Shown: positions 1-64,000 of the stretch, one piece after another
How the letters are laid out: every line of letters begins with the position of its first letter
Position numbering within the stretch: the stretch's first letter is position 1
Notes under the pieces: generated by a model
The model's database searches: none
What the model was told of the DNA's origin: nothing
What the model saw: only the letters and a program-made list of their open reading frames with translations
Translations under genes and position numbers: made by a program
Assembly (NCBI GenBank): GCA_000151295.1
Contig: GG745330.1
Span: 1,057,327-1,121,326 of the forward strand
From: Allomyces macrogynus ATCC 38327
Lineage: Eukaryota; Blastocladiomycota; Blastocladiomycetes; Blastocladiales; Blastocladiaceae
Reading direction: 5' to 3'
DNA length: 64,000 nt

Positions 1-59
1 AGCAACAGCAATCGCGCCGCTCGAGCGGTCGAACACTGACAACCGCACCACGAACCACT

Positions 60-865
60 ATGACCACTACCGCCGCTATCAAGGCCCGCGCGACAATGGC
101 TGGCATATCGACCCGCACTGTCGTGCTCGCGCTGTTTGTCGCGCTCCTCGCCGTGACGGCCGCAGCCGCCGTCGTGTGCGTGCCACTCACGCGCCGCCAA
201 GCTCCATCACCGCCTCCACCCCCGCCGGGCGTCGACCCGTTCCCGCCGAACGTGGCCAACCTGACAGCGTGGCAGGCCGTGTCGAGCAACCCGTCGCTGA
301 GCAACTTCACGTCGCTGGTCACGGCCAAGGCGCCGCAGGTCGTGACGGCGCTGAACACGACGGGCGCGGCCAATGTGACCGTGTTTGCGCCGACCAACGC
401 CGGTGCGTATTTTCTCTATTGGCGGGCCGCGCGCGCACGCGTCGCGCCGAGTGCGATCTGCGACTGACGACCGTCTTCTCTGCACTCTCCACTCGCTTCT
501 GCAAAAAAGCGTTCGCGCCGTTGGTCAACCAGTCGCTGTTCCAGTACCTGTCCAACAACCCCAACTACTCGGGCGTGCTTGCGCAGCTGCTGAGCTATCA
601 CGCGCACAACGGGTCGGCGATATACACGGCCGACGTGCCGGCGAACCGCAACATTACGGAAAGAACGCTCTCGCCCTTCTTCAATGTCACGCTCTCGCGC
701 GGTACGGCGCGCCCGCTGTGGGCCGCGCAGACGGCCAATGTCACGACGGTCTGGGTCAACGACGCGGCCATCATCTACGGCGACACGGCGGTGCGGGACG
801 GCGTAGTGCACATCATTGACCGCGTGCTCTCGCCGACGTGGTACCTGCCGCCGCGGTCGGCGTGA
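60..865 (+). CDS. Secreted FAS1 (fasciclin) domain protein, two exons
   Basis: Exons 60..402 and 510..865 give 232 residues. The intron starts gtgcgt and ends in aaaaaag, and joining restores the FAS1 H1 motif TVFAPTNAAFAPL. The first about 40 residues form a hydrophobic signal peptide or anchor (an alternative ATG lies at 96), followed by a Pro-rich linker and one FAS1 domain ending VRDGVVHIIDRVL. Several N-x-T/S sequons fit an extracellular or cell-wall adhesion protein, as is usual for the family. The last 24 nt, including the stop, lie inside the left arm of the large palindrome, so the repeat boundary cuts the end of this gene. The domain call is firm; the biological role is not known. 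Confidence 0.85.
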
Positions 866-1154
866 TCTGGCCGGTCGATGGAGTTCGCTGCAGGGGATCC
901 GCGGCACGTGCGCCGCGATCTTGCGCGCGGTTGGTGTCGCGTCGCGGCCGTGCCGTGTCATTTCGTGTCGTTCGTGCAGCCGTGTTGTGTTGGAGACGCT
1001 GAGTTTGTATTTGTTGGACGCCTGGATGGTGGGTGTTGTTGTTGGTCGCTGAAAGTCTTGGTATTCCGCTGGCCATGATTGTCTCTGATTGTAACGCTTC
1101 CATGTTTTGAGCCATCCGCTGAATCTGAATTGCTGTTCTGTTTTCTCGGCTTGC

Positions 1155-1182
<28 letters not shown>
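1155..1182. repeat. CT microsatellite (left arm)
   Basis: About 14 CT units. The mirrored GA tract in the right arm has exactly the same length, which is unusual for such a mutable repeat and argues that the two arms are very recently copied, homogenised, or an assembly artefact. Confidence 0.95.
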
Positions 1183-1185
<3 letters not shown>

Positions 1186-2018
1186 CCTGTCTGCGTGCGC
1201 GTGCCTGCGCATCAAATTCATCATCACCACGCCCGGTCTTCATCTTGTGGGCGCGCCCGCCATTTTGACGGCAACGGCGATGGTCTCGCGGCCGTTCTCG
1301 CGTCGATCCACGACCGAAGCAGAGAAATCGACATGGCCGACTGCGCGGCGCAGTTGCGGTCGCGGTCGCGGTCGCGGTCGATAGAGCGGGTGGGGGTAGG
1401 GCCGTTGGTGGTCGATGCGGTCGTCATTGCGGCACAAGTCGCACGATGCGGGATGTGGGCCAACCGATCAGAGCGAGATGGTGGTGACTTTGACGGTTTA
1501 TATCTCCCTCGGAAACGGCCGCTGTTCATTCCCACAACAGGCAGAAAATGAAGAGGACGCGGTCCTCTGCAACCCCCTTTCCGCTGCCCGCGGTTCCGTG
1601 GCGGCGGCCGACTTTGATTGACCCACGAGAGCGCCGGTTCACGCCGCACGCCGCACGCCGCACGCTTGCGCATTTCCGCCCCGCGCGTGCGGTGGGCAGT
1701 TCAACCTGGCCAAAAGCAGATAATTGCATTTGCTGCCGGTTACGATCATCTTTTGTAGCGGGAGGTGATGGTGGTTGGTAACTTGGTTATAGTGCTGGAC
1801 GTTGTGGCCGGGTGGCCTCCACTTTCGGAGGTGGATTGGCGGGAATCCGGTGCTGACCGAATCCAGGGGGTAAATAGCTCGGGCGCTGGATTGAGAAGAT
1901 CGGGTCCAGGCCGAAGCCCCCCACCCTGCTCCCGCCCCTTTCGGCTTCGGAGCCGCTTCGGAATCCTGCAGACTCTCAGAGCGCTGAGCAAACACAGACA
2001 AGCAAAACAAAAAGGTAG

Positions 2019-2090
2019 TAGCGTCTGTAGGTTTCGATCCTACGACCTCAGGGTTATGAGCCCTGCGCGCTTCCTCTGCGCCAAGACGCT
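2019..2090 (-). tRNA. Initiator tRNA-Met (CAT), left copy
   Basis: On the minus strand the 7-bp acceptor stem AGCGTCT/AGACGCT closes with an A1:U72 pair. The anticodon arm is CAGGG-CTCATAA-CCCTG with three consecutive G:C pairs, and the T-arm is GTAGG-ATCGAAA-CCTAC. The A1:U72 pair, the GGG/CCC anticodon stem and the AUCGAAA T-loop (A54, not T54) are hallmarks of eukaryotic initiator tRNA. There is no intron. An identical mirrored copy lies at 5855-5926. Confidence 0.92.
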
Positions 2091-2099
2091 CGAATCGGG

Positions 2100-2120
2100 T
2101 TAGGGTTTAGATTAGGGTTT
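2100..2120. repeat. Interstitial telomere-like repeat (left arm)
   Basis: Two TTAGGGTTT units separated by AGA, directly beside the initiator tRNA gene. The unit matches the TTAGGG telomere repeat of most fungi. It is too short to be a telomere and may be a Tbf1/TRF-type binding site or a repair scar. Confidence 0.7.
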
Positions 2121-2716
2121 CCAAGTCCCGCATTCCCGTTGCAAGGGGCGAGCGCTCACGCTATATAAACAGGTCGTCGCATCTCCTGCACTCGAGGTCA
2201 TATTCTGCTGCTGATTGGTGCCAACCGCCTCTCATATCCGCTCACCAGCGGTGCAGAGCACAAGAGGAGTCGCTCAAGCTGTGCGTGGGCCAGCACGTCA
2301 TCTAAGTTGCAATTCAAGAGTGGTGCATCTGCTCCATCCAGCCACCCACCACACACTCACTGCTCACACCAACACTGACTGTTTGATGATACCTGAGGCT
2401 GTCAATGTTGGCAAAGTGGGCCAGCAGTGCGATCAGATCAAGGGGTACTTGATGCTCGTGCTTTGCAAGGACTGATGGAAAATGGACACAAAGTTGGCCC
2501 AAGAGCAGAAGAGTTGAGTGAACAGCTGATGAAATAGCTGAACAAGCTGGTGCAAGGAAACATGACATGGCAACTGCCATGATTGTGATCATTTATATAG
2601 AGTCCACATCTCTGTGCTCATGTCAACATCAGTGCCATGGGAAGGAGACAAGACAGGTTTCTAAGTCAACCCTTTGCGCCATGGCAGTGTGAGCATGGTG
2701 TGGAGACCAAGGTTCC

Positions 2717-2791
2717 GTCAGCGTGGTGTAGTCGGTTTATCACACCTGTCTCACACACAGGAGGTCCCCAGTTCGAACCTGGGCGCTGACA
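2717..2791 (+). tRNA. tRNA-Val (CAC), left copy
   Basis: The acceptor stem GTCAGCG/CGCTGAC is followed by discriminator A. The anticodon arm is CCTGT-CTCACAC-ACAGG (anticodon CAC) and the T-arm is CCCAG-TTCGAAC-CTGGG. There is no intron. It points away from the initiator tRNA, which lies about 630 bp upstream on the other strand. An exact mirror copy is at 5154-5228. Confidence 0.92.
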
Positions 2792-3453
2792 TCATCGAGC
2801 GGGTGCTCCTTGAACCACCTTTTTGCTTTTTCCATCTCACATGTCCCTGTTTGTGCAACAGATTTTACAACATGAGGGTTGGCATGAGAGTTGACATAAG
2901 AGTTGGCATGAGTTGGACTGGAAATGGACATGAGTGTTGACATGAAGAAATCACTGGCAGGCTTCCATTTGGTGGACCAAATAATTTTCCACACATGCTT
3001 TGTTGATTCCTTGACCAATCATCATGCTCAGCAGCCTGTGCTCTGGGCATGCTGCTGATTTGCCATGTCAGTCATGGCTGTGAGCACATGCCATGTGGCA
3101 GATCTGGACATTAGTGAAGAATGTGTGTGCACACCTGTATTTGATCACAGTGTGATCATTGTGGAGACAACACTGTCTGCTTTGTTTGACCACGATTTTG
3201 TGCATGTGCTGCAGCACAATGTGGGGCACATACTGGCTTTGGAGGTAGCAAATGACAAACAGGTGAAGAGGGGTGGAGGATGGCTAGGGTGGAGCAGCAG
3301 TAGATTGAGTGTGCCAACAAAGCTAGCAATATCAAACCATGGCAGGGGCACAGCAACATGTGTGACATGATCCAAAGCCTCCAGGAACATTGACTATCCT
3401 GCTCCACCTTGTTGCTTGTGCAAGTCATCAAAAAGCCATCCACAAAACACAAA

Positions 3454-4491
3454 ATGAAACACCAAAGGAAGATGAGACGCCAAGATGAGGTGAGAAAGGA
3501 CACAAAGAAAGCAAAATGCTGGCAGTTACACAGCAGCCAGCTTAATGGCGTCACTGATCCACTGTCAGGGCAGTCCACCCACAATAAATAGTAGCCATTG
3601 CATGCTACTTCCAGGGGAAATGCCCAGTTCCCTAGTCCACTGGGGCCAAGAAATGGCCATGGCCAGGTCACAGCCAGAGTGTCCCAGACTGCTATCACAG
3701 TTGTGGGAGTAGGATTGATGCATGCCATCAATGTGAACCAATTACACTTTGTTTGTTTTGAATTGGAGGTGATTTGAAGGCGTTGATTGATTTGGAGTGA
3801 GCAGACCTTGATCTCAATGGTGCAAGTGACATGGTGGTGGCACTGTCTGAACAACTGTGATCATGTCACTCCCTGAGCACCCTGCTTAGTTGCTCCCAAC
3901 TTTGAGGGCAAGCTGGTGCTCAAGAATGATGGGATGCACATTGAGGACACACACATTCTGTTCATTTACAGAAAGAACAAGGATGGTTACTAGTTGGGGC
4001 AGCGCCTGTGTGACCAGGTTTCCTGCCAAAGCTCTGCCCAGAACTCAGCCATGGGTCATTTTGCTTGGCCTCCACATTGTTCTTTTTGACATGGTTGTGC
4101 AACAATCATTCTTTCCTAGTCATCAAACACTTGTGGAGCACTAAATGGTTTGTGCACAAGCACTGAGTACTTGTACAGTGTGCTGGTCAAGACAGTTCTG
4201 TGCATGCTCACAAGTGTGTCAGTTGGCAAGAAATGGAACTTTTCTGCAAGATGAAGTGGCACAAGTCGATTTACAACATGCCCCCCCCCCCCCCCCCCAT
4301 TCTGCTTTGCCATTGTGCTTGATCCTATCAGGCAGATCCTTGTTGTCACTGTCACAGTCTTGCTCACTTGCAACTGGATCTTGTTCAAAGCGCACAAAGC
4401 GCTGCCAGTTCTTCAATTTTTTGCACAATAGCTTGGCTTGTTTCAGTGCACAGATCCTGCACATGCACAGCAGCTGGTTGTAGCACTTGTG
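3454..4491. other. Unique spacer at the centre of the palindrome
   Basis: 1,038 bp separate the two arms. The spacer is AT-richer than the gene-rich DNA around the palindrome and contains an 18-nt C run. Reading frames of 230 codons (minus, 3156-3854, crossing the arm boundary) and about 85 codons (plus, near 3890) exist but start or end arbitrarily and match nothing I recognise. Around 3898-3990 a plus frame reads as protein-like (for example EGKLVLKNDGMHIEDTHILF) before a stop, which could be decayed transposon coding sequence. That reading is speculative. Confidence 0.7.
4281..4298. repeat. C18 homopolymer
   Basis: Eighteen consecutive C residues on the plus strand within the palindrome spacer. 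The complementary G run could form a G-quadruplex. The length is likely to be uncertain in sequencing. Confidence 0.9.
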
Positions 4492-5153
4492 TTTGTGTTT
4501 TGTGGATGGCTTTTTGATGACTTGCACAAGCAACAAGGTGGAGCAGGATAGTCAATGTTCCTGGAGGCTTTGGATCATGTCACACATGTTGCTGTGCCCC
4601 TGCCATGGTTTGATATTGCTAGCTTTGTTGGCACACTCAATCTACTGCTGCTCCACCCTAGCCATCCTCCACCCCTCTTCACCTGTTTGTCATTTGCTAC
4701 CTCCAAAGCCAGTATGTGCCCCACATTGTGCTGCAGCACATGCACAAAATCGTGGTCAAACAAAGCAGACAGTGTTGTCTCCACAATGATCACACTGTGA
4801 TCAAATACAGGTGTGCACACACATTCTTCACTAATGTCCAGATCTGCCACATGGCATGTGCTCACAGCCATGACTGACATGGCAAATCAGCAGCATGCCC
4901 AGAGCACAGGCTGCTGAGCATGATGATTGGTCAAGGAATCAACAAAGCATGTGTGGAAAATTATTTGGTCCACCAAATGGAAGCCTGCCAGTGATTTCTT
5001 CATGTCAACACTCATGTCCATTTCCAGTCCAACTCATGCCAACTCTTATGTCAACTCTCATGCCAACCCTCATGTTGTAAAATCTGTTGCACAAACAGGG
5101 ACATGTGAGATGGAAAAAGCAAAAAGGTGGTTCAAGGAGCACCCGCTCGATGA

Positions 5154-5228
5154 TGTCAGCGCCCAGGTTCGAACTGGGGACCTCCTGTGTGTGAGACAGG
5201 TGTGATAAACCGACTACACCACGCTGAC
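5154..5228 (-). tRNA. tRNA-Val (CAC), right copy
   Basis: Mirror image of the tRNA gene at 2717-2791, with the same acceptor, anticodon and T arms. Its flanks are also identical over the full arm. Confidence 0.92.
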
Positions 5229-5824
5229 GGAACCTTGGTCTCCACACCATGCTCACACTGCCATGGCGCAAAGGGTTGACTTAGAAACCTGTCTTGTCTC
5301 CTTCCCATGGCACTGATGTTGACATGAGCACAGAGATGTGGACTCTATATAAATGATCACAATCATGGCAGTTGCCATGTCATGTTTCCTTGCACCAGCT
5401 TGTTCAGCTATTTCATCAGCTGTTCACTCAACTCTTCTGCTCTTGGGCCAACTTTGTGTCCATTTTCCATCAGTCCTTGCAAAGCACGAGCATCAAGTAC
5501 CCCTTGATCTGATCGCACTGCTGGCCCACTTTGCCAACATTGACAGCCTCAGGTATCATCAAACAGTCAGTGTTGGTGTGAGCAGTGAGTGTGTGGTGGG
5601 TGGCTGGATGGAGCAGATGCACCACTCTTGAATTGCAACTTAGATGACGTGCTGGCCCACGCACAGCTTGAGCGACTCCTCTTGTGCTCTGCACCGCTGG
5701 TGAGCGGATATGAGAGGCGGTTGGCACCAATCAGCAGCAGAATATGACCTCGAGTGCAGGAGATGCGACGACCTGTTTATATAGCGTGAGCGCTCGCCCC
5801 TTGCAACGGGAATGCGGGACTTGG

Positions 5825-5845
5825 AAACCCTAATCTAAACCCTAA
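5825..5845. repeat. Interstitial telomere-like repeat (right arm)
   Basis: Reverse-complement copy (AAACCCTAA type) of the 2100-2120 cluster, next to the second initiator tRNA gene. Confidence 0.7.
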
Positions 5846-5854
5846 CCCGATTCG

Positions 5855-5926
5855 AGCGTCTTGGCGCAGAGGAAGCGCGCAGGGCTCATAACCCTGAGGT
5901 CGTAGGATCGAAACCTACAGACGCTA
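5855..5926 (+). tRNA. Initiator tRNA-Met (CAT), right copy
   Basis: Identical mirrored copy of 2019-2090, with A1:U72, three G:C pairs in the anticodon stem and the AUCGAAA T-loop. Confidence 0.92.
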
Positions 5927-6759
5927 CTACCTTTTTGTTTTGCTTGTCTGTGTTTGCTCAGCGCTCTGAGAGTCTGCAGGATTCCGAAGCGGCTCCGAAG
6001 CCGAAAGGGGCGGGAGCAGGGTGGGGGGCTTCGGCCTGGACCCGATCTTCTCAATCCAGCGCCCGAGCTATTTACCCCCTGGATTCGGTCAGCACCGGAT
6101 TCCCGCCAATCCACCTCCGAAAGTGGAGGCCACCCGGCCACAACGTCCAGCACTATAACCAAGTTACCAACCACCATCACCTCCCGCTACAAAAGATGAT
6201 CGTAACCGGCAGCAAATGCAATTATCTGCTTTTGGCCAGGTTGAACTGCCCACCGCACGCGCGGGGCGGAAATGCGCAAGCGTGCGGCGTGCGGCGTGCG
6301 GCGTGAACCGGCGCTCTCGTGGGTCAATCAAAGTCGGCCGCCGCCACGGAACCGCGGGCAGCGGAAAGGGGGTTGCAGAGGACCGCGTCCTCTTCATTTT
6401 CTGCCTGTTGTGGGAATGAACAGCGGCCGTTTCCGAGGGAGATATAAACCGTCAAAGTCACCACCATCTCGCTCTGATCGGTTGGCCCACATCCCGCATC
6501 GTGCGACTTGTGCCGCAATGACGACCGCATCGACCACCAACGGCCCTACCCCCACCCGCTCTATCGACCGCGACCGCGACCGCGACCGCAACTGCGCCGC
6601 GCAGTCGGCCATGTCGATTTCTCTGCTTCGGTCGTGGATCGACGCGAGAACGGCCGCGAGACCATCGCCGTTGCCGTCAAAATGGCGGGCGCGCCCACAA
6701 GATGAAGACCGGGCGTGGTGATGATGAATTTGATGCGCAGGCACGCGCACGCAGACAGG

Positions 6760-6762
<3 letters not shown>

Positions 6763-6790
<28 letters not shown>
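6763..6790. repeat. GA microsatellite (right arm mirror)
   Basis: Reverse-complement counterpart of the CT tract at 1155-1182, equal in length. Confidence 0.95.
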
Positions 6791-7103
6791 GCAAGCCGAG
6801 AAAACAGAACAGCAATTCAGATTCAGCGGATGGCTCAAAACATGGAAGCGTTACAATCAGAGACAATCATGGCCAGCGGAATACCAAGACTTTCAGCGAC
6901 CAACAACAACACCCACCATCCAGGCGTCCAACAAATACAAACTCAGCGTCTCCAACACAACACGGCTGCACGAACGACACGAAATGACACGGCACGGCCG
7001 CGACGCGACACCAACCGCGCGCAAGATCGCGGCGCACGTGCCGCGGATCCCCTGCAGCGAACTCCATCGACCGGCCAGATCACGCCGACCGCGGCGGCAG
7101 GTA

Positions 7104-7129
7104 GACGTGAAGTTGCTCAGCGACAGGTT
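7104..7129 (-). pseudogene. 26-bp scrap of the FAS1 gene at the right palindrome edge
   Basis: Read on the minus strand, this stretch matches FAS1 exon 1 around 288-313 (coding for the residues SLSNFTS) with one mismatch in 26 nt. It is joined directly to the copy of the gene's last codons (7081-7103). The segment 314-841 is therefore missing from the right side, as if the copied FAS1 gene had lost about 528 bp. Sequence beyond 7130 no longer resembles the gene. Confidence 0.6.
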
Positions 7130-7276
7130 TACTCCTTTGACGGTTCTCTTGAGAACGGACTCAAGCAGCGCAACAATCAATAAAGCTATCAGTGTTCAAT
7201 TCGCGTCCTCAAATCTCAAGGACCCGATCCCGCACCCAGAAAACTACCAGAACTCGTTCCACACAACGGCCCTTTC

Positions 7277-9539
7277 TCACTCAAAGCGATCGAACACGTT
7301 CGGCACAGCCTTACCCTTGAAATACTCAATCACCTCATTAGCCTTGGCCGCGACCGCCTCCTTGGTGATACCGAACTTGGCATACACGGCGTCAGGCGCG
7401 CGCGACGTGCCAAATGCACGCATCCCCACCACCGCGTGCGCGTACTGCCGCCACCCGATCGTGCCGAGCGCCTCGACCGCGACGACGGGCACCCCTGGAG
7501 TCAGCACGCTCTCATGGTACGTGCGCGGCTGCGTATCAAACAGTTTTCACGACGGCATCGACACGACGCGCACGGCGAACTCGTCGAGGAGTGCGGCCGC
7601 TTCGATGGCCAGTGCGACTTCGGTGCCCGTGGCCACCAAAGCCACGGCCGGGTTCCCCACGTCTTGCAGGACGTACGCGCCGCGGCCCGTGCTCTCGGCC
7701 GACGACCCGGAGAGAACCGGCACGGCTTGACGCGACAATATCAGCGCGACCGGGATCGATGGCGCGTTGAGCGCGGCCCGGTACGCACCGACCACTTCGT
7801 TCCCATCGGCCGGCCGGAGCACCCACAAGTTTGGCGTCGCACGCAGGAGCGCAAGCGTCTCATCGGCCGGTGCGCGGGCCCGTCTTTGCCGAGCCCAATC
7901 GAGTCGTGGCTCAGCACGTACATGACGCGGTGGTGCGCGAGCGCTGCGAGCCGCACCGATGGGTACGCGTAGGTGATGAAGTTGAGAAACGTGGCGGCAA
8001 ACGGACGGACCAGACCGTGCGCGGCGAGCCCGTTGCAAATGGCCGCCATCCCGTGCTCGCGAACGCCGAACCGCACGTACCGACCTTCGTACGCGCCGTG
8101 CGCGTTGCCCGTCGCCTGGAAGCCGATTTGACGACGTCAGATCGGCCGACCCGCCCATCAGGTCCGGAATGAGGTCGCCTAAGATCCCGAGCACTTGGCC
8201 CGACCACTTGCGCGTCGCCGCCGGCGCGTCCTTGGTCGAAAACGTCGGCATCTTCTCGCGGATCCCGTCCGGCAACCTGCCCGCGGCACGCCGCTCAAAA
8301 TCGGCCGCCAAAAAGAGGTACTTGTTCTTATACTCTTCGAACGCGCGTTGCCAGTTGGCCTCGGCCTCCTGCCCGCGCGCGCGCACCGCCGCGTACAGTT
8401 CGCGAACCGTGTAGGACACGACAAATGCCGCGCCCGGGTCGAAGCCGAGTTGCTGCTTGACGCGCTTGACGTCGTCGACGCCCAGCGCCGACCCGTGCAC
8501 CTTGTCCGTCCCGGCCTTGCTTGACCCGAACCCGATCGTCGTCGTGACCTTGATCAGCGTCGGGCGGTCGGTTACGCGGTGCGCCTCGGCGAGCGCAGCG
8601 ACCAGCGCCGACTGGTCGATCGCGTCGCCGTGCGGGACGGAGAGCGTGTGCCACCCGAAGGCCTCGACGCGCTGGCAGACGTTTTCGGTGAACGCCTGTG
8701 CAAAAATGGCATTAAATGCCACGTCAGGACCCGACAGCGCGAGCACGCCCAAGAAAATACAGTAGCCGTACCAAGTCTGTCGTCCCGTCAATCTTGTTGT
8801 CGTCGTACAGCTCAATCAGCTTGCCCAGCTTCCAGTGGCCCGCGAGCGACATGGCCTCTGCGCTCACGCCCTCCTGCAGGCAACCGTCGCCCAGGATCAC
8901 GTATGTGTAGTGGTCAACGATCTTGGGCGCGTCGGGCCGGTTGAACGTCGCGGCCAAGTGCGCCTCGGCCATGGCGAGACCAACGGCGTTCGCGATCCCT
9001 TGCCCGAGCGGGCCCGCTATCAGCTCAACGACGGGCGTCATGTGCGATTCGGGGTGCCCTGGGGTCCTAGAAACGCGTTCGGGGGGCCAGCTTGGCAGTC
9101 GCGAGAGGTAACGCGCTGCTGGGTGAAATGTACTTGGAGTCGAGCTGCCGGTACCGCTTCAGGTCGTCCAGCGCAATGTCGTACCCGAGCAAGTGCAGCA
9201 GAATGTACTGCAGGCAGCACGCGTGCCCATTCTACAGGAGGAACCGGTCGCGGTCGGCCTACAATCGCGGCAGTGAGTCGGGCGCTGATCGCCGCATTGA
9301 TCACGCTCGGTCGGCTGGGCACCAACATGCACCCATCTCGGGTTGCTCGGGTTCGCGCGCAAGAACCGCGTGAGAGCGTGTGCCCGGCCGGCGCAAGCCC
9401 CATGGGCGCGCCCGGATGGCCCGGCGGTCTGCACCATGTCGGCTGCCAGACACCGGATCGTGTTGATGACCGTCGCGTCGGCGGGCCTGAAGGGCATGCC
9501 GGGACCGCGCGAAGCGGGCGTGGATGCAGATTCGGTCAT
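7277..9539 (-). pseudogene. Broken transketolase gene
   Basis: Minus-strand segments spell a eukaryotic transketolase in order: start at 9539; thiamine-diphosphate domain with [35 protein letters not shown] and [10 protein letters not shown]; middle domain with VREHGMAAICNGLAAHG; C-terminal domain with a stop at 7277. Three plausible introns are visible near 9212-9315, 9068-9137 and 8700-8769. Lesions: TAG replaces the Ser codon of the conserved LSNGHA motif at 9232-9234; TGA replaces Trp in the SMPSWELF-type motif at 7547-7549; frame changes occur near 9420, 9374 and 7866; near 8122 a frame change comes with loss of roughly ten residues after SADLTSSN. Transketolase is a core pentose-phosphate enzyme, so a functional copy should exist elsewhere. 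Poor sequence quality is an alternative for the frameshifts, less so for the nonsense codons. Confidence 0.85.
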
Positions 9540-9912
9540 GGTGCGTCGAGTGTCGATGCGCGTGCCTGCTGCAGAGTCGTGCTGCCGACTACGAGTTGGT
9601 GATCGCGGCGGCGGTGGGGCGAGAGGGGGAGAGAGCGCAGCAGCTGGTGCGACGCGACACGGCCGTGACCCAACTCCCGCCGCGCCTCCAGCACAACCTG
9701 CGCTCTCACCCAGATGTGCTGCTGGCACGCACCGCCGCGGTGATCGTCGCATTGGCAAAGAGCAAAAGTGTTTATCGGTGCAAATCAGCAAGCAGGCCTG
9801 GGGGGATAGAGCACAAGGAAAGAAAATCAAAAAGATATCCGCCACCAAAAGTACAAAAAGTGGCCGCCAGGACGAGCAAACGACGACGACAAACGACGAT
9901 CACGACCAGTCG
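9540..9912. other. Intergenic, nothing recognised
   Basis: Lies between the start of the transketolase remnant and the 3' end of the next minus-strand gene. I see no gene or repeat in it. Confidence 0.5.
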
Positions 9913-12311
9913 CTACGCGTCATGCCCATCCACCAGAAACTCCTGAAACTGCATCGCCTCATCCGTCCACTGGTGCTGCCGATGCCCGTCCTCTTCCTCG
10001 TCGTACTGATACTGCGCCGCCTCGTCCCCCCTATACTCGGCGCCGCTCGGCGCGTCACTGTGCCCATGCTCGGCGGCAAACGGTGTCAGTTCCAGCAACC
10101 CCGGTGCCTCGTCGTCGCGATGCGCGTCGGCACCCCACTCGCCGTCCAAGTCATCGTCGGTCGCCGGATGCTCGTACTCGCCCCTTTGCTCATCGAGGAC
10201 CGGCGGCGACGACCGCACCGCCGCGTCGGCCTCCGACGCCGGTGGACTCATTTCGGGCATCAAGCGCACGCGCGGCGTGGCAGCTGCCGCATCGGCCATT
10301 TCGAGAATCTGGCTCAACTCGTCGTCGAGCGAGGGCATGTTGGCGTGCGGAGGCATCACCGGCGGTGGCAGGGGTACGTCGCTAAGTAGCGCCATGCGCA
10401 GGCCCGGATCGAGCACCGACTCCATCATTTGGTCGAGGTCGTCCATCGGCGCGGTGGCAGCGGCCGCGGCGGTCACACCCGCAAAGAAGGGCATCCCGTC
10501 GTCGGCAATTTCGAGTGTCACAGCCTTGCTCGGCGACGCCTCGTGCACGGCACGCTGCGACTGCGGCGAGATGCGCTTGGTCGCAGATAGTGGCACGCGG
10601 CCCGGTGCAGGTGCCGCGGGCGTCTCGTGTGGTTGGCGCGGTAGGCGCGAGGGAGTCCAGCTTGGGGTCGTGGCGGTGGGAGCGTCGGGTGTGGACAGGA
10701 CCGACGACGCGCGCCGGCTCGGGGTGGGTCGCGTGGGGTACGGCGCGGCAGCAGCGCGGGCGGTCGCACGCGACGCCGGGCGCGGTGGGACCGGGGATCC
10801 AGGGAGCGGGCGGGTCGGGTGATACGTCAGGACGCCCAGCACGCTGCGCGCCTTCAGACTGTTGCCCGGCGCCGACGTCATTGTCGCCGGCGTGGCGCTG
10901 GCCGTCGACGGTTGCGATGCGGGTGTCGGAGTCGGAGTCGGCGTGGCCACGTACGGCGGTGGGTGAGTAGTCTGGTCCATGGCCAAAAGTGCCGCCATGT
11001 CCTCGGCGGTCGTCACGCGCGGGTAAGCGGGTGGCGTGTGCGGCCGCGCCGGCGTGGGTGGAATATTCTCCTTGTGAGGCGCACCGATGGCGGTCACGGG
11101 CGGTTGCAGCGGTCGCTGACGCGACTTGCTCGACGGGTGCTTGGACTCGGAGCGGCACGGATCCTCGGCGGTGTAATCGTGGACGGTGGTCGACGGCTGT
11201 TGCTTTGGTGGCGAGGCCGAGCCGTTGCATTCGCGCCGAGCACGGGCGAGAGCGGCGTTGCAGTTGACACCCTGCTCCTCGAGAATGCGCTTCATCGAGT
11301 AGAGCTCGTCGATGGTGGTGTGGAGCTGCTGCATATGGACGATGACTGGTGGCAATGAATCGGGGAGGTTAGTCGAGCGATCTTGCACTGGCAATGGGTG
11401 AGAAAGCATCGGTCCGCACCAGCATCGAGTGTCGACGCATTATATGCACCGCTCACGGGCGCGCCAATCATGGTGCACAGGCGCTGCACGCGCGACTTGA
11501 TGTCCTGGCGGCGCTTGGCCTCCTTGGTCTTCCTGCGCTCCTTTTCCTGAGCCGACTCGGGCGTCGTGTCGGCGGGCGGTGCCGTCGACCGCGCGCGAGA
11601 GGGCGTATGATGGTGCAGTGGCGGGACCGGTGCCGAAGACGACCACTGCGAGAACGGGTCGGTCGACGGGAACCGTGCGTGGATGGGCGACGACATGGGT
11701 GGGGTCGGGGCCGCGAGCGTCGCGACCACCGGAACGGGGCAGTGTAGCGGCGGCGCGCGCTTGGTGTCGGCACCGGCAGCATCGACCGCGTTATCGAACC
11801 CGGGTGTGGCGTCAGTGGTCGTGCGGGTGCCGCGCGGCCGCTGGACAGGCTCGGGTGGGGCCGGGGTCGATGCGGCCATGGCATTGAGAAAAGCGGCCGG
11901 GTTGGGTCCCAGGCCACCGAGGCCCATCCCCGGCATCCCGGACATGCCAGATGCAACAGCGGCAGCCGCCGCAACAGGGTTGTAAGGCATATGCCCCCAC
12001 GATGCCATGGCCGCTGCGGTTGTCATGGCGTCGTCGACCATGCCGAACCTGGGCATGAACGGGTTCATGGCGCCACCTGCCATCATGGCGAGCGGGTTCG
12101 ACGCAGCGGCAGCGGCCATGGCAGCGGCCGCCGGGGTCATGCTGTACATCGCGGCAGCCGCTGCAAACGGGTTGGCCATGGCGGCGGCGGCAGCGGCAAA
12201 ATGCTGCTGCTGGTGGAGAGCGGCGGCCGAGGCGGCGCTGGCCGCGGATGAGGGGCGCGGCGGGCCATGGTCGAGCGCGTCGGCGGGGTCGCTGTGGTGG
12301 GCACCGGTCAT
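9913..12311 (-). CDS. Ala/Pro-rich protein with a bHLH-like basic segment
   Basis: Probable exons on the minus strand are 12311..11450 and 11345..9913, with a 104-nt intron starting gtgcat. The N-terminal half is Ala/Met/Pro-rich low complexity. Near the exon junction a basic stretch (KEAKRRQDIKSRVQRL) resembles the E-x-x-RR basic region and first helix of basic helix-loop-helix proteins. It is followed after the junction by an amphipathic helix (HMQQLHTTIDELYSMKRIL) and a long Ser/Thr/Pro-rich tail with acidic patches. This suggests a nuclear regulator, but the second helix is a weak match and the fold is not certain. The start is an ATG 385 bp from the divergent 5'-nucleotidase gene. Confidence 0.55.
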
Positions 12312-12696
12312 GGTTGGCGGAGCTGGTGGGTCGGGTGAGGCGCGGAGAGTGGGAGTGAGGGCGCCTCGAGCATTTGCGGGCAGTTACGCTCGTGCCGCGG
12401 CAGTGTGCAAGACGCAAATTGCAAGGCCCGGTCGGTCGTCGTCGAAGCCGTCGAAGTCGCCGGCGAGGGCGATCAAGCACAACCAGGCCGTTCTCAGCCG
12501 CACACGCACTTGCCGTGCTGTCCCGTCGTCACGGTGCGACATGTGATCACAGCCCGCTGATCGCGCCTGTCCCTGCCATCCAGGCACATGCACCGGCAGG
12601 CGCTGGCCGAGTCCCTGCCATCACGCCTGACAGCACAAGCCGTCTTCCAGCCCGGCGTCGGCCCGGCCTCCTCCCTGACTCGACCTCCACGCGGCC
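12312..12696. promoter_or_regulatory. Divergent promoter region
   Basis: Separates the starts of the bHLH-like gene (minus) and the nucleotidase gene (plus). No specific element can be named. Confidence 0.4.
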
Positions 12697-14177
12697 ATGC
12701 TCGTCTGCCCGCGATCCGTTGTCAAATCCATTGTCAACCCCGCCTCGCTTTTCGTCAACCGCCTTGCCCGGCCCGCTCCGCAACGTGGACCACTTGCCGC
12801 ACCTAAAAGCGCAGCCTCCCGCGCGTCGAACTGCCGCTCCTTCACCACCATTCGACTCGCCTGCCGCCCACCCACCACCAAAATGACCTCCAACCACACC
12901 GACGGCCTGCCCCCGACGCCCGCGCACACGGCCTCTGCGCGCGCGCTGCTCGAGTCCTACCTCGGCCGCCCGCGCGACGTTGCGCACCTGACCGTGCGCA
13001 ATGTCGACAAGGTCGCTGCGAAAATAGCCCAGATTCTTGCCGACGGACCCGAACACGTGCACGTCGTCTCGGATTTCGACATGACCATGACCAAGTTTTG
13101 GGTCAACGGCGCGCGGGGGGTATCTATATGATTTCAGGTTGACGTGGCGCGTATTGAATTCGATTCGGGATGCGATCTGACGCGCTTGGGAACGAGCGTG
13201 TAGCCGTCTAGTCATGGCGTCGTTGAGCGCAGCTCCGTCGTCTCGCCCAAGGTGCGATCCCCTGCTTCTGATCCAGGGTGGAGAACACGTGTTGCTGTCG
13301 CGCGCTCCCACTTGACTCATCTTCGCGTGCGCGCGTCTCTACCTCAACACGTCCGCGACGCCATTTAGTTCAAGGCTTTTGCCCGCGAGCTCTACAACAC
13401 CTACTACCCAATGGAAATCGATCCGAACATGCCGCGCGACGTCAAGTATCAGAAAATGGACGAGTGGTGGCGCAGGGCGCACGACGGCATTGTCGCCGAA
13501 AACATCAACCGCGAGCGGCTCGCGCAGATGGTGCAAGAGACGGCCATGACCTGGCGTGCCGGGCTCGCCGATCTTTTGGCTGCGACGCAGGCACTCGATA
13601 TTTACTTCATGGTGTTTTCGGCCGGGATCAAGGGTACGCATCTGTGTATATTTTCCTCACGGCGCTCAACTCGATTCTCATCGTTTTGTCCAAGCGAACA
13701 GACCTGATCAAGGAAATTCTGCGGCAAAACGCGCTGCTCCTGCCGCACGTGCACGTCGTCTCCAACGAAATGATCTTTGACGCTCAAGGGGACGTGACCG
13801 GGTTCCGCGAGCCCGTGATCCACACGTTCAATAAGTCCGAAGTCGTGCTTGCGGCGACGGCGACTGACGGCGACGCCAACACGCCCGAGGCCAGGCACTA
13901 CCGCGCGATCCGCGACCGTCGCAACGTAATCTTGATGGGCGACTCGCTTGGCGACGTGCACATGGCCGACGGCATCGACCACAAGGTGTGCCTGCGCGTC
14001 GGGTTCTGCAACCACGACCCGGAGACTTGGCTCGAAAAGTACATGGACGCGTTTGATGTGGTCGTAACGGACGATGCCGGGTTTGACGTTGTGTTGGATT
14101 TGGTCGCTCAGTTGCGAGCGGGCAAGCAGCAAACGCGCGCTGCAAATGGTGCGGGTGCGGTGGACGCTCGGTCGTAG
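12697..14177 (+). CDS. Cytosolic 5'-nucleotidase III family (HAD phosphatase)
   Basis: Exons: 12697 (or 12883)..13119, 13204..13251, 13369..13633 and 13702..14177. From ATG 12883 the product has 341 residues. HAD motif I is SDFDMTMTKF, motif II is MVFSAGI, a Lys lies in HTFNKSEV, and motif IV is GDSLGDVHMADG. The 16-residue second exon restores the expected SSHGVVERSSVVSP segment. The family (NT5C3/UMPH-1) dephosphorylates pyrimidine nucleoside 5'-monophosphates using Mg2+. The in-frame upstream ATG at 12697 adds 62 residues that are basic, Ser/Ala-rich and free of acidic residues, like a mitochondrial presequence. Which start is used cannot be decided here. Confidence 0.88.
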
Positions 14178-14283
14178 ACAGGCCGACAGAGGGGCTGAGC
14201 AAAGATAAATCATTGCAATTTGTGCGCTGTTCAATACACCGTGCTTTTCTCGTGTTGTTTTCTGTTGTGCTCGACCGTCCTTT

Positions 14284-14703
14284 GGGACGTCTGGGCCAGA
14301 AACACCATCGTCTGGTGTGTTCAGTGCGGAAGTGGAAAGACACAATGAGTCTTGTGGCTTCTCCATTCAGAGATGGCCTGCCATCCCCATCCGAGCGAAC
14401 AACGTGACAGCCCACACCGCACCACCGCACACGAACAGCTCATCGGTGCGCCGTGCCCGCCAACGGTAGCGCGCAGTAGTTCTCGCTCTGTGGGTGTCGT
14501 GGGCGCCGTGGGGTTGCTCGCGGTGGTGTCGCTGCCACGATGAGCACGACAAGCTTATTAAGTGCGGTGGTGCGGTGTGGGCAGTCACGTTGCTCAGATG
14601 GGGATGGCAGGTCATCTTTGAATGGAGAAGCCACAAAACTCATTGTGTGTCTTTCACTTTCGCCGCTTCCGCACACAACACGCCATTCGATGGGGTATCC
14701 CGC
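14284..14703. mobile_element. MITE-like imperfect inverted repeat
   Basis: Two arms of about 140 bp (roughly 14284-14430 and 14562-14703) are imperfect reverse complements. The core at 14338-14430 matches the complement of 14562-14651 with only scattered substitutions and small indels, including GGCTTCTCCATTCA and CCTGCCATCCCCATC. The loop is about 130 bp. The size, long terminal inverted arms and absence of coding sequence fit a non-autonomous foldback/MITE element between two plus-strand genes. Target-site duplications were not established. Confidence 0.7.
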
Positions 14704-14960
14704 CCATTGGCAGCGGTTTGTCAGGGCGACGGCAGTGATCTGACCGAGGTTTGGCGAGGTGCTGACTCAAACCCTGCTGTGCTCATCCAGCCCGAAATCG
14801 CCCGGCGCTGCTTGATTTGGCATCAGCCACCTTGGCCCACATGGCGACCAACCTCACCAAAGATCCGTTCTGTCCACGCGCTCGACCTCCTCCTCCTCGA
14901 CCGTCCTGGCTGAGCACGAGCAACAGCACCAGCACAAACACGAGCACCAGCTCTGCCACC

Positions 14961-16818
14961 ATGGACCCGACCTCGCCCTCGTCCGCGCCGCTGCCGCGCG
15001 TCGGCATTCTCGGCGCCGGCCAGCTCGGCCGCATGCTGCAGGAAGCCGCGCACCGGCTGTCGGTGCCTGTCGTGTGCCTTGACACGCCCGCTGACGCGCC
15101 CGCCAAGCAGCTGTCCCTCGCCTCGGCGAACGTCGCCAGCGGCAGTTTCCGGTCGGCCGACGACATTCGCAAGTTTGTCACCTCGCAGAACGTCGATGTT
15201 TTGACCGTCGAAATTGAGCACGTCGACACGCACATTCTCGATGCGCTCCTCAAGGAACGGCCGAACTTGTGCGTCTACCCGGCGCCGTCGACGATTCGCA
15301 CGATCCAGGACAAACACGCGCAAAAGGCGCATTTGCGCGCGCACAATGTGCCGGTCGCTGATTTCGTCTCTGTCGCGAGCCCGGCCGACTTGCTGCGCGC
15401 CGCGAATGATGGCGGGTTCGGGTTCCCGCTGATGCTCAAAGCCAAGCGCGAGGCCTACGACGGCCGCGGCAACTACGTCGTCAAGTCGGCGGCCGACGTC
15501 GAGGCGGCATTTACCGCGCTCAACCCGAAGCGGGATCCGGAAGCGCTCTACGTGGAGCGGTGGGTCCCGTTTGTGCGCGAGCTCGCGACTATGGTCGTGC
15601 GTGACGCGCAGGGGCATGTCGTGGCGTACCCGGTCGTCGAGACGGTGCACACGCGCAATATTTGCCATGTCGTGGTTGCGCCCGCACAGATTGATGGGTT
15701 GCTCGCCAAGAAGGTGCAGAAGGTGGCCGAGCAGTGTATTGCCTCGTTTGACGGCGCGGGTATTTTCGGCGTGGAAATGTTCCAGCTGGAGAACGGTACG
15801 ATGTTCCCCCCCAGGCATCGCCCAGATCGAGGACGCTCGAGTGGCTGACCGTTCTGGATGATTAGGCGACATCTACATCAACGAAATCGCGCCGCGCCCG
15901 CACAACTCGGGCCACTACACGATCGAGGCGTGCCACACGTCGCAGTTTGAAAACCACCTGCGCGTGCTCGCTGGGCTCCCGATCGGCTCGACCGACCTCA
16001 AGGTGCCCTTTGCCTGCATGCTCAACGTCCTCGGCGCGCCGTCGTCGGACCTCGTCGACTCGCTTGCCGCGTGCCGCACGTCGTTGACCGTCCCCGGTGC
16101 GACCGTGCACCTCTACGGCAAGGCCGGGTGTCGCGCAGACCGCAAACTCGGGCACATCACGGTTGTCGCCAACACGTTCCCGGAGCTGCAGGCTAAGATG
16201 GGCACGCTCCTCGCGGTCGACCCGACGGCAGAGAAGGCCGTGCAGGCTGCGCTCGCGACGGCCGGCGGGTCCGCGGCTGCGCTCGCCGCGGCGGTCTCCC
16301 CGGCGCTCCGCATTGCCGCGCCCAAGGTGGGCATCATCATGGGGTCCGACTCGGACTTGCCGGTGATGCGTGCCGCCGCCGACATGTTGGACCAGTTCGA
16401 GGTGCCGTACGAAGTGACAATCGTCTCGGCGCACCGCACACCGCTGCGCATGGTGCAGTACGCGCAGGACGCGCACCACCGCGGGATTCAAGTGATCATT
16501 GCCGGCGCCGGCGGCGCCGCGCACTTGCCGGGCATGGTCGCGGCCATCACGCCGTTGCCCGTGATCGGTGTCCCGGTCGCGCTGAAGGTGCTCGACGGGC
16601 AGGACTCGCTGCTGTCGATTGTGCAGATGCCGCGCGGCGTGCCCGTGGCTACGGTCGCGATCAATAACGCGACGAATGCGGGGCTGTTGGCCGTGCGGAT
16701 TGTCGGTAGCGCGGCGCCGCATTTCCGCGAGAAGATGGCGGCGTATATGAAGCGCATGGAGCAGGAGGTGATGGGGAAGGTCGACCGGCTGGCCAAGGTC
16801 GGGCACAAGGATTATTGA
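14961..16818 (+). CDS. ADE2: Phosphoribosylaminoimidazole carboxylase (fused PurK-PurE)
   Basis: Exons 14961..15795 and 15866..16818 give 595 residues; the intron starts gtacga. The start is chosen because GCCACCATGG is a strong context and the family begins just before the nucleotide-binding [13 protein letters not shown]. The N-terminal about 390 residues are the ATP-grasp PurK-like part ([35 protein letters not shown]). The C-terminal about 165 residues are PurE ([31 protein letters not shown]). The enzyme converts AIR to CAIR in de novo purine synthesis in the cytosol. The order and length are typical of fungal Ade2, and no lesion is visible. Confidence 0.96.
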
Positions 16819-17257
16819 GCAGGTCGGAATGGGTCGGGCCGAGTGGTGGTTTTGCTCGCTGTCGTGCATTATATATCGTAGCATTTTGAATGGTTGTCTT
16901 GGGACCAACTCTCTCTTCACAAACTGAGCGGACGGGCATCGCCCTCAGGCAAGACCACTCGGTGAAGAGCAACACGAGTTTTATCGTTGGTGATGGGATG
17001 ATATGAATGGAGGACAGGGAGCAATAGAAAAGCGGATCACAATGGGAAGATGGTGCTGCAAAGGCGACATCGAGAGCGCGTGCGCAGCCTGGAGCAAAAC
17101 GGAATGGGTTGCAGGGATGAAAAGAGGATGGGTTCGAGTGCGAGTGGGTGGAGAACGGAGAATGACAGGAGAAGACACAGAAAACGATGAAACGGGCCCG
17201 TCGCGGGCCGCGAAATAATCAAGAGTGCAAGTCGAGCGAGCAATTGGGCCGGCTGAC
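16819..17257. other. Convergent intergenic region, nothing recognised
   Basis: Lies between the stops of ADE2 (plus) and the CAP protein gene (minus). It presumably holds both 3' ends; no feature is visible. Confidence 0.5.
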
Positions 17258-18473
17258 CTACAGCGGCCTGCCAAAGCACTGCACCCAGTACAAGGTCCCG
17301 ACTTCAGACCGCGCATACGCCGCGGCAAAGTCGACGGCCGTGCCCGACAAAATGTTGTCGCGGTGGCCTAGAAGCAAACCGTAAGCGTGTTAGGTGAGCA
17401 CAAGGTCCGCGAGCGATGACGGCAAAGGCATCATCACATCGTACCCTGCGAGTTCATCCACGCGTCCATGACGGCGGCAATCGTCTTCTGCCCCGCGGCC
17501 ACGTTCTCAGCAATGAACCCCCAAGAGTACCCGGCCTTGGTCGCGCGGGACGCGGGCGACGACCCGTTGCTGCCCGTGTGGTCCATGAACCTATGCTCGG
17601 CCATGTCGGCCGCGTGGCCCACGCACGACTTGATGAGGGCCCTAGGTACCGAGGATCGCTCGAGTCAGTACATCGGGATGGGGGAGAGGAGACAATAGGT
17701 TGCGAGACATACGCATCGATGTCGTACGGTTGCCGCCCAAACTGCGCGCGCGCCGCGTTGACCAGGCCAATCATGCCCGACGACACATCGATCCCCGCAA
17801 CCCCGCCGTTACTACTCGGCGTTTCCGTCGGCGCCGACGACGAAGCGCTGCTCGTGGGCGTCGCGGCCACGACCGTGATCGGCGACGGCGCCGCGTCCGA
17901 CCCACCACGGATCACGGTCACGACCGGCGACACCACGTCCCCCGACCCCGGCACGGACCCCAACGGCGTCGGAACGGGAACATTGGTGATAACGGCCATG
18001 ATGACCGGCGGCTCTGCCGTAACGGGAGTGGCGGCTGCGGGGGCCCGGGTGCGCGTGCGCGGCGCGTGCGTCCGCACGGGCAAGGTCGTGGCCCGACCGG
18101 CGGCCGCGGGGCGGAAGTACTTGGACAGCTCCGTTGGCATGGCGCGCGGGAAGGACGCCGCTGCAACGGGCACGCGCGACCCGGACTGGCGCGGCAGAAT
18201 GTTGCTCGACACAACAGATTGGCTCTGTGCTTGTCCCTGCACCACGTCAAAGTTGTACCTGGTCGGGGGACAAACGCCTCGTCAGCGGTGCGTGCACGAA
18301 CGGATGGCAGGGGAGCGTGGCGCGAACACGTACGCGCCCGGAGCGCGGCGGATCAGCGCGGAGTCGGTGGGTGCGATGGTGGGTGCGATGATGGGCGCCG
18401 CGGTCGCGATCCCGACGAGGCAGAGCGCGACCATAACGAGGGCGAAGGCCTGAGTGGAGCGGTGCGCGTGCAT
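17258..18473 (-). CDS. Secreted CAP/SCP (PR-1-like) domain protein
   Basis: At least four exons on the minus strand. Exon 1 starts at ATG 18473 with a clear signal peptide (FALVMVALCLVGIATA). A long Thr/Pro/Ser-rich linker follows, then the CAP domain: GLVNAARAQFG, then GHAADMAEHRFMDHTGSN, IAENVAAGQ, and after introns of roughly 60-90 nt GHRDNILSG and VGTLYWVQCFG before the stop at 17258. The two His and the Glu of the CAP cavity are present. Such proteins are extracellular and in fungi are linked to sterol or lipid binding and host or surface interaction. The first intron boundary (about 18297) is the least certain. Confidence 0.85.
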
Positions 18474-19559
18474 GGTCGCGGTGGATAGGGGGGAAAAGAT
18501 TCGAGTGCGTGGAGAGGAGGCGAATAGTCTTGCGCCTGGACAGGACGAAGTGCGTGGGTGGCGGCCGTTGAGGAGCGTTGAGGGGAGAAGGAGCGGGGGC
18601 GGCCAGCTGGGTGCAGATGGCCGGGCAGCCGATCTTGGCCGGCAGTGCACGGCCGTTGGGGCACTGCTCAGGCAACCATGCGCGGGCAAGACGCGCGAGC
18701 AAGACGCGCTGGCAAGACACGCGGGCAAGGGGGGTGGGGGCAAAAGGCTAAAGGGTGTGCGGCCGGCTGCCGCGACCAGCAAGCTGCAAGCTGGGTGGGA
18801 GCGGCGAGAAGTGCGCGTCTCGCGCATGCGCGTTTTGACGGCGGGAGACATGGACGTGACCCGCATGGGGCCCATCGCAGGATCCAAGCGCCAACCCCTT
18901 AACGCACGCCAACCCGGCCGGGATCAGGATCAGGGATCCGGGTTCGGCGCACTTTGCGCAGACGCGCGCGTGCTCCACATGCGGTTTTTGGCTTGCATCG
19001 TCCGGCGCGCCGCACGGGCCGTTGGCCGTTCTTTGGCGGCTTGGAACCGTGGTCACCGGCGTTGCCAACGTTCACCAGGCCGCCGTCGCCGTCGCCGCCG
19101 CCGCCATCCTCACCGCGGCCGCCGTGGCCACCAACTTGCTGCATTGCTCGCGCGCATCTGCGTCCTTGCGCCGCTGCCAACGACGCCGCCCGCGCGGTGG
19201 GCCGCGCCATTGTTCGCCGACGCTGTCCCGTCCCTGGGTCCCTTCTGCGGTGCTGCTGCACAGCACGCCCACGCCACACGCTTGCTTGCGCTCCGACTTG
19301 CGCCTGCTCGAGAACTGGCGCGCTGAGTAGCCGCGCGCCTCTCCGCCCGCCCGCTCTGCTCAACGACGTACCCGCTATCCGCTGCGGACCTGCTTGCGCG
19401 CGTGCCTGCTCGTTCCTTGCTCTCGCCAGCTCGTGTTGCTCCCTATTTGCGCCGGGCGTTGTTTGCTGCTCGCTCGCTGCGCGTTGCCCGCCTCGCTCTT
19501 CTGCGCCAACATCGGTTCCTACGTAGCAACTGCAAACTTGACGCCGTTGCTCCATCGCC
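18474..19559. promoter_or_regulatory. 1.1-kb divergent promoter region with short tandem repeats
   Basis: Lies between the starts of the CAP gene (minus) and the CTD-phosphatase gene (plus). About four degenerate 13-bp units of the type GCGCGNGCAAGAC lie at about 18677-18730. Long open frames here are a by-product of high GC. No gene is recognised. Confidence 0.45.
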
Positions 19560-21375
19560 ATGACGGCCGCACCGTCTCCCACCCCGCCGCCGGGGAGCCC
19601 GGCTCGGCCTCCGCCCTCTGCACCCGAGTCACTGGCCTCTGACGACGATATCGACCTGGATCGCCCGACGCCCTCGCCGTCACCGACCTTGGGCGCGCAC
19701 GCCGGCAATGACCACTCTGGCGACCACCGCGCGCTCCTCGCGCTCGCCGACTCGACGCCGTCGACGCCCACGACCTTGGCCACGTCGATTGACATTGAAG
19801 CGCGCGACTCGGCCGATGGCGAGGACCCGCGGTCGCCGCTGGCGCCGGTTCTGGTGTCGCTCGACGAAGCCGGCGTTGTACACGTCCCTCACGCGCACCC
19901 GCATCTGTCAATACCGCCCACACCGCCGCAAAAACCAGTTGGCAGCGAGTCGCCCCCTACTGCACTTCCAGCACCAGTCACTTCGTCGCCCGTCACGTCC
20001 TCGTCGGTCACGGCGACCGCGTCCGTGGCGTCGCTCGTCAACAGCGCAACAACCCCAATCCCGCCAGCATCCACAGCAAGGGCCGTTGCGCCCGCGGCCG
20101 CACCAGGAGCGACCACGACACCAGCAAGCGACACGGCGCCCGGCACCGCTGCGTCGACGCCGACCACGACCAAACCGCGGTCCGGGTCAATGGCCATGCC
20201 GTTACCGCCGCTATCGATGCCATCCAACCGCCGGCGACGACCTGGGTTCATGGCGCGGTTTTCGGGCGTGATTGCCGCACTTCTGTGCTGTTGCAGTCCA
20301 CGGCGTCCGCCGGCCCCACGCGCAGCCGCAACCGTTGCTGGACGCGCGCCCGCCGCGACCACCATGGTCCCGCCCGCAGCAACACACTACTCGTCCTTTG
20401 CGACGACGCCCGCGGTACCCACCACGACCGCCGACCCGAGCACGGGGAAGCCGGGCTCACTGGCCATTCCGACGGCATCGGCAAACGCCTCGTCGTCGTC
20501 CCCGACAGGAGACAACACGGATCGGTTGCTCAACAGTCCCATCACGCAAGTGATCCCACCGCCGTCGGCTAGCAGTACGGCGCCATTGAATAACCCGATT
20601 GCGTCCGTGTCGTCGCACGTGTCGACTCTGCTGCATATCCCGACGTGGCGGAAATCCACGTCGTCGCGCGGGTCCGAGTCGTCGGGGTCGTCGTCGGCAG
20701 GCGTGGGGGTCGCGTCGACGCCCGTGCCGGCACTGTTGCCGCCGCTTGCGCCCGAGGATGTTGGGAAGAAGTGCTTGGTGCTCGACCTGGGTACGCATCC
20801 TTGCAATTTCTTCGCTCCCCGATCCTTCGAGCTGAATGACTGACGTTTGACACGCAAAACCAGACGAAACGCTACTGCACTCGTCGTTCAAGCTCGTGCC
20901 CAACGCCGACTTTATCATCCCCGTCGAAATCGACGGCATCGTGCACAACGTCTACGTTTTGAAACGCCCCGGCGTTGACGAGTTCCTGCAGCAGCTCGGC
21001 ACGCGGTTCGAGCTGGTCGTCTTCACGGCGTCGCTCGCCAAGTACGCTGACCCGGTGCTCGATATGCTCGACAAGCACAAAGTCATCAAGCACCGGCTCT
21101 TCCGCGAAGCCTGCATTAACCACAAGGGCAACTACGTCAAGGATCTCGGCATGCTCGGTCGCGATTTGCGGTCGACCATTATCATTGACAATTCGCCTGC
21201 GTCCTACCTGTTCCACCGGTCGAATGCGATCCCCGTCACGTCCTGGTTCAATGATCCGGCCGACACGGAGTTGCTCGAGCTCGTGCCGTTCTTGTTCGAC
21301 TTGGACCGCGTCGAGAACGTGATGCAGGTGCTGGGCGACGACGACGCGTCGATGCATGCCGGGACCAGCGAGTAG
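19560..21375 (+). CDS. CTD-type phosphatase (Psr1/SCP family)
   Basis: Exons 19560..20790 and 20864..21375 give 580 residues; the intron starts gtacgc. The first about 400 residues are Pro/Ser/Thr-rich low complexity. The junction restores the catalytic [11 protein letters not shown] (DxDxT/V motif) of FCP/SCP phosphatases, followed by [38 protein letters not shown] and the closing [11 protein letters not shown]. The family dephosphorylates Ser/Thr in targets such as RNA polymerase II CTD or, for yeast Psr1, stress regulators at the plasma membrane. A triple-Cys LLCCCSPRR patch after a short hydrophobic run (near residue 244) could be palmitoylated, like the N-terminal Cys patch of Psr1 but internal. 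Confidence 0.9.
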
Positions 21376-21855
21376 GTGGGGGCGTGCCGCTCCCGCTTGC
21401 GTGAGTATTTGCGGTTTCGTTCTTACCAGGTGATTAGCTCTCTCCTTTTCCATTTGTGTTCTCGTTTCTGTCTTGCTTTCGTTTCCCCGCTTGATTTTTG
21501 GTGGTCTTTTCTCTGCCTTCTCGCTTTTTTAGACTGGGGCGCGCTCTCAAACAAACCCTCTTCCTTCTCTTTTGGCTTGGATATCGTTTCTGTCGCTTTT
21601 TCTGTCGCGCTCATTGCTTCTCGCGTTGCTTTGGCGCCCCCACTTCGTGGATTGTGTGTGTGCGGTTGCCGCTCTCGAATAGAATCGTTGGACTCTCCTG
21701 ACTTGTTGCGGGAGCTTTGCACAAGGGCAAGTCGTGGAGGTGTGCAAGAATAGGTGGAATAGATTGAGATACGTTATGAACATGGACAAACTGTGGGTGC
21801 TTCAACAACGCGCGACCTCTTCAAAAATGCTCTCGTCCGGATCGCAAACGGTCGG
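21376..21855. other. Convergent intergenic region
   Basis: Holds the 3' ends of the phosphatase (plus) and WDR24 (minus) genes. The plus strand is T-rich from about 21420 to 21620. No gene is recognised. Confidence 0.5.
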
Positions 21856-24800
21856 TTACCGGCACCGGTGCCCGCACCCGGTGCAACACTCGCGGTTCTC
21901 GCGGAACCATTCGGCCAGGCACGCCAGGTGCCCGCCGTGGCCGCACCCTTGGCACCACGAGTACTGGCCTGTCACGCGCTGATGGCTGTTGGAGAGAAGG
22001 TAGTTCAGAGTCAGGACCCGAAAAGGAATGCAGTGATGGGGTGATGCGACGCGTACCAGAACGAACACGCATTCACGAGCCGCATGCACCGGCTGCACGA
22101 CCAGAACTTGCCGTTGGTATTGGTGTTGGGCTTGTAGCAGTGGTTGCACAGCGTGTAGATAGTCGTGGATTCCTAGGCGCAAAAGAATATCACGAGTCAA
22201 CACCATCAACGTGGGGGTGGGCGAGCAGAGTGTGGACGGACCTGGAGCTTGGTCCGTAGCTCGGTGATCGGACACTGCTCGAGGACGACCGCGGCCACGT
22301 CGTAGAGCCGGAACCGGTGGAGAAGCTCTGTGATGATGGCCCAAAGTCAGGTCGGATCCAGGACACGACCAGCGATAATGCACAAACCAATGTAACTCGA
22401 AAACCAGTCCTCGACCTGCGCGTCCGTGAAACACGCGGGCCACTGATCGCGCGGAACGACCGCGCGTTTATCCCCGGCGCCCATGAGCAGCAACACGACC
22501 AACGTGCAGCAAAACTGCACGTCGCCCTGGTCGGTATGCTCGTCGAGCAACCCCTGTAGCATCTCGACCAGGGCCGCACGCCCGAAAATCGCGCCGACGG
22601 CCTCTTCAGCAGTCCCTGCCGCAGCCGCCGCGGCCGCCGCGTGCACCGGCGCCTGCACGAACCCCGTCACGGGCGCGACCGCGTCGTCGGTCACGGCCGA
22701 CCCGATGATCGCCGACATGGGTTGCGAGACAAACGACCGCGCTTGCGACGGCGTCGGGTGCGGCGGGAGTGGCGCGAACGATGGCCGCCGAGTTGACCGT
22801 GCGGCGAGACTGCCGGGTGCGGTCGCGTTCAGTGCCGAGGTCGCAAACGACGTGGCCAGCGACGCTGGTGTTGTTCCGTACGGGTCGACTGTCGACGGGT
22901 TCGACGACACGGTCGAGAACGGCACCGACGACGACAGGACGGCCACGTCCGGGTGCGCGAGCGTCGGCGAGAACGGGCCCATGGCCGACCGCGCGGGGGT
23001 GAGCGGGACGGGGGTAGGTGGTGGCGCAAGCGCGGCCGTGTCGGTCGGCGCGACGGGTGGAACGAGCAATGGGCTGAAGAGCATGCTCACCAGACTCCAC
23101 GTTTGCGCGACGTTGGTAAGCCCAATGTTGGCCGCAACTATGGCATTGTGCGCACAGCACGCCTCGAACCGCTTGATGATGGCCTCGCGACTGAGAGGGA
23201 CCGACTCGTCTGGCACAGCTTGCTCCGTCTCCGGGTCGCGCACAATGTAGTGGCTGGCGAGATGGGCAAAGATGGGTTCGTCGAACGTAGCCGTGTCGAG
23301 TTGTACCGTGAGCTGGGACGGCTTGTACGTCTAGGAGGTCGGAATGATGGTCAATCGGTGGGAATCAATGACATGCTGGCGCAATGAGAATAACCGAGGA
23401 AGAAGAGAACACACGGTAACGTCCGGCATCGCAAACGGGCCAGCGCGGTCCATCTTCTTGCCGGGCTTGAGTAAAAACTTGGCTGTGCCACCGACCGGCA
23501 TTTTGCTGCACAGGACCAAGAAAATCGTGAGCATCTGCCACTCGTGATGGATGGAGCCCAACCAAGGACATAGCAACGCACCCGCCGTGCTCCTTGCCCC
23601 CCGTGGCCGTCGGCCGGTGATCCATGGAAGCGACCAACCTCCCATCCGGGCTCCAGCACACGACCGAGCTGTTGAGCACGTCGGCAACATGGAACGGTCC
23701 ACCCGGCGCGGTGGTCGCGGCATGCTGGCGAATCACGAGCTTGTCCTTGCCGCACGTCCAGAGCGTGTCGGCATCAACCCACTCCATGCCCGTCACGACG
23801 TTGGTGTGATTCTCAAACCAGAACTTGGGCACGTGCGTGCGCGCGAGCGAAAACACTTGCACGCGGAAATCGGTGAGCATCGAGCTCGACGCGATTTCCA
23901 TGGTGCTCCGGTCAAACGAGGGCCGCCAGGCGATGCGACCGACCGAGGCAATCGTCTGGATCGAATATTTGGGCTTGCGCGCATCGGCCTTGAGGTCCCA
24001 GATCTGGTCGCGGTGCGAATTAGCGGCGAAGTGGTCGGTTGAGGATATGAGCGTGGATTGGGTCGCGCACCTTGATCATCTTGTCGCGGCCGCCCGTCGC
24101 GAAAAGCCGGCCGTTTGGGTGGTAATCAATGCCCAAGATCATGCCGTTGTGGCCGGATATCCGCCGCTCGTAGTTCTTGGGGTTGCGCAGGTCCCACTTT
24201 TGGATCTGACCGCTCTCAAACGCGGCGCTGAACTCGGTCGGGCCTGTTGGCGAGAATTGCACGTCGCGCACACTCTCGGCCTTGCTCTCAAACGAAAGGA
24301 CCGCGGCCGCCCTGGCGCGCAGGTCCTACACGCGCGAACCCCATGGTCAGCCAGAATGATCGGGCGTCGGGGGACGAGGGGTGGAGAACGGACCCAGAGT
24401 TTCATCGAGCCGTCTTGCGACGCGCTGAGCAGTTTGATTGGGTCGGTCGGGTGGAACACGATGCGGTTGACGGCGCGCGTGTGCTCGTTGATAACGCGCT
24501 CTGCAATTCGTCAGCACGGTCATCAGTTTTCCGCCACCACCTTCGCGCTCGGAAATGGCGTAGGCTGGAGAATGCGCACCCATTTTCTGGCCGGGCTTGT
24601 TCAGGTCCCAAATGACAATTGCGCCGTTGGTGGCCGCCGTCGCGACAATTGACTTGGCATCTGCACAAAACAGGCCGGGGGAAAACGCCAAAGTGCGCGT
24701 TGTCAAAATATCATGGTAAGAGAACAAGTCAAGTATATTGAATCTTCTCTTGCTCGTCCGACCAGCAACGTGTCATGAACACACGGACATTGATTGCACC

Positions 24801-25323
24801 ACTTCACGTCATTGGAGCTGTAGTTCAAGTTGATGCGCACGCCCGCGCGCAGGTTCAGGTGTTCCGAAATGGCGTTGGCCGAAATGCTCAAAATCTTGAG
24901 GACTGGGTAGCGCGCAACAGCAATAACAACGAGCGGTTAGCGCGACATCGCGACGGATCGGTGCCGTGTGCGTGGAGGGGCCGTGGCCATACCGTCGCGA
25001 CCGCCGACGACAACGAAATCCTTGTCGGGCGAGAGGGATAGAGCGTTGAGCATGCCGCCCGGCCGTGCAATCAGCTGCAATTCCTCGGGCGGGGTCACGG
25101 GCATGGCCGCACTCTGCAGCGCAAGATCGGCCCCGACCACTCCCCTGCCGGCCGTCGCCATGGCGCCGTACTGGCTCATGACAAACGGCGATGCGAGCCC
25201 AAGGACGGCAGCCGGGTTGAGCGCCGCAAAATTGGGCGGCAGTGGTGGTGCTCCCGCCGCGGCCGCGGCAGCAGCGCCAAACGCTGAGCGGATGTCGGCG
25301 GTGCTGCTTGCGAGGTGGGCCAT
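21856..25323 (-). CDS. WDR24/RTC1-like subunit of the SEA/GATOR2 complex
   Basis: Many exons (about ten) on the minus strand, from ATG 25323 to TAA 21856. The order is an Ala-rich N-terminus; WD40 blades (FVVVGGRDG, AIVIWDLNKPGQ, VFHPTDPIKLLSASQDGS, SGQIQKWDLRNP, ILGIDYHPNGRLFATGGRDK, WVDADTLWTCGKDK, SVVCWSPDGRLVAS); a helical middle region with a long Ser/Pro/Ala insertion; and a C-terminal RING/zinc module (CNHCYKPN, then WCQGCGHGGHLACLAEW). This matches WDR24 (yeast Rtc1/Sea2), a vacuole-associated activator of TORC1 signalling. Frames change only at plausible GT..AG sites, so it appears intact, although I did not fix every exon boundary. Confidence 0.88.
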
Positions 25324-26032
25324 GGTCCCGGGAGCCGAGTGCAGCGCGTTGCGTGGTCAGATTGCAGCAAGTTGGAGGGGTTGAGCAGCAGCAACGATGG
25401 GTGGAAATGGTTTTTGCAGCACTGCAGGCTGGCAAGCGACGAGGTGGGTTGACATTCCTGGCCGGAAGCAAAACGCGAAGCGCTGGACAAAAGAGCACAT
25501 GGCATGTGACTTGGCTGTCATGGCAATCACGACGAGGATCAGTCGCCTTGCCACGTCCCGTTGCCCACGCCGTGGCGAACCCCGGTTCTGGGTCGGGTCC
25601 TGTCTTGCTCTCCCTTGCGACCAAAGCTCCAGCACCCCCTCTCACAACGTGCAAATTGGGCACAACCCGCTTGCCAGCCAATTTCACCAACCATGGTCTG
25701 TCATCGCCGTGCAACACGGCCGCTTTTTGCGCCGCCCACCTGCCGCTGCCCGGAAACAACAGCACTGCAGTGCTGCCGCCACTGACCCTCGATGTCATGC
25801 GAGTGCCGTGCCCGCGCTGCCAAGGAGCGCGCTGCCAAGGAGCGCGTTTCGGCCTTGGGTCGGTGTGCCATGCCGTGTTGCGGCAAGAGTCTGGTTCTCA
25901 GGACTGTGCTGCTCCATTTGCGCTCTGATCACGGCGGCGGCCAGCGCGCGGCGGCGAGAAGAAGAGAACATGAGCATCATCAGGACCAATGATTGACGAA
26001 CCGGTCCATTGTGCTTCTCTACCATTTATCAG
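25324..26032. promoter_or_regulatory. Divergent promoter and unresolved 5' exon of the Sec61 beta gene
   Basis: Lies between the WDR24 start (minus) and the first certain exon of the Sec61 beta gene (plus). The ATG-bearing first exon must lie here. One candidate is ATGCGA followed by a gtgccg donor at 25797-25802; this is a guess. Confidence 0.4.
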
Positions 26033-26461
26033 TCGGCACAAGCATCCCCGATCACCTCGACGCGCGGCGTTGGTCCGCGGTTGACGCAGGGCCCCAAGGG
26101 CACCGTCGTTCGGTTCGTTCTGACCAGTTTGATGTGCTTGCGGCGACCACGGGCTCATTCTTTGCGCTTCCTCGTTTGTAGCAAGCGCAAGCAGGTGAAC
26201 CGCGAAGCGCAGTCGGCGGCGCGTGCTGCGGCCGGTGGCAGCACCGCGCAGATGATGCGCAGCTTTGACGGCGAGTCGTCGGGGCTCAAAGTGTACGTGC
26301 CCGCTTTCCACGCGTGTTCATCGTTGGCGCTCCGGACCGACATGCCGCTCACACACGTTGCTTGTCCGATGTGTAGCGACCCAGTCATTGTCCTCGTCGC
26401 GTCGCTCGTTTTCATTGCGTCCGTGTTCGTGCTGCACATCTACGGCCGGTTGACCAAGTAA
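26033..26461 (+). CDS. Sec61 beta (Sbh1-like) translocon subunit, first exon not located
   Basis: Exons 26033..26112, 26182..26292 and 26377..26461 read SAQASPITSTRGVGPR, then TVVRKRKQVNREAQSAAR, MMRSFDGESSGLKVDP and a single C-terminal transmembrane helix (VIVLVASLVFIASVFVLHIYG). This is the tail-anchored beta subunit of the ER protein-conducting channel. The phases at all three joins agree. The sequence before SAQ lacks an in-frame ATG without a stop, so a short upstream exon is expected. Confidence 0.88.
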   Translation, partial: SAQASPITSTRGVGPRLTQGPKGTVVRFVLTSLMCLRRPRAHSLRFLVCSKRKQVNREAQSAARAAAGGSTAQMMRSFDGESSGLKVYVPAFHACSSLALRTDMPLTHVACPMCSDPVIVLVASLVFIASVFVLHIYGRLTK

Positions 26462-26695
26462 ACGTGCTCCACTTGCTTTCGCGTTTTTCTGTTTTCCTGG
26501 CGTGCGACGGTGGGACCCCGGTCGCTGTGTACACACGTTATCGTCTGGTTTTTTTTCTGCTCGTTTCTCGTTCCGTTGCCGTTCCTTCTTCTTACCAGCG
26601 CCCTCTCCGCGCGAAATCCTTATATAAAGACTTTTCCGACCGTGACCCGCGACCGACTGCGATGACTATTTACAAAATTGACGGTTTACCCTCCA

Positions 26696-27094
26696 TTATC
26701 GCGACTCGGCAGTGCTCTGTGCCCTGCCCGTGGCAGCGAGTCGCGCGAGCGCGGCGCCGAGCGGGTCGTGGAATCGCGCGACCGTCTCGTATTCACGGTC
26801 AATCCGCTCAATCTCTTTCGCAAATTTCACGGCTGCCGACCCAGCCGACGGGCCATTGAGCGCGCCTGCCTCTTGCGTCTCGAGCTGGTCCTTTTGCAGC
26901 ATCAGCTTCTGCTGCGTGCGCGTCATGCTGCTCATCGCGCCGCCTAGTGGCAGGCCTGGGTTGCTGCTGCTGGTTGGGTGACTGGGGCAGGAACGCTGGT
27001 TAGCGATCGGAAAATGGCGGAAATGGCGCAAAGGCCCGCCGAATGGCCCGGAATGGCATTGAGAGCAGATTGCGACGACTTACGGCGACGACAT
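26696..27094 (-). CDS. Small RTQQKL-motif protein
   Basis: Exon 1 is only 11 nt (ATG TCG TCG CC, 27094..27084), followed by a consensus GTAAGT donor. Exon 2 is 26981..26696. The product is about 98 residues: a Ser/Pro N-terminus, then MTRTQQKLMLQKDQLE and a charged helix FAKEIERIDREYETVARFHDPL. The RTQQKL plus E-R-x-x-REY-x-x-x-R-x-x-DPL pattern recalls fungal TORC1-accessory proteins of the Tco89 type, but this is recollection and weak. It lies back-to-back with the TRF-like gene (236 bp between starts) and tail-to-tail with the Sec61 beta gene. Confidence 0.65.
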
Positions 27095-27330
27095 GGAGGT
27101 GGAGGATGGAATGGGTAATATTCGCGGGTTTGAGAACGAGATCTGGTCGATGTTGGAGCGGTCACTTGAAGTCACGTAACCTAGGTTCCGAAACCTGCTC
27201 ATTGGGTTTTTGCGCTTGGCCAACAGAACCGTATCGCCTCGCTCTCCCAACCTGAGCAACCTCACCCGCACCGCCAACCCCGACAACCTGCTCAACGACA
27301 ACCTGACCTGCACCGCGACCACGAAACCTG

Positions 27331-30024
27331 ATGACCGTGACCCCTGCAACCCCAGCCCACGGCCAAGTCGACCGGAAGCGCCCCGCGCCTGATGCGACCC
27401 CCGAGCTCGAGGCGACGCCCTCGCCGCCAGGCGGCAGTCGGCCCGCCACGGGCGAGGCTGCCCATGTGGCCACGCCCAGCGCCGCGGGGACGGGCGCGAA
27501 CGGGCAGAAGCGCCGCAAGGTCTGACCCTTCTGGTGGAGAAGACGCTCAGTCATGTCCCCTGTGCTGTTGCTGACCGTGTGACCTTGTACCATGGCACCA
27601 GATCGATGGGGAGCCCGCCGACCGCATGAACGACGCGACGCCGACCAATGTACAGCGGCTGTACCCGGCCCTCGACGATTCGAATGGCGGCAGCCCGATG
27701 CCGACAGGCTACTCGCTCGCGGAAATCATGCTCGTTCCGCCGACTGCGGCGGTGCGCACGCCAGCGGCTGCTGCGCAGCCGCACTTGATCCCGTCGTCGG
27801 TCACCTCAGTCACGCCCTCCCCGGCCGGCCTTCTTCAGGCGACGCCGTCACGGCACGCGACGACCGTCGAGACCGACGACGAGGACATCAACATGGATCA
27901 GTGGACGCGCAACCCCGACGACGACGAGGGGTTTTATGCCGGGTCGCTGACGGCCGATCAAGTGGGCCACCTGGACACGCGGTGCACGCAGTTTTTGCGC
28001 GCCGTCGAACGTGCCATTGTCGACTGGGAACTGAGTCTGAAAGTGGATCTGGACGCGATGAAAGATGCGCTCGAAACAGGCGGGCTGTTCCGCGGTACGC
28101 CCATTTTTGATTTTGAAACTTGCCAGTGGGGCGTTGACTGACATTGGTATGCTCCTTGTGTTAGACAAATTCACGACCAACGTCGAGACGCGGCCCGTTG
28201 CCATCAAGTCGCGCCCAGCTCTCTCCGAGCAGCCGACGGTGCCGTCGCTCCTCGAGCGTACGCAGCTCGCCAACATTCTCGCGTTTTTCATGCCACAGCA
28301 GGTTACCTGCACGGAACTCGAGCTGTTTTACGTTCTCGAGGCCCTAGTGCGGGACGTGAACCCGGCCGGTTATGTGTGGATGGTCACGGAGAACTTGCGC
28401 ACGTTCATTGGCTTGCTCGGCAAATTGGTACGATGCGATCCGACGCTCTCCACCCTCGCGATCCACCTGATCACGCGAAAACAACAATTGCTTGTGACCA
28501 TAGGTTATCAAGGCTGGTTTGGATCTCAACTCGGTCCAGGATCTCTTCCAGGCGTCGCGGTACGGTGATCTCGTTCCGTACCTCGACGACGCCAATGATC
28601 GGGTATGTTGCAACGACCGTGGAGGAGCCGATTGCACTGTTCCTGTTCTTGGGACTCACTCATATCACTTTCCTGTCGTGCATATCTAGCTCCAAGTGTT
28701 CAACCTCGGCGACCGGCGTTTCCGCGTCCAAGACGAAGTGCGCAATCTGGCGCTGCGCGTTCTCCGTAGCCTCATCCCTCTGGTTCGTCTTGATCGCATG
28801 CATGATGGTGCTATTCCTCCACATCAACTCACTCCACCTCCCCTGACCTCGCAGGCGCTTGAGAACAAGCTGACCAGCACCCTTCCTGAGGAACCAACCA
28901 TCGCGACAGCGCGCAACGCCGCTGCGGCCGCCGCCGCTGCTGCTGCCCACGCGCACGCTGCCGCCGTCGCCGCGATCCCCGGGTCCGAGCAGTACCACCA
29001 GCACCTCGCGCATCTGCACTTGCTGCAAATGCACGCGCACGCGCACGCTCAAGCTCAGGCACACGTCCACGTGCACCCGCACGCGCACGCACACGTCCCG
29101 CCGCCACCCGCTCCACCGGGCACCGCCGTGACCATGGCCCCCCTCCCGCCCTTCTTCTCAGCACAGGACATTCTTGCCGCGGGCGATGCGGCATCGCGCG
29201 TGCTCGCCACGCACGTGCACGGTGCCGTCCCGCCGCCGATCGTGCCACCCCCACCGCCGCCCACCACGTCGTCGTCGACGGCGGTCCCATCGACCCCGCC
29301 CGTACGTCGCGCAATGGCCGCGCATATCGAGATCCCGCCGGGGCAGGGTGAACATGTCGCATTTGATTCGCCGGGAGACGACGTCGCGCAGTGGGCGCGT
29401 GTGCCGATGGACGGCGTCGATCCGGACCCAGACTACGTGCCTGTTCTGGATCACGGCGGCGCGGTCCCACCGCCACCGGTGCCAGCAACACCCAAGGCCA
29501 AGCGCGAGAGGGGCAGCAGGAAGCGGGACCTCGGGGCCCGCCCGACGCGTTCTCGGCGCGTGGGTCAGACGGAACCCGAACCGCCCGCGCCCCAAGCCGA
29601 CGACGGCGCCCATGCGCACGAAAATGGCGATGCGGCTGCGGCTCCCGCGGCGCCAGCGCGCACGCCGCAGCGGCGCGGCCCGCGGATCCAGTGGACCCCG
29701 GAGGAAGTCGCGGCGCTCGAGCATGCTATGTCCGAGCACGGCACGGCGTGGGCGCTGATCTTGCAAAAGTACGGCGCGAACGGAGAAATCAACCAGTCGC
29801 TGGCGCGGTTCGACCAGATGAAGCTCAAGGATAAGGCGCGGAACGTGCGCACGTCGCGCGAACGCAACGGCGAGCCGCTCGGGCCGTTTGTGTTGGCGAC
29901 GCGGTACCCGGCGCAGTCGCACGCGTCGACGGCGAACGTTGCGCAGGCCGCGCAGCAGCCGGAGCAGCAGCAGCAAGTGCAGGAGACGGCTGCGGTGCCG
30001 GAGCAGCCCGCTCTCGCGGAGTAG
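27331..30024 (+). CDS. TRF/Tbf1-type telobox Myb protein
   Basis: Six exons (27331..27519, 27602..28094, 28165..28427, 28504..28602, 28690..28782, 28855..30024) give 768 residues with all phases consistent. The N-terminus carries a basic KRRK. Residues about 150-350 form a helical region likely equivalent to the TRF homology dimerisation domain (AMKDALETGGLF; QLANILAFF; DLNSVQDLFQASRYGDLVPY). A His/Ala-rich linker follows. Near residue 660 comes a single Myb domain RIQWTPEEVAALEHAM, W-ALILQKYG and the telobox-like MKLKDKARN. The family binds TTAGGG repeats at telomeres or at promoters such as tRNA and ribosomal genes. A nuclear location is expected. Confidence 0.85.
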
Positions 30025-30282
30025 ATCGTGGAGGAGGTCGTCAATCAAGCAGGAGTTGACCGCAAAATCGTTTATTTATCGTGAATGAATGATGTCAGTT
30101 TGATTTCTGCTCACTGTCACCGTCCAAAATGATCAGAACGATTTCCAACCCCTGCACAGCACGCACAACATGCATACTACGAGCTACGCAAATCGAAAAG
30201 CGGAGGCCAGCTAAAGACGGAAATCCTATTTACCAAAACGCACAAATCGAAGTCCAAAACCAAACAAAAGAAAGACTAAACT

Positions 30283-30708
30283 TTAGAACGGCAAATCGGG
30301 CTTGGCCTTGAGCTTCTCGGCGCGCTTGGCGTTCCGCCACGCCTCGAGCGTCTTCTCCATTTGCGCAAGCTTCTCGGCAACTGCCTCTTCCCGCTTGGCC
30401 TTGGTGCGGTCGGCCTTGGTCCCCTTGGGCAGCTTAGTACGCAGCGGCTTGCGCTCGGTCGGCAAGGACGGCAGCGGCACAAACACTGGTTCCTTGACGC
30501 CCGCCAACGGAGCGAGCATCGTGGCCTTGCGAATCGAGGCCTGCTTGCGCAGCGAAAACTTGGGCTTGTTCCAGTGGCCCGTGTTGGCATTGCGCGTGAC
30601 CGTGAAGAGCTCGGGACCCTTGGGGCCCTTGGACGCGTGAATCGCCGTGTTGAGCATGCGCAGCTCAAAGGGGCTCAGGACCGACAGGGCCTTACTTGGA
30701 ATTGACAT
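30283..30708 (-). CDS. Mitochondrial large-subunit ribosomal protein mL59-like
   Basis: A single 141-residue exon starting at ATG 30708. The central NTGHWNKPKFSLRKQASI and the later LPKGTK, followed by a highly charged C-terminal helix rich in Lys/Glu, match the layout of fungal mL59 (yeast Mrpl25: P-K-Y-S-L-R-R, then the L-x-KG-T segment). No separate presequence is evident. The assignment rests on this motif pattern and on small basic size. Confidence 0.65.
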   Translation of the reverse strand: MSIPSKALSVLSPFELRMLNTAIHASKGPKGPELFTVTRNANTGHWNKPKFSLRKQASIRKATMLAPLAGVKEPVFVPLPSLPTERKPLRTKLPKGTKADRTKAKREEAVAEKLAQMEKTLEAWRNAKRAEKLKAKPDLPF

Positions 30709-31244
30709 GGTGGAACGGGTGGGTGGTGGACGGCGAGTTGATGTATGCTGATGGGCCCGGAGCGGCGGGGAAGATGGTGCTGATTGGCGACAATAAATTG
30801 AATGCGGTTGGTTGGAGCTGCCGCCGGCACGAATCCGAGCGAGAATGTGGGTCGGCTGGATCGCACAAATGTGAAGTGATCAGAGCTGAACAGTTTACAG
30901 TGGGTGTTGGAAGTCACGTTGGGATGATGCGGGACAAAGCAGCAACATCTGGCAGGGGTGGCTTTCATTTCAGCTCGTGCGCGCAATTCGTGCAGCTTTT
31001 GCACTCAGAGAACGCTCCTGATGAGAAGAATACAATGCGGTCAAGGCGACCAACAGGCGTATACGGTGTGGAGAGGGCCTGAATCGCGGCCTGACAGCAC
31101 CAGAGATGCTGACCGACCATGGCGATCATGGCAGACGGACCAAAGCGTAACCAGCAGGAGGAGAAATAAGTAAACCGCGATTTGACAAAAACGTGGCACA
31201 GAAAAGCGTCGCAGCCACCGATAAGAGGCATCTCCACCCCTTTC
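30709..31244. other. Intergenic, nothing recognised
   Basis: Lies between two minus-strand genes (the ARPC3 stop and the mL59 start). No gene or repeat is seen. Confidence 0.5.
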
Positions 31245-31921
31245 TTACAACGACTTGTTCATGAACTTGCGCTTGGAGAATGCCATCCACCACTTGCTCG
31301 GCTTCGACTCGTCCTCCGAGTAGAGACGGTCGAGCAGCCGCGAGACCATCTCCTGCCGCAGCTGCGTCATGTAGGCGCGGAGGTTTTCTACACAAGCAAG
31401 ACAGGTCAGAATCGCCTCGGCAAAAAGCGTGCGATTCTAAAACCACAGCGCACCCTTCTCCACCATCGACGTCGGTGGCGCGTAGAGCGCATTCAGCGGG
31501 AACCCGGCATCACCCGGCATCGCAAACGACCCGACGGCGAGTGTGACGAGCGTGCGGCTCGCATCGTTGCGCGACGTGGTCGTCGACAGCTTCGACAGGC
31601 AGTCGGAAATGAAGAGAATCAGGTAGATGAGCACGCGGTCGGCGGGCCCTTGGATTTCAAAGTTGCGGAACAGACAGTTGGCGCGGAACAGGTTGAGGGC
31701 CTCGTCGATGATATCGTCGGCGGCGAAATCGGCAGGGGTCGGCGCGTAACCACGCGTCTTGGACTTGACGGGCAGCAACGCCATGTTGCCGAGTTGCGGC
31801 ACGCCGTCAATGGCGTTGAAGGACGAGTGGTAGACCTGGAGATCGCCGGGCCGGAGTGAGCTGGCGCTGTTCAATGCATTGTGCTGCGTGACGGGCGCGC
31901 GCATGAGATGCGGACCGGCAT
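31245..31921 (-). CDS. ARPC3: Arp2/3 complex subunit 3 (p21)
   Basis: Exons on the minus strand are 31921..31916 (ATG CCG only), 31835..31454 and 31387..31245, giving 176 residues, the usual family length. The six-base first exon restores the conserved start MPVYHSSFN. Then come GNMALLPVKSKTRG, DIIDEALNLFRANCLFRN, ADRVLIYLILFISDCLSKL, PGDAGFPLNALYAPP and the closing KPSKWWMAFSKRKFMNKSL. The protein is part of the actin-nucleating Arp2/3 complex, needed for branched actin, endocytic patches and amoeboid zoospore movement. Confidence 0.95.
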
Positions 31922-32515
31922 GTTGGCGCGTTGATTCGATTTAGCGTGCTGTTCGAGAACTAGATGCCGTCTGTGCATCGCTCGACTGGTTATTGACGTG
32001 ATCCATTGGCCAAGGACGGTCGAGAGGCCGCCATCGCCACGGCGACTGTTGCCGACAACGAGGCGCAGTGCGCGGAGACATGCCTGGCTGAGGGCTCGGT
32101 CCAACTTGCAGCGGGTCCCCTGGGATTGGGATGAGTTGAAGGTTGGCAATGAAGTTGGCGCCGCTGATGAGCTGCTGGTGCAGCAGCCGCGCTACGCGAC
32201 TTGGCGGTGGGGCAGCCGTGCGGTGGAGCGGTCGGTGCCAGGGCCGTCGGGACACGCGTGCGTGGACAAGGACGCGCCTGCTGCTTGTTCTGCCAACGCT
32301 GTGAGCGACACGCCCTCCCGCGCCGGCCGCAACCCATCCGCAACCGTTGGATCAAGAATACCAAGCCGCTACTCGCCGCATTCGCTCTTCAGTCGCGCGA
32401 AACCACGCCCGTCGAGACGGCCAGCCCCTCATTGCAGCGCCGTCGACCGATCCTGCCCTGCCAATCGCTCGAATCCCGGCCTGCCCAGCCGCATCAATAC
32501 TTTGAACGCGCCACC
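31922..32515. promoter_or_regulatory. Divergent promoter region
   Basis: Lies between the starts of ARPC3 (minus) and the RNASEK-like gene (plus). No specific site is identified. Confidence 0.4.
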
Positions 32516-32928
32516 ATGAAGCCCTTGATCACCAACGGCAAGGCCGTCTTGATGTCGTTGACCTCGGTCGCCGGCATCATCTTCCTGGTATGCCGGGCCT
32601 GGTGATTGCGCTTTGCTGCACACAAAATCTGGCCCTCACGCAGGTTATTCGAAATATCCAACCCTGACCAGGTCATTCTCGGCCTCTTGTTCAACTCGCA
32701 CGCACCAACGCTCGTCGAGGGCCACAAGGCGCCCGCCGACCCGGCCGGTGCCGCGTCAACGTGCTTCAAGGCCGCCGCGATTTACGCCGGGCTGTTGGTG
32801 TTTGGGCTTTGGCAAGTGCGTACTCGCGCGGTTTTTCTCCACCTTATTTGTATGGGACGTTTGTGACAAGCAACGTGTCGTTTGTACAGGTGTCCGTCAA
32901 CAAGCGCGCCGCGACGATTCATTTCTGA
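32516..32928 (+). CDS. RNASEK-type membrane protein (V-ATPase subunit f)
   Basis: Exons 32516..32587, 32672..32815 and 32890..32928 give 84 residues. There are two transmembrane helices: the first (LMSLTSVAGIIFLVILGLLF) ends in the conserved FNSHAPTLVE, the second is STCFKAAAIYAGLLVFGLWQ, followed by a VNKR tail. The FN-x-HS/A-x-x-L-x-E and C-x-x-AA-x-Y ... Q-x-x-x-NKR pattern is that of RNASEK/yeast Ypr170w-b, a small subunit in the V-ATPase Vo sector. The ATG follows CCACC. An alternative short intron in the first junction is possible but fits the family less well. Confidence 0.82.
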
Positions 32929-33287
32929 CCGCGTCGCGTCACGTCGCGTCGCATCGCATCGCGGCCGGTCTTATTCTGTCGGTGTGGTCCGCAATACACC
33001 CCCTTCCTTCTCCTCGGCGTGATCTCGATCTGGTCATTGGTAGCGTTGATGCTGGCTCGCTGCTCTTACGAGGCTCCCGACGCGTCGAAGAGAGCCAAAG
33101 ACAAGCGCAAGGCTCGCCTGGAACTGTTGGCGCTCGCCAGTGGCAGAATTAGCGAGCTGTCGTCAATCTCATTTTGGTTTGTCGCTGGATGCACTGGATG
33201 GCACAGCGACGAGAACAGTGATCAGAGCAAAAATCGCCTCCACCAACCGCGCACCGTCGTCTCCTGGAACCCCGCCCTCTCACCATC
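32929..33287. other. Intergenic, nothing recognised
   Basis: Lies between two plus-strand genes and presumably contains the prefoldin 6 promoter. A run of CGTCGCGT/CATCGCAT-like short repeats lies near 32930-32962. Confidence 0.45.
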
Positions 33288-34205
33288 ATGTCACTTGCCG
33301 CACTCGAAGCCAAGATCGAAAAGGAGGTCACCGCCTACAACCAGCTGCAAAAGGGTAGCGATCGGCTCGCCGTCTTCATACCAGGTCGGGTCGGGTCGCG
33401 CCGGCCGTCAGCGTGCCACAGCCGAATCCACTGCTCGCAAGTCGCGTCGGCTTCACCACCCGCTTCATTTTTTTTCTGAAGATTTCCGAAAGATTTGGCA
33501 TCGACCTTGTCGCGCGTGGCCCAGTCCGATGGCTGGTTTGGTCGGACTGGCCTGCGCATCACGACCCGCCCATCCCACGACGCGTATCCTCCACTTGTGA
33601 CTGTACCGGACAGCTGACCCGTGCACCGATTCGAACCCCTGTGTCGTTGTCGCAGAGTATTCGAAGATCGTGTCGGGCCGGCAGACGCTCGAGTCGCAGC
33701 TCAAGGAGAATGAGCTCGTGCAGACGGTGAGCATTTCGATCTTGCGCGCCACACGCACGACCTCCGCACGCACCTTACTGACACAAGTCAATGCACGCAG
33801 GAATTCGAGCTGCTCGACGACGAGGCCACGATCTACAAGATGATTGGCCCCGTGCTCGTCAAGCAGGAGCAGGCCGAGGCCAAGACCAACGTCAAGAAGC
33901 GGCTCGACTTTATTCGCTCGGAAATGTACGTGATGGGGCCATGCATACCCGCTCTCGCGAGGTCGTGGAAGAGTGTTTCTAATGCGCTGTCGACGCTCGT
34001 GTTCCAGCAACCGCGCCGAAAAGCAGATCAAGGACCTTGACGTCAAGCTTGAGAAGAAGAAAATTGAGGTGCGTCTTCTCTCCGATATACCGTTGCCTTC
34101 ATTGCTGGTGGACCTGACCGCGTCCTCTCCACCACCTCGGGCCTATTCCAGCTCATGTCGCTGCAAACCGAATTCCAAAAGCGCAAGGAGGCCGCGTCGG
34201 CATAG
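33288..34205 (+). CDS. Prefoldin subunit 6
   Basis: Five exons (33288..33354, 33656..33726, 33801..33925, 34008..34068, 34152..34205) give 125 residues with consistent phases. N- and C-terminal coiled-coil helices flank the beta hairpin core: IVSGRQTLESQLKENELV, DDEATIYKMIGPVLVKQE, then the C-terminal helix starting INRAEKQIKDLDVKLEKK. This is the beta-class subunit 6 (yeast Yke2) of the hexameric prefoldin chaperone that hands actin and tubulin to CCT. The first intron is comparatively long (301 nt). Confidence 0.93.
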
Positions 34206-34867
34206 TCGCGCACGGCTCGTTCCACTCCATTCCAGTTTTGGACGCACGTCGATGTTTTTTGGTCAATGTCATTCCCGTTTCTGCTCCGTCCACGACATTT
34301 CCACACGTCTCTGCACCACATTCCATCCGACTGGGGGATCGATAGCAGGAAAACACAACCGCGACAAGCCCCGTCGTCATCAACGAGGGGAGGAGGGCTC
34401 CAAACCGGCAGGATGGACTGCAGGTGCTTGTTTCTGTTTGTTTCGCAAGCAATGACGACAACACGAACACCAAATGGAGAGCGTGGCGGTGGTCGAAAAG
34501 GGGGTGAGTGGAGAGGATCATGGCACACGACCTACGTGCCGTGAACCATCGAGAGGGGGTCACTAAAAGAATGAAGGCAATTCTGGAGGGGGTGACAGGC
34601 AAACGAAAGCGGCAACAACGGTCGGAACTCGACACGAAACCTGCCGTCGATGAAGGCAGAGGGAAAGAAAAAGACGAGGGAACGCACGCGCAAGTACAGC
34701 GCCTGCAGGCATCGACCATGGATTGGCAAAGATCAAGGCAAGAAAAGAGAGAGACCGGATCCCGCGCGCCGGCGCGGCCCCACAATGTGCGCACACCAGG
34801 TGCCGCACACAACACGCAACCGGAAAGAAACAAAACAAAAAAAACAACAAGCACGGTGCTCAATCGC
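34206..34867. other. Convergent intergenic region, nothing recognised
   Basis: Lies between the prefoldin 6 stop (plus) and the PP2C stop (minus). It is somewhat AT-richer than coding sequence; no gene is recognised. Confidence 0.5.
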
Positions 34868-36865
34868 TCACACGAGGGTGAACCGCGGCTCGCCCGACTC
34901 CGGGTCGGGCACGGCACCCACGACGAGCGACGCAAGCACCGTGATATCGTCCATTTTCCCACCGACAAATGTGCGCCCGTAGACGCGCGACGCGGCGCGG
35001 CCAAACGGCGTCTTGGACGTCGGGTTCAGCGCAGCATCGCGCGCCTGAGCGACCAACGCCTGCGCGAGCCGCTCGGTATGGTGCGCGAGCGTCGCCGCGG
35101 GCACCGCGCCCGCGGCCAGCGGCACGTGCAGCTCGCGCTGTACCGTGAACATGAGGTCGCGCAGGTGCACGTTGTCAAACAAACCGTCGGTCGCGACAAC
35201 AATCACGTCGCCCGGACGCAATTGGTGCTCGGAGACGGTCGCGTCGCTTGGCGAGTCGGAAATACTGCCTGTCAGGCCCGGCGGGCTGATCGAGAGCTGG
35301 TAGGGCGCGTTGAAGTAGTGCTGCGTCTCCTTGGACCGGAACAGCACTTCGCGCCCGCCGTCGCCGAGAATCAAGAACCCCGAGTCGCCCAGGTTGGCTG
35401 CGTGCAGCTTGCACGTGTGCTTCTCAAATGTGAGCACTGTCGCGGTCGACGAGCCCGCACGGATGCGGCCTTGCTCGACCAAGCGCGTGTAAGCGGTCGT
35501 CATGATCTGCTTTGGGTCCGGGAAAGTTGTCGCGGTCGGTGGCGCGAGCTTGGGAGATGCGGGAGCAGCTGGCGACGTGGGCGATGCCGGCGGCGACGGG
35601 AGCGACGCAGCAGCAGCCTGCTCGCCCGCGGATACCATTTCGGCCGCAGCCGTCTTGCAGTTGTCCATGAGCGCCCACGCAAACAGGCTCGGGTCGACCC
35701 CCAAGTCGGCCCACCCACCGACCCCGTCCGCGACACCCATGACCACAAACTCGGGCGAATCCCAAATGAACAGCGCGTCCTCGCCGCAATCGAGCGGGCG
35801 CACGGCGACCGACGGCGAAGAGGCTGTGGCGGGTGACGCGGCCGGAATCGGGTGCATGCGCGGGTTCCAGACACTCGCGGGAGTCGCCGCAGCAGCGGCA
35901 CCGTTCTTGCCTTTACGCCCAGGTCCTTCGTGGCCACGCGATTTGGGACGGCTCGCCGCGCACGTGTAGAGGTCCAACGGATGCACGGCGGTTGCCACGA
36001 CGGGACCCGACTCGGCAAGCGACGGCGACGGCGGCGGGACGGTATCAGCGTCCGCGTCGGCCGCACCCAACTCGACGGCGGCCTGTCGCCCGGCCAAGTC
36101 GTCGCCGAGTGCGGACGTGGAGGTCGACGTCGAGTAGGCACGCGCTTGCATTGGCGCCTTGATCGTGGGTCCAAATGAAACGGGCCCGCGCGGCACGGTC
36201 ATGAGGAAGGGCGACGCGTCCATGGATGGGCCGTGCGGGCCGAAAAAGGAGAGTGTAGAGGTCACGTCACCGCCGTCGCCTTCGCCGGGTAAACCATGGT
36301 AGACGGCCGGCGCGCCCTTGCCCGACGGCAGCGGGCCAGAGCCGTTGCTGTTGCCGCTACCGCCACTGCCGCTGCCACCATTGCCGCCCGTGCCCGACCC
36401 GGGGGCACCTGGAGCAGCGTTCGCGTGTGTGGCAGCGATAGAGGACGACGAGGAAGAAGGCGGAGCGGCCGTTGGCGTGGGAAGCGGTGCGGTCGAGGTG
36501 GAGGGCGCCTGCGGCTGCGGCGCAGTCGCGGACGTTGGCGATGCCGGCGGCGCGAGCGGGTTCGACGTCGGCGCGACCGGACCGCTCACGGGCGACGGCG
36601 CATCTCCGCGCGCAAGGGCTGCGGGCGGGACAGCGGCGTCGGCATGGTGATGCGCGGGCGGCGGGAGATGGTGGAAGTGCGCACGCGGCGCCGCGTGGTG
36701 CGCTGAGCGGGCAGGCGGGGCCAGCAGCGCTGGCGACGGAGAATGGCGCGCAGGCGCCGCCGACGATCGGCGTACGGCGGCCGCCGCGGCTGCGGCCGAC
36801 GCAGAGCGCGCCAGCGACAGGCGCGACAGGCGGTGCGGCAGTTGCTTGGCGGAGCCCTTGAGCAT
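34868..36865 (-). CDS. PTC7-type mitochondrial PP2C phosphatase
   Basis: A single 665-residue exon from ATG 36865. The N-terminus (LPHRLSRLSLARSAS) is Arg/Ser/Ala-rich with no acidic residue, like a mitochondrial presequence. About 340 low-complexity residues (Ser/Pro/Gly/Ala) follow. The catalytic domain then starts with CGEDALFIW and shows the metal-binding VMGVADGVGGWADLGVDPS, SSTATVLTF, ANLGDSGFLILG, DVIVVATDGLFDNV and GGKMDDITVLA. This is the PPTC7/Ptc7 family, which regulates mitochondrial proteins including coenzyme Q synthesis. The long insertion between presequence and catalytic domain is unusual. Confidence 0.9.
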   Translation of the reverse strand: MLKGSAKQLPHRLSRLSLARSASAAAAAAAVRRSSAAPARHSPSPALLAPPARSAHHAAPRAHFHHLPPPAHHHADAAVPPAALARGDAPSPVSGPVAPTSNPLAPPASPTSATAPQPQAPSTSTAPLPTPTAAPPSSSSSSIAATHANAAPGAPGSGTGGNGGSGSGGSGNSNGSGPLPSGKGAPAVYHGLPGEGDGGDVTSTLSFFGPHGPSMDASPFLMTVPRGPVSFGPTIKAPMQARAYSTSTSTSALGDDLAGRQAAVELGAADADADTVPPPSPSLAESGPVVATAVHPLDLYTCAASRPKSRGHEGPGRKGKNGAAAAATPASVWNPRMHPIPAASPATASSPSVAVRPLDCGEDALFIWDSPEFVVMGVADGVGGWADLGVDPSLFAWALMDNCKTAAAEMVSAGEQAAAASLPSPPASPTSPAAPASPKLAPPTATTFPDPKQIMTTAYTRLVEQGRIRAGSSTATVLTFEKHTCKLHAANLGDSGFLILGDGGREVLFRSKETQHYFNAPYQLSISPPGLTGSISDSPSDATVSEHQLRPGDVIVVATDGLFDNVHLRDLMFTVQRELHVPLAAGAVPAATLAHHTERLAQALVAQARDAALNPTSKTPFGRAASRVYGRTFVGGKMDDITVLASLVVGAVPDPESGEPRFTLV

Positions 36866-37333
36866 TGTACGGCAGCGAGTGGACAGCGCGGCGCAGATGG
36901 GCGGGCGGCTCGGAGCGGGTAGCACGCAGGTCGCTGCGCGAAATGCAGCAAGTGGGAAGGGCGGAGAGGGGCGTGGGCGGGGGAGAAGATGTTGGCCGCG
37001 GAGGCAGGGCAGGTCGGTCGGCGGGACATCGGTCGGCGGGACATCGGTCGGCGGGACATCGGTCGGCGGGACATCGGTCGCGAGGAGGAACGAGGTGCAG
37101 AGCAGGCCGCAAGAGCGGGTCTTTGCCGGCCGCGAACCACAAGGCCGCCCACGCGACCAATACGACCTCGAGCTGGGCCACCGCGGACCCGGTCCTGCCC
37201 GACTGTCGTACAAGACTTACCGCGTCGATGCCGCGTCGCCAACAGCGGTAACTATTTCATCCTGGGGTGCATCTCTCCCTTCTCCATCCGGACAACAGAG
37301 CAACAACGAGACAGATCAGCACCGACACAGCCG
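36866..37333. other. Intergenic with minisatellite
   Basis: Upstream region of the PP2C gene and 3' region of the first ATP23 gene. Apart from the 15-bp repeat, nothing is recognised. Confidence 0.5.
37014..37080. repeat. 15-bp minisatellite
   Basis: Four tandem perfect GGTCGGCGGGACATC units plus partial units at the ends, about 150 bp upstream of the PP2C start codon. Confidence 0.9.
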
Positions 37334-38513
37334 TCACAGTTCCTCGCGCTCAAACGGCTGCGTGTCGGCCAAACACGACTCAAAGACCGCATCCACGGCC
37401 GCCTCGGCCAGGCGTCCTTCGGAGCAGTGCGGGTTGTATTTGGTCGCGAGGATTGCGCGCCGTCGGACGCATTCCTGTCGACGGCGATCCTGGACGCGGT
37501 CAGCATGACGCCCATTTTCGTACTCCACTAGCCGCTGAACCAACCGTACCTGGCCGTGCTTCTTGAAGCCCAAAAAGCCGCGCTGCACCTCGCGAACAAA
37601 TCCGCAGTCGCCACTACGAATGATGCGAAGACCGAGAGAGTCAGATCCGACACAGTTGTCACGGCGACACTCACGGAGAAAGGACGGACCTGAGATGCGC
37701 GGCGCGCACCTCGGTGCACGCAAAGTGCTTGCAGTCCATCCAGTCGTACTTGAACACGCTAATAATCGAGCACCGTCAGGACTCGTCCGCGGCGGCCAAC
37801 CAAAGCAAAATAGCGTCTACGAACCAGTGGTCGTAGGCGTGTACGAGCTCGTGAATGAGCGTTTCGGCGAGATGATCTTTGCTGATGAACTGATTCTGGC
37901 ACAGCAGAATCTGAAATCGCGGGCACGCACGATGTCGCATCAGTGGAGGTGCTTTAAACCATGCTAGAACGTAGCGTCACGGACGCGTCTTCGGCGCGTA
38001 CCCCATAGTCGGCACCAAACCCGCCCGTCGCGACCGCATGGCAGGGCAAGCACTTGATGTGCTCTTTCGGATCGAGCCCACACCCGTGCACTTTCAGCGC
38101 TTCCATGAGCCGCCGCGCCTTGGGATCTGCACACCGGACGCGTCGTGAGCGCCTTTGGCCTGATTGCAAAATCACGACGTGCGATGCATAGCAATGGTAC
38201 TATTTTCCAGAATATCGTCCCGCCATTTCTCGCACTGCACGCGCTGGTGCTCGGCAATTCGCTCCTGAATCTGCTCTTCGCGCGTCCTTGCAGCTCGAGC
38301 TGGTTCGCTTGCTGGCGATGGTGCGGGTAGCCTTGCCGTTGGCGCAGCTTCGTGGCCCACAGGTCGAGGATCGCGGTTGGGCTGGTCTTTTTCCGAGAGA
38401 ACGGGCTCGGCTTGCTGCGCTTGCTGGTCGCAAAACACGACTTGGTGCATGCCGACGAGGCCAATGCCGAGCACTGGGGCCGCTCGGCCGATCCATGCCA
38501 TTCCTGGCCGCAT
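37334..38513 (-). CDS. ATP23: ATP23 mitochondrial metalloprotease, intact copy
   Basis: About six short exons on the minus strand, start probably ATG 38513, stop 37334. The spliced protein reads QCEKWRDDILENNPKARR, then HIKCLPCHAVATGGF, ILLCQNQFISKDHLAETL, the zinc-protease signature HELVHAYDHC, DWMDCKHFACTEVRAAHLSG, DCGFVREVQRGF, and ECVRRRAILATK to a CLADTQPFE end. Atp23 cleaves the Atp6 presequence and helps assemble the Fo ATP synthase in the intermembrane space. All joins fall at GT..AG sites, with no lesion seen. It stands head-to-head with a second homolog about 250 bp away. Confidence 0.87.
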
Positions 38514-38767
38514 TTCTGGTGCTATTCGTCGTCTTGCAGCGGGTTGGACGGGAATCAAGGACGGTCAAGGTGCTGGCCGGTCAGTGTCGATCGCGCTGGG
38601 CGTGCTGGCGATGTAAAGGGACTGAGCCTTCCACCGGCTCGATTCAGGGAGACAGTTTGGCGATTGAAACGTGACCTTGTCGATCAAAACAACCGCTCTG
38701 TCTCCACACTCACCGCAACGGGACAACCCATGCTCTTCTGGCCTCGCCTTCTGCTCTTGCAAGTTGC

Positions 38768-39759
38768 ATGAGCAACCCCCACCGACCAGACCACTTTGTC
38801 GCACCCGACTTTGGGCACTTCGAGCAATCCTGCGCGCGCAACCAATTTTGGACCATGAACACGGCAGCCAACGACCCGCGCGAGCCAAGCGCAGGAGCAG
38901 GAACAGCAACATCGGGCGACCAGCAGCAGCCGCAGCGGGATTTGGGCGCCTTTGAAGCATGGCGAACCAAGCTGACCAGGATGACGGGTCTCGGTTTGTC
39001 CGACGAGGAGCGCATGCAAGTCGAGGCCGAGCGCGCCGCGGCCACGGCCGAAGAGCAGTACCGCACCTGCGAAAAGTGGAAAAACCACATGATTCGGCAC
39101 AGTACGGTCAGTTCGCACCACGACAGCATTTCGCGGCCACGGTGCTGATTTGCAGCGCTCGTGGCCGACGTAGGTCCCATTGTCAAGTTCCTGATGCAGC
39201 ACCTCGAGGCTGCCGGGTGCGGGTTCTCGCGCAAGCACTTCATTTGCCAACCGTGCGATCCGACGCGGTCTGGTGGGTTCAGTCCAGAATACGGCGTACG
39301 TTCTGCTCGCTTGAGCGGAGAGCTTGCTGCTTGTCCGCAAATCGATGGCTCGAACCCGGCAGTTTTCCACTGACCCAACGCGCGCCACCCGCCACCAGGT
39401 CGTCCTGTGCGAGAACCAGCTCGTCTCCAAGGCGCACGTTGAAGACACCATGGCGCACGAACTGATTCACGCGCTCGACCACTGCCGCGCCAAACTCGAC
39501 TGGGACAATTGCCTGCACCACGCGTGCACCGAAATTCGCGCCGGGGGTTTGTCGGGCGACTGCCGGGTCGCCAACGAGTGGCTGCGCGGTAAATTTCGGC
39601 ATCACCAAGCAGCACCAGGCGTGTGTCAAGCGCCGTGTCATCTTGTCGCTCCAGTCGAACCCGAAATGCGCGGGCCCAGGTGTCGCGGAAGAAGCCGTAG
39701 CCGAAGTGTGGGCGAGCTGCTTTGCGGATACCTGGCCGTTTGATGAGATCTACAAGTAA
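38768..39759 (+). pseudogene. Second ATP23 homolog with a late frameshift
   Basis: Exons from ATG 38768 (or 38855) give a normal Atp23: [90 protein letters not shown]. After TTT near 39597 one extra C shifts the frame. The alternative frame continues perfectly with [20 protein letters not shown] and ends [13 protein letters not shown] at TAA 39757-39759, exactly the family ending. As written, the reading frame loses the last about 55 conserved residues. This is either a recent pseudogene or a one-base sequencing error. It is clearly diverged from the neighbouring copy, so not a recent tandem copy. Confidence 0.8.
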
Positions 39760-40036
39760 GGCAGTGGGTTGTGCTCTTAGATTGCCTTGTATCTAGCCAA
39801 AATATACACGACTTGCAGTCCAAATGTCGAGGGGGGCGACCAGCTTGGTTGAAACGATATATTTTCAGTGCGTTGTAGACGATTTCCCCACCCATCATCC
39901 CAAGAAATGATTTGTTCGGCGCTCCTTAACGGTGTTTCGCGCCGGCGCCCTGTCCACCCACTCGTGATGCGCGCGCTTGACCACCTCCAAAACCAAATGT
40001 CGCGCCCGCTCAAGCGACCGCGCCTTTGACGCCATC

Positions 40037-41564
40037 TCACACAATGGCCCCTGCCGGGAACGACCGGCGACTCTTCGAGTTGACCTCGTACTCGACGAGC
40101 GCATTCTCGAGGCCCACAAACACACTTCGCGAGTCGGGCGAGAATGCGAGCCCCGAAATATGCTGGTCAATGTGCGGCATGGCGGCGCGCACGACTTGAC
40201 GCGTGTTGAACGTGCGCGCGTCCACGAAATGCACATTGTTGACGTGCTCGGTGAACGCCAGCAGGTCAATTGACGCGGACGGCGAAAACTTAACGCATCG
40301 CGCCGCGCCTTTTTCACTCGGGTACTATGGGAGTTGGCGGGGTGATGGTCAAAGGAGTGTGAGACACGACGTGCCGCGCGAGTATGGATGTGGAGCGTGC
40401 GTACCTGCTTGGTCACAAACTTGGCCGTCGGCACTGTCGACCGCACGTCCCAGACGAGCACGGCGCCGTCCTGGCTTGCAATCGCAAACTTTTCCGACGA
40501 GTAGTTCCACGAGCAACTGAACCCAGACGAGCTTCCTGGTGCTACACGCGGGACAAGCGCGTCAGCGTCGATACCATCCGGCGAAGAAGTCAATGAACGC
40601 ACCCGTCAACGTCGCCGTACGCTCGTACGACCCGTTCGGCCGCACATCAAACATGAACACTTGGCTCGTGTCGCCGACCGCCACGAGCTTGGTCCCATCG
40701 GGGCTCACCGCGGCTAAATAAAACGAGCATGATAAGTTGGTCAATTTCTTGAGGCCGCCATTCCGACACAGCCTTGAACGTACCGTGATTCACGGCGGTG
40801 GGGAGCGAAATGCTCGCGACGCGCTCCATCGACGGCATATTGAAGATCTTGATTGACTGGTCATTGTTGCACACAAGCAGCCGTGTTTGCCCGTCGTACT
40901 TGGTCACGACGAGCGCGTTGTTGATACACCCGCCCACGGCCGTCGAGGAAAACCTGGACCGCAAAAATGTCAGTCTCGGTTTCCGCCAAACTGGGGCTGC
41001 TGCGCCGGTCGAAGGAAGATGAATCGGTACCAGTTGCTGGTCAGTTGCCGCACCATGAGCTGCGATCGTTGGCCGCCAACGATAAGGTAGCCTTGGCTAA
41101 GAATCCGATGCGAAAACAGGTCAGTTGAGGGCCAAGAAGAAGCAAACGCCAGCGACGATTACGGACCCCGACGTGATGCATGTTGGCGGAAACGTCAAGT
41201 CCTTGAGAATCGGAACGCTCTAACGGCGCGAAAACGGTGGTCAGGCGTTGCTAAAATCGAACTTGACGACCACCACATCTTCAAATCGTACCGCTCGCGT
41301 CTCGGTGTTGTATAAATGAACGTTGGTGCCGTTGACGTAGAGCACTTCTCGTCGTGACGCTGGGCAGTTGACCAAGTCGCGCAGTTGCCTGTTGCGAGGA
41401 AAAGGTGCGCCAGGTCAACTTGATAATCCGTCGAGAGTTGCCGGAAGATAAAATGTCGCGCGAGCGCAAGCTTACCAGTGCTGAATTGTTGACCGAATAG
41501 CGTGTCGATGGACGCGGTCCTCGTTCACAAACGCGACATCATCGCTACAGCCGCACAAGTCCAT
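40037..41564 (-). CDS. WD40-repeat protein, DUF2415-like end
   Basis: Several short exons on the minus strand. Exon 1 starts at ATG 41564 (MDLCGCSDDVAFVNEDR) and joins to HWQLRDLVNCPASRREVLYV. Later exons carry WD40-like strands (LLVCNNDQSIKIFNMPS, AAVSPDGTKLVAVGDTSQV, FAIASQDGAVLVWDVRS, HISGLAFSPDSRSVFVGLEN) and the protein ends YEVNSKSRRSFPAGAIV. The final blade recalls the short DUF2415 motif of a fungal WD40 family of unknown function. A beta propeller is likely; the family name is low confidence, and some exon joins between 40600 and 41200 were not fixed. Confidence 0.65.
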
Positions 41565-42484
41565 TGTCAGGCGCGATGATGACTTCCTACCCGAAAATCG
41601 GTCGGTCGGGAGGAAGAGCGCACCTCACACACGGGGAAATGGTCATTTTTTACTCGGTCTCGTGGGAAAGATGAGCAGGCGAGTCGAGTTTGGCGCGAGT
41701 TGGCACGCTCAACAGCAGAAAATGGTCCAAGGCGAGCGAGCGCTGTATTGCAAACAATATCGGCCAGCGATATCTTCTACTTTCTGGACGGTCCCTTTTC
41801 AAAGGGCGCGGTTGAGCGGGAGGTGAGCGCAGCGCGGTGTTGTGCGCGCAAGCGGCGCAAGCGGCTGTAGGTCCAATTTGGTTGGTGCGGAGCCGCGTCG
41901 TTGTCGACCTCGGGCCGCTGTTGGTCGCTGTCGTAGATTATCTTGCAGCCAGAGCGGGGGGAGTAGAGGAGGGTTGGAGAGCAGTTCTGGCCTGAACGGT
42001 GCCGGCCCTTGCGGTGCTCGAAGTCGAGCTTGAGCCCGAGAACACTCCAGCGATCGCTTGCTGGGAGACCAACTTGCATTCCGCTTTCTTGCCAACACGT
42101 GACCGCGTCAGTGATTGGGAGACAGCCAGCAATCACGCTGCTTGCCACGACGCCCGGCCAGGCGTTTCTGACCCTTGATTGAATTTCTGTTGGCTATGGC
42201 GGACGATGAAAGGTCCCACCGCCAGCATCTGATCTGGTTGCGCGGGTCATGGCGGCCGAGGCACCTGACGCCTGCAAGCCAGCCTGCAGCCAGAATCGTG
42301 CAGAGCACCATCGACCGCCATCGCACCAATCGAGCACCACAACAGCCGGGCAGGAAAATGAACGGGTGGAGAAAGTAAGAAGATAGTCCACACGTCTATT
42401 CCCAGTAATACGCCAGATCCTCTACACGATGCAACCGGATCACGACAGAACAACGATGAACACAACTGCGCTACAGCGGTTGAG
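41565..42484. other. 0.9-kb intergenic region, nothing recognised
   Basis: Lies between the WD40 gene start and the CFAP100 stop, both on the minus strand. Open frames of up to 123 codons overlap on both strands with no recognisable domain. Confidence 0.5.
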
Positions 42485-44540
42485 TCAAAGTGAACACAAA
42501 GACGTGCCTTCCTCCTTGTTCTTGTTGTCTTGCGTTCTCTTCTTCTTCTTTTGCGGTGGTGCCGAGCGGAACATGACCGGCTTGCCCGTCTACGACGCGG
42601 AAAGCGAGTCAGAGGGCTACCTACTCCCAAACACGCGAGCCCAGCGCTTCAAACCGTACCTTCTTCTTGACGGGAGCACGGGCCCGCTCGAGCGCCCGCT
42701 GAATCCTCTCCTCTTGAATGAGCCGCTGCGCATCCATCTTCTCCTCGCGCAACCGCTGCCGCCGCTCCTTGTCCTTAAGCCGCTCGGCCCGCTCCACCTT
42801 GTCGGCTGGCATGAGTTCGATCGCCTCAAACAACTGCTCGAGCCGGTTCTCAATCGACGTGAGCATTTGCAGCGTCGAAATGTTGGTGTCGGCGTCGCCG
42901 AGGCACTTGCGATAGACTTCCTTGACCTTGACGTTGAGTTCGGCGAGAAACTTTTCCTGGTCGGCCTCGCTGAGCGACGACGTGAAGAACCTGAGTGTGG
43001 AGGAGCAGCAACATAGCAAGGTTAGATTTGCTCTTCACTCGATCTCGACTGCAATCAGCATGGCGTACTTGGCCTTCTCTTCGAGCTGGTGCGCCTTGTC
43101 CTCCTCCTTGGCAATCGCGGCCTTGAGAAACTCGATTTGCTGGCGCAGACTCTCCGTCTCTTGGTCCATACGCTTCTCCGTCTCCTGAATCTTGACCTTG
43201 AGCTCCTCGAGCGTCTCCTCGGTCTCCTGCGAGTTTTGGATCAGCGCGAGATTGTTCTCCTCGAGCTCGGCAAACAGGTCGAGCAGCTGCTGCGGCGACG
43301 AGAAGTAGAGCGGGGGCACCTCCTCGTCGTCTTCGTCCTCGTCGTCGCCGTCGTCCGAGTCGCGCACGGGCGAGTTGGCGGTCGTCGTCTGCGCCGTGTC
43401 GTCCTCGTCGACCTTGCGGCCAAACTGCACCTTGGTCCGGTTCGACATGGCCTTCTGCGCCAACTTTTCTTTCCCTACCGGTAGGGCCAAGGAATCAAAA
43501 GTCAGTTTTCGTCTCGCCCCATTGTTTTGCGCTCCCTGCGTCTAAAACGACGCCGTACTTGCGTCCTCGACCTTTTCCTTGCGCTTCTCTTGCCGCTGCT
43601 TTTGCTGGTGCTGCGCGAGCCACTCGGGCGGCGTGAGCTTTTCGAGGAACTCGCGGTACCGCTGGTAGTCCTTGAGCTGGTCCTCGTTCTTGGACATTTC
43701 CGACCGGATCGTCATGATCTGCGTGTTTAGCTTCTTGATTTCCGACACCTTTTCGAGCTTGGTCTTCGTCTCGGCCTCGGCCCTGCAGAAAGGAGCAACG
43801 AGAATGAGGTGGAGGAGCAGCGGAAAGACAATGGGCACAAATAGCGAACCGTTTGATCGCCTCGACCGAGTTCTTGTCATTTTCCTTGAGAAACGCGTCA
43901 AACTTGGCCGCGTCCTCTTCAAGACTGCGCTCATCGTCAAGCAACTTCTGCTCCTCGGCCTGCGCAATCTGCTCGAGCTTCTTGATCTCGTCCTTTTTCA
44001 CGCCGAGCGAAAACTGCAGCAGGAACATTTCGCGCTTCTTGGCGACAAAGTCGTGCAGGTTCTCCTTGCCGAGCTGGCGGTCTATCGGTCAAAATGTCCA
44101 CAATCAGTGGACGGTAAGAGTGAGCGTGCACGCGTCGCGAAGGGCCGCAGCCGGCCGTACCTTTCGACTGCTGGCTGATCAAGATGGCGTCGGCATCCTT
44201 CTTGGTCTTGAGCTTGTCGAACATGCGCTGCGTCTCGTCGTCCTCCTCGGCCAGCAGACTCTTGAAGTTGCGCCGGTGCGACGCCCTGGGCTCGTACAGG
44301 TTCGTGCGTTGCCGCGGCCCCGACGACCCCTAGTGCCGGGCAGGAGTTCGTGAAACAATTGATGGATATGCTCGGCAAGCGCGCTACTGCTGCGATGGTG
44401 CGCACCTCGCGCGTCGAGGTGCCCGGGGATGGCGAATTGCGCAGAGAAAACACTTCGTCGTCGGTCGGCATGCGAAATGGGTTGTCGTGGTCAGAGCCGG
44501 GACGCGCGAGCTTGTGCCCTCGGCCGCGGCCTGGGCCCAT
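42485..44540 (-). CDS. CFAP100: Cilia and flagella associated protein 100 (CCDC37)
   Basis: About six exons on the minus strand from ATG 44540. The N-terminus has DNPFRMPTDDEVFSLR. Coiled-coil exons follow (KREMFLLQFSLGVKKDEIKK; DAKFDAFLKEND type; EKLTPPEWLAQHQ), then EVPPLYFSSPQQLLDLFAEL and more coiled coil. The last intron (donor gtacgg in PVKK, acceptor gtag near 42600) leads to TGKPVMFRSAPPQKKKK and the stop at 42485, matching the family's C-terminal end. CFAP100 is part of the modifier of inner arms (MIA) complex of motile axonemes, which regulates inner-arm dynein. Its presence implies motile flagellated cells. Confidence 0.88.
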
Positions 44541-45167
44541 GGCGCCGGCTGGTGCCGAGCTGGGGCTGCCGGCTCCGGGAAGCCGCGGAAGGCGCAGCGC
44601 GGGTGGGTCTACCGCTTTGGTCGCCTACTTTGCCCGTGATGGCAGCACGCAAGCAGCACGAGCATCAGAGTTTGCCCATGATGATGGATCCGAGAAGCCA
44701 TTTGACAAATCTGGTTACATTTGCCATTGGCGAGGTGGTTGCGAGCGACGTCATGATGGAATCATAGATTTTGCTGGCAGTGGGGTTGCGGGCTGCAGTT
44801 GACGAGCTGGCGGCCGTCGAGTCGGCTGGGCAAGAGGGTTGCGGGTGCCTGCTGCTGAGAATGCGATGCCTTGCTGGAAGTGATGAGGTCTCTCTTGGTG
44901 GACGGAGCCGTTCGCTCAGCGCCGGGTGCAACCGACAAGTGTGAAGAAGAGTAATCGACGCGGTCACGTTGTCATAAATTGAGCGTTGATCATGATCCGG
45001 CTTGTGGAGGACGACACTTTTGCGCCAGGCTGACCTGGCCCACCGCTTCATTGCACGACCCGCGCAACTACCTGCAACTGCTTCCAACCAAATTGTTTCC
45101 AACCCGCGGCACCGTTGCCCCCGGCCCCCAACCATCTCGCCGGCCGCTGCCGCGCCGACCGCCGGCC
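44541..45167. promoter_or_regulatory. Shared promoter of two ciliary genes
   Basis: Lies between the divergent starts of CFAP100 and the lebercilin-like gene. A half match to the RFX X-box consensus (GTTGTCATAA, 44968-44977) is present; the other half is poor. Shared regulation during sporogenesis is inference. Confidence 0.4.
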
Positions 45168-46306
45168 ATGGATTTCAAGGTCGAGCGCACCAAAATCTAC
45201 ACGAACCGCGATGCCGGGATTGCCGCGGCACTCCGCAGCCGTAGCAGCGCCGGTCACCATGGCGGAAACGCCAACAACCCGGCCGCAGGCGGGCATGCGC
45301 AGGCCGGCGGACCCAGTCCCGATTTGACAGAGTCGGCCCTTGCGCATGAACTCGACCGAGTCAAGGGCCTGCTCAAGGAGCGTGAGATAAAGCTGCTCAA
45401 GGTCAAGGAAGAGAACGCTGTCCTCAAGCAGGTGGGACCTGCACAGACATCGTCAAATCAAATCGACGGGTATTTGTCGCTCACGCCTGCTCAGCTAGAT
45501 TGAGCGTCGCCACCAGCGCGAACTCGCCGAGCTCGAGGAGCGCAACGAGGACGCACCGCGCGTCATTCGCGGGTTTCGCGAGGAGGTGCAAGGGCTCAAA
45601 GTACGCAGCCGCCTTCGGTTTTCTCGACGCGTACTGCTCTGACGCCGCCATTTCTCGAACATAGAACAAGCTCAAGGACAGCTACGCATTCCAGGGCACG
45701 CAAGACCGCCGGATCCGGCTGCTCGCCGAACAGCTCGACCAGGCGAAAACACGCAATGCCGAATTCGAGGCCATTGTCGCGCAGCAGGACCTGCGCGTGC
45801 GCGCTGAGCTCCAGTCCGAGATTGACGACGCCAAGCGCAACATTTCGGAAAAGGAGACGATTTGCCACGTTCGCATTCTTCACTCTGATCCATTACCGTC
45901 GCGTGCAAGAACTCGACTGACCTCTTTCCCCACCTCCATAGGAAGTCAACCGGCGCTGCGAGCTGATGGAAAAGAACTTTTTGACCGAGAGCCGCAACTT
46001 GCGCATGAAGATCCAGGCCCTCGAGCACGAAAACATGCTCTTCAAGGACAAAATTGAGGCATTGGAGAGCACGGTCCGAGTACGTTATGTTTCGTGTTGT
46101 CAAAATTCGCTCAACAATCCGCGCTTGACTGACTTGACTAGGAAAGGGACAAGGAGATTGCGTCCTTGTCGATTTACAAGTACAATGCGCTCCACCGCAA
46201 GCCCGAGCCGTGCAAGCTGTGCCGAAAGCGCCAGTTCGAGGAGCGCGAGGCGGCACGCCGGCAGGCGATCTTGGGTCCGCTGACCTTGTCCTTCACCTCG
46301 ACGTGA
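45168..46306 (+). CDS. Lebercilin-like coiled-coil ciliary protein
   Basis: Five exons (45168..45431, 45499..45600, 45665..45868, 45942..46079, 46142..46306) give 290 residues with all phases consistent. From residue about 55 the protein is almost continuous coiled coil: ELDRVKGLLKEREIKLLKVK, then ERNEDAPRVIRGFREEVQGL, LKDSYAFQGTQDRRIRLLAE and CELMEKNFLTESRNL. The P-R-V-I-R-G-F-x-E-E-V-x-x-L segment resembles the lebercilin (LCA5) domain. The C-terminus has a CKLC pair. Pairing with CFAP100 across a shared promoter supports a flagellar role. Another ciliary coiled-coil family remains possible. Confidence 0.65.
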
Positions 46307-46351
46307 TCCAGATCTGCCGCTGACGCTTCTCCACCGGGCCACCTAGCTGCG

Positions 46352-48468
46352 ATGCCCCGCTTGCTCAAACCCGAAGCGACGGTCGTGTCGGCAACGGGCA
46401 TTTTGGTCGCGATCAAGTTGCCGCCGCTCACGTCGACGTGCAGTTACGACCGCGCCGTCTTGGAGTGCAGCTTGCAGCCCGACTTTGGCGAGGTCGAAGA
46501 GTACGAGCTGAACCCGGGCGAGCATGCGTCGGTGCCCGTGATGCACCTCCCCGTGGGCCAGTACTGCTACCTGCGCGTTGCGGCCTCGTTTCAGGAGTTA
46601 GCCGCGGACCCGTCCGAGCCCGAGGTGGTGCTCGTTGGTACGATTCCGTTTGGCAAAATTATGTACTCTTTACGCGATATCTCACTCACAACTCCTCGCC
46701 AGACATTTTGCCGAATCCACCACCTGCACCCGACGTCTCCTTCCAGCTCAACTCGCCAAGCATTACCGTCAAGATGAACGAGGCGTTCGAGCCGTCGGGC
46801 GGCACTCCGGTGCACACATTCCGGTTGTACCACTCGACCAACGGCACCGATTTTTTCCTGCACAAGGAGCTCGCGGTGGACCAGGACCCGTCGGCACCGG
46901 CCGCGGCGGACGACTCGGCCACCGGCACCGCGTCGGAGCTGTCGTCCACCAAACGCACTACTTTTACCGACACCTCCCCCGCAATCGCCGTCTCGCACTG
47001 GTACGCCGTGTCGGCCGTTAACCATCTCGGCGAGTCCCCACGGTCATCTGCGGCGGGTCCCGTCATTCTCGACTTTGCGCCGACGCGGCCCGACGCGCCC
47101 GCTGTCCGGCGGCACGGGTCGCACAGCGTACAGGTGTCGCTGGCACCGCCACCGTCGCGCGGAGAGTCGGATGTGCTGCGGTACCAAATCGCGTACCATC
47201 CCGTCGGGCAGCCGGACGCGGGCACCGTGTTCGAGGTGAGTGCGCGGTCGCTTGGGCCCAACGGTGCTGGGTCGGTCGTGATCGAGGACTTGCAGCTCGG
47301 CGAGGCCTACGTGTTTGCGGTCGCGGCGGGGAACGCGGTCGGGTGGAGTGATCTGAGTGCATACTCGCACGAGGTGCAGTTGGGTACGTGAATCGCTCCC
47401 ATCCCACGCTCATCCAGCAGGATACTCACTCTGCATCACAAATTCTGGTAGAAAACATGCTCCCGGTCCCGCCGAGCCCGCAGTGCATTATCCTCTCGCC
47501 AAACCTCGTACGCTGTCTCCTGTATGCAGCCAACGAGCACGAGCAATGCCCGCCGCACACGGGGTACAAGCTGTGGATCGCGCAGACGCACACGTTGGCC
47601 GACAATGCCGTGTACTGCCCGTTTGTTCCGGCGCAGCCCAACATGCCGTCCGAGTGCATGCTCGAGAACCTCGAGCCTGGCGGCAATTACTGGATCTCCG
47701 TCTCCCTGGTCGGCGTGGGCCAGGAGAGCGCGCTCAGCGCGCCGGTGTGGGTGTGCCTCGCTTGTACGTCTTTATCTTTATCGAAATTCCAGCTCTGGTT
47801 TCGAATCAAGATGCTCACGGCACCGTGCACCCCGAATAGCGGCGATCCCGTTACCGCCGACGCCAGCTCCTCCCAGCCGTCCAAGCACCGCCGCGCGTCC
47901 ACCGCCCGCCGCGCGGTCAACACCTCCACCGAGCACGCTCAACCGCGCGTCATCGCGGTCGATTGACCTGACGGTCGCACAGCGCATCAACAACCTGTTC
48001 CGCGGCAACCCGGCGTTTGCCGTGCCCGACGACGTCAAGGCGCAGGCCGAGGCTGACGGGATCCAGGTGATTGTCAACAACGGGTACACATCGCCGACCG
48101 GTTTTTACCGTCGCGCGAGCGTCGAGGCGCCGCCGCCGCAGGGCGCGTCGGGGTCGCGCAAGGACTTGACCACGGTGCACCACAGCGGCAGCGTCGTGTT
48201 GGGCACGTCGACTGGCGGGCTCGCGCATGCGGGCAGTTTGCACGGCGCGCCGACGGGGATCTTGGGTGGCGGGTTCGAGGCGGCGATGGCTGCGTCGGGG
48301 CCCAATGGAAGCGGGAATGGCGGGAGGCTGGGTGGCGGACTGCATCCGCCCGGTAGCGGTGGGGACCGTCGTCGCATGTCGAATGTCGCGCTCGCGCCGG
48401 GGTCGAAACGGGGTGGGAATATTGGGAAGCGCGCAGCGAGCCGGTCCAACTTGGCGCAGATGCACTGA
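46352..48468 (+). CDS. Fibronectin type III repeat protein
   Basis: Four exons; joins at introns starting gtacga, gtacgt and gtacgt keep the frame (VDILPNPPPAP; QLENMLPVPPSP; LASAIPLPPTP). At least three beta-sandwich FN3-like units are visible: PAPDVSFQLNSPSITV ... HWYAVSAVNHLGESPRSSAA; RPDAPAVRRHGSHSVQVSLA ... EAYVFAVAAGNAVGWSD; and PVPPSPQCIILSPNLVRCLL ... GNYWISVSLVGVGQES. A Ser/Gly-rich basic tail follows. There is no signal peptide, so it is probably intracellular. The gene starts only 45 bp after the lebercilin-like stop. Function unknown; cytoskeletal or ciliary FN3 proteins are one possibility. Confidence 0.75.
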
Positions 48469-50111
48469 TGCCGCAATGCCGGGTGGACAGCTTTGGCCGG
48501 GCCATGGGACAATCTACTGGTGGAACTTGAAGGAAATCGGAGGGAATGGAGAAACATGGGTGGAAATGATTCGTGCCGCCCAGTGAGACATGTCGCCACT
48601 GCCACGAGCATGTCCAAATCATCCAAAAAGATCAACAAACCGACATGAAGCGACTCTGCCAATTTTTACGTGTTGAGATATTGACATGACGGTCGAAGTC
48701 GACACTCGTCGATGCTTGCGGGGTTGCTCGGTGATGCCATGGCGGCGTCAGTGGCTTGCGGGCGGGACCCAGAAGCGCGCATGTTGCCTTCGTCTTTTTG
48801 GAGGCGCCTTTGGCATTTTCGCAGCGGCGGCGAGATGGATTCTCCAAACGTCCCGGAGATGCCGACTGTCTTGCAAACCGGGCCGGTTGGCCAACGACGA
48901 GCAACTAAGATCCTGTCGCGACTTTCGCCCTTTGCAAATGAGATCACCGCCTACAAATCTCCATTTCGGGCCCCAGGCGCGACCAGCAACGCGAGCCGTG
49001 CATTCCTTGTCATGGGGACCAGGAGAGGCTGATTACCCCCGCACGACGACGTAATGCGGGCGCGTGTATCGACGCAGTTGAGACGCGACGCGTTTCGCGA
49101 CCCGCCGCCGACAGAGGCCGCCCCCTCGCCACGCACGACGTCATTTGCCAGCCCTCGAGACGCGACGACGGCGAACCGTGGACGCGCCGAAAGCACAACG
49201 TGCGTGTTGGTCAGTCTCGCGCGCCGGCACCGACAATAAAAGGCGACCGGGCCCGCGGCGGTTCCGCTCTCTCCCTCTCTCGTTCTCTCGTTCTCTCTCG
49301 CAGCTGTGCTGGTATTCTTGCTCGTTGATCACTCGACGCGCTGATCCATTTGCACCTGCCTCGTTGAAACACAGCCAACGCGACAACCGCCAGCACGACT
49401 TTGACTTCATTGGAATCTCAACAACCGAATTTGCGAGGTATGGGCATTCTCGAGCAAATCACGCTTGCAAGACACGCTGCGTCGCCCGCCCGCCTGCCTG
49501 CCCGCCCATCCGTCTTTTGCAGCTGCCGCACGCTCTGTCGCCGTCGTCAAGGCGGCTCCTTGGCCCTTTCGCGCTCGCGGATGTCATCGCACACTCGACG
49601 AGCAATGACAAGCGTCTGCGACGCGACGGCGGCACCGCGACGGGTTTCCCGTTGCGAGCGCGGCTGCCCCGCGCAGTGTGCTCGGAGCGTGTCCGAGTCG
49701 TGGCGACTGAGACGAGCGAGTGCAGCAAGTTATCCGGCGGGCAGACCCGGGCGTGTTGCAGGTTGATTAGGCCGGGTCGGGGGCGGCGGCGGCGGCAGCG
49801 CGATGGGAGCGATCAAAGGGCGCGACGACTAACGATTGTGGCATCATTTTCTGGGTCCTCTGCATTTCTTCTTTCTCTTCCCTGCTTTTGCCTTGGCCGG
49901 TGTTGTCATATTCGCGTGACCGCGCCCCACGTTGCCCCGCCCAAATCTTTCTTTTACCCCACCCCCACCACGAACAACACGAACGCCTGCAACGTCCGCA
50001 TTCCGTCGTACTCCGCAATCTCGCATCCGCCCCGCCTCGCTCGCTCTCGTCGTGCTCGCGCCATCGCCTCCATAAATCCACCAATTTTCTCGCGGCTGAC
50101 CCGCGCGGATT
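48469..50111. other. 1.6-kb intergenic region upstream of GPD
   Basis: No gene is recognised although a long open frame runs through 49145-50242. There is a pyrimidine-rich tract (CTCTCT and GTTCTCT units) at about 49268-49305. It may hold a long 5' UTR, possibly with introns, of the dehydrogenase gene. Confidence 0.45.
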
Positions 50112-51715
50112 ATGATCACGAAGGCACCACAGCACTGCTGCCGCTTGTTCTTGCCTCGAACGCGCCTCGTCACGACTTCGAGCATCTCTCCCTGCCGTGC
50201 CGCCTTGCAAGCCGGCCGAACCACGCTCTCGACGCGCAATAATTTGACAGCTGCACCGGCTGCTCGACGCTCGCTCTCGACCGCGACCGACGCTCTTCTC
50301 TCGCCGAGACCGCCTGCTCTCGCCGCGCCTGCTTTTCGCGCTGCAAATCTATCTGTACCTCCTCGTCCAGCTCTCGCTCTCGCTCGTGGGCTCCATTCGT
50401 CTCGTCCGACGCTTCTCGACGCTTCCAAATCGACCATGACGCAGTACAAGGAGAAGGCGTGCCTGATTGGCTCGGGCAACTGGTTCGTGAGCGCTCGCGT
50501 GATGCTCTCGCGCTCCTGGCTGGTTCCGAATCGTGTCGCTCACTGCTTCGCTTGTGCGCTTCTGCAGGGGTTCGGCCATTGCCAAGATTGTCGGCCGCAA
50601 CGTGACCGAGCACGACGGGTTCGACAGGGAGGTCAAGATGTGGGTGTTTGAGGAAATGATCAACGGCGAAAAGCTCACGGAAATCATCAACACCAAGCAC
50701 GAGAACGTCAAGTACTTGCCCAACATCAAGCTGCCGCCCAATGTCAAGGCCGTGCCCGATGTCGTCGAGACGTGCCACGACGCGACCGTGCTCATCTTTG
50801 TCGTGCCGCATCAAGTGCGTTTTCGCGGCGCGCGACTCGGTTCATCTTACTCTGAAGCCGTTGCTGACTTTCTCTTGCGCCCGCTCCCGCAGTTCGTCAA
50901 GGGCATTTGCCAAAAGCTCGTCGGCAGGATTCGCCCGGACGCGCGCGCGATTTCCCTGATCAAGGTCGGTTCCCACCATTTACGCCTATCTCGCGCCCCA
51001 ATGCCCCACTCACACGTTGACTGACCTCTCCTCTCTTGCTCCGTAACAGGGTGTCGACGTGAGCGCCATGGGCCTGACGCTCGTCTCGGACCTGATCAAA
51101 CAGAATCTGAACGTCGACGTGTCGGTGCTGATGGGTGCCAACATCGCCAACGAAGTCGCGGCCGAGAACTTTTGCGAGACGACGATTGGCTACTCGGACC
51201 CGGACAACGCTGAGGTGCTCAAGAAGCTGTTCCACACGCCCTACTTCCGCGTCTCGACCGTGCCGGACGTGGCCGGTGTCGAAATCTGCGGTGCTCTCAA
51301 GAACATTGTCGCGCTCGGTGCCGGTTTCGTCGACGGGCTTCGGTACGGCGACAACACCAAGGCCGCCATCATTCGTCTCGGCTTGCTCGAAATGAAGAAG
51401 TTTGCGAAAATGTTCTATTCGGGCGTGCGCGACGAGACCTTCCTCGAGTCGTGCGGCGTAGCCGACTTGATCACGACGTGCTCGGGCGGGCGCAATCGCC
51501 GTGTTGCCGAGGCCATGGTCACAACGGGCAAGCCGCTCGACGTGCTCGAAAAGGAAATGCTCAACGGGCAAAAGTTGCAGGGCACGCTCACGGCCAAGGA
51601 GGTCTACGAGATTCTGTCGCGCCAGAACTTGACACACGAGTTCCCGCTGTTCACGGTCATTTACCGCATCTCGTTCGAGTCACTGCCGGCATCGCACATT
51701 GTGCGCGATCTGTAG
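50112..51715 (+). CDS. Glycerol-3-phosphate dehydrogenase [NAD+]
   Basis: Exons 50112..50482, 50568..50814, 50893..50964 and 51050..51715 give 451 residues. The catalytic body from ATG 50436 (343 residues) has the NAD-binding [52 protein letters not shown], the catalytic-Lys motif [20 protein letters not shown] and a C-terminal LLTRQN-like [12 protein letters not shown]. It reduces dihydroxyacetone phosphate to glycerol 3-phosphate for osmolyte and lipid synthesis. The first about 108 residues are rich in Arg/Ser/Ala/Leu with almost no acidic residues ([19 protein letters not shown]), like an organelle presequence. Both starts may be used. Confidence 0.94.
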
Positions 51716-52086
51716 TCGGCGCGGCATTGTCGGCGTTGTCGCTGGGCAGCGTGCGAGGCCCACTAGTTTGTTGATATCCATGCCCTTCTCTGCCCCTTGT
51801 TTGGTGTGCGTCTTGGGATGACCCACGGCCTCCTCGTCCAACCCTCCGTCTTTGTTTTTTGTTGTCGATTATTTTCTCGTTCGTGGGAGTTGTTGGTTGG
51901 TTGCTCACGGCAACCCCGTGTGGCCGTACTTGTAAATTTAGATCGTATTCCCGTTCAGCCGGATCACGATGCGTTGGCTAGCGCTTGGCCTTCGAAAATC
52001 CTCTCCCTCCCATCGCATGAGAGGGTCACGGAATGAACGGACCGAGTGAACACGAGGAACAGCGCTCAACAACACAACCAATGTAT
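51716..52086. other. Convergent intergenic region, nothing recognised
   Basis: Contains the 3' ends of the dehydrogenase (plus) and POP3-like (minus) genes. T-rich stretches at about 51850-51890. Confidence 0.5.
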
Positions 52087-53459
52087 TCAAGCTGTTCGCG
52101 GCTTCTTGCTCTGCCTCTGTCCTGGCGGCGGCGGCTGTCGAGGCGAAGGTGGCTGCGCGCGCTTCTTGCCCGGCGACGGCTTCGTGACCGCACCATCCCT
52201 TGCCGTCGCCACGGCCGGTGCAGGTCCAGCTTCTGCAGTTGCATCACCCACCGCTGCGGTCGCAGCCGGGCCGTCAACGGCCGCGACCACGACCTTGGCC
52301 GTCTTCTTCCTCGCGGCAGCCGCCGCCTTGGCGGGCACCGACGCTGCGCGCGCTTCACGACGCTTGGAACGCCGTTCCTTGCGCGGGACGGGCCTTTTCG
52401 GTTTCGCGCCGGTGCCGAGCGGCATGCTCGTCGCAATAATGCGTGTCGTGGCCGGCCGGAACGCGCACGTCGCCCAGTGCGTGGCGAGATCGAGATCGGC
52501 GCGTGGCAGCAGCGACTCGAAGTAGGGTGCCGATGGTTGCGGGTAGCTGTGCAGGAGGCGCTGAAGGTGCGTGGAGGGCGACTAGTCGGGGGTGGAGAAG
52601 ATGAGAGGAGAGGCAATTGCGGTGGGGAGAGGGAGGAAAGTGGCCGTACGTCGGTGGACGGGTCGGTGGGGAACGAGCTAGGTGCGACAAGAGGAATCTG
52701 GTGGAGAACTCGAGTTAGCCGCGTGCGCGTGCCAATCGACAATAAAAACAACCGAGACGGACCCGAACAGCGACGCAGGCCAAGTGCGGCATCACGGCAG
52801 TCTTGGGCGCGACGGGATGGACCAGCGGCGCAAGTTGGGCCTCGAATCCGGGATCAGAGAGAACGGCAAGAACGATCGTTCCCGTTGGCGCCGGCGATCC
52901 AGCCGCCAATCGCGTTTGCGCGACATGGACGAGGCCTGGGAGCCAGCTGTAGAGCTCGGGTGCCGCGTTCACGTCGCCGCGGAGCAGGAAGACGACGGTC
53001 ATGTGCGGTTCATCGTCGGCGAGAAATGCAGGCGCCGGCTGGCTCTTCTGGTCGTCGTCGGTGGTGGTCTTTGACGACGACTCGGGAGCCGGAGCCGGGC
53101 CAGACGAGCTGAGTTTGCCCTTGGATGGCGGACGTAACGCATGATCACCATTAGTGATGCGCGTCAACAGCTTGCTGCACGAAATGAGCCCGGCAAACAC
53201 TTGTTTCCGACGGTCGAGAGCGGGTAGGACACGGGAGAGCGCATCAACGAGCTGGACTTGATCTTCATGGGTCGCAGTCGCATTCCTGGACGTGCAAATT
53301 GGCGGGATTCGTCATTCATCGTGATCATGGCTGATCCAACTTGCTGGTTGATGGCCAAACGGACCACCTGACACGAAGCGGATTGTCAAAGGTCTGCTTG
53401 AAGATGCGCTTGCGCTTTTCCTGCTCCTGGTCGCGGATGGAACCGCGCGAGGCCGTCAT
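52087..53459 (-). CDS. POP3-like RNase P/MRP protein subunit
   Basis: Minus-strand exons begin at ATG 53459 (an in-frame ATG at 53522 is possible). The N-terminus KRKRIFKQTFDNPLRVR joins across an intron to DQVQLVDALSRVLPALDR, then FAGLISCSKLLTRITNGD, PHMTVVFLLRGDVNAAPELY and a later exon ending in a long Lys/Arg/Ala-rich tail (KPKRPVPRKERRSKRREAR). The K-R-x-F-K-x-x-x-DNP-x-x-x-x-W start and an L7Ae-like alternating alpha/beta body are what I recall of the Pop3/Rpp38 family, nuclear RNA-binding subunits of RNase P and MRP. Identification is moderate. Confidence 0.6.
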
Positions 53460-53910
53460 TTTGCGGCAAGTGCGCGAGCACGGGTCGTTGTGGTTGGGTT
53501 GGATACGGGTCGCGCACGGCATGTGGTTGTGATTGAATCAAAGTGATCATGGTTGATCGCTGTCATGCCCAGTCACCTGCGATGTTGTAGGCGACTGCCT
53601 GCACTCGCGCGACTCCGCTTGCGAACGACCACCTTTGCTGCTGCGACCACGCTCGCGTCATTAACGTCTTCGTCGAACAGCAACATAATTTTGCAGCAGC
53701 AGCGCTGCCACTCGCCGCAATCGAGCTTCAACGGCCGGCTCCCGACGCTCCCGACCGCGCTTGATCGACAAATCGGCGTTGGCCGAATTGCTCCATCCTG
53801 TCCAGCCATCTCGACTGTGCAGGCGTCCGCGATCAAGATTTTGTTTGCGACCGAATAACGCGAGCCCGTCTCTCGCCAGCACCTCGATCACGCTCCATCA
53901 CCGCGCCACC
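53460..53910. promoter_or_regulatory. Divergent promoter region
   Basis: Lies between the POP3-like start (minus) and the CSTF1 start (plus). No gene is recognised; small open frames are not convincing. Confidence 0.4.
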
Positions 53911-55792
53911 ATGCCCGGCGTTCCATTGGGCGACCAGATGGACCGCGACGTGGTCCTGCGGCTGATTGTCGCACAACTGCAAGAATACGATTTCCCGTCG
54001 GTCGCGCAGGTCGTGGCAACGGCCACGGGGCTCACCGACTACTCGCTCGACCCGTCGCCGCGGCTTGCGCAGCTCGCGCACCTCGGCGCCCAGGTCGAGT
54101 CCGGCGAATTGCGCCTCCTTGACGACGACAAGGCAGAGTCCGACGGTATGGTCTCGCTAGATGCCTGGGAGGAGAGAACGTGCTTTGTGTGGCCCTCGAC
54201 GATATATTGGAACTGGATTTTGGCTGGTTGATTGGACGAGGTGTTTGACCGGAACGTGATTTGTGGTCGCTGCGATTTGATCAGATGTGGCCATGGACGA
54301 GAAATCCACCGAGGCCGCTGGGCTGTCAGATATCCTGGTGGACAAGAACCGAACCACGTTTGGCCAGCTGATCTTCATGGAAAAGACGGGCGGTACGTCG
54401 CTGTTCTGCTGGTGGTCGAGTTGACGAGTGCCCTCAAGACCAATCCACTATTCTAGACAGCGCGCCGCTGCCACCGTATACGCCCGGCTTTATGGGCAAG
54501 CACAATGGCATTATTTCGAGTCTGACCATCAGCCCAGACGGCAAGTTTGCTGCGACCGCGGGCTACGACAACACGATTCGCGTTCTCGACATGGACGTTA
54601 TGGACGATCTCTTGAACAACCGCGTCGCCGTGCCCAAGAACGACGCACCGGTGCGCGGCGGCGTGCCGGGCGAGTACGACAATGGGCCCGTCTACAAGTC
54701 GCTGTTTGATAACTCAGGCGTACGCGCGCTTCAACGTATTTTGTCTTCCCGCTGCGCATGCAAACCGACTGACCATCCCCTGTTCACCACCAGGCGATCC
54801 ACGACCTCTCGTTCCACCCGAGCGGCATGATCCTGGCCGGTTGCTTCGAGGACCACCATATCCGGTTCTACGACATTTCGCGGTCGTCCTCGCGCAAGTC
54901 CTTCCGGTACATCCCCGACACGTTCCCCGTCTACTCGATCGCCTTCTACCCGTGCGGCCAGTACCTAGTCGCGGGCACCGCGCACTCGTCGATTCGCATG
55001 TACGACGTGCGGTCGTTCCGGTGCTTCACGGCCTCGGCCGGCGGCAGCGACGACACGACCACGACCGTCGTGCCCGGCGGTGCCGGGTCGTCGGCGTTCG
55101 GGTCGTCGACGGGCACGAACGCGTCGGCCGCGGGGACCGTGCCCGCGGGCGCGCCGTCGGGTCCCGCGAGTCTGCTGACGTCGGCGATCACGACCGTGCG
55201 CATGTCGGCCGACGGCCGCCAGTTCGCGACGGCGTCGGGCGACGGCACTGTGCGGCTCTGGGACGCGACGGGCGGGCGGTGCACGTCGACCTGGCGCCAC
55301 GCGCATAATGGGCACCGCGTCACGTCGCTGCAGTGGTCCAAGTCGGGCGCGTACCTGTTGACGTCGGGCGCCGACGGGACCGCGCGGCTGTGGGAGACGG
55401 CGTCGGGACGCACGCTCAAGGCATATTACGGCGCCGTGTCGAGCGCGACCGTGGATGCGGCCGTCAGCGCACGCGCGTCCGGGCCGGCACCGACGGCGGC
55501 GATGGTGGGTGCTGCCGCGCACGGTGTCGCGTCGTTTTCGTGGGATGAGCGCCACGTGCTCGGGACGGCGCTCGAGGATGATGGGACGGGACAGGTCACG
55601 TCGCAGGTCGTCGCCTGGGACGCGCTCACGGGGGATGTCGTTGGCCGGTTCGACAGCATGCATCGCACGGGTGTCGCGCGCGTCGCGAGCAGCCAGCATA
55701 GCCCTGCGCTCCTCACGTATGGTGACGATGGCAAGTTCCGGTACTGGGGCGTGCGCGACGCCGACATCATGGGCGCTTCGGGAGATGCGTGA
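53911..55792 (+). CDS. CSTF1: Cleavage stimulation factor subunit 1 (CstF-50)
   Basis: Exons 53911..54145, 54285..54392, 54457..54719 and 54794..55792 give 534 residues with consistent phases. The N-terminal dimerisation helices (DRDVVLRLIVAQLQEYDFPS) are followed by seven WD40 blades, including HNGIISSLTISPDGKFAATA, AIHDLSFHPSGMILAGCFED, RKSFRYIPDTFPVYSIAFYP, QYLVAGTAHSSIRMYDVRSF and QWSKSGAYLLTSGADGTARL. CstF-50 acts in mRNA 3'-end cleavage and polyadenylation in the nucleus. A Gly/Ser/Thr-rich insertion after the fourth blade is longer than usual. The start ATG has a GCCACCATG context. Confidence 0.92.
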
Positions 55793-56282
55793 AACGACGT
55801 TGGAGTGATGGCAAGTAATCGTCGCAGTGGGTGGCCATCATCAACATGATAGTCTTCGCTTTGGCCTGAGTTTGGCCTGGGACTAATTTTTGGACCAAGG
55901 CGGTGTGCAGGAAACCAAAATGAATTCAATCGCTTCATCCTCCTGGCAAATCCAACAATCCATCAAAGAGCCGCGCTGCTGGCCATTAGAGATTCACGAG
56001 AACCTCCAACGGCGTGCGCGTAGCGATGCACTGGCACATCATCATTGCCGCTCGAAAAGCAGTATCGCCATTGAGCGCGGGTCAGCGGAACGCGTCTGAG
56101 AAGACCAACCAAACCGTCTTGGCCCCGCGCGTCGTCGACGGGTCGGTCCAGAATCGCGTCTTGGTGCCGGTCTTGCTGTTCGCGCTCTGCTGGATCGAAA
56201 CAGCACGAAATGGGCACATTGAAGGGCAGCGGCACGCCCATCAATCGGCACAAACGTGCAGAGAAAAAAAAAACGCAAGAAA
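55793..56282. other. Convergent intergenic region, nothing recognised
   Basis: Lies between the CSTF1 (plus) and SMG1 (minus) stops. Confidence 0.5.
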
Positions 56283-59200
56283 TCAAAGCCAGGCCGTCCA
56301 ACCCTCAAACATTTGGCACAGGAGCTCCTCGTTGGTCGCTTCGGCAATCAGTGAGTCGACCTCGTCAAAGCGCGAAAACACCTGGTCAGTTCACACAGCA
56401 AAACGACAGGCGCAGCAGAAAATTACGCAGCAACCACGTACCTGGTCCTCGATACTCAACGGCTCCGTCTGGTCCGGGCGCAGGAACCCATTGATCTTAC
56501 TGTGCACCTGCGCCAAAATCACGAGTGCGCGATCGCGGTGCGTCGACGACGAGACCGACGATCCGGACGCGGCCACGTTATCCAAATCCAGGTCCCCTTT
56601 GGTCGCACCCGACTGCCCGACCGGATCGTTCATGTCGAGCCCGTCCAACCCATCACCCAAATCATCAACCCCGTCCTCGCCATTTGTGTGGCCGTTGGTC
56701 GCCGGTGGCTGCGGACTGTCGAGCTCGTCGTCGCCGTTATCCGTCGTGACCTGCGACGGCATCGTCGTGACCGACTCGTCGACGTCGTTGTCGCCATCAG
56801 CGGCGCTCGGCTCGGCCGTCGACGGCGCCGTGCCCATCATACTCTTGGTGACCGCGGCCACGCCCAACCCACCGGGCACGGCGACCGGCACGTCCATGAT
56901 CCCCCACTCGCGGTTCTCATCCAACACAAACGGCTCGAGCAGACCCATGAAATACTTGTCGTGCTTGCGGAGCACCGCGATCACGGCGCGCATCGCGTGC
57001 GTGAACGGCCCGAGCACACCGACCGCGCCCATGGCGTCCGTGAAAAATCGCGTCAGTCGGAACGGCACGCGTTCTGGCACGCGCAGACTGGCCCCACGGT
57101 CAAAGCACACATTGAAATCAATATGCACGACCTGACCCGACGCCACATCGAGCAGCACGTTATCGAGATGCCGGTCGCCGAGCCCGAGCACAAACCCGAG
57201 CGCCGACATGGCGGCGGCCGAGTGCGTGAACCGGCGCTGCCCGACGAGGTAGGCCCGCGCCGTCGGCGCAATCGAGAGCAGCTCCGACTTGAGAAACGCC
57301 GCGGGCGTAGTCGCGACGAGGTGCGCGTGGATCTCACGCAGATGCGCGACCGTGCACTGCCGCCGCACCGAGTGCGTTGTCGGGACCGACGCGAGCCCGA
57401 GAACTTTTTGCGCGGCGGCGTTGAACACGGCGAGCGGTTTCGGCGGTGGGGTCGGAGGCGTCGCTGGGTCGAGGTGCATGGCCATTTGCGCGCGCTTGTA
57501 AAGCGTGTACATGGGCACGGCGTGGTCGACCCACTGAATGAATCCGGCGGTCGCGCCGAGCGGGACCACGGCGTACTCGCGCGCAACGTCAAAGTTGGGA
57601 TTCGCGGGTGACGCGGGAGACGGTGCGAGCATGGCGGCGGCCTGCAAGTCGCCTTTACCCGCGGCCTCGCGCAAGGCAGCGTTCGCGGCACGCAAAAACT
57701 GCATCATATGCCGGTCGAGGTGCAGGTCCTCGTGGCCCTTGAGCAGGTACTGGTGCGTGGTGCCCTGCTCGCTGGTAAACTTGAGTTTCTTGGGCTTGGT
57801 CTTGGTCGGGAGCACGACGACGTCGTCGGCCATGGCGGCCATTTTCAGGTCTGTGCCCGGCAAATAGACGGCCGACAAGTCGAGGTCCGTGAAGAGCGAC
57901 GAGACCTGGTCGAGCTGCAGCGTGCGCATCTGGTTGACGACGTGTCCGAGCGCGTGCGACAGCCCCTGCAACGGCCGCCACGCGACTTTCAGTGCGGCAC
58001 GGAACGTTTCGGTCGACTTGTCCACGTCGCACTTGCCGCGCACGGTCGCCCACGAGCGGTCGGCGTCGTCGAGCGTGCGCATGATCTTGTCGGCGTACTC
58101 GGCCTGGAACCACGCCTCGTGCTCCGTCACCGGGTAGTGCAGGTACTCGTCGCACTGCGCGCGCAAAAAGGCCAAGGCCTCGTCGACGGTCATGTGCCGT
58201 TTCGCGACCTGCGCGTAAACGTGCGCAAGCATCTGGTACCACTGCTCTTCCCATAGCACTGTGAGCTTGAGCGCATGGTGGATCAAGACGCGCGTCGCTT
58301 CGACCATATCCTGGTCCTCGAACGCATTGAGCAGCGGCGCGTACGGGTTCACGTCCTCAGTGTGCCGTTGCGCCGCCTCGATGCTCTTGACGAGCACGGG
58401 GTAGACGCACGCTGCCGGAACGCGCCGCGCGACGCGCGCAACCACGGCCGCCGTGTGCGCGCGCACTGCTGGATGCGCGTGCTCGACGAGCGGGAGCACC
58501 TGCGGGACGAGAAACTCCCAGACGTGCGCGTTCGTCTCGTCGAGCGACCACGCGCTCATACCGTCGAGCACCGCCGGCACATGCGGCAGCGTCTGGATCA
58601 GTTGCAGCGCCGCGGCGTGCGCCTTGGGCGCGGTCGGGTGGTCGGTCAGCGCCAGGAACTGCGCAAGCGCGCGGAGAACCAACTCGACAGAGCCGTCATC
58701 CTGGTCGCCGCCAAGTGGGCCGGCGACGTGGACCGCAAACTGTGCGACCGTGTGCCACGCCTTGGCGTCGGTAGGCGCCGCACAGAGACCCGCCGCGAGC
58801 AGGTGCCGCACGGTGCCGTCCGGCGCCGACGGCACGTACTCGAACTGGGTGGGCGACTGGCCGACGAGGAGCGACACAGCGTGCTGCACTCCTTTGTCCT
58901 TAGGCGCGGGATCGACCAACCACCGCTTCACCGATGCCTCGACGGAGGAGCCATTCACGGCGGCCATCTCGAGCCGGTTCTTGATCAGCCACCGTGCCAG
59001 GACAAGCGGGTGCTTGTCGACGACATTCCACGGCACTGCGCGCCTCTCAGCGAGCGTCAGCTTGAGTTCCTCAACCTCCTTGACGTGCCCATCCCCGACC
59101 TGCGGCAAGATCGCGCGCGCAACCTTCAAGTTCCCGAGCCGCCGCTGCAACTTCAAGAACCTCCCCACATCCAATTCCGGATCCGTTGGCCAATGCAGCA

Positions 59201-62192
59201 TCGCGAGCGTATCATGCGGGACGAGCGCGTCCTTGATGACCGACTCGTAGACGTCCAAGCACCCGAGCGGCTGGTCCTCGACGAGCGCGGCCTGCATCCG
59301 TGCGAGCGGTGTCGCAAACTGGAACGGGTCCATGACCTCGCACCGCCGGTCCGGTTGCGCGAGCGCCTGCAGCATCTGGTAGTGGTAGACGAGCAAGTGG
59401 TCGCCGCCGTCGCGCTGGTGCGCCTTGGCGAACGCGTCCATGCCTTTGTAGTCCGACAGGAGCAGGTAGCTCGTCGCGACGTGGTTCAGGTTCTCGTCGT
59501 TGCGCACGGCCTCGAAGCGGCCCTGCGCGAGCTGGAGTTCCACGCTCAAGTCGCGCGAGGGCAGCACGGCCTGGACACCAGCCAGCGTATCGGTCCAGCC
59601 AAACTGCACGAGCTGCAGCGCGAGCTGCGGCACATCCGCGCGCGCAAGCAGACCAGGCGCGGCGGCACCCTGCGCCGCATTCGCGGCGCCCGGTGCCGGA
59701 ATCGCGGCATGCAGCGTCTCGAGCGTGTGCTTGGCGGCCAACCCGAGCCACCGGTACTGCGCGGCGTACCGCGCGACGTACCGGCGAAGTCGCGCGAGCC
59801 AGTCGCCAATCGGCGTCGCATTCGACATGAAAAACGCCATACTGGCCTTCGGGATCGGCGGGAGCAAGTGCAGCGGCGACGGGTGCATCGCGACCGTGAT
59901 CCACCGCTCAAGCGCGTCAAGCAAGTGCAGCGCCAGTTTCGACTGCTTGTGCAGGAACGCCTCGAGCGCCGCGAGTGTCTGAGAGGCCGTGCCGAGCGGC
60001 GTCTTGAACCGCGTCAGGATACAGTAACGCGCACATTCCCACGCGCAATAGAACTCGAGCGCGTCGCGCGACATAGCCAGGGCCGGCGGGAGCGGGAATG
60101 ATGCGGTCATGTGGAAGATCTGGACCATGTCGGCCACGGGTAGATCCTCGGCGCGGTCCTTGTCGACGACTTGCGCGAAATGCGGCTGCCGGAACTGGCC
60201 GTTGTGCGGCGACTTGAACACGTTCCGCTTGAACTGGTGCAATGTCGTTGTCGTCAGGTGGCCTGGAAGACGCGCGGCGATCGGGAGGTAGGCCTTGGTC
60301 ACGGCCGCGGCTGCGTCAGTCAGTTGCAGCGCAATCAGGTCGCGCGTGCGCTCGCTCACGTCGGCGAGCGCCGCATCGGTGGCCACGGCCAGGACCGACG
60401 CGAGGTGCAGCTTGAGGTCTTCGGTGGTCCAGTGCGCGAGAATGCCCTGGACGAGCGGGTCGAGGTGATCGTGGCCGTGCATCGCGTCCGGGAACCCGCG
60501 CGTGAGCGCCGTGAGTGCGGCCATGCGCGGCTTGGCGGCCAAACCCGAGTTGGCGGCAATCAGGACAAGCACGTCGGCCGTGTGCTCGGCGCACTGCACG
60601 TCGCCGAGCATATCGAGCACGGTCGTCATCATACCCCAGTTGGACTCAAGCAAATCCATGCTCACGGCGAGCACGTCGGCCTGCGCAGCAAAGACGGGCG
60701 CCGTCTCGTCCAAATCGCCATTGGCCGCGACCGCGGCCGTAATGCACCGCGCGAGTCGCGCGACGTAGCTCGGCACCTGCGCCATGGCGAGCGCCGTGGT
60801 CATGGGCCCACCAATCGTGGCCGCGGTCAAGTGGTCGCGCACGACCCCTGCATGGAACGGCGCGTGCGCGCACTTGGCGCACGCGACAAGCGCGCGGTCG
60901 AGCGCGTCCATGGTCGAGTCGGTCAGGTTATTGGACGTTCCCTGCCCCGTCGCGCCGGCGAATCGGACACGAAACTGCCACAGCGGCGCGGTCGCGCTCC
61001 CGACCAGGTGCGCAAGCGCCGTCTCGGTCGGTTGACCCGCATCGAGTGCCTTGGCGAGCGCGTCGGCCCAGTCCATGGCCATCTTGGAGCTGACGACCGC
61101 GTGCGCCGTGTCGACGTGCAATGCGACCCACCAGTTGTTGTCCCCAACGCGGTCCTTGACGGGCACGCACTCAAGAATCTGGCGCACAAGAAATGTGACC
61201 TTTTTCGCCTTTCTCATGCACACGGTGAGCAGCGGGCCCATGGCCGGTAAATGGTCGCGAAGTCGGTCCGGGTGTGCCTGCACGACGGCTATCACGAGCT
61301 GCAACAGCGTGAGCACGCGGCTCGACACGTGGTACTTGAGTTTGGCCGGGAGCGGATCAAACGGCTGGATCGATGCCGCGGCGGTTACGGAATCGACGCC
61401 GAGCTCGGTGCGCAGCCAGTCGAGGATCTGGTCGACGGCAGGGCGAAGCAGCGACTGCGCGCACGTGGAAAAGCACGCAAGCGCATTTTCGCGCGACGAG
61501 CCCGTTTCGACGAGCGAGAGCAGCGTGGGCGCGACCGTGTCGAGGTGGTTCGAGAGGAGGTACGTCAGGAGCGGCGGCGAGAGCCTGTGCGGGAGCACGT
61601 CGCACGCGGCCTGGACGAGCGCTGGCAGGAACGGGGCCGTGATGGCGGCCGGAACCGTGCCCGGATGCAACGGCGGCGGCGGGAGCGGGTGGTGCGGGGC
61701 GAGCAGCATATTGAGGACCGTGGCGCGGAACTGCACGTTGGTCGCGACGCTCTCGGCGAGCCAATGGCAAAACGCGGTACCGAGGTCGCGCGATACTTGC
61801 ATCGAATAGAAGCCGAGCATGGCGACGATAAAGCCGACTTCAGACGCGAGTGCGGCCGACATGCGCTGCGGGTGCTCGATGAGCGCGGCGAGGCCATCGT
61901 TGTGGGCGAGGTCGAGCCCGTAGACGTTGCGGTCCGCGTTCTGCGGCCACAGCAGGATGCAGCAGGCGAGGATGACGCGGTCCTGCGACGAGACATGCGT
62001 GGCGAGCAGCGCGCGCAGGTTCTTGGCGGCGGCGATCTTGTCCTTGAGCGGCGTGTGCACGAGGTGGTAATCGGCGTAGTAGACGGACGAGACGAACCAC
62101 TGCCGCTCGTCGTAGTGCGGCATGGCCGCCTGCTGCTGCTGTTGCTGCTGTTGCTGCTGTTGCTGATGCTGATGCTGATGCTGTTGCTGCAT
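56283..62192 (-). CDS. SMG1: SMG1-like PI3K-related kinase
   Basis: One exon of 5.75 kb (62192..56442) plus a last 99-nt exon (56381..56283) give about 1,949 residues. The start is ATG 62192, before a Gln/His tract. A long alpha-solenoid (HEAT/FAT) occupies the first about 1,450 residues. The kinase domain follows: DVVVLPTKTKPKKLKF, VPLGATAGFIQWVDHAVPMY, catalytic loop GLGDRHLDNVLLD, HIDFNVCFDRG and RVPERVPFRLTRFF. After a Ser/Asp/Gly-rich insertion, the FATC end is SIEDQ, then FSRFDEVDSLIAEATNEELL and FEGWTAWL; the last exon is required to complete it. HIDFNVCF with RVPE-x-VPFR distinguishes SMG1 from mTOR/ATM/ATR. SMG1 phosphorylates UPF1 in nonsense-mediated decay. It is about half the length of the human protein. 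Confidence 0.92.
62131..62190. repeat. CTG/CAG trinucleotide tract coding poly-Gln/His
   Basis: About 20 CTG, TTG and ATG units on the plus strand encode the Gln/His run at the very N-terminus of the SMG1-like kinase. Confidence 0.9.
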
Positions 62193-62951
62193 TGTGTGTG
62201 CTCTGGGTGTTGGTTGGTTTCGTGGTCGGATCAAGGGATCTCCTCGGATCTACTCGACCACGTCAAGAGCTATGGGAACGGTGAGCCGTCCTTGTCGTCA
62301 ACGACCACGTTCGGCTGGCAATCATTGCGCTGAGCAACGCATACAGGTGCAGTGTTGCTGTGCGTGTGCGCCGTGATCCACGGTCCATTATTTGGGCAAC
62401 GGCCGGTCGCTCAAGCGGACTCACAGTGTGGCGTGGCTCGGGCTCGGAGGTGCACGGCAGGCGCTGCGCAACGGGGTGATGGTCGGGTCGCAGCGCGCGC
62501 TCGTTTGGTCCAAATGCAGATTGTCTTGGCTCGTCGTGCTGGTCGCTGGCAGCAAGATGGGATTGTTGTCGACGACGTGCGGTACAATTGAGAACAAGCG
62601 CAACGGCGGCGGGTGGTGCTGGCGTGGGCCGTCATGCCTTCTGCAGCATGGCGTGGCCCGGCGCACCGCAGTCCACCGCACTCATCGCACACGCGCCATC
62701 GCTGATCGCTGGCGCGCCGGACTGGCTCGCGCCTACGACCGCGTCCAGGGCACTTCAGTGTGGGCGGGTGCAAGGAGGACACTCACGCGCTCCACGGTAC
62801 AGGGTCAACATACTGAGCTGTATTGCATGAAAACGCGAAACCAATCACACTGGACATCTACCGGCCGCCGGCCGTCAACACCGCTTGGACGTTGCACGTC
62901 GACTTATGCGTCGGCTCGACGCGTCGACGGGGCCCAATCACCTCCACGTCC
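62193..62951. other. Intergenic, nothing recognised
   Basis: Lies between the SMG1 start and the 3' end of the next minus-strand gene. High-GC open frames without domains. Confidence 0.5.
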
Positions 62952-63816
62952 TTAGCGCAGCAACCCGTGCGTCGCCTTGTCCACCACATCCGGCTGGTCA
63001 ACGGCCAACGCGTTCAGCACGCTCAGCACCGACAACCCGACCGCACCGACCGCGGCCAGCTTGTACTGACGGCGCCACTTGCCCATGGCGTCGTCGAGCG
63101 CCGGCGTGTCCTCCATGGGCCGCGTCGCGCTCGAGCCGCACGCCTTCCCAAAACTTGACCGGCGCGATCCCCGCCGACGGCGCTGGCCCGGTCGCAATCG
63201 ACCCGGACAGCACCTTGGCACCATCGGCGACGCGCACGAGCACGGTCCCAAATGGTAAGTGCTCGGCGCGCACGATCTGGGCGGCGCGCGACGACACACG
63301 CGGCACGCGGCCACGGTCAGCATCACCGACCCAGCGAGCGACCGCGAGCGTGCTGCGCGTCTTGGCTTCGTTCACGGCGTCGGGCGACGCGTGCACGTTG
63401 GGAGACGTGACGACGGACGGGACGGGCCGCATCAGGTGAAGCGCAGCCAAGACTGGCAGCGTCTCGACGAAGCGGTCGCGCCAGGTGGCCGGCTCGGGAA
63501 TGCCGCGCACGCGCCGCGCGTCGGCGCCGATCCGGTGCGCCTCGGTGTCGCCGGCGGCGCGGATCGCGGGCTCAACGCGGCCGAACGCGTCGGCGGGCGG
63601 GCTCGTGGGCGCCGCGTGTGGGACGTCGGGCATTTCGACGCGGGCGGCCGCCGAGGGGCTCGCGGTCGGATCGATCGAGAATGGGGTCGCGAGCATGGCC
63701 GGGCGCGACGCGCCGGGGGAAAAGTACGACGGCGGCACGGATTCGGGCGCGTTGTCAGCGTGCACGGTCGGGAGGATGCGCGCGAAGAGGGTGATGGCGA
63801 TGCCGAGCATGGTCAT
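62952..63816 (-). CDS. Unidentified protein with signal/anchor sequence and possible frame break
   Basis: The start at ATG 63816 gives MTMLGIAITLFARILPTVHA, a hydrophobic N-terminus, then an Ala/Pro-rich region and LPFGTVLVRVADGAKVLSGS. The frame runs to a stop at 62998, but its last about 50 residues become Arg/Gly/His-rich and unnatural. The overlapping frame ending at 62952 reads MEDTPALDDAMGKWRRQYKL followed by a transmembrane helix (AAVGAVGLSVLSVLNALAV) and looks like the genuine C-terminus. No convincing intron fits between them (about 63100-63160), so a one-base error or frameshift is likely. No family recognised. Confidence 0.5.
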
Positions 63817-63951
63817 GTTCGTGGTGAGACAGGTCGCGGTGTCGGGGCGAGGACGACGGCCGACGATGGCGGAGCGTGAGGGGAGAGAGGGCGCGGAGCG
63901 GGAGGGTCGGACTGAGCCGAGGTTGTTGCGAGGAGAGAGAGAGAGGACACG

Positions 63952-63991
63952 CGATCGTCGAGGCTCGATCGTCGAGGCTCGATCGTCGAGG
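63952..63991. repeat. Short tandem repeat at window end
   Basis: Nearly three copies of a 14-bp unit CGATCGTCGAGGCT, just after a GA-rich run (about 63930-63945), upstream of the last gene. Confidence 0.85.
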
Positions 63992-64000
63992 TCGCAAAGC

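Follow-up and report, generated by a model that had tools for sequence, protein, structure and literature searches.

Duplicated loci suggest that a perfect palindrome in Allomyces macrogynus is the enlargement of an older one and that arm-to-arm copying keeps its arms identical

Introduction

A 64,000-nucleotide stretch of the Allomyces macrogynus genome (hereafter the window) contains an inverted repeat of about 6 kb whose two arms are perfectly complementary, raising the question of how so uniform a structure arose and how it stays uniform. Most known palindromes homogenised by gene conversion lie on sex chromosomes or at one of a few animal loci, and among the open-access papers listed we found no title or abstract concerning nuclear palindromes in Allomyces. 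A sequence-only reading of the window had named three options: a very recent inverted duplication, active gene conversion between the arms, or an assembly artefact. We favour an inverted structure of greater age whose arms have been copied onto each other; one recent round of copying, or a consensus in which the arms were merged, are kept as less probable options. Four tRNA genes, a CpG-depleted centre, a non-palindromic duplicate locus and further palindromes in the genome did not feature in that reading.

Results

Geometry of the palindrome

Positions 842–3453 and 4492–7103 are perfectly complementary over 2,612 bp per arm and flank a spacer of 1,038 bp. The pairing of position x with 7945-x ends abruptly at both the outer and the inner ends, with no mismatches and no gaps in between, exactly as the sequence-only reading had described it (842/7103 to 3453/4492, without indels). 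The equal microsatellite lengths that it reported were also recovered, with (CT)14.5 at 1155–1183 facing (GA)14.5 at 6762–6790. A perfect match of 2.6 kb is far beyond chance, and an arm identity of 100% over 2,612 bp lies above the >99% expected of a gene-converting palindrome. As a control, inverted matches (E≤1e-4, pairs with arms 200 bases or less apart being discarded) were sought in the remainder of the window and in chosen loci. None was found in ten overlapping 10-kb tiles covering 9–64 kb of the window, and two of the ten chosen loci contained such matches (L018, and L027 with its old inverted pairs). The parts of the palindrome are as follows:

842–3453, + strand: left arm; outer end ancestral and continuous with the FAS1 gene, inner part probably copied from the right arm
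3454–4491, no strand: spacer of decayed dispersed repeats, CpG o/e 0.12
4492–7103, − strand: right arm, exact reverse complement of the left arm; inner end runs into the spacer repeat
2018–2090, − strand: tRNA-Met (CAT), left arm (ARAGORN; Rfam 64.8 bits)
2717–2791, + strand: tRNA-Val (CAC), left arm (ARAGORN; Rfam 62.2 bits)
5154–5228, − strand: tRNA-Val (CAC), right arm (ARAGORN; Rfam)
5855–5927, + strand: tRNA-Met (CAT), right arm (ARAGORN; Rfam), oriented as in the duplicate locus on contig C75

Each arm thus carries one tRNA-Met and one tRNA-Val gene, giving four tRNA genes in the palindrome. A long inverted repeat was absent from all four other tRNA-Met pieces examined (L003, L004, L005 and L008, approximately 3 kb each), the first of which contains the C75 FAS1 scrap described below.

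Flanks and the duplicate locus

The palindrome lies between two genes:

60–865, + strand: FAS1 (fasciclin) gene with at least one intron; last codons within the left arm, stop codon at 863–865
7104–7129, − strand: inverted FAS1 scrap, reverse complement of 288–313 (25/26), adjoining the end of the right arm
7276–9000, − strand: right flank with a transketolase gene (Pfam PF02779 at 7547–8251, in the part of the gene that was scanned); collinear with C75 from 7276

The FAS1 gene matches Pfam PF02469 above the cut-off at 476–862 and below it at 60–467, and the left edge of the palindrome (842) falls in its last codons. The FAS1 scrap that had been noticed at one edge is confirmed at 7104–7129, and its score was reached by none of 1000 shuffles. 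The corresponding locus on C75 has no palindrome and a single tRNA-Met gene, its FAS1 gene is continuous across the position equivalent to 842, and where the window has its scrap this locus carries a different inverted piece of FAS1. The inverted pieces in the two loci (the window lies on C73) derive from different parts of FAS1 and each scores above all 1000 shuffles, although such scraps in the duplicate loci are short (26–56 columns). A GACGTG motif beside both ends, offset by one base, was considered by eye as a target-site duplication and dropped, since the right flank is inverted FAS1 sequence and the motif at both ends is accounted for by the scrap.

A CpG-poor core and one-way junctions

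The centre of the palindrome is an old, CpG-stripped repeat, with a GC content of 0.48 across the core:

2501–5500, no strand: CpG-depleted core, o/e 0.04–0.32 per 500 bp (at least 0.70 in the rest of the window)
3575–3863, + strand: end segment of the CpG-poor repeat, single copy within the spacer; found elsewhere in inverted pairs
4293–4726, + strand: dispersed repeat segment spanning the right inner junction

Related CpG-poor repeats occur at several places per contig on C58, C64 and C75. Elsewhere in the genome the inverted ends of the CpG-poor repeat whose end segment lies in the spacer match over 351 columns at 99.1% (C58), 397 columns at 86.7% (C34) and 153 columns at 98.0% (C75). Among the 37 genome matches listed to 2800–5150, three repeat copies (C62, C75 and C57) cross the right inner junction (4491/4492) and none crosses the left (3453/3454). 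On this evidence the inner left arm looks like, and probably is, a copy of the right arm.

Other palindromes in the genome

Three further near-perfect palindromes with arms of at least 1.6 kb were found, on C61, C56 and C31, so that with the one in the window the genome has at least four. This count gives no rate, because a match to the core or to the arms was the reason for fetching a locus. Of 20 fetched loci, 4 (L013, L014, L015 and L024) contained an inverted repeat 100 bp or more in length; another of the 20, L032, covers just the window's own left side. Both loci picked for equal-score inverted pairs in the match tables (L042 and L043) contained palindromes.

The arms on C61 differ by a 3-bp gap. 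Its right outer edge is crossed by five repeat copies whose mirror matches begin 9–14 bases inside the left edge and, as in the window, a tRNA-Met gene lies near the edge of the core. The C61 locus has a duplicate on C58 that is not palindromic, and both contain an inverted scrap of a neighbouring gene. The C58 duplicate also has a short CpG-poor stretch to the left of its tRNA-Met gene, and a further inverted match on a different axis, with an E-value (3.8e-6) similar to that of the scrap, which pairs 3809–3880 with 6753–6824 of the joined stretch and fits no palindrome known here.

The arms on C31 are 99.97% alike, with one difference in 3,362 positions. Set against mirror-ordered pieces of C20, they show 68–89% identity; C20 is known from match tables, in which it has two mirror pairs with equal scores and an identical coordinate sum, and it is the arms that were compared, the C31 spacer having no match on C20. 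C31 and C20 thus appear, as far as match tables describe the latter, to be homologous palindromes far more alike within loci than between them. CpG content is normal in the C31 palindrome. Biased conversion might raise GC in the arms, although such a rise need not mark every gene-converting palindrome, and none is seen: in the window GC is 0.595 in the outer arm and 0.491 in the inner arm versus 0.658 and 0.642 in the flanks, and on C31 it is 0.589 in the arm and 0.611 in the spacer.

Discussion

Origin of the palindrome

We consider it rather probable that copying between arms enlarged an inverted repeat of long standing, situated next to a tRNA-Met gene, and kept its arms identical, a reading favoured by the polarity of the inner left arm, the co-located FAS1 pieces in both duplicates and the contrast between C31 and C20. 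The 3′ part of FAS1 would already have been present in inverted form between the tRNA-Met and transketolase genes when the C73 and C75 segments began to diverge, as the scraps in both loci suggest. The dispersed repeat in the centre has lost its CpGs, probably through methylation and deamination. On C73, the old flank with its inverted FAS1 may then have primed repair synthesis, with the right arm copied onto the left as far as 3453 and tRNA-Met, tRNA-Val and part of the repeat carried along; the direction of copying is read from the junctions, and the repair pathway is our proposal. Gene conversion from arm to arm would keep such arms alike, as suggested mainly by C31 and C20, and on C75 the structure would have collapsed to one tRNA-Met gene and a FAS1 remnant. 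The short scraps, the extra inverted match on C58, the lack of a C20 match for the C31 spacer and the unraised GC of the arms all sit less easily with this reading.

Copying that happened just once, and recently, fits the data on the palindrome in the window almost equally well. A lone inverted duplication of very recent date, with no continuing conversion and with short inverted repeats as the sites of template switching or break-induced replication, would account for the absence of any difference in 2,612 bp, for the one-way junction polarity and for a C75 duplicate without a palindrome. However, it leaves aside the inverted FAS1 remnants on C75, the occurrence of at least four near-perfect palindromes in one genome and the within- versus between-locus contrast of C31 and C20, and we regard it as possible but clearly the less probable history. 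An effect of assembly is improbable. Merging diverged arms into one consensus would yield perfect identity, but assembly retained a 3-bp gap between the arms on C61 and one mismatch on C31, so that arms were distinguished there. A simple foldback, against which the sequence-only reading had already argued, fits poorly because the four junctions all differ and, past the FAS1 scrap, the sequence beyond the right one is collinear with C75; moreover, the scraps in the duplicate loci are independent of any join in the window.

That the structure is a foldback transposon with long terminal inverted repeats is very doubtful. The CpG-poor repeat does have inverted ends on C58, C34 and C75, and its end segment is present in the spacer; here, however, that segment is single and internal to the spacer, the arms carry the end of a host gene and two tRNA genes, and the C31 palindrome has normal CpG. 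Among the 44 arm matches listed (40 of 52 candidates scored), none was a dispersed copy sharing the outer ends of the palindrome: besides the two arms these were tRNA gene pieces, parts of repeats and the C75 duplicate, all short except the last. Heterochromatin resembling a regional centromere, in which inverted repeats with tRNA genes surround an AT-richer core, would suit the CpG-stripped core with its GC of 0.48 and the tRNA-Met gene near the edge both here and on C61. Yet the related repeats recur several times per contig on C58, C64 and C75, rather than once per chromosome (contigs may not equal whole chromosomes), genes adjoin both sides and CpG on C31 is normal, making this explanation most unlikely.

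Extending arm-to-arm copying to the whole genome, we tentatively suggest, as a possibility rather than an expectation, that A. macrogynus carries kilobase palindromes genome-wide, many with tRNA genes, that predate a genome duplication. Copying might both mend and enlarge them, an arm being regrown from its partner so that tRNA genes and decayed repeats are incorporated, and dispersed tRNA copies might be kept alike in this way and by tandem arrays.

Significance and comparison with known systems

Collinear duplicated segments within one fungal genome provide an internal comparison, in which one segment keeps the mirror and the other appears to have lost it, and the inverted scraps in both point to an earlier state. 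These comparisons suggest an older mirror as the starting point of the present one, and copying between arms as the means by which they stay identical. If this is borne out, a simple lower fungus would offer a test of how palindromes grow, are homogenised and collapse, and of what this does to tRNA genes.

In the models of ODIRA, where inverted copy-number variants start from an inverted triplication (PMC10766186), and of template switching between inverted repeats, which makes arms alike (PMC8604942), larger inverted structures are seeded by short inverted repeats; the history proposed for the Allomyces locus is similar in this respect, but unlike in the ODIRA account no inverted triplication was found there. 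Candida tropicalis centromeres are likewise fungal inverted repeats around a core, described as more alike within than between centromeres (PMC4741521), whereas the related Allomyces repeats are not one per contig. Several inverted duplications per genome, discussed together with gene conversion, are reported for Folsomia candida and, as cited there, Adineta vaga (PMC5490193). The multiplicity within a single genome is shared, but those are gene blocks in asexual animals, and the Folsomia example given has a Ks of ~0.2, its arms not being near-identical as they are in Allomyces. In human and ape sex-chromosome palindromes a spacer separates arms that are >99% alike, a likeness attributed to gene conversion between them (PMC3723533, PMC8981503), and the palindrome in the window has the same layout; in contrast to those sex-linked palindromes, for which GC-biased conversion is described, the Allomyces arms show no rise in GC. 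Closest in behaviour are the long inverted repeats of Caenorhabditis, reported as actively maintained and as lost in C. briggsae (PMC1803023). In Allomyces, as there, arms are near-identical within a locus and appear, from the matches between C31 and C20, to be much less alike between orthologous or homologous loci, and the structure seems to have been lost in some lineages, C. briggsae there and C75 and C58 here. The Caenorhabditis repeats, as that account presents them, hold gene pairs compared across species, whereas in Allomyces the contents are tRNA genes and a decayed repeat, the comparison is made among segments duplicated within a single fungal genome, and the junctions show the polarity of copying.

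The palindrome and its junctions

The sequence-only reading of a perfect palindrome was borne out, with position x complementing 7945-x from 842/7103 to 3453/4492 without a mismatch or a gap, and with complementarity breaking off abruptly at both ends. An identical arm pair was recovered by repeat search and by BLAST. Zero differences over arms of 2,612 bp each place arm-to-arm divergence below 0.12% (95% bound). No inverted matches (E<=1e-4, arms >200 bases apart) were found in ten overlapping 10-kb tiles covering window 9-64 kb.

Features of the palindrome (window positions).
842-3453: left arm, with tRNA-Met(CAT) and tRNA-Val(CAC) (ARAGORN; Rfam 64.8 and 62.2 bits, respectively)
863-865: end of the FAS1 (fasciclin) gene, left side, within the left arm
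3454-4491: spacer
4281-4298: 18-C homopolymer within the spacer, where a length error is likely
4492-7103: right arm, with the same two tRNA genes
right side, minus strand: transketolase gene

The right inner junction is crossed unbroken by a dispersed repeat (window 4293-4726) in copies on C62, C75 and C57 (L016, L017 and L028). However, no repeat match spans the left inner junction: matches stop there at 3447 or 3453, and it is likewise uncrossed among the 37 matches listed genome-wide (counts are lower bounds). Therefore, the spacer runs unbroken into the right arm, and the left arm has been joined to it. The outer edges show the reverse polarity. The duplicate locus on C75 (L018) is unbroken across 842 (L018 3346-4427 against window 44-1103), and the 26 bases directly after the right arm match FAS1 288-313 in reverse complement (25/26). 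Since this FAS1 scrap abuts the right arm, the outermost part of that arm is FAS1 3′ flank in inverted orientation, and more of FAS1 once belonged to the inverted copy. Taken together, the junctions reveal the polarity of copying at this palindrome.

Duplicate segments on C73 and C75

The assembly searched contains 75 contigs (54 Mb), the window being C73:1057327-1121326. Allomyces is polyploid, and on sequence evidence C73 and C75 carry collinear duplicates. These are 79-82% alike in the pieces compared, diverge by 11-19% where parts of the arm align (gapped columns excluded), and separate a PTC7-like phosphatase gene from FAS1 by ~34 kb on C73 and ~32 kb on C75. The window phosphatase is 93% alike to an A. 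arbusculus protein and 91% to AMAG_00714 of A. macrogynus ATCC 38327; against the assembly, AMAG_00714 matches C75 at 99-100%, compared with 94% for the window copy, so that the genome belongs to A. macrogynus or to a strain almost identical to it.

The order on C75 is FAS1, FAS1 3′ flank, a single tRNA-Met in right-arm orientation, and transketolase; this duplicate is without the left arm and without any 250-bp bin of CpG <0.7. Between its tRNA-Met and transketolase, a different part of FAS1 is present in reverse complement (39 columns at 95% to the FAS1 of C75, equivalent to window 510-548); this part falls in the stretch absent from the C73 inverted copy. Both scraps outscore 1000/1000 shuffles. 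Two inverted FAS1 remnants at the same place in both duplicates suggest, short as the scraps are, that the inverted copy predates the C73/C75 split.

Other palindromes in the genome

The arms of the C61 palindrome (L013) align over 1,632 columns with no mismatches and a single gap of 3 bp, nine bases away from the outer edge; each carries tRNA-Met, and the spacer has a CpG of 0.09. Its duplicate on C58 has a single tRNA-Met stretch in right-arm orientation and no palindrome. Past the tRNA, both loci contain a scrap of the left neighbour in inverted orientation (L013 7064-7119; C58 stretch 5259-5305), each score being reached by 0/1000 shuffles; in the C58 stretch there are also one inverted match of similar E that is unrelated and a short part poor in CpG. 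The right outer edge (7575) is spanned by repeat copies on C58, C73, C74, C75 and C68; for four of these, the listed mirror matches start at 2266-2271, just within the left edge (2257). The left arm of C61 thus looks like a copy, as in the window palindrome.

On C31 (L043), the arms differ by one mismatch in at least 3,362 bp read; the palindrome extends beyond that stretch, reaching at least 3,399 bp per arm in a further comparison, with a tRNA-Trp per arm and a 2,939-bp spacer of ordinary CpG. On C20, pieces of its arms occur as two mirrored pairs. One pair is 113216-113335 and 137184-137303, each scoring 159 bits at 89%; the other is 113977-114367 and 136152-136542, each scoring 191 bits at 70%. 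The two pairs share a coordinate sum of 250519. Judged by match scores, these inner pieces are apparently identical within each pair; the outer sides are unequal (68% vs 73-77% to C31). Likeness is 99.97% arm-to-arm within C31 but 68-89% between C31 and C20 (arms only), and the C31 spacer has no C20 match among the matches listed. The arms of the C56 palindrome (L042) extend over 1,602 bp or more at 100% (1,677 bp or more in a further comparison); it is CpG-poor throughout, and no tRNA was found in it.

Equal-score opposite-strand tRNA genes at C22:185429/200679, C61:232663/266627 and C30:160286/160740 are candidates for further palindromes. An equal-score inverted pair of CpG-poor repeat copies, ~29 kb apart with N runs beyond each (C27:138567-167668), is perhaps a larger one. 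Dispersed tRNA genes exist besides a tandem array on C5 (51501-61500; 33 genes in 10 kb by ARAGORN), whose genes repeat approximately every 6.4 kb along the contig.

CpG depletion

CpG observed/expected is 0.04-0.32 across the six 500-bp bins of 2501-5500 and at least 0.70 in every one of the other 122 window bins. At 34 of the 37 CpGs in the related repeat copy L016 the window reads TpG or CpA, as expected for deamination of putatively methylated cytosine. Pfam DNA_methylase domains gave 16 genome matches, exon pieces counted apart. CpG-stripped repeat islands (window 2501-5500, L013, L035, L042) and C5-cytosine methyltransferase domains coexist here in a group, the early-diverging fungi including Blastocladiomycota, in which 6mA nearly replaces 5mC according to a review (PMC13297926). 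A CpG-poor repeat with inverted ends, possibly a foldback-type element, was seen at L014 4261-5996, L015 3778-6133 and L024 4267-5281 (ends of 351, 397 and 153 columns at 99.1, 86.7 and 98.0%, respectively).

Origin and maintenance of the arms

With an old inverted repeat present, a broken end would find a partner on the opposite side; synthesis primed there would copy the other arm, and the palindrome would grow as far as copying runs. Subsequent conversion would hold the arms alike, and deletion would collapse them. In the window, the seed would be the inverted FAS1 flank, and copying would have taken in tRNA-Met, tRNA-Val and a portion of the decayed repeat before ending at 3453. We infer the repair pathway behind the copying, as well as repeated conversion, which may be read mainly from C31 and C20.

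The sequence-only reading had offered a recent inverted duplication, arm-to-arm conversion or an assembly or foldback artefact. Copying from an old inverted seed fits the window locus, yet a single recent copying event explains it nearly as well, and the shortness of the scraps and an arm GC that is not raised count against the reading of an old seed with later conversion. It is possible that the assembly merged the arms, but the C61 and C31 palindromes retain differences between theirs.

Comparison with known systems

Palindromes kept by conversion are known from mammalian sex chromosomes and from Caenorhabditis (PMC1803023), where within- and between-locus likeness of inverted repeats was contrasted as here for C31 and C20. 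The palindromes of Folsomia, and those of Adineta cited with them, are discussed in PMC5490193, and the Candida tropicalis centromeres provide homogenised inverted repeats in a fungus (PMC4741521). The Allomyces palindrome, a probable further case in a new lineage, carries tRNA genes in its arms and can be compared with a duplicate from within the same genome.
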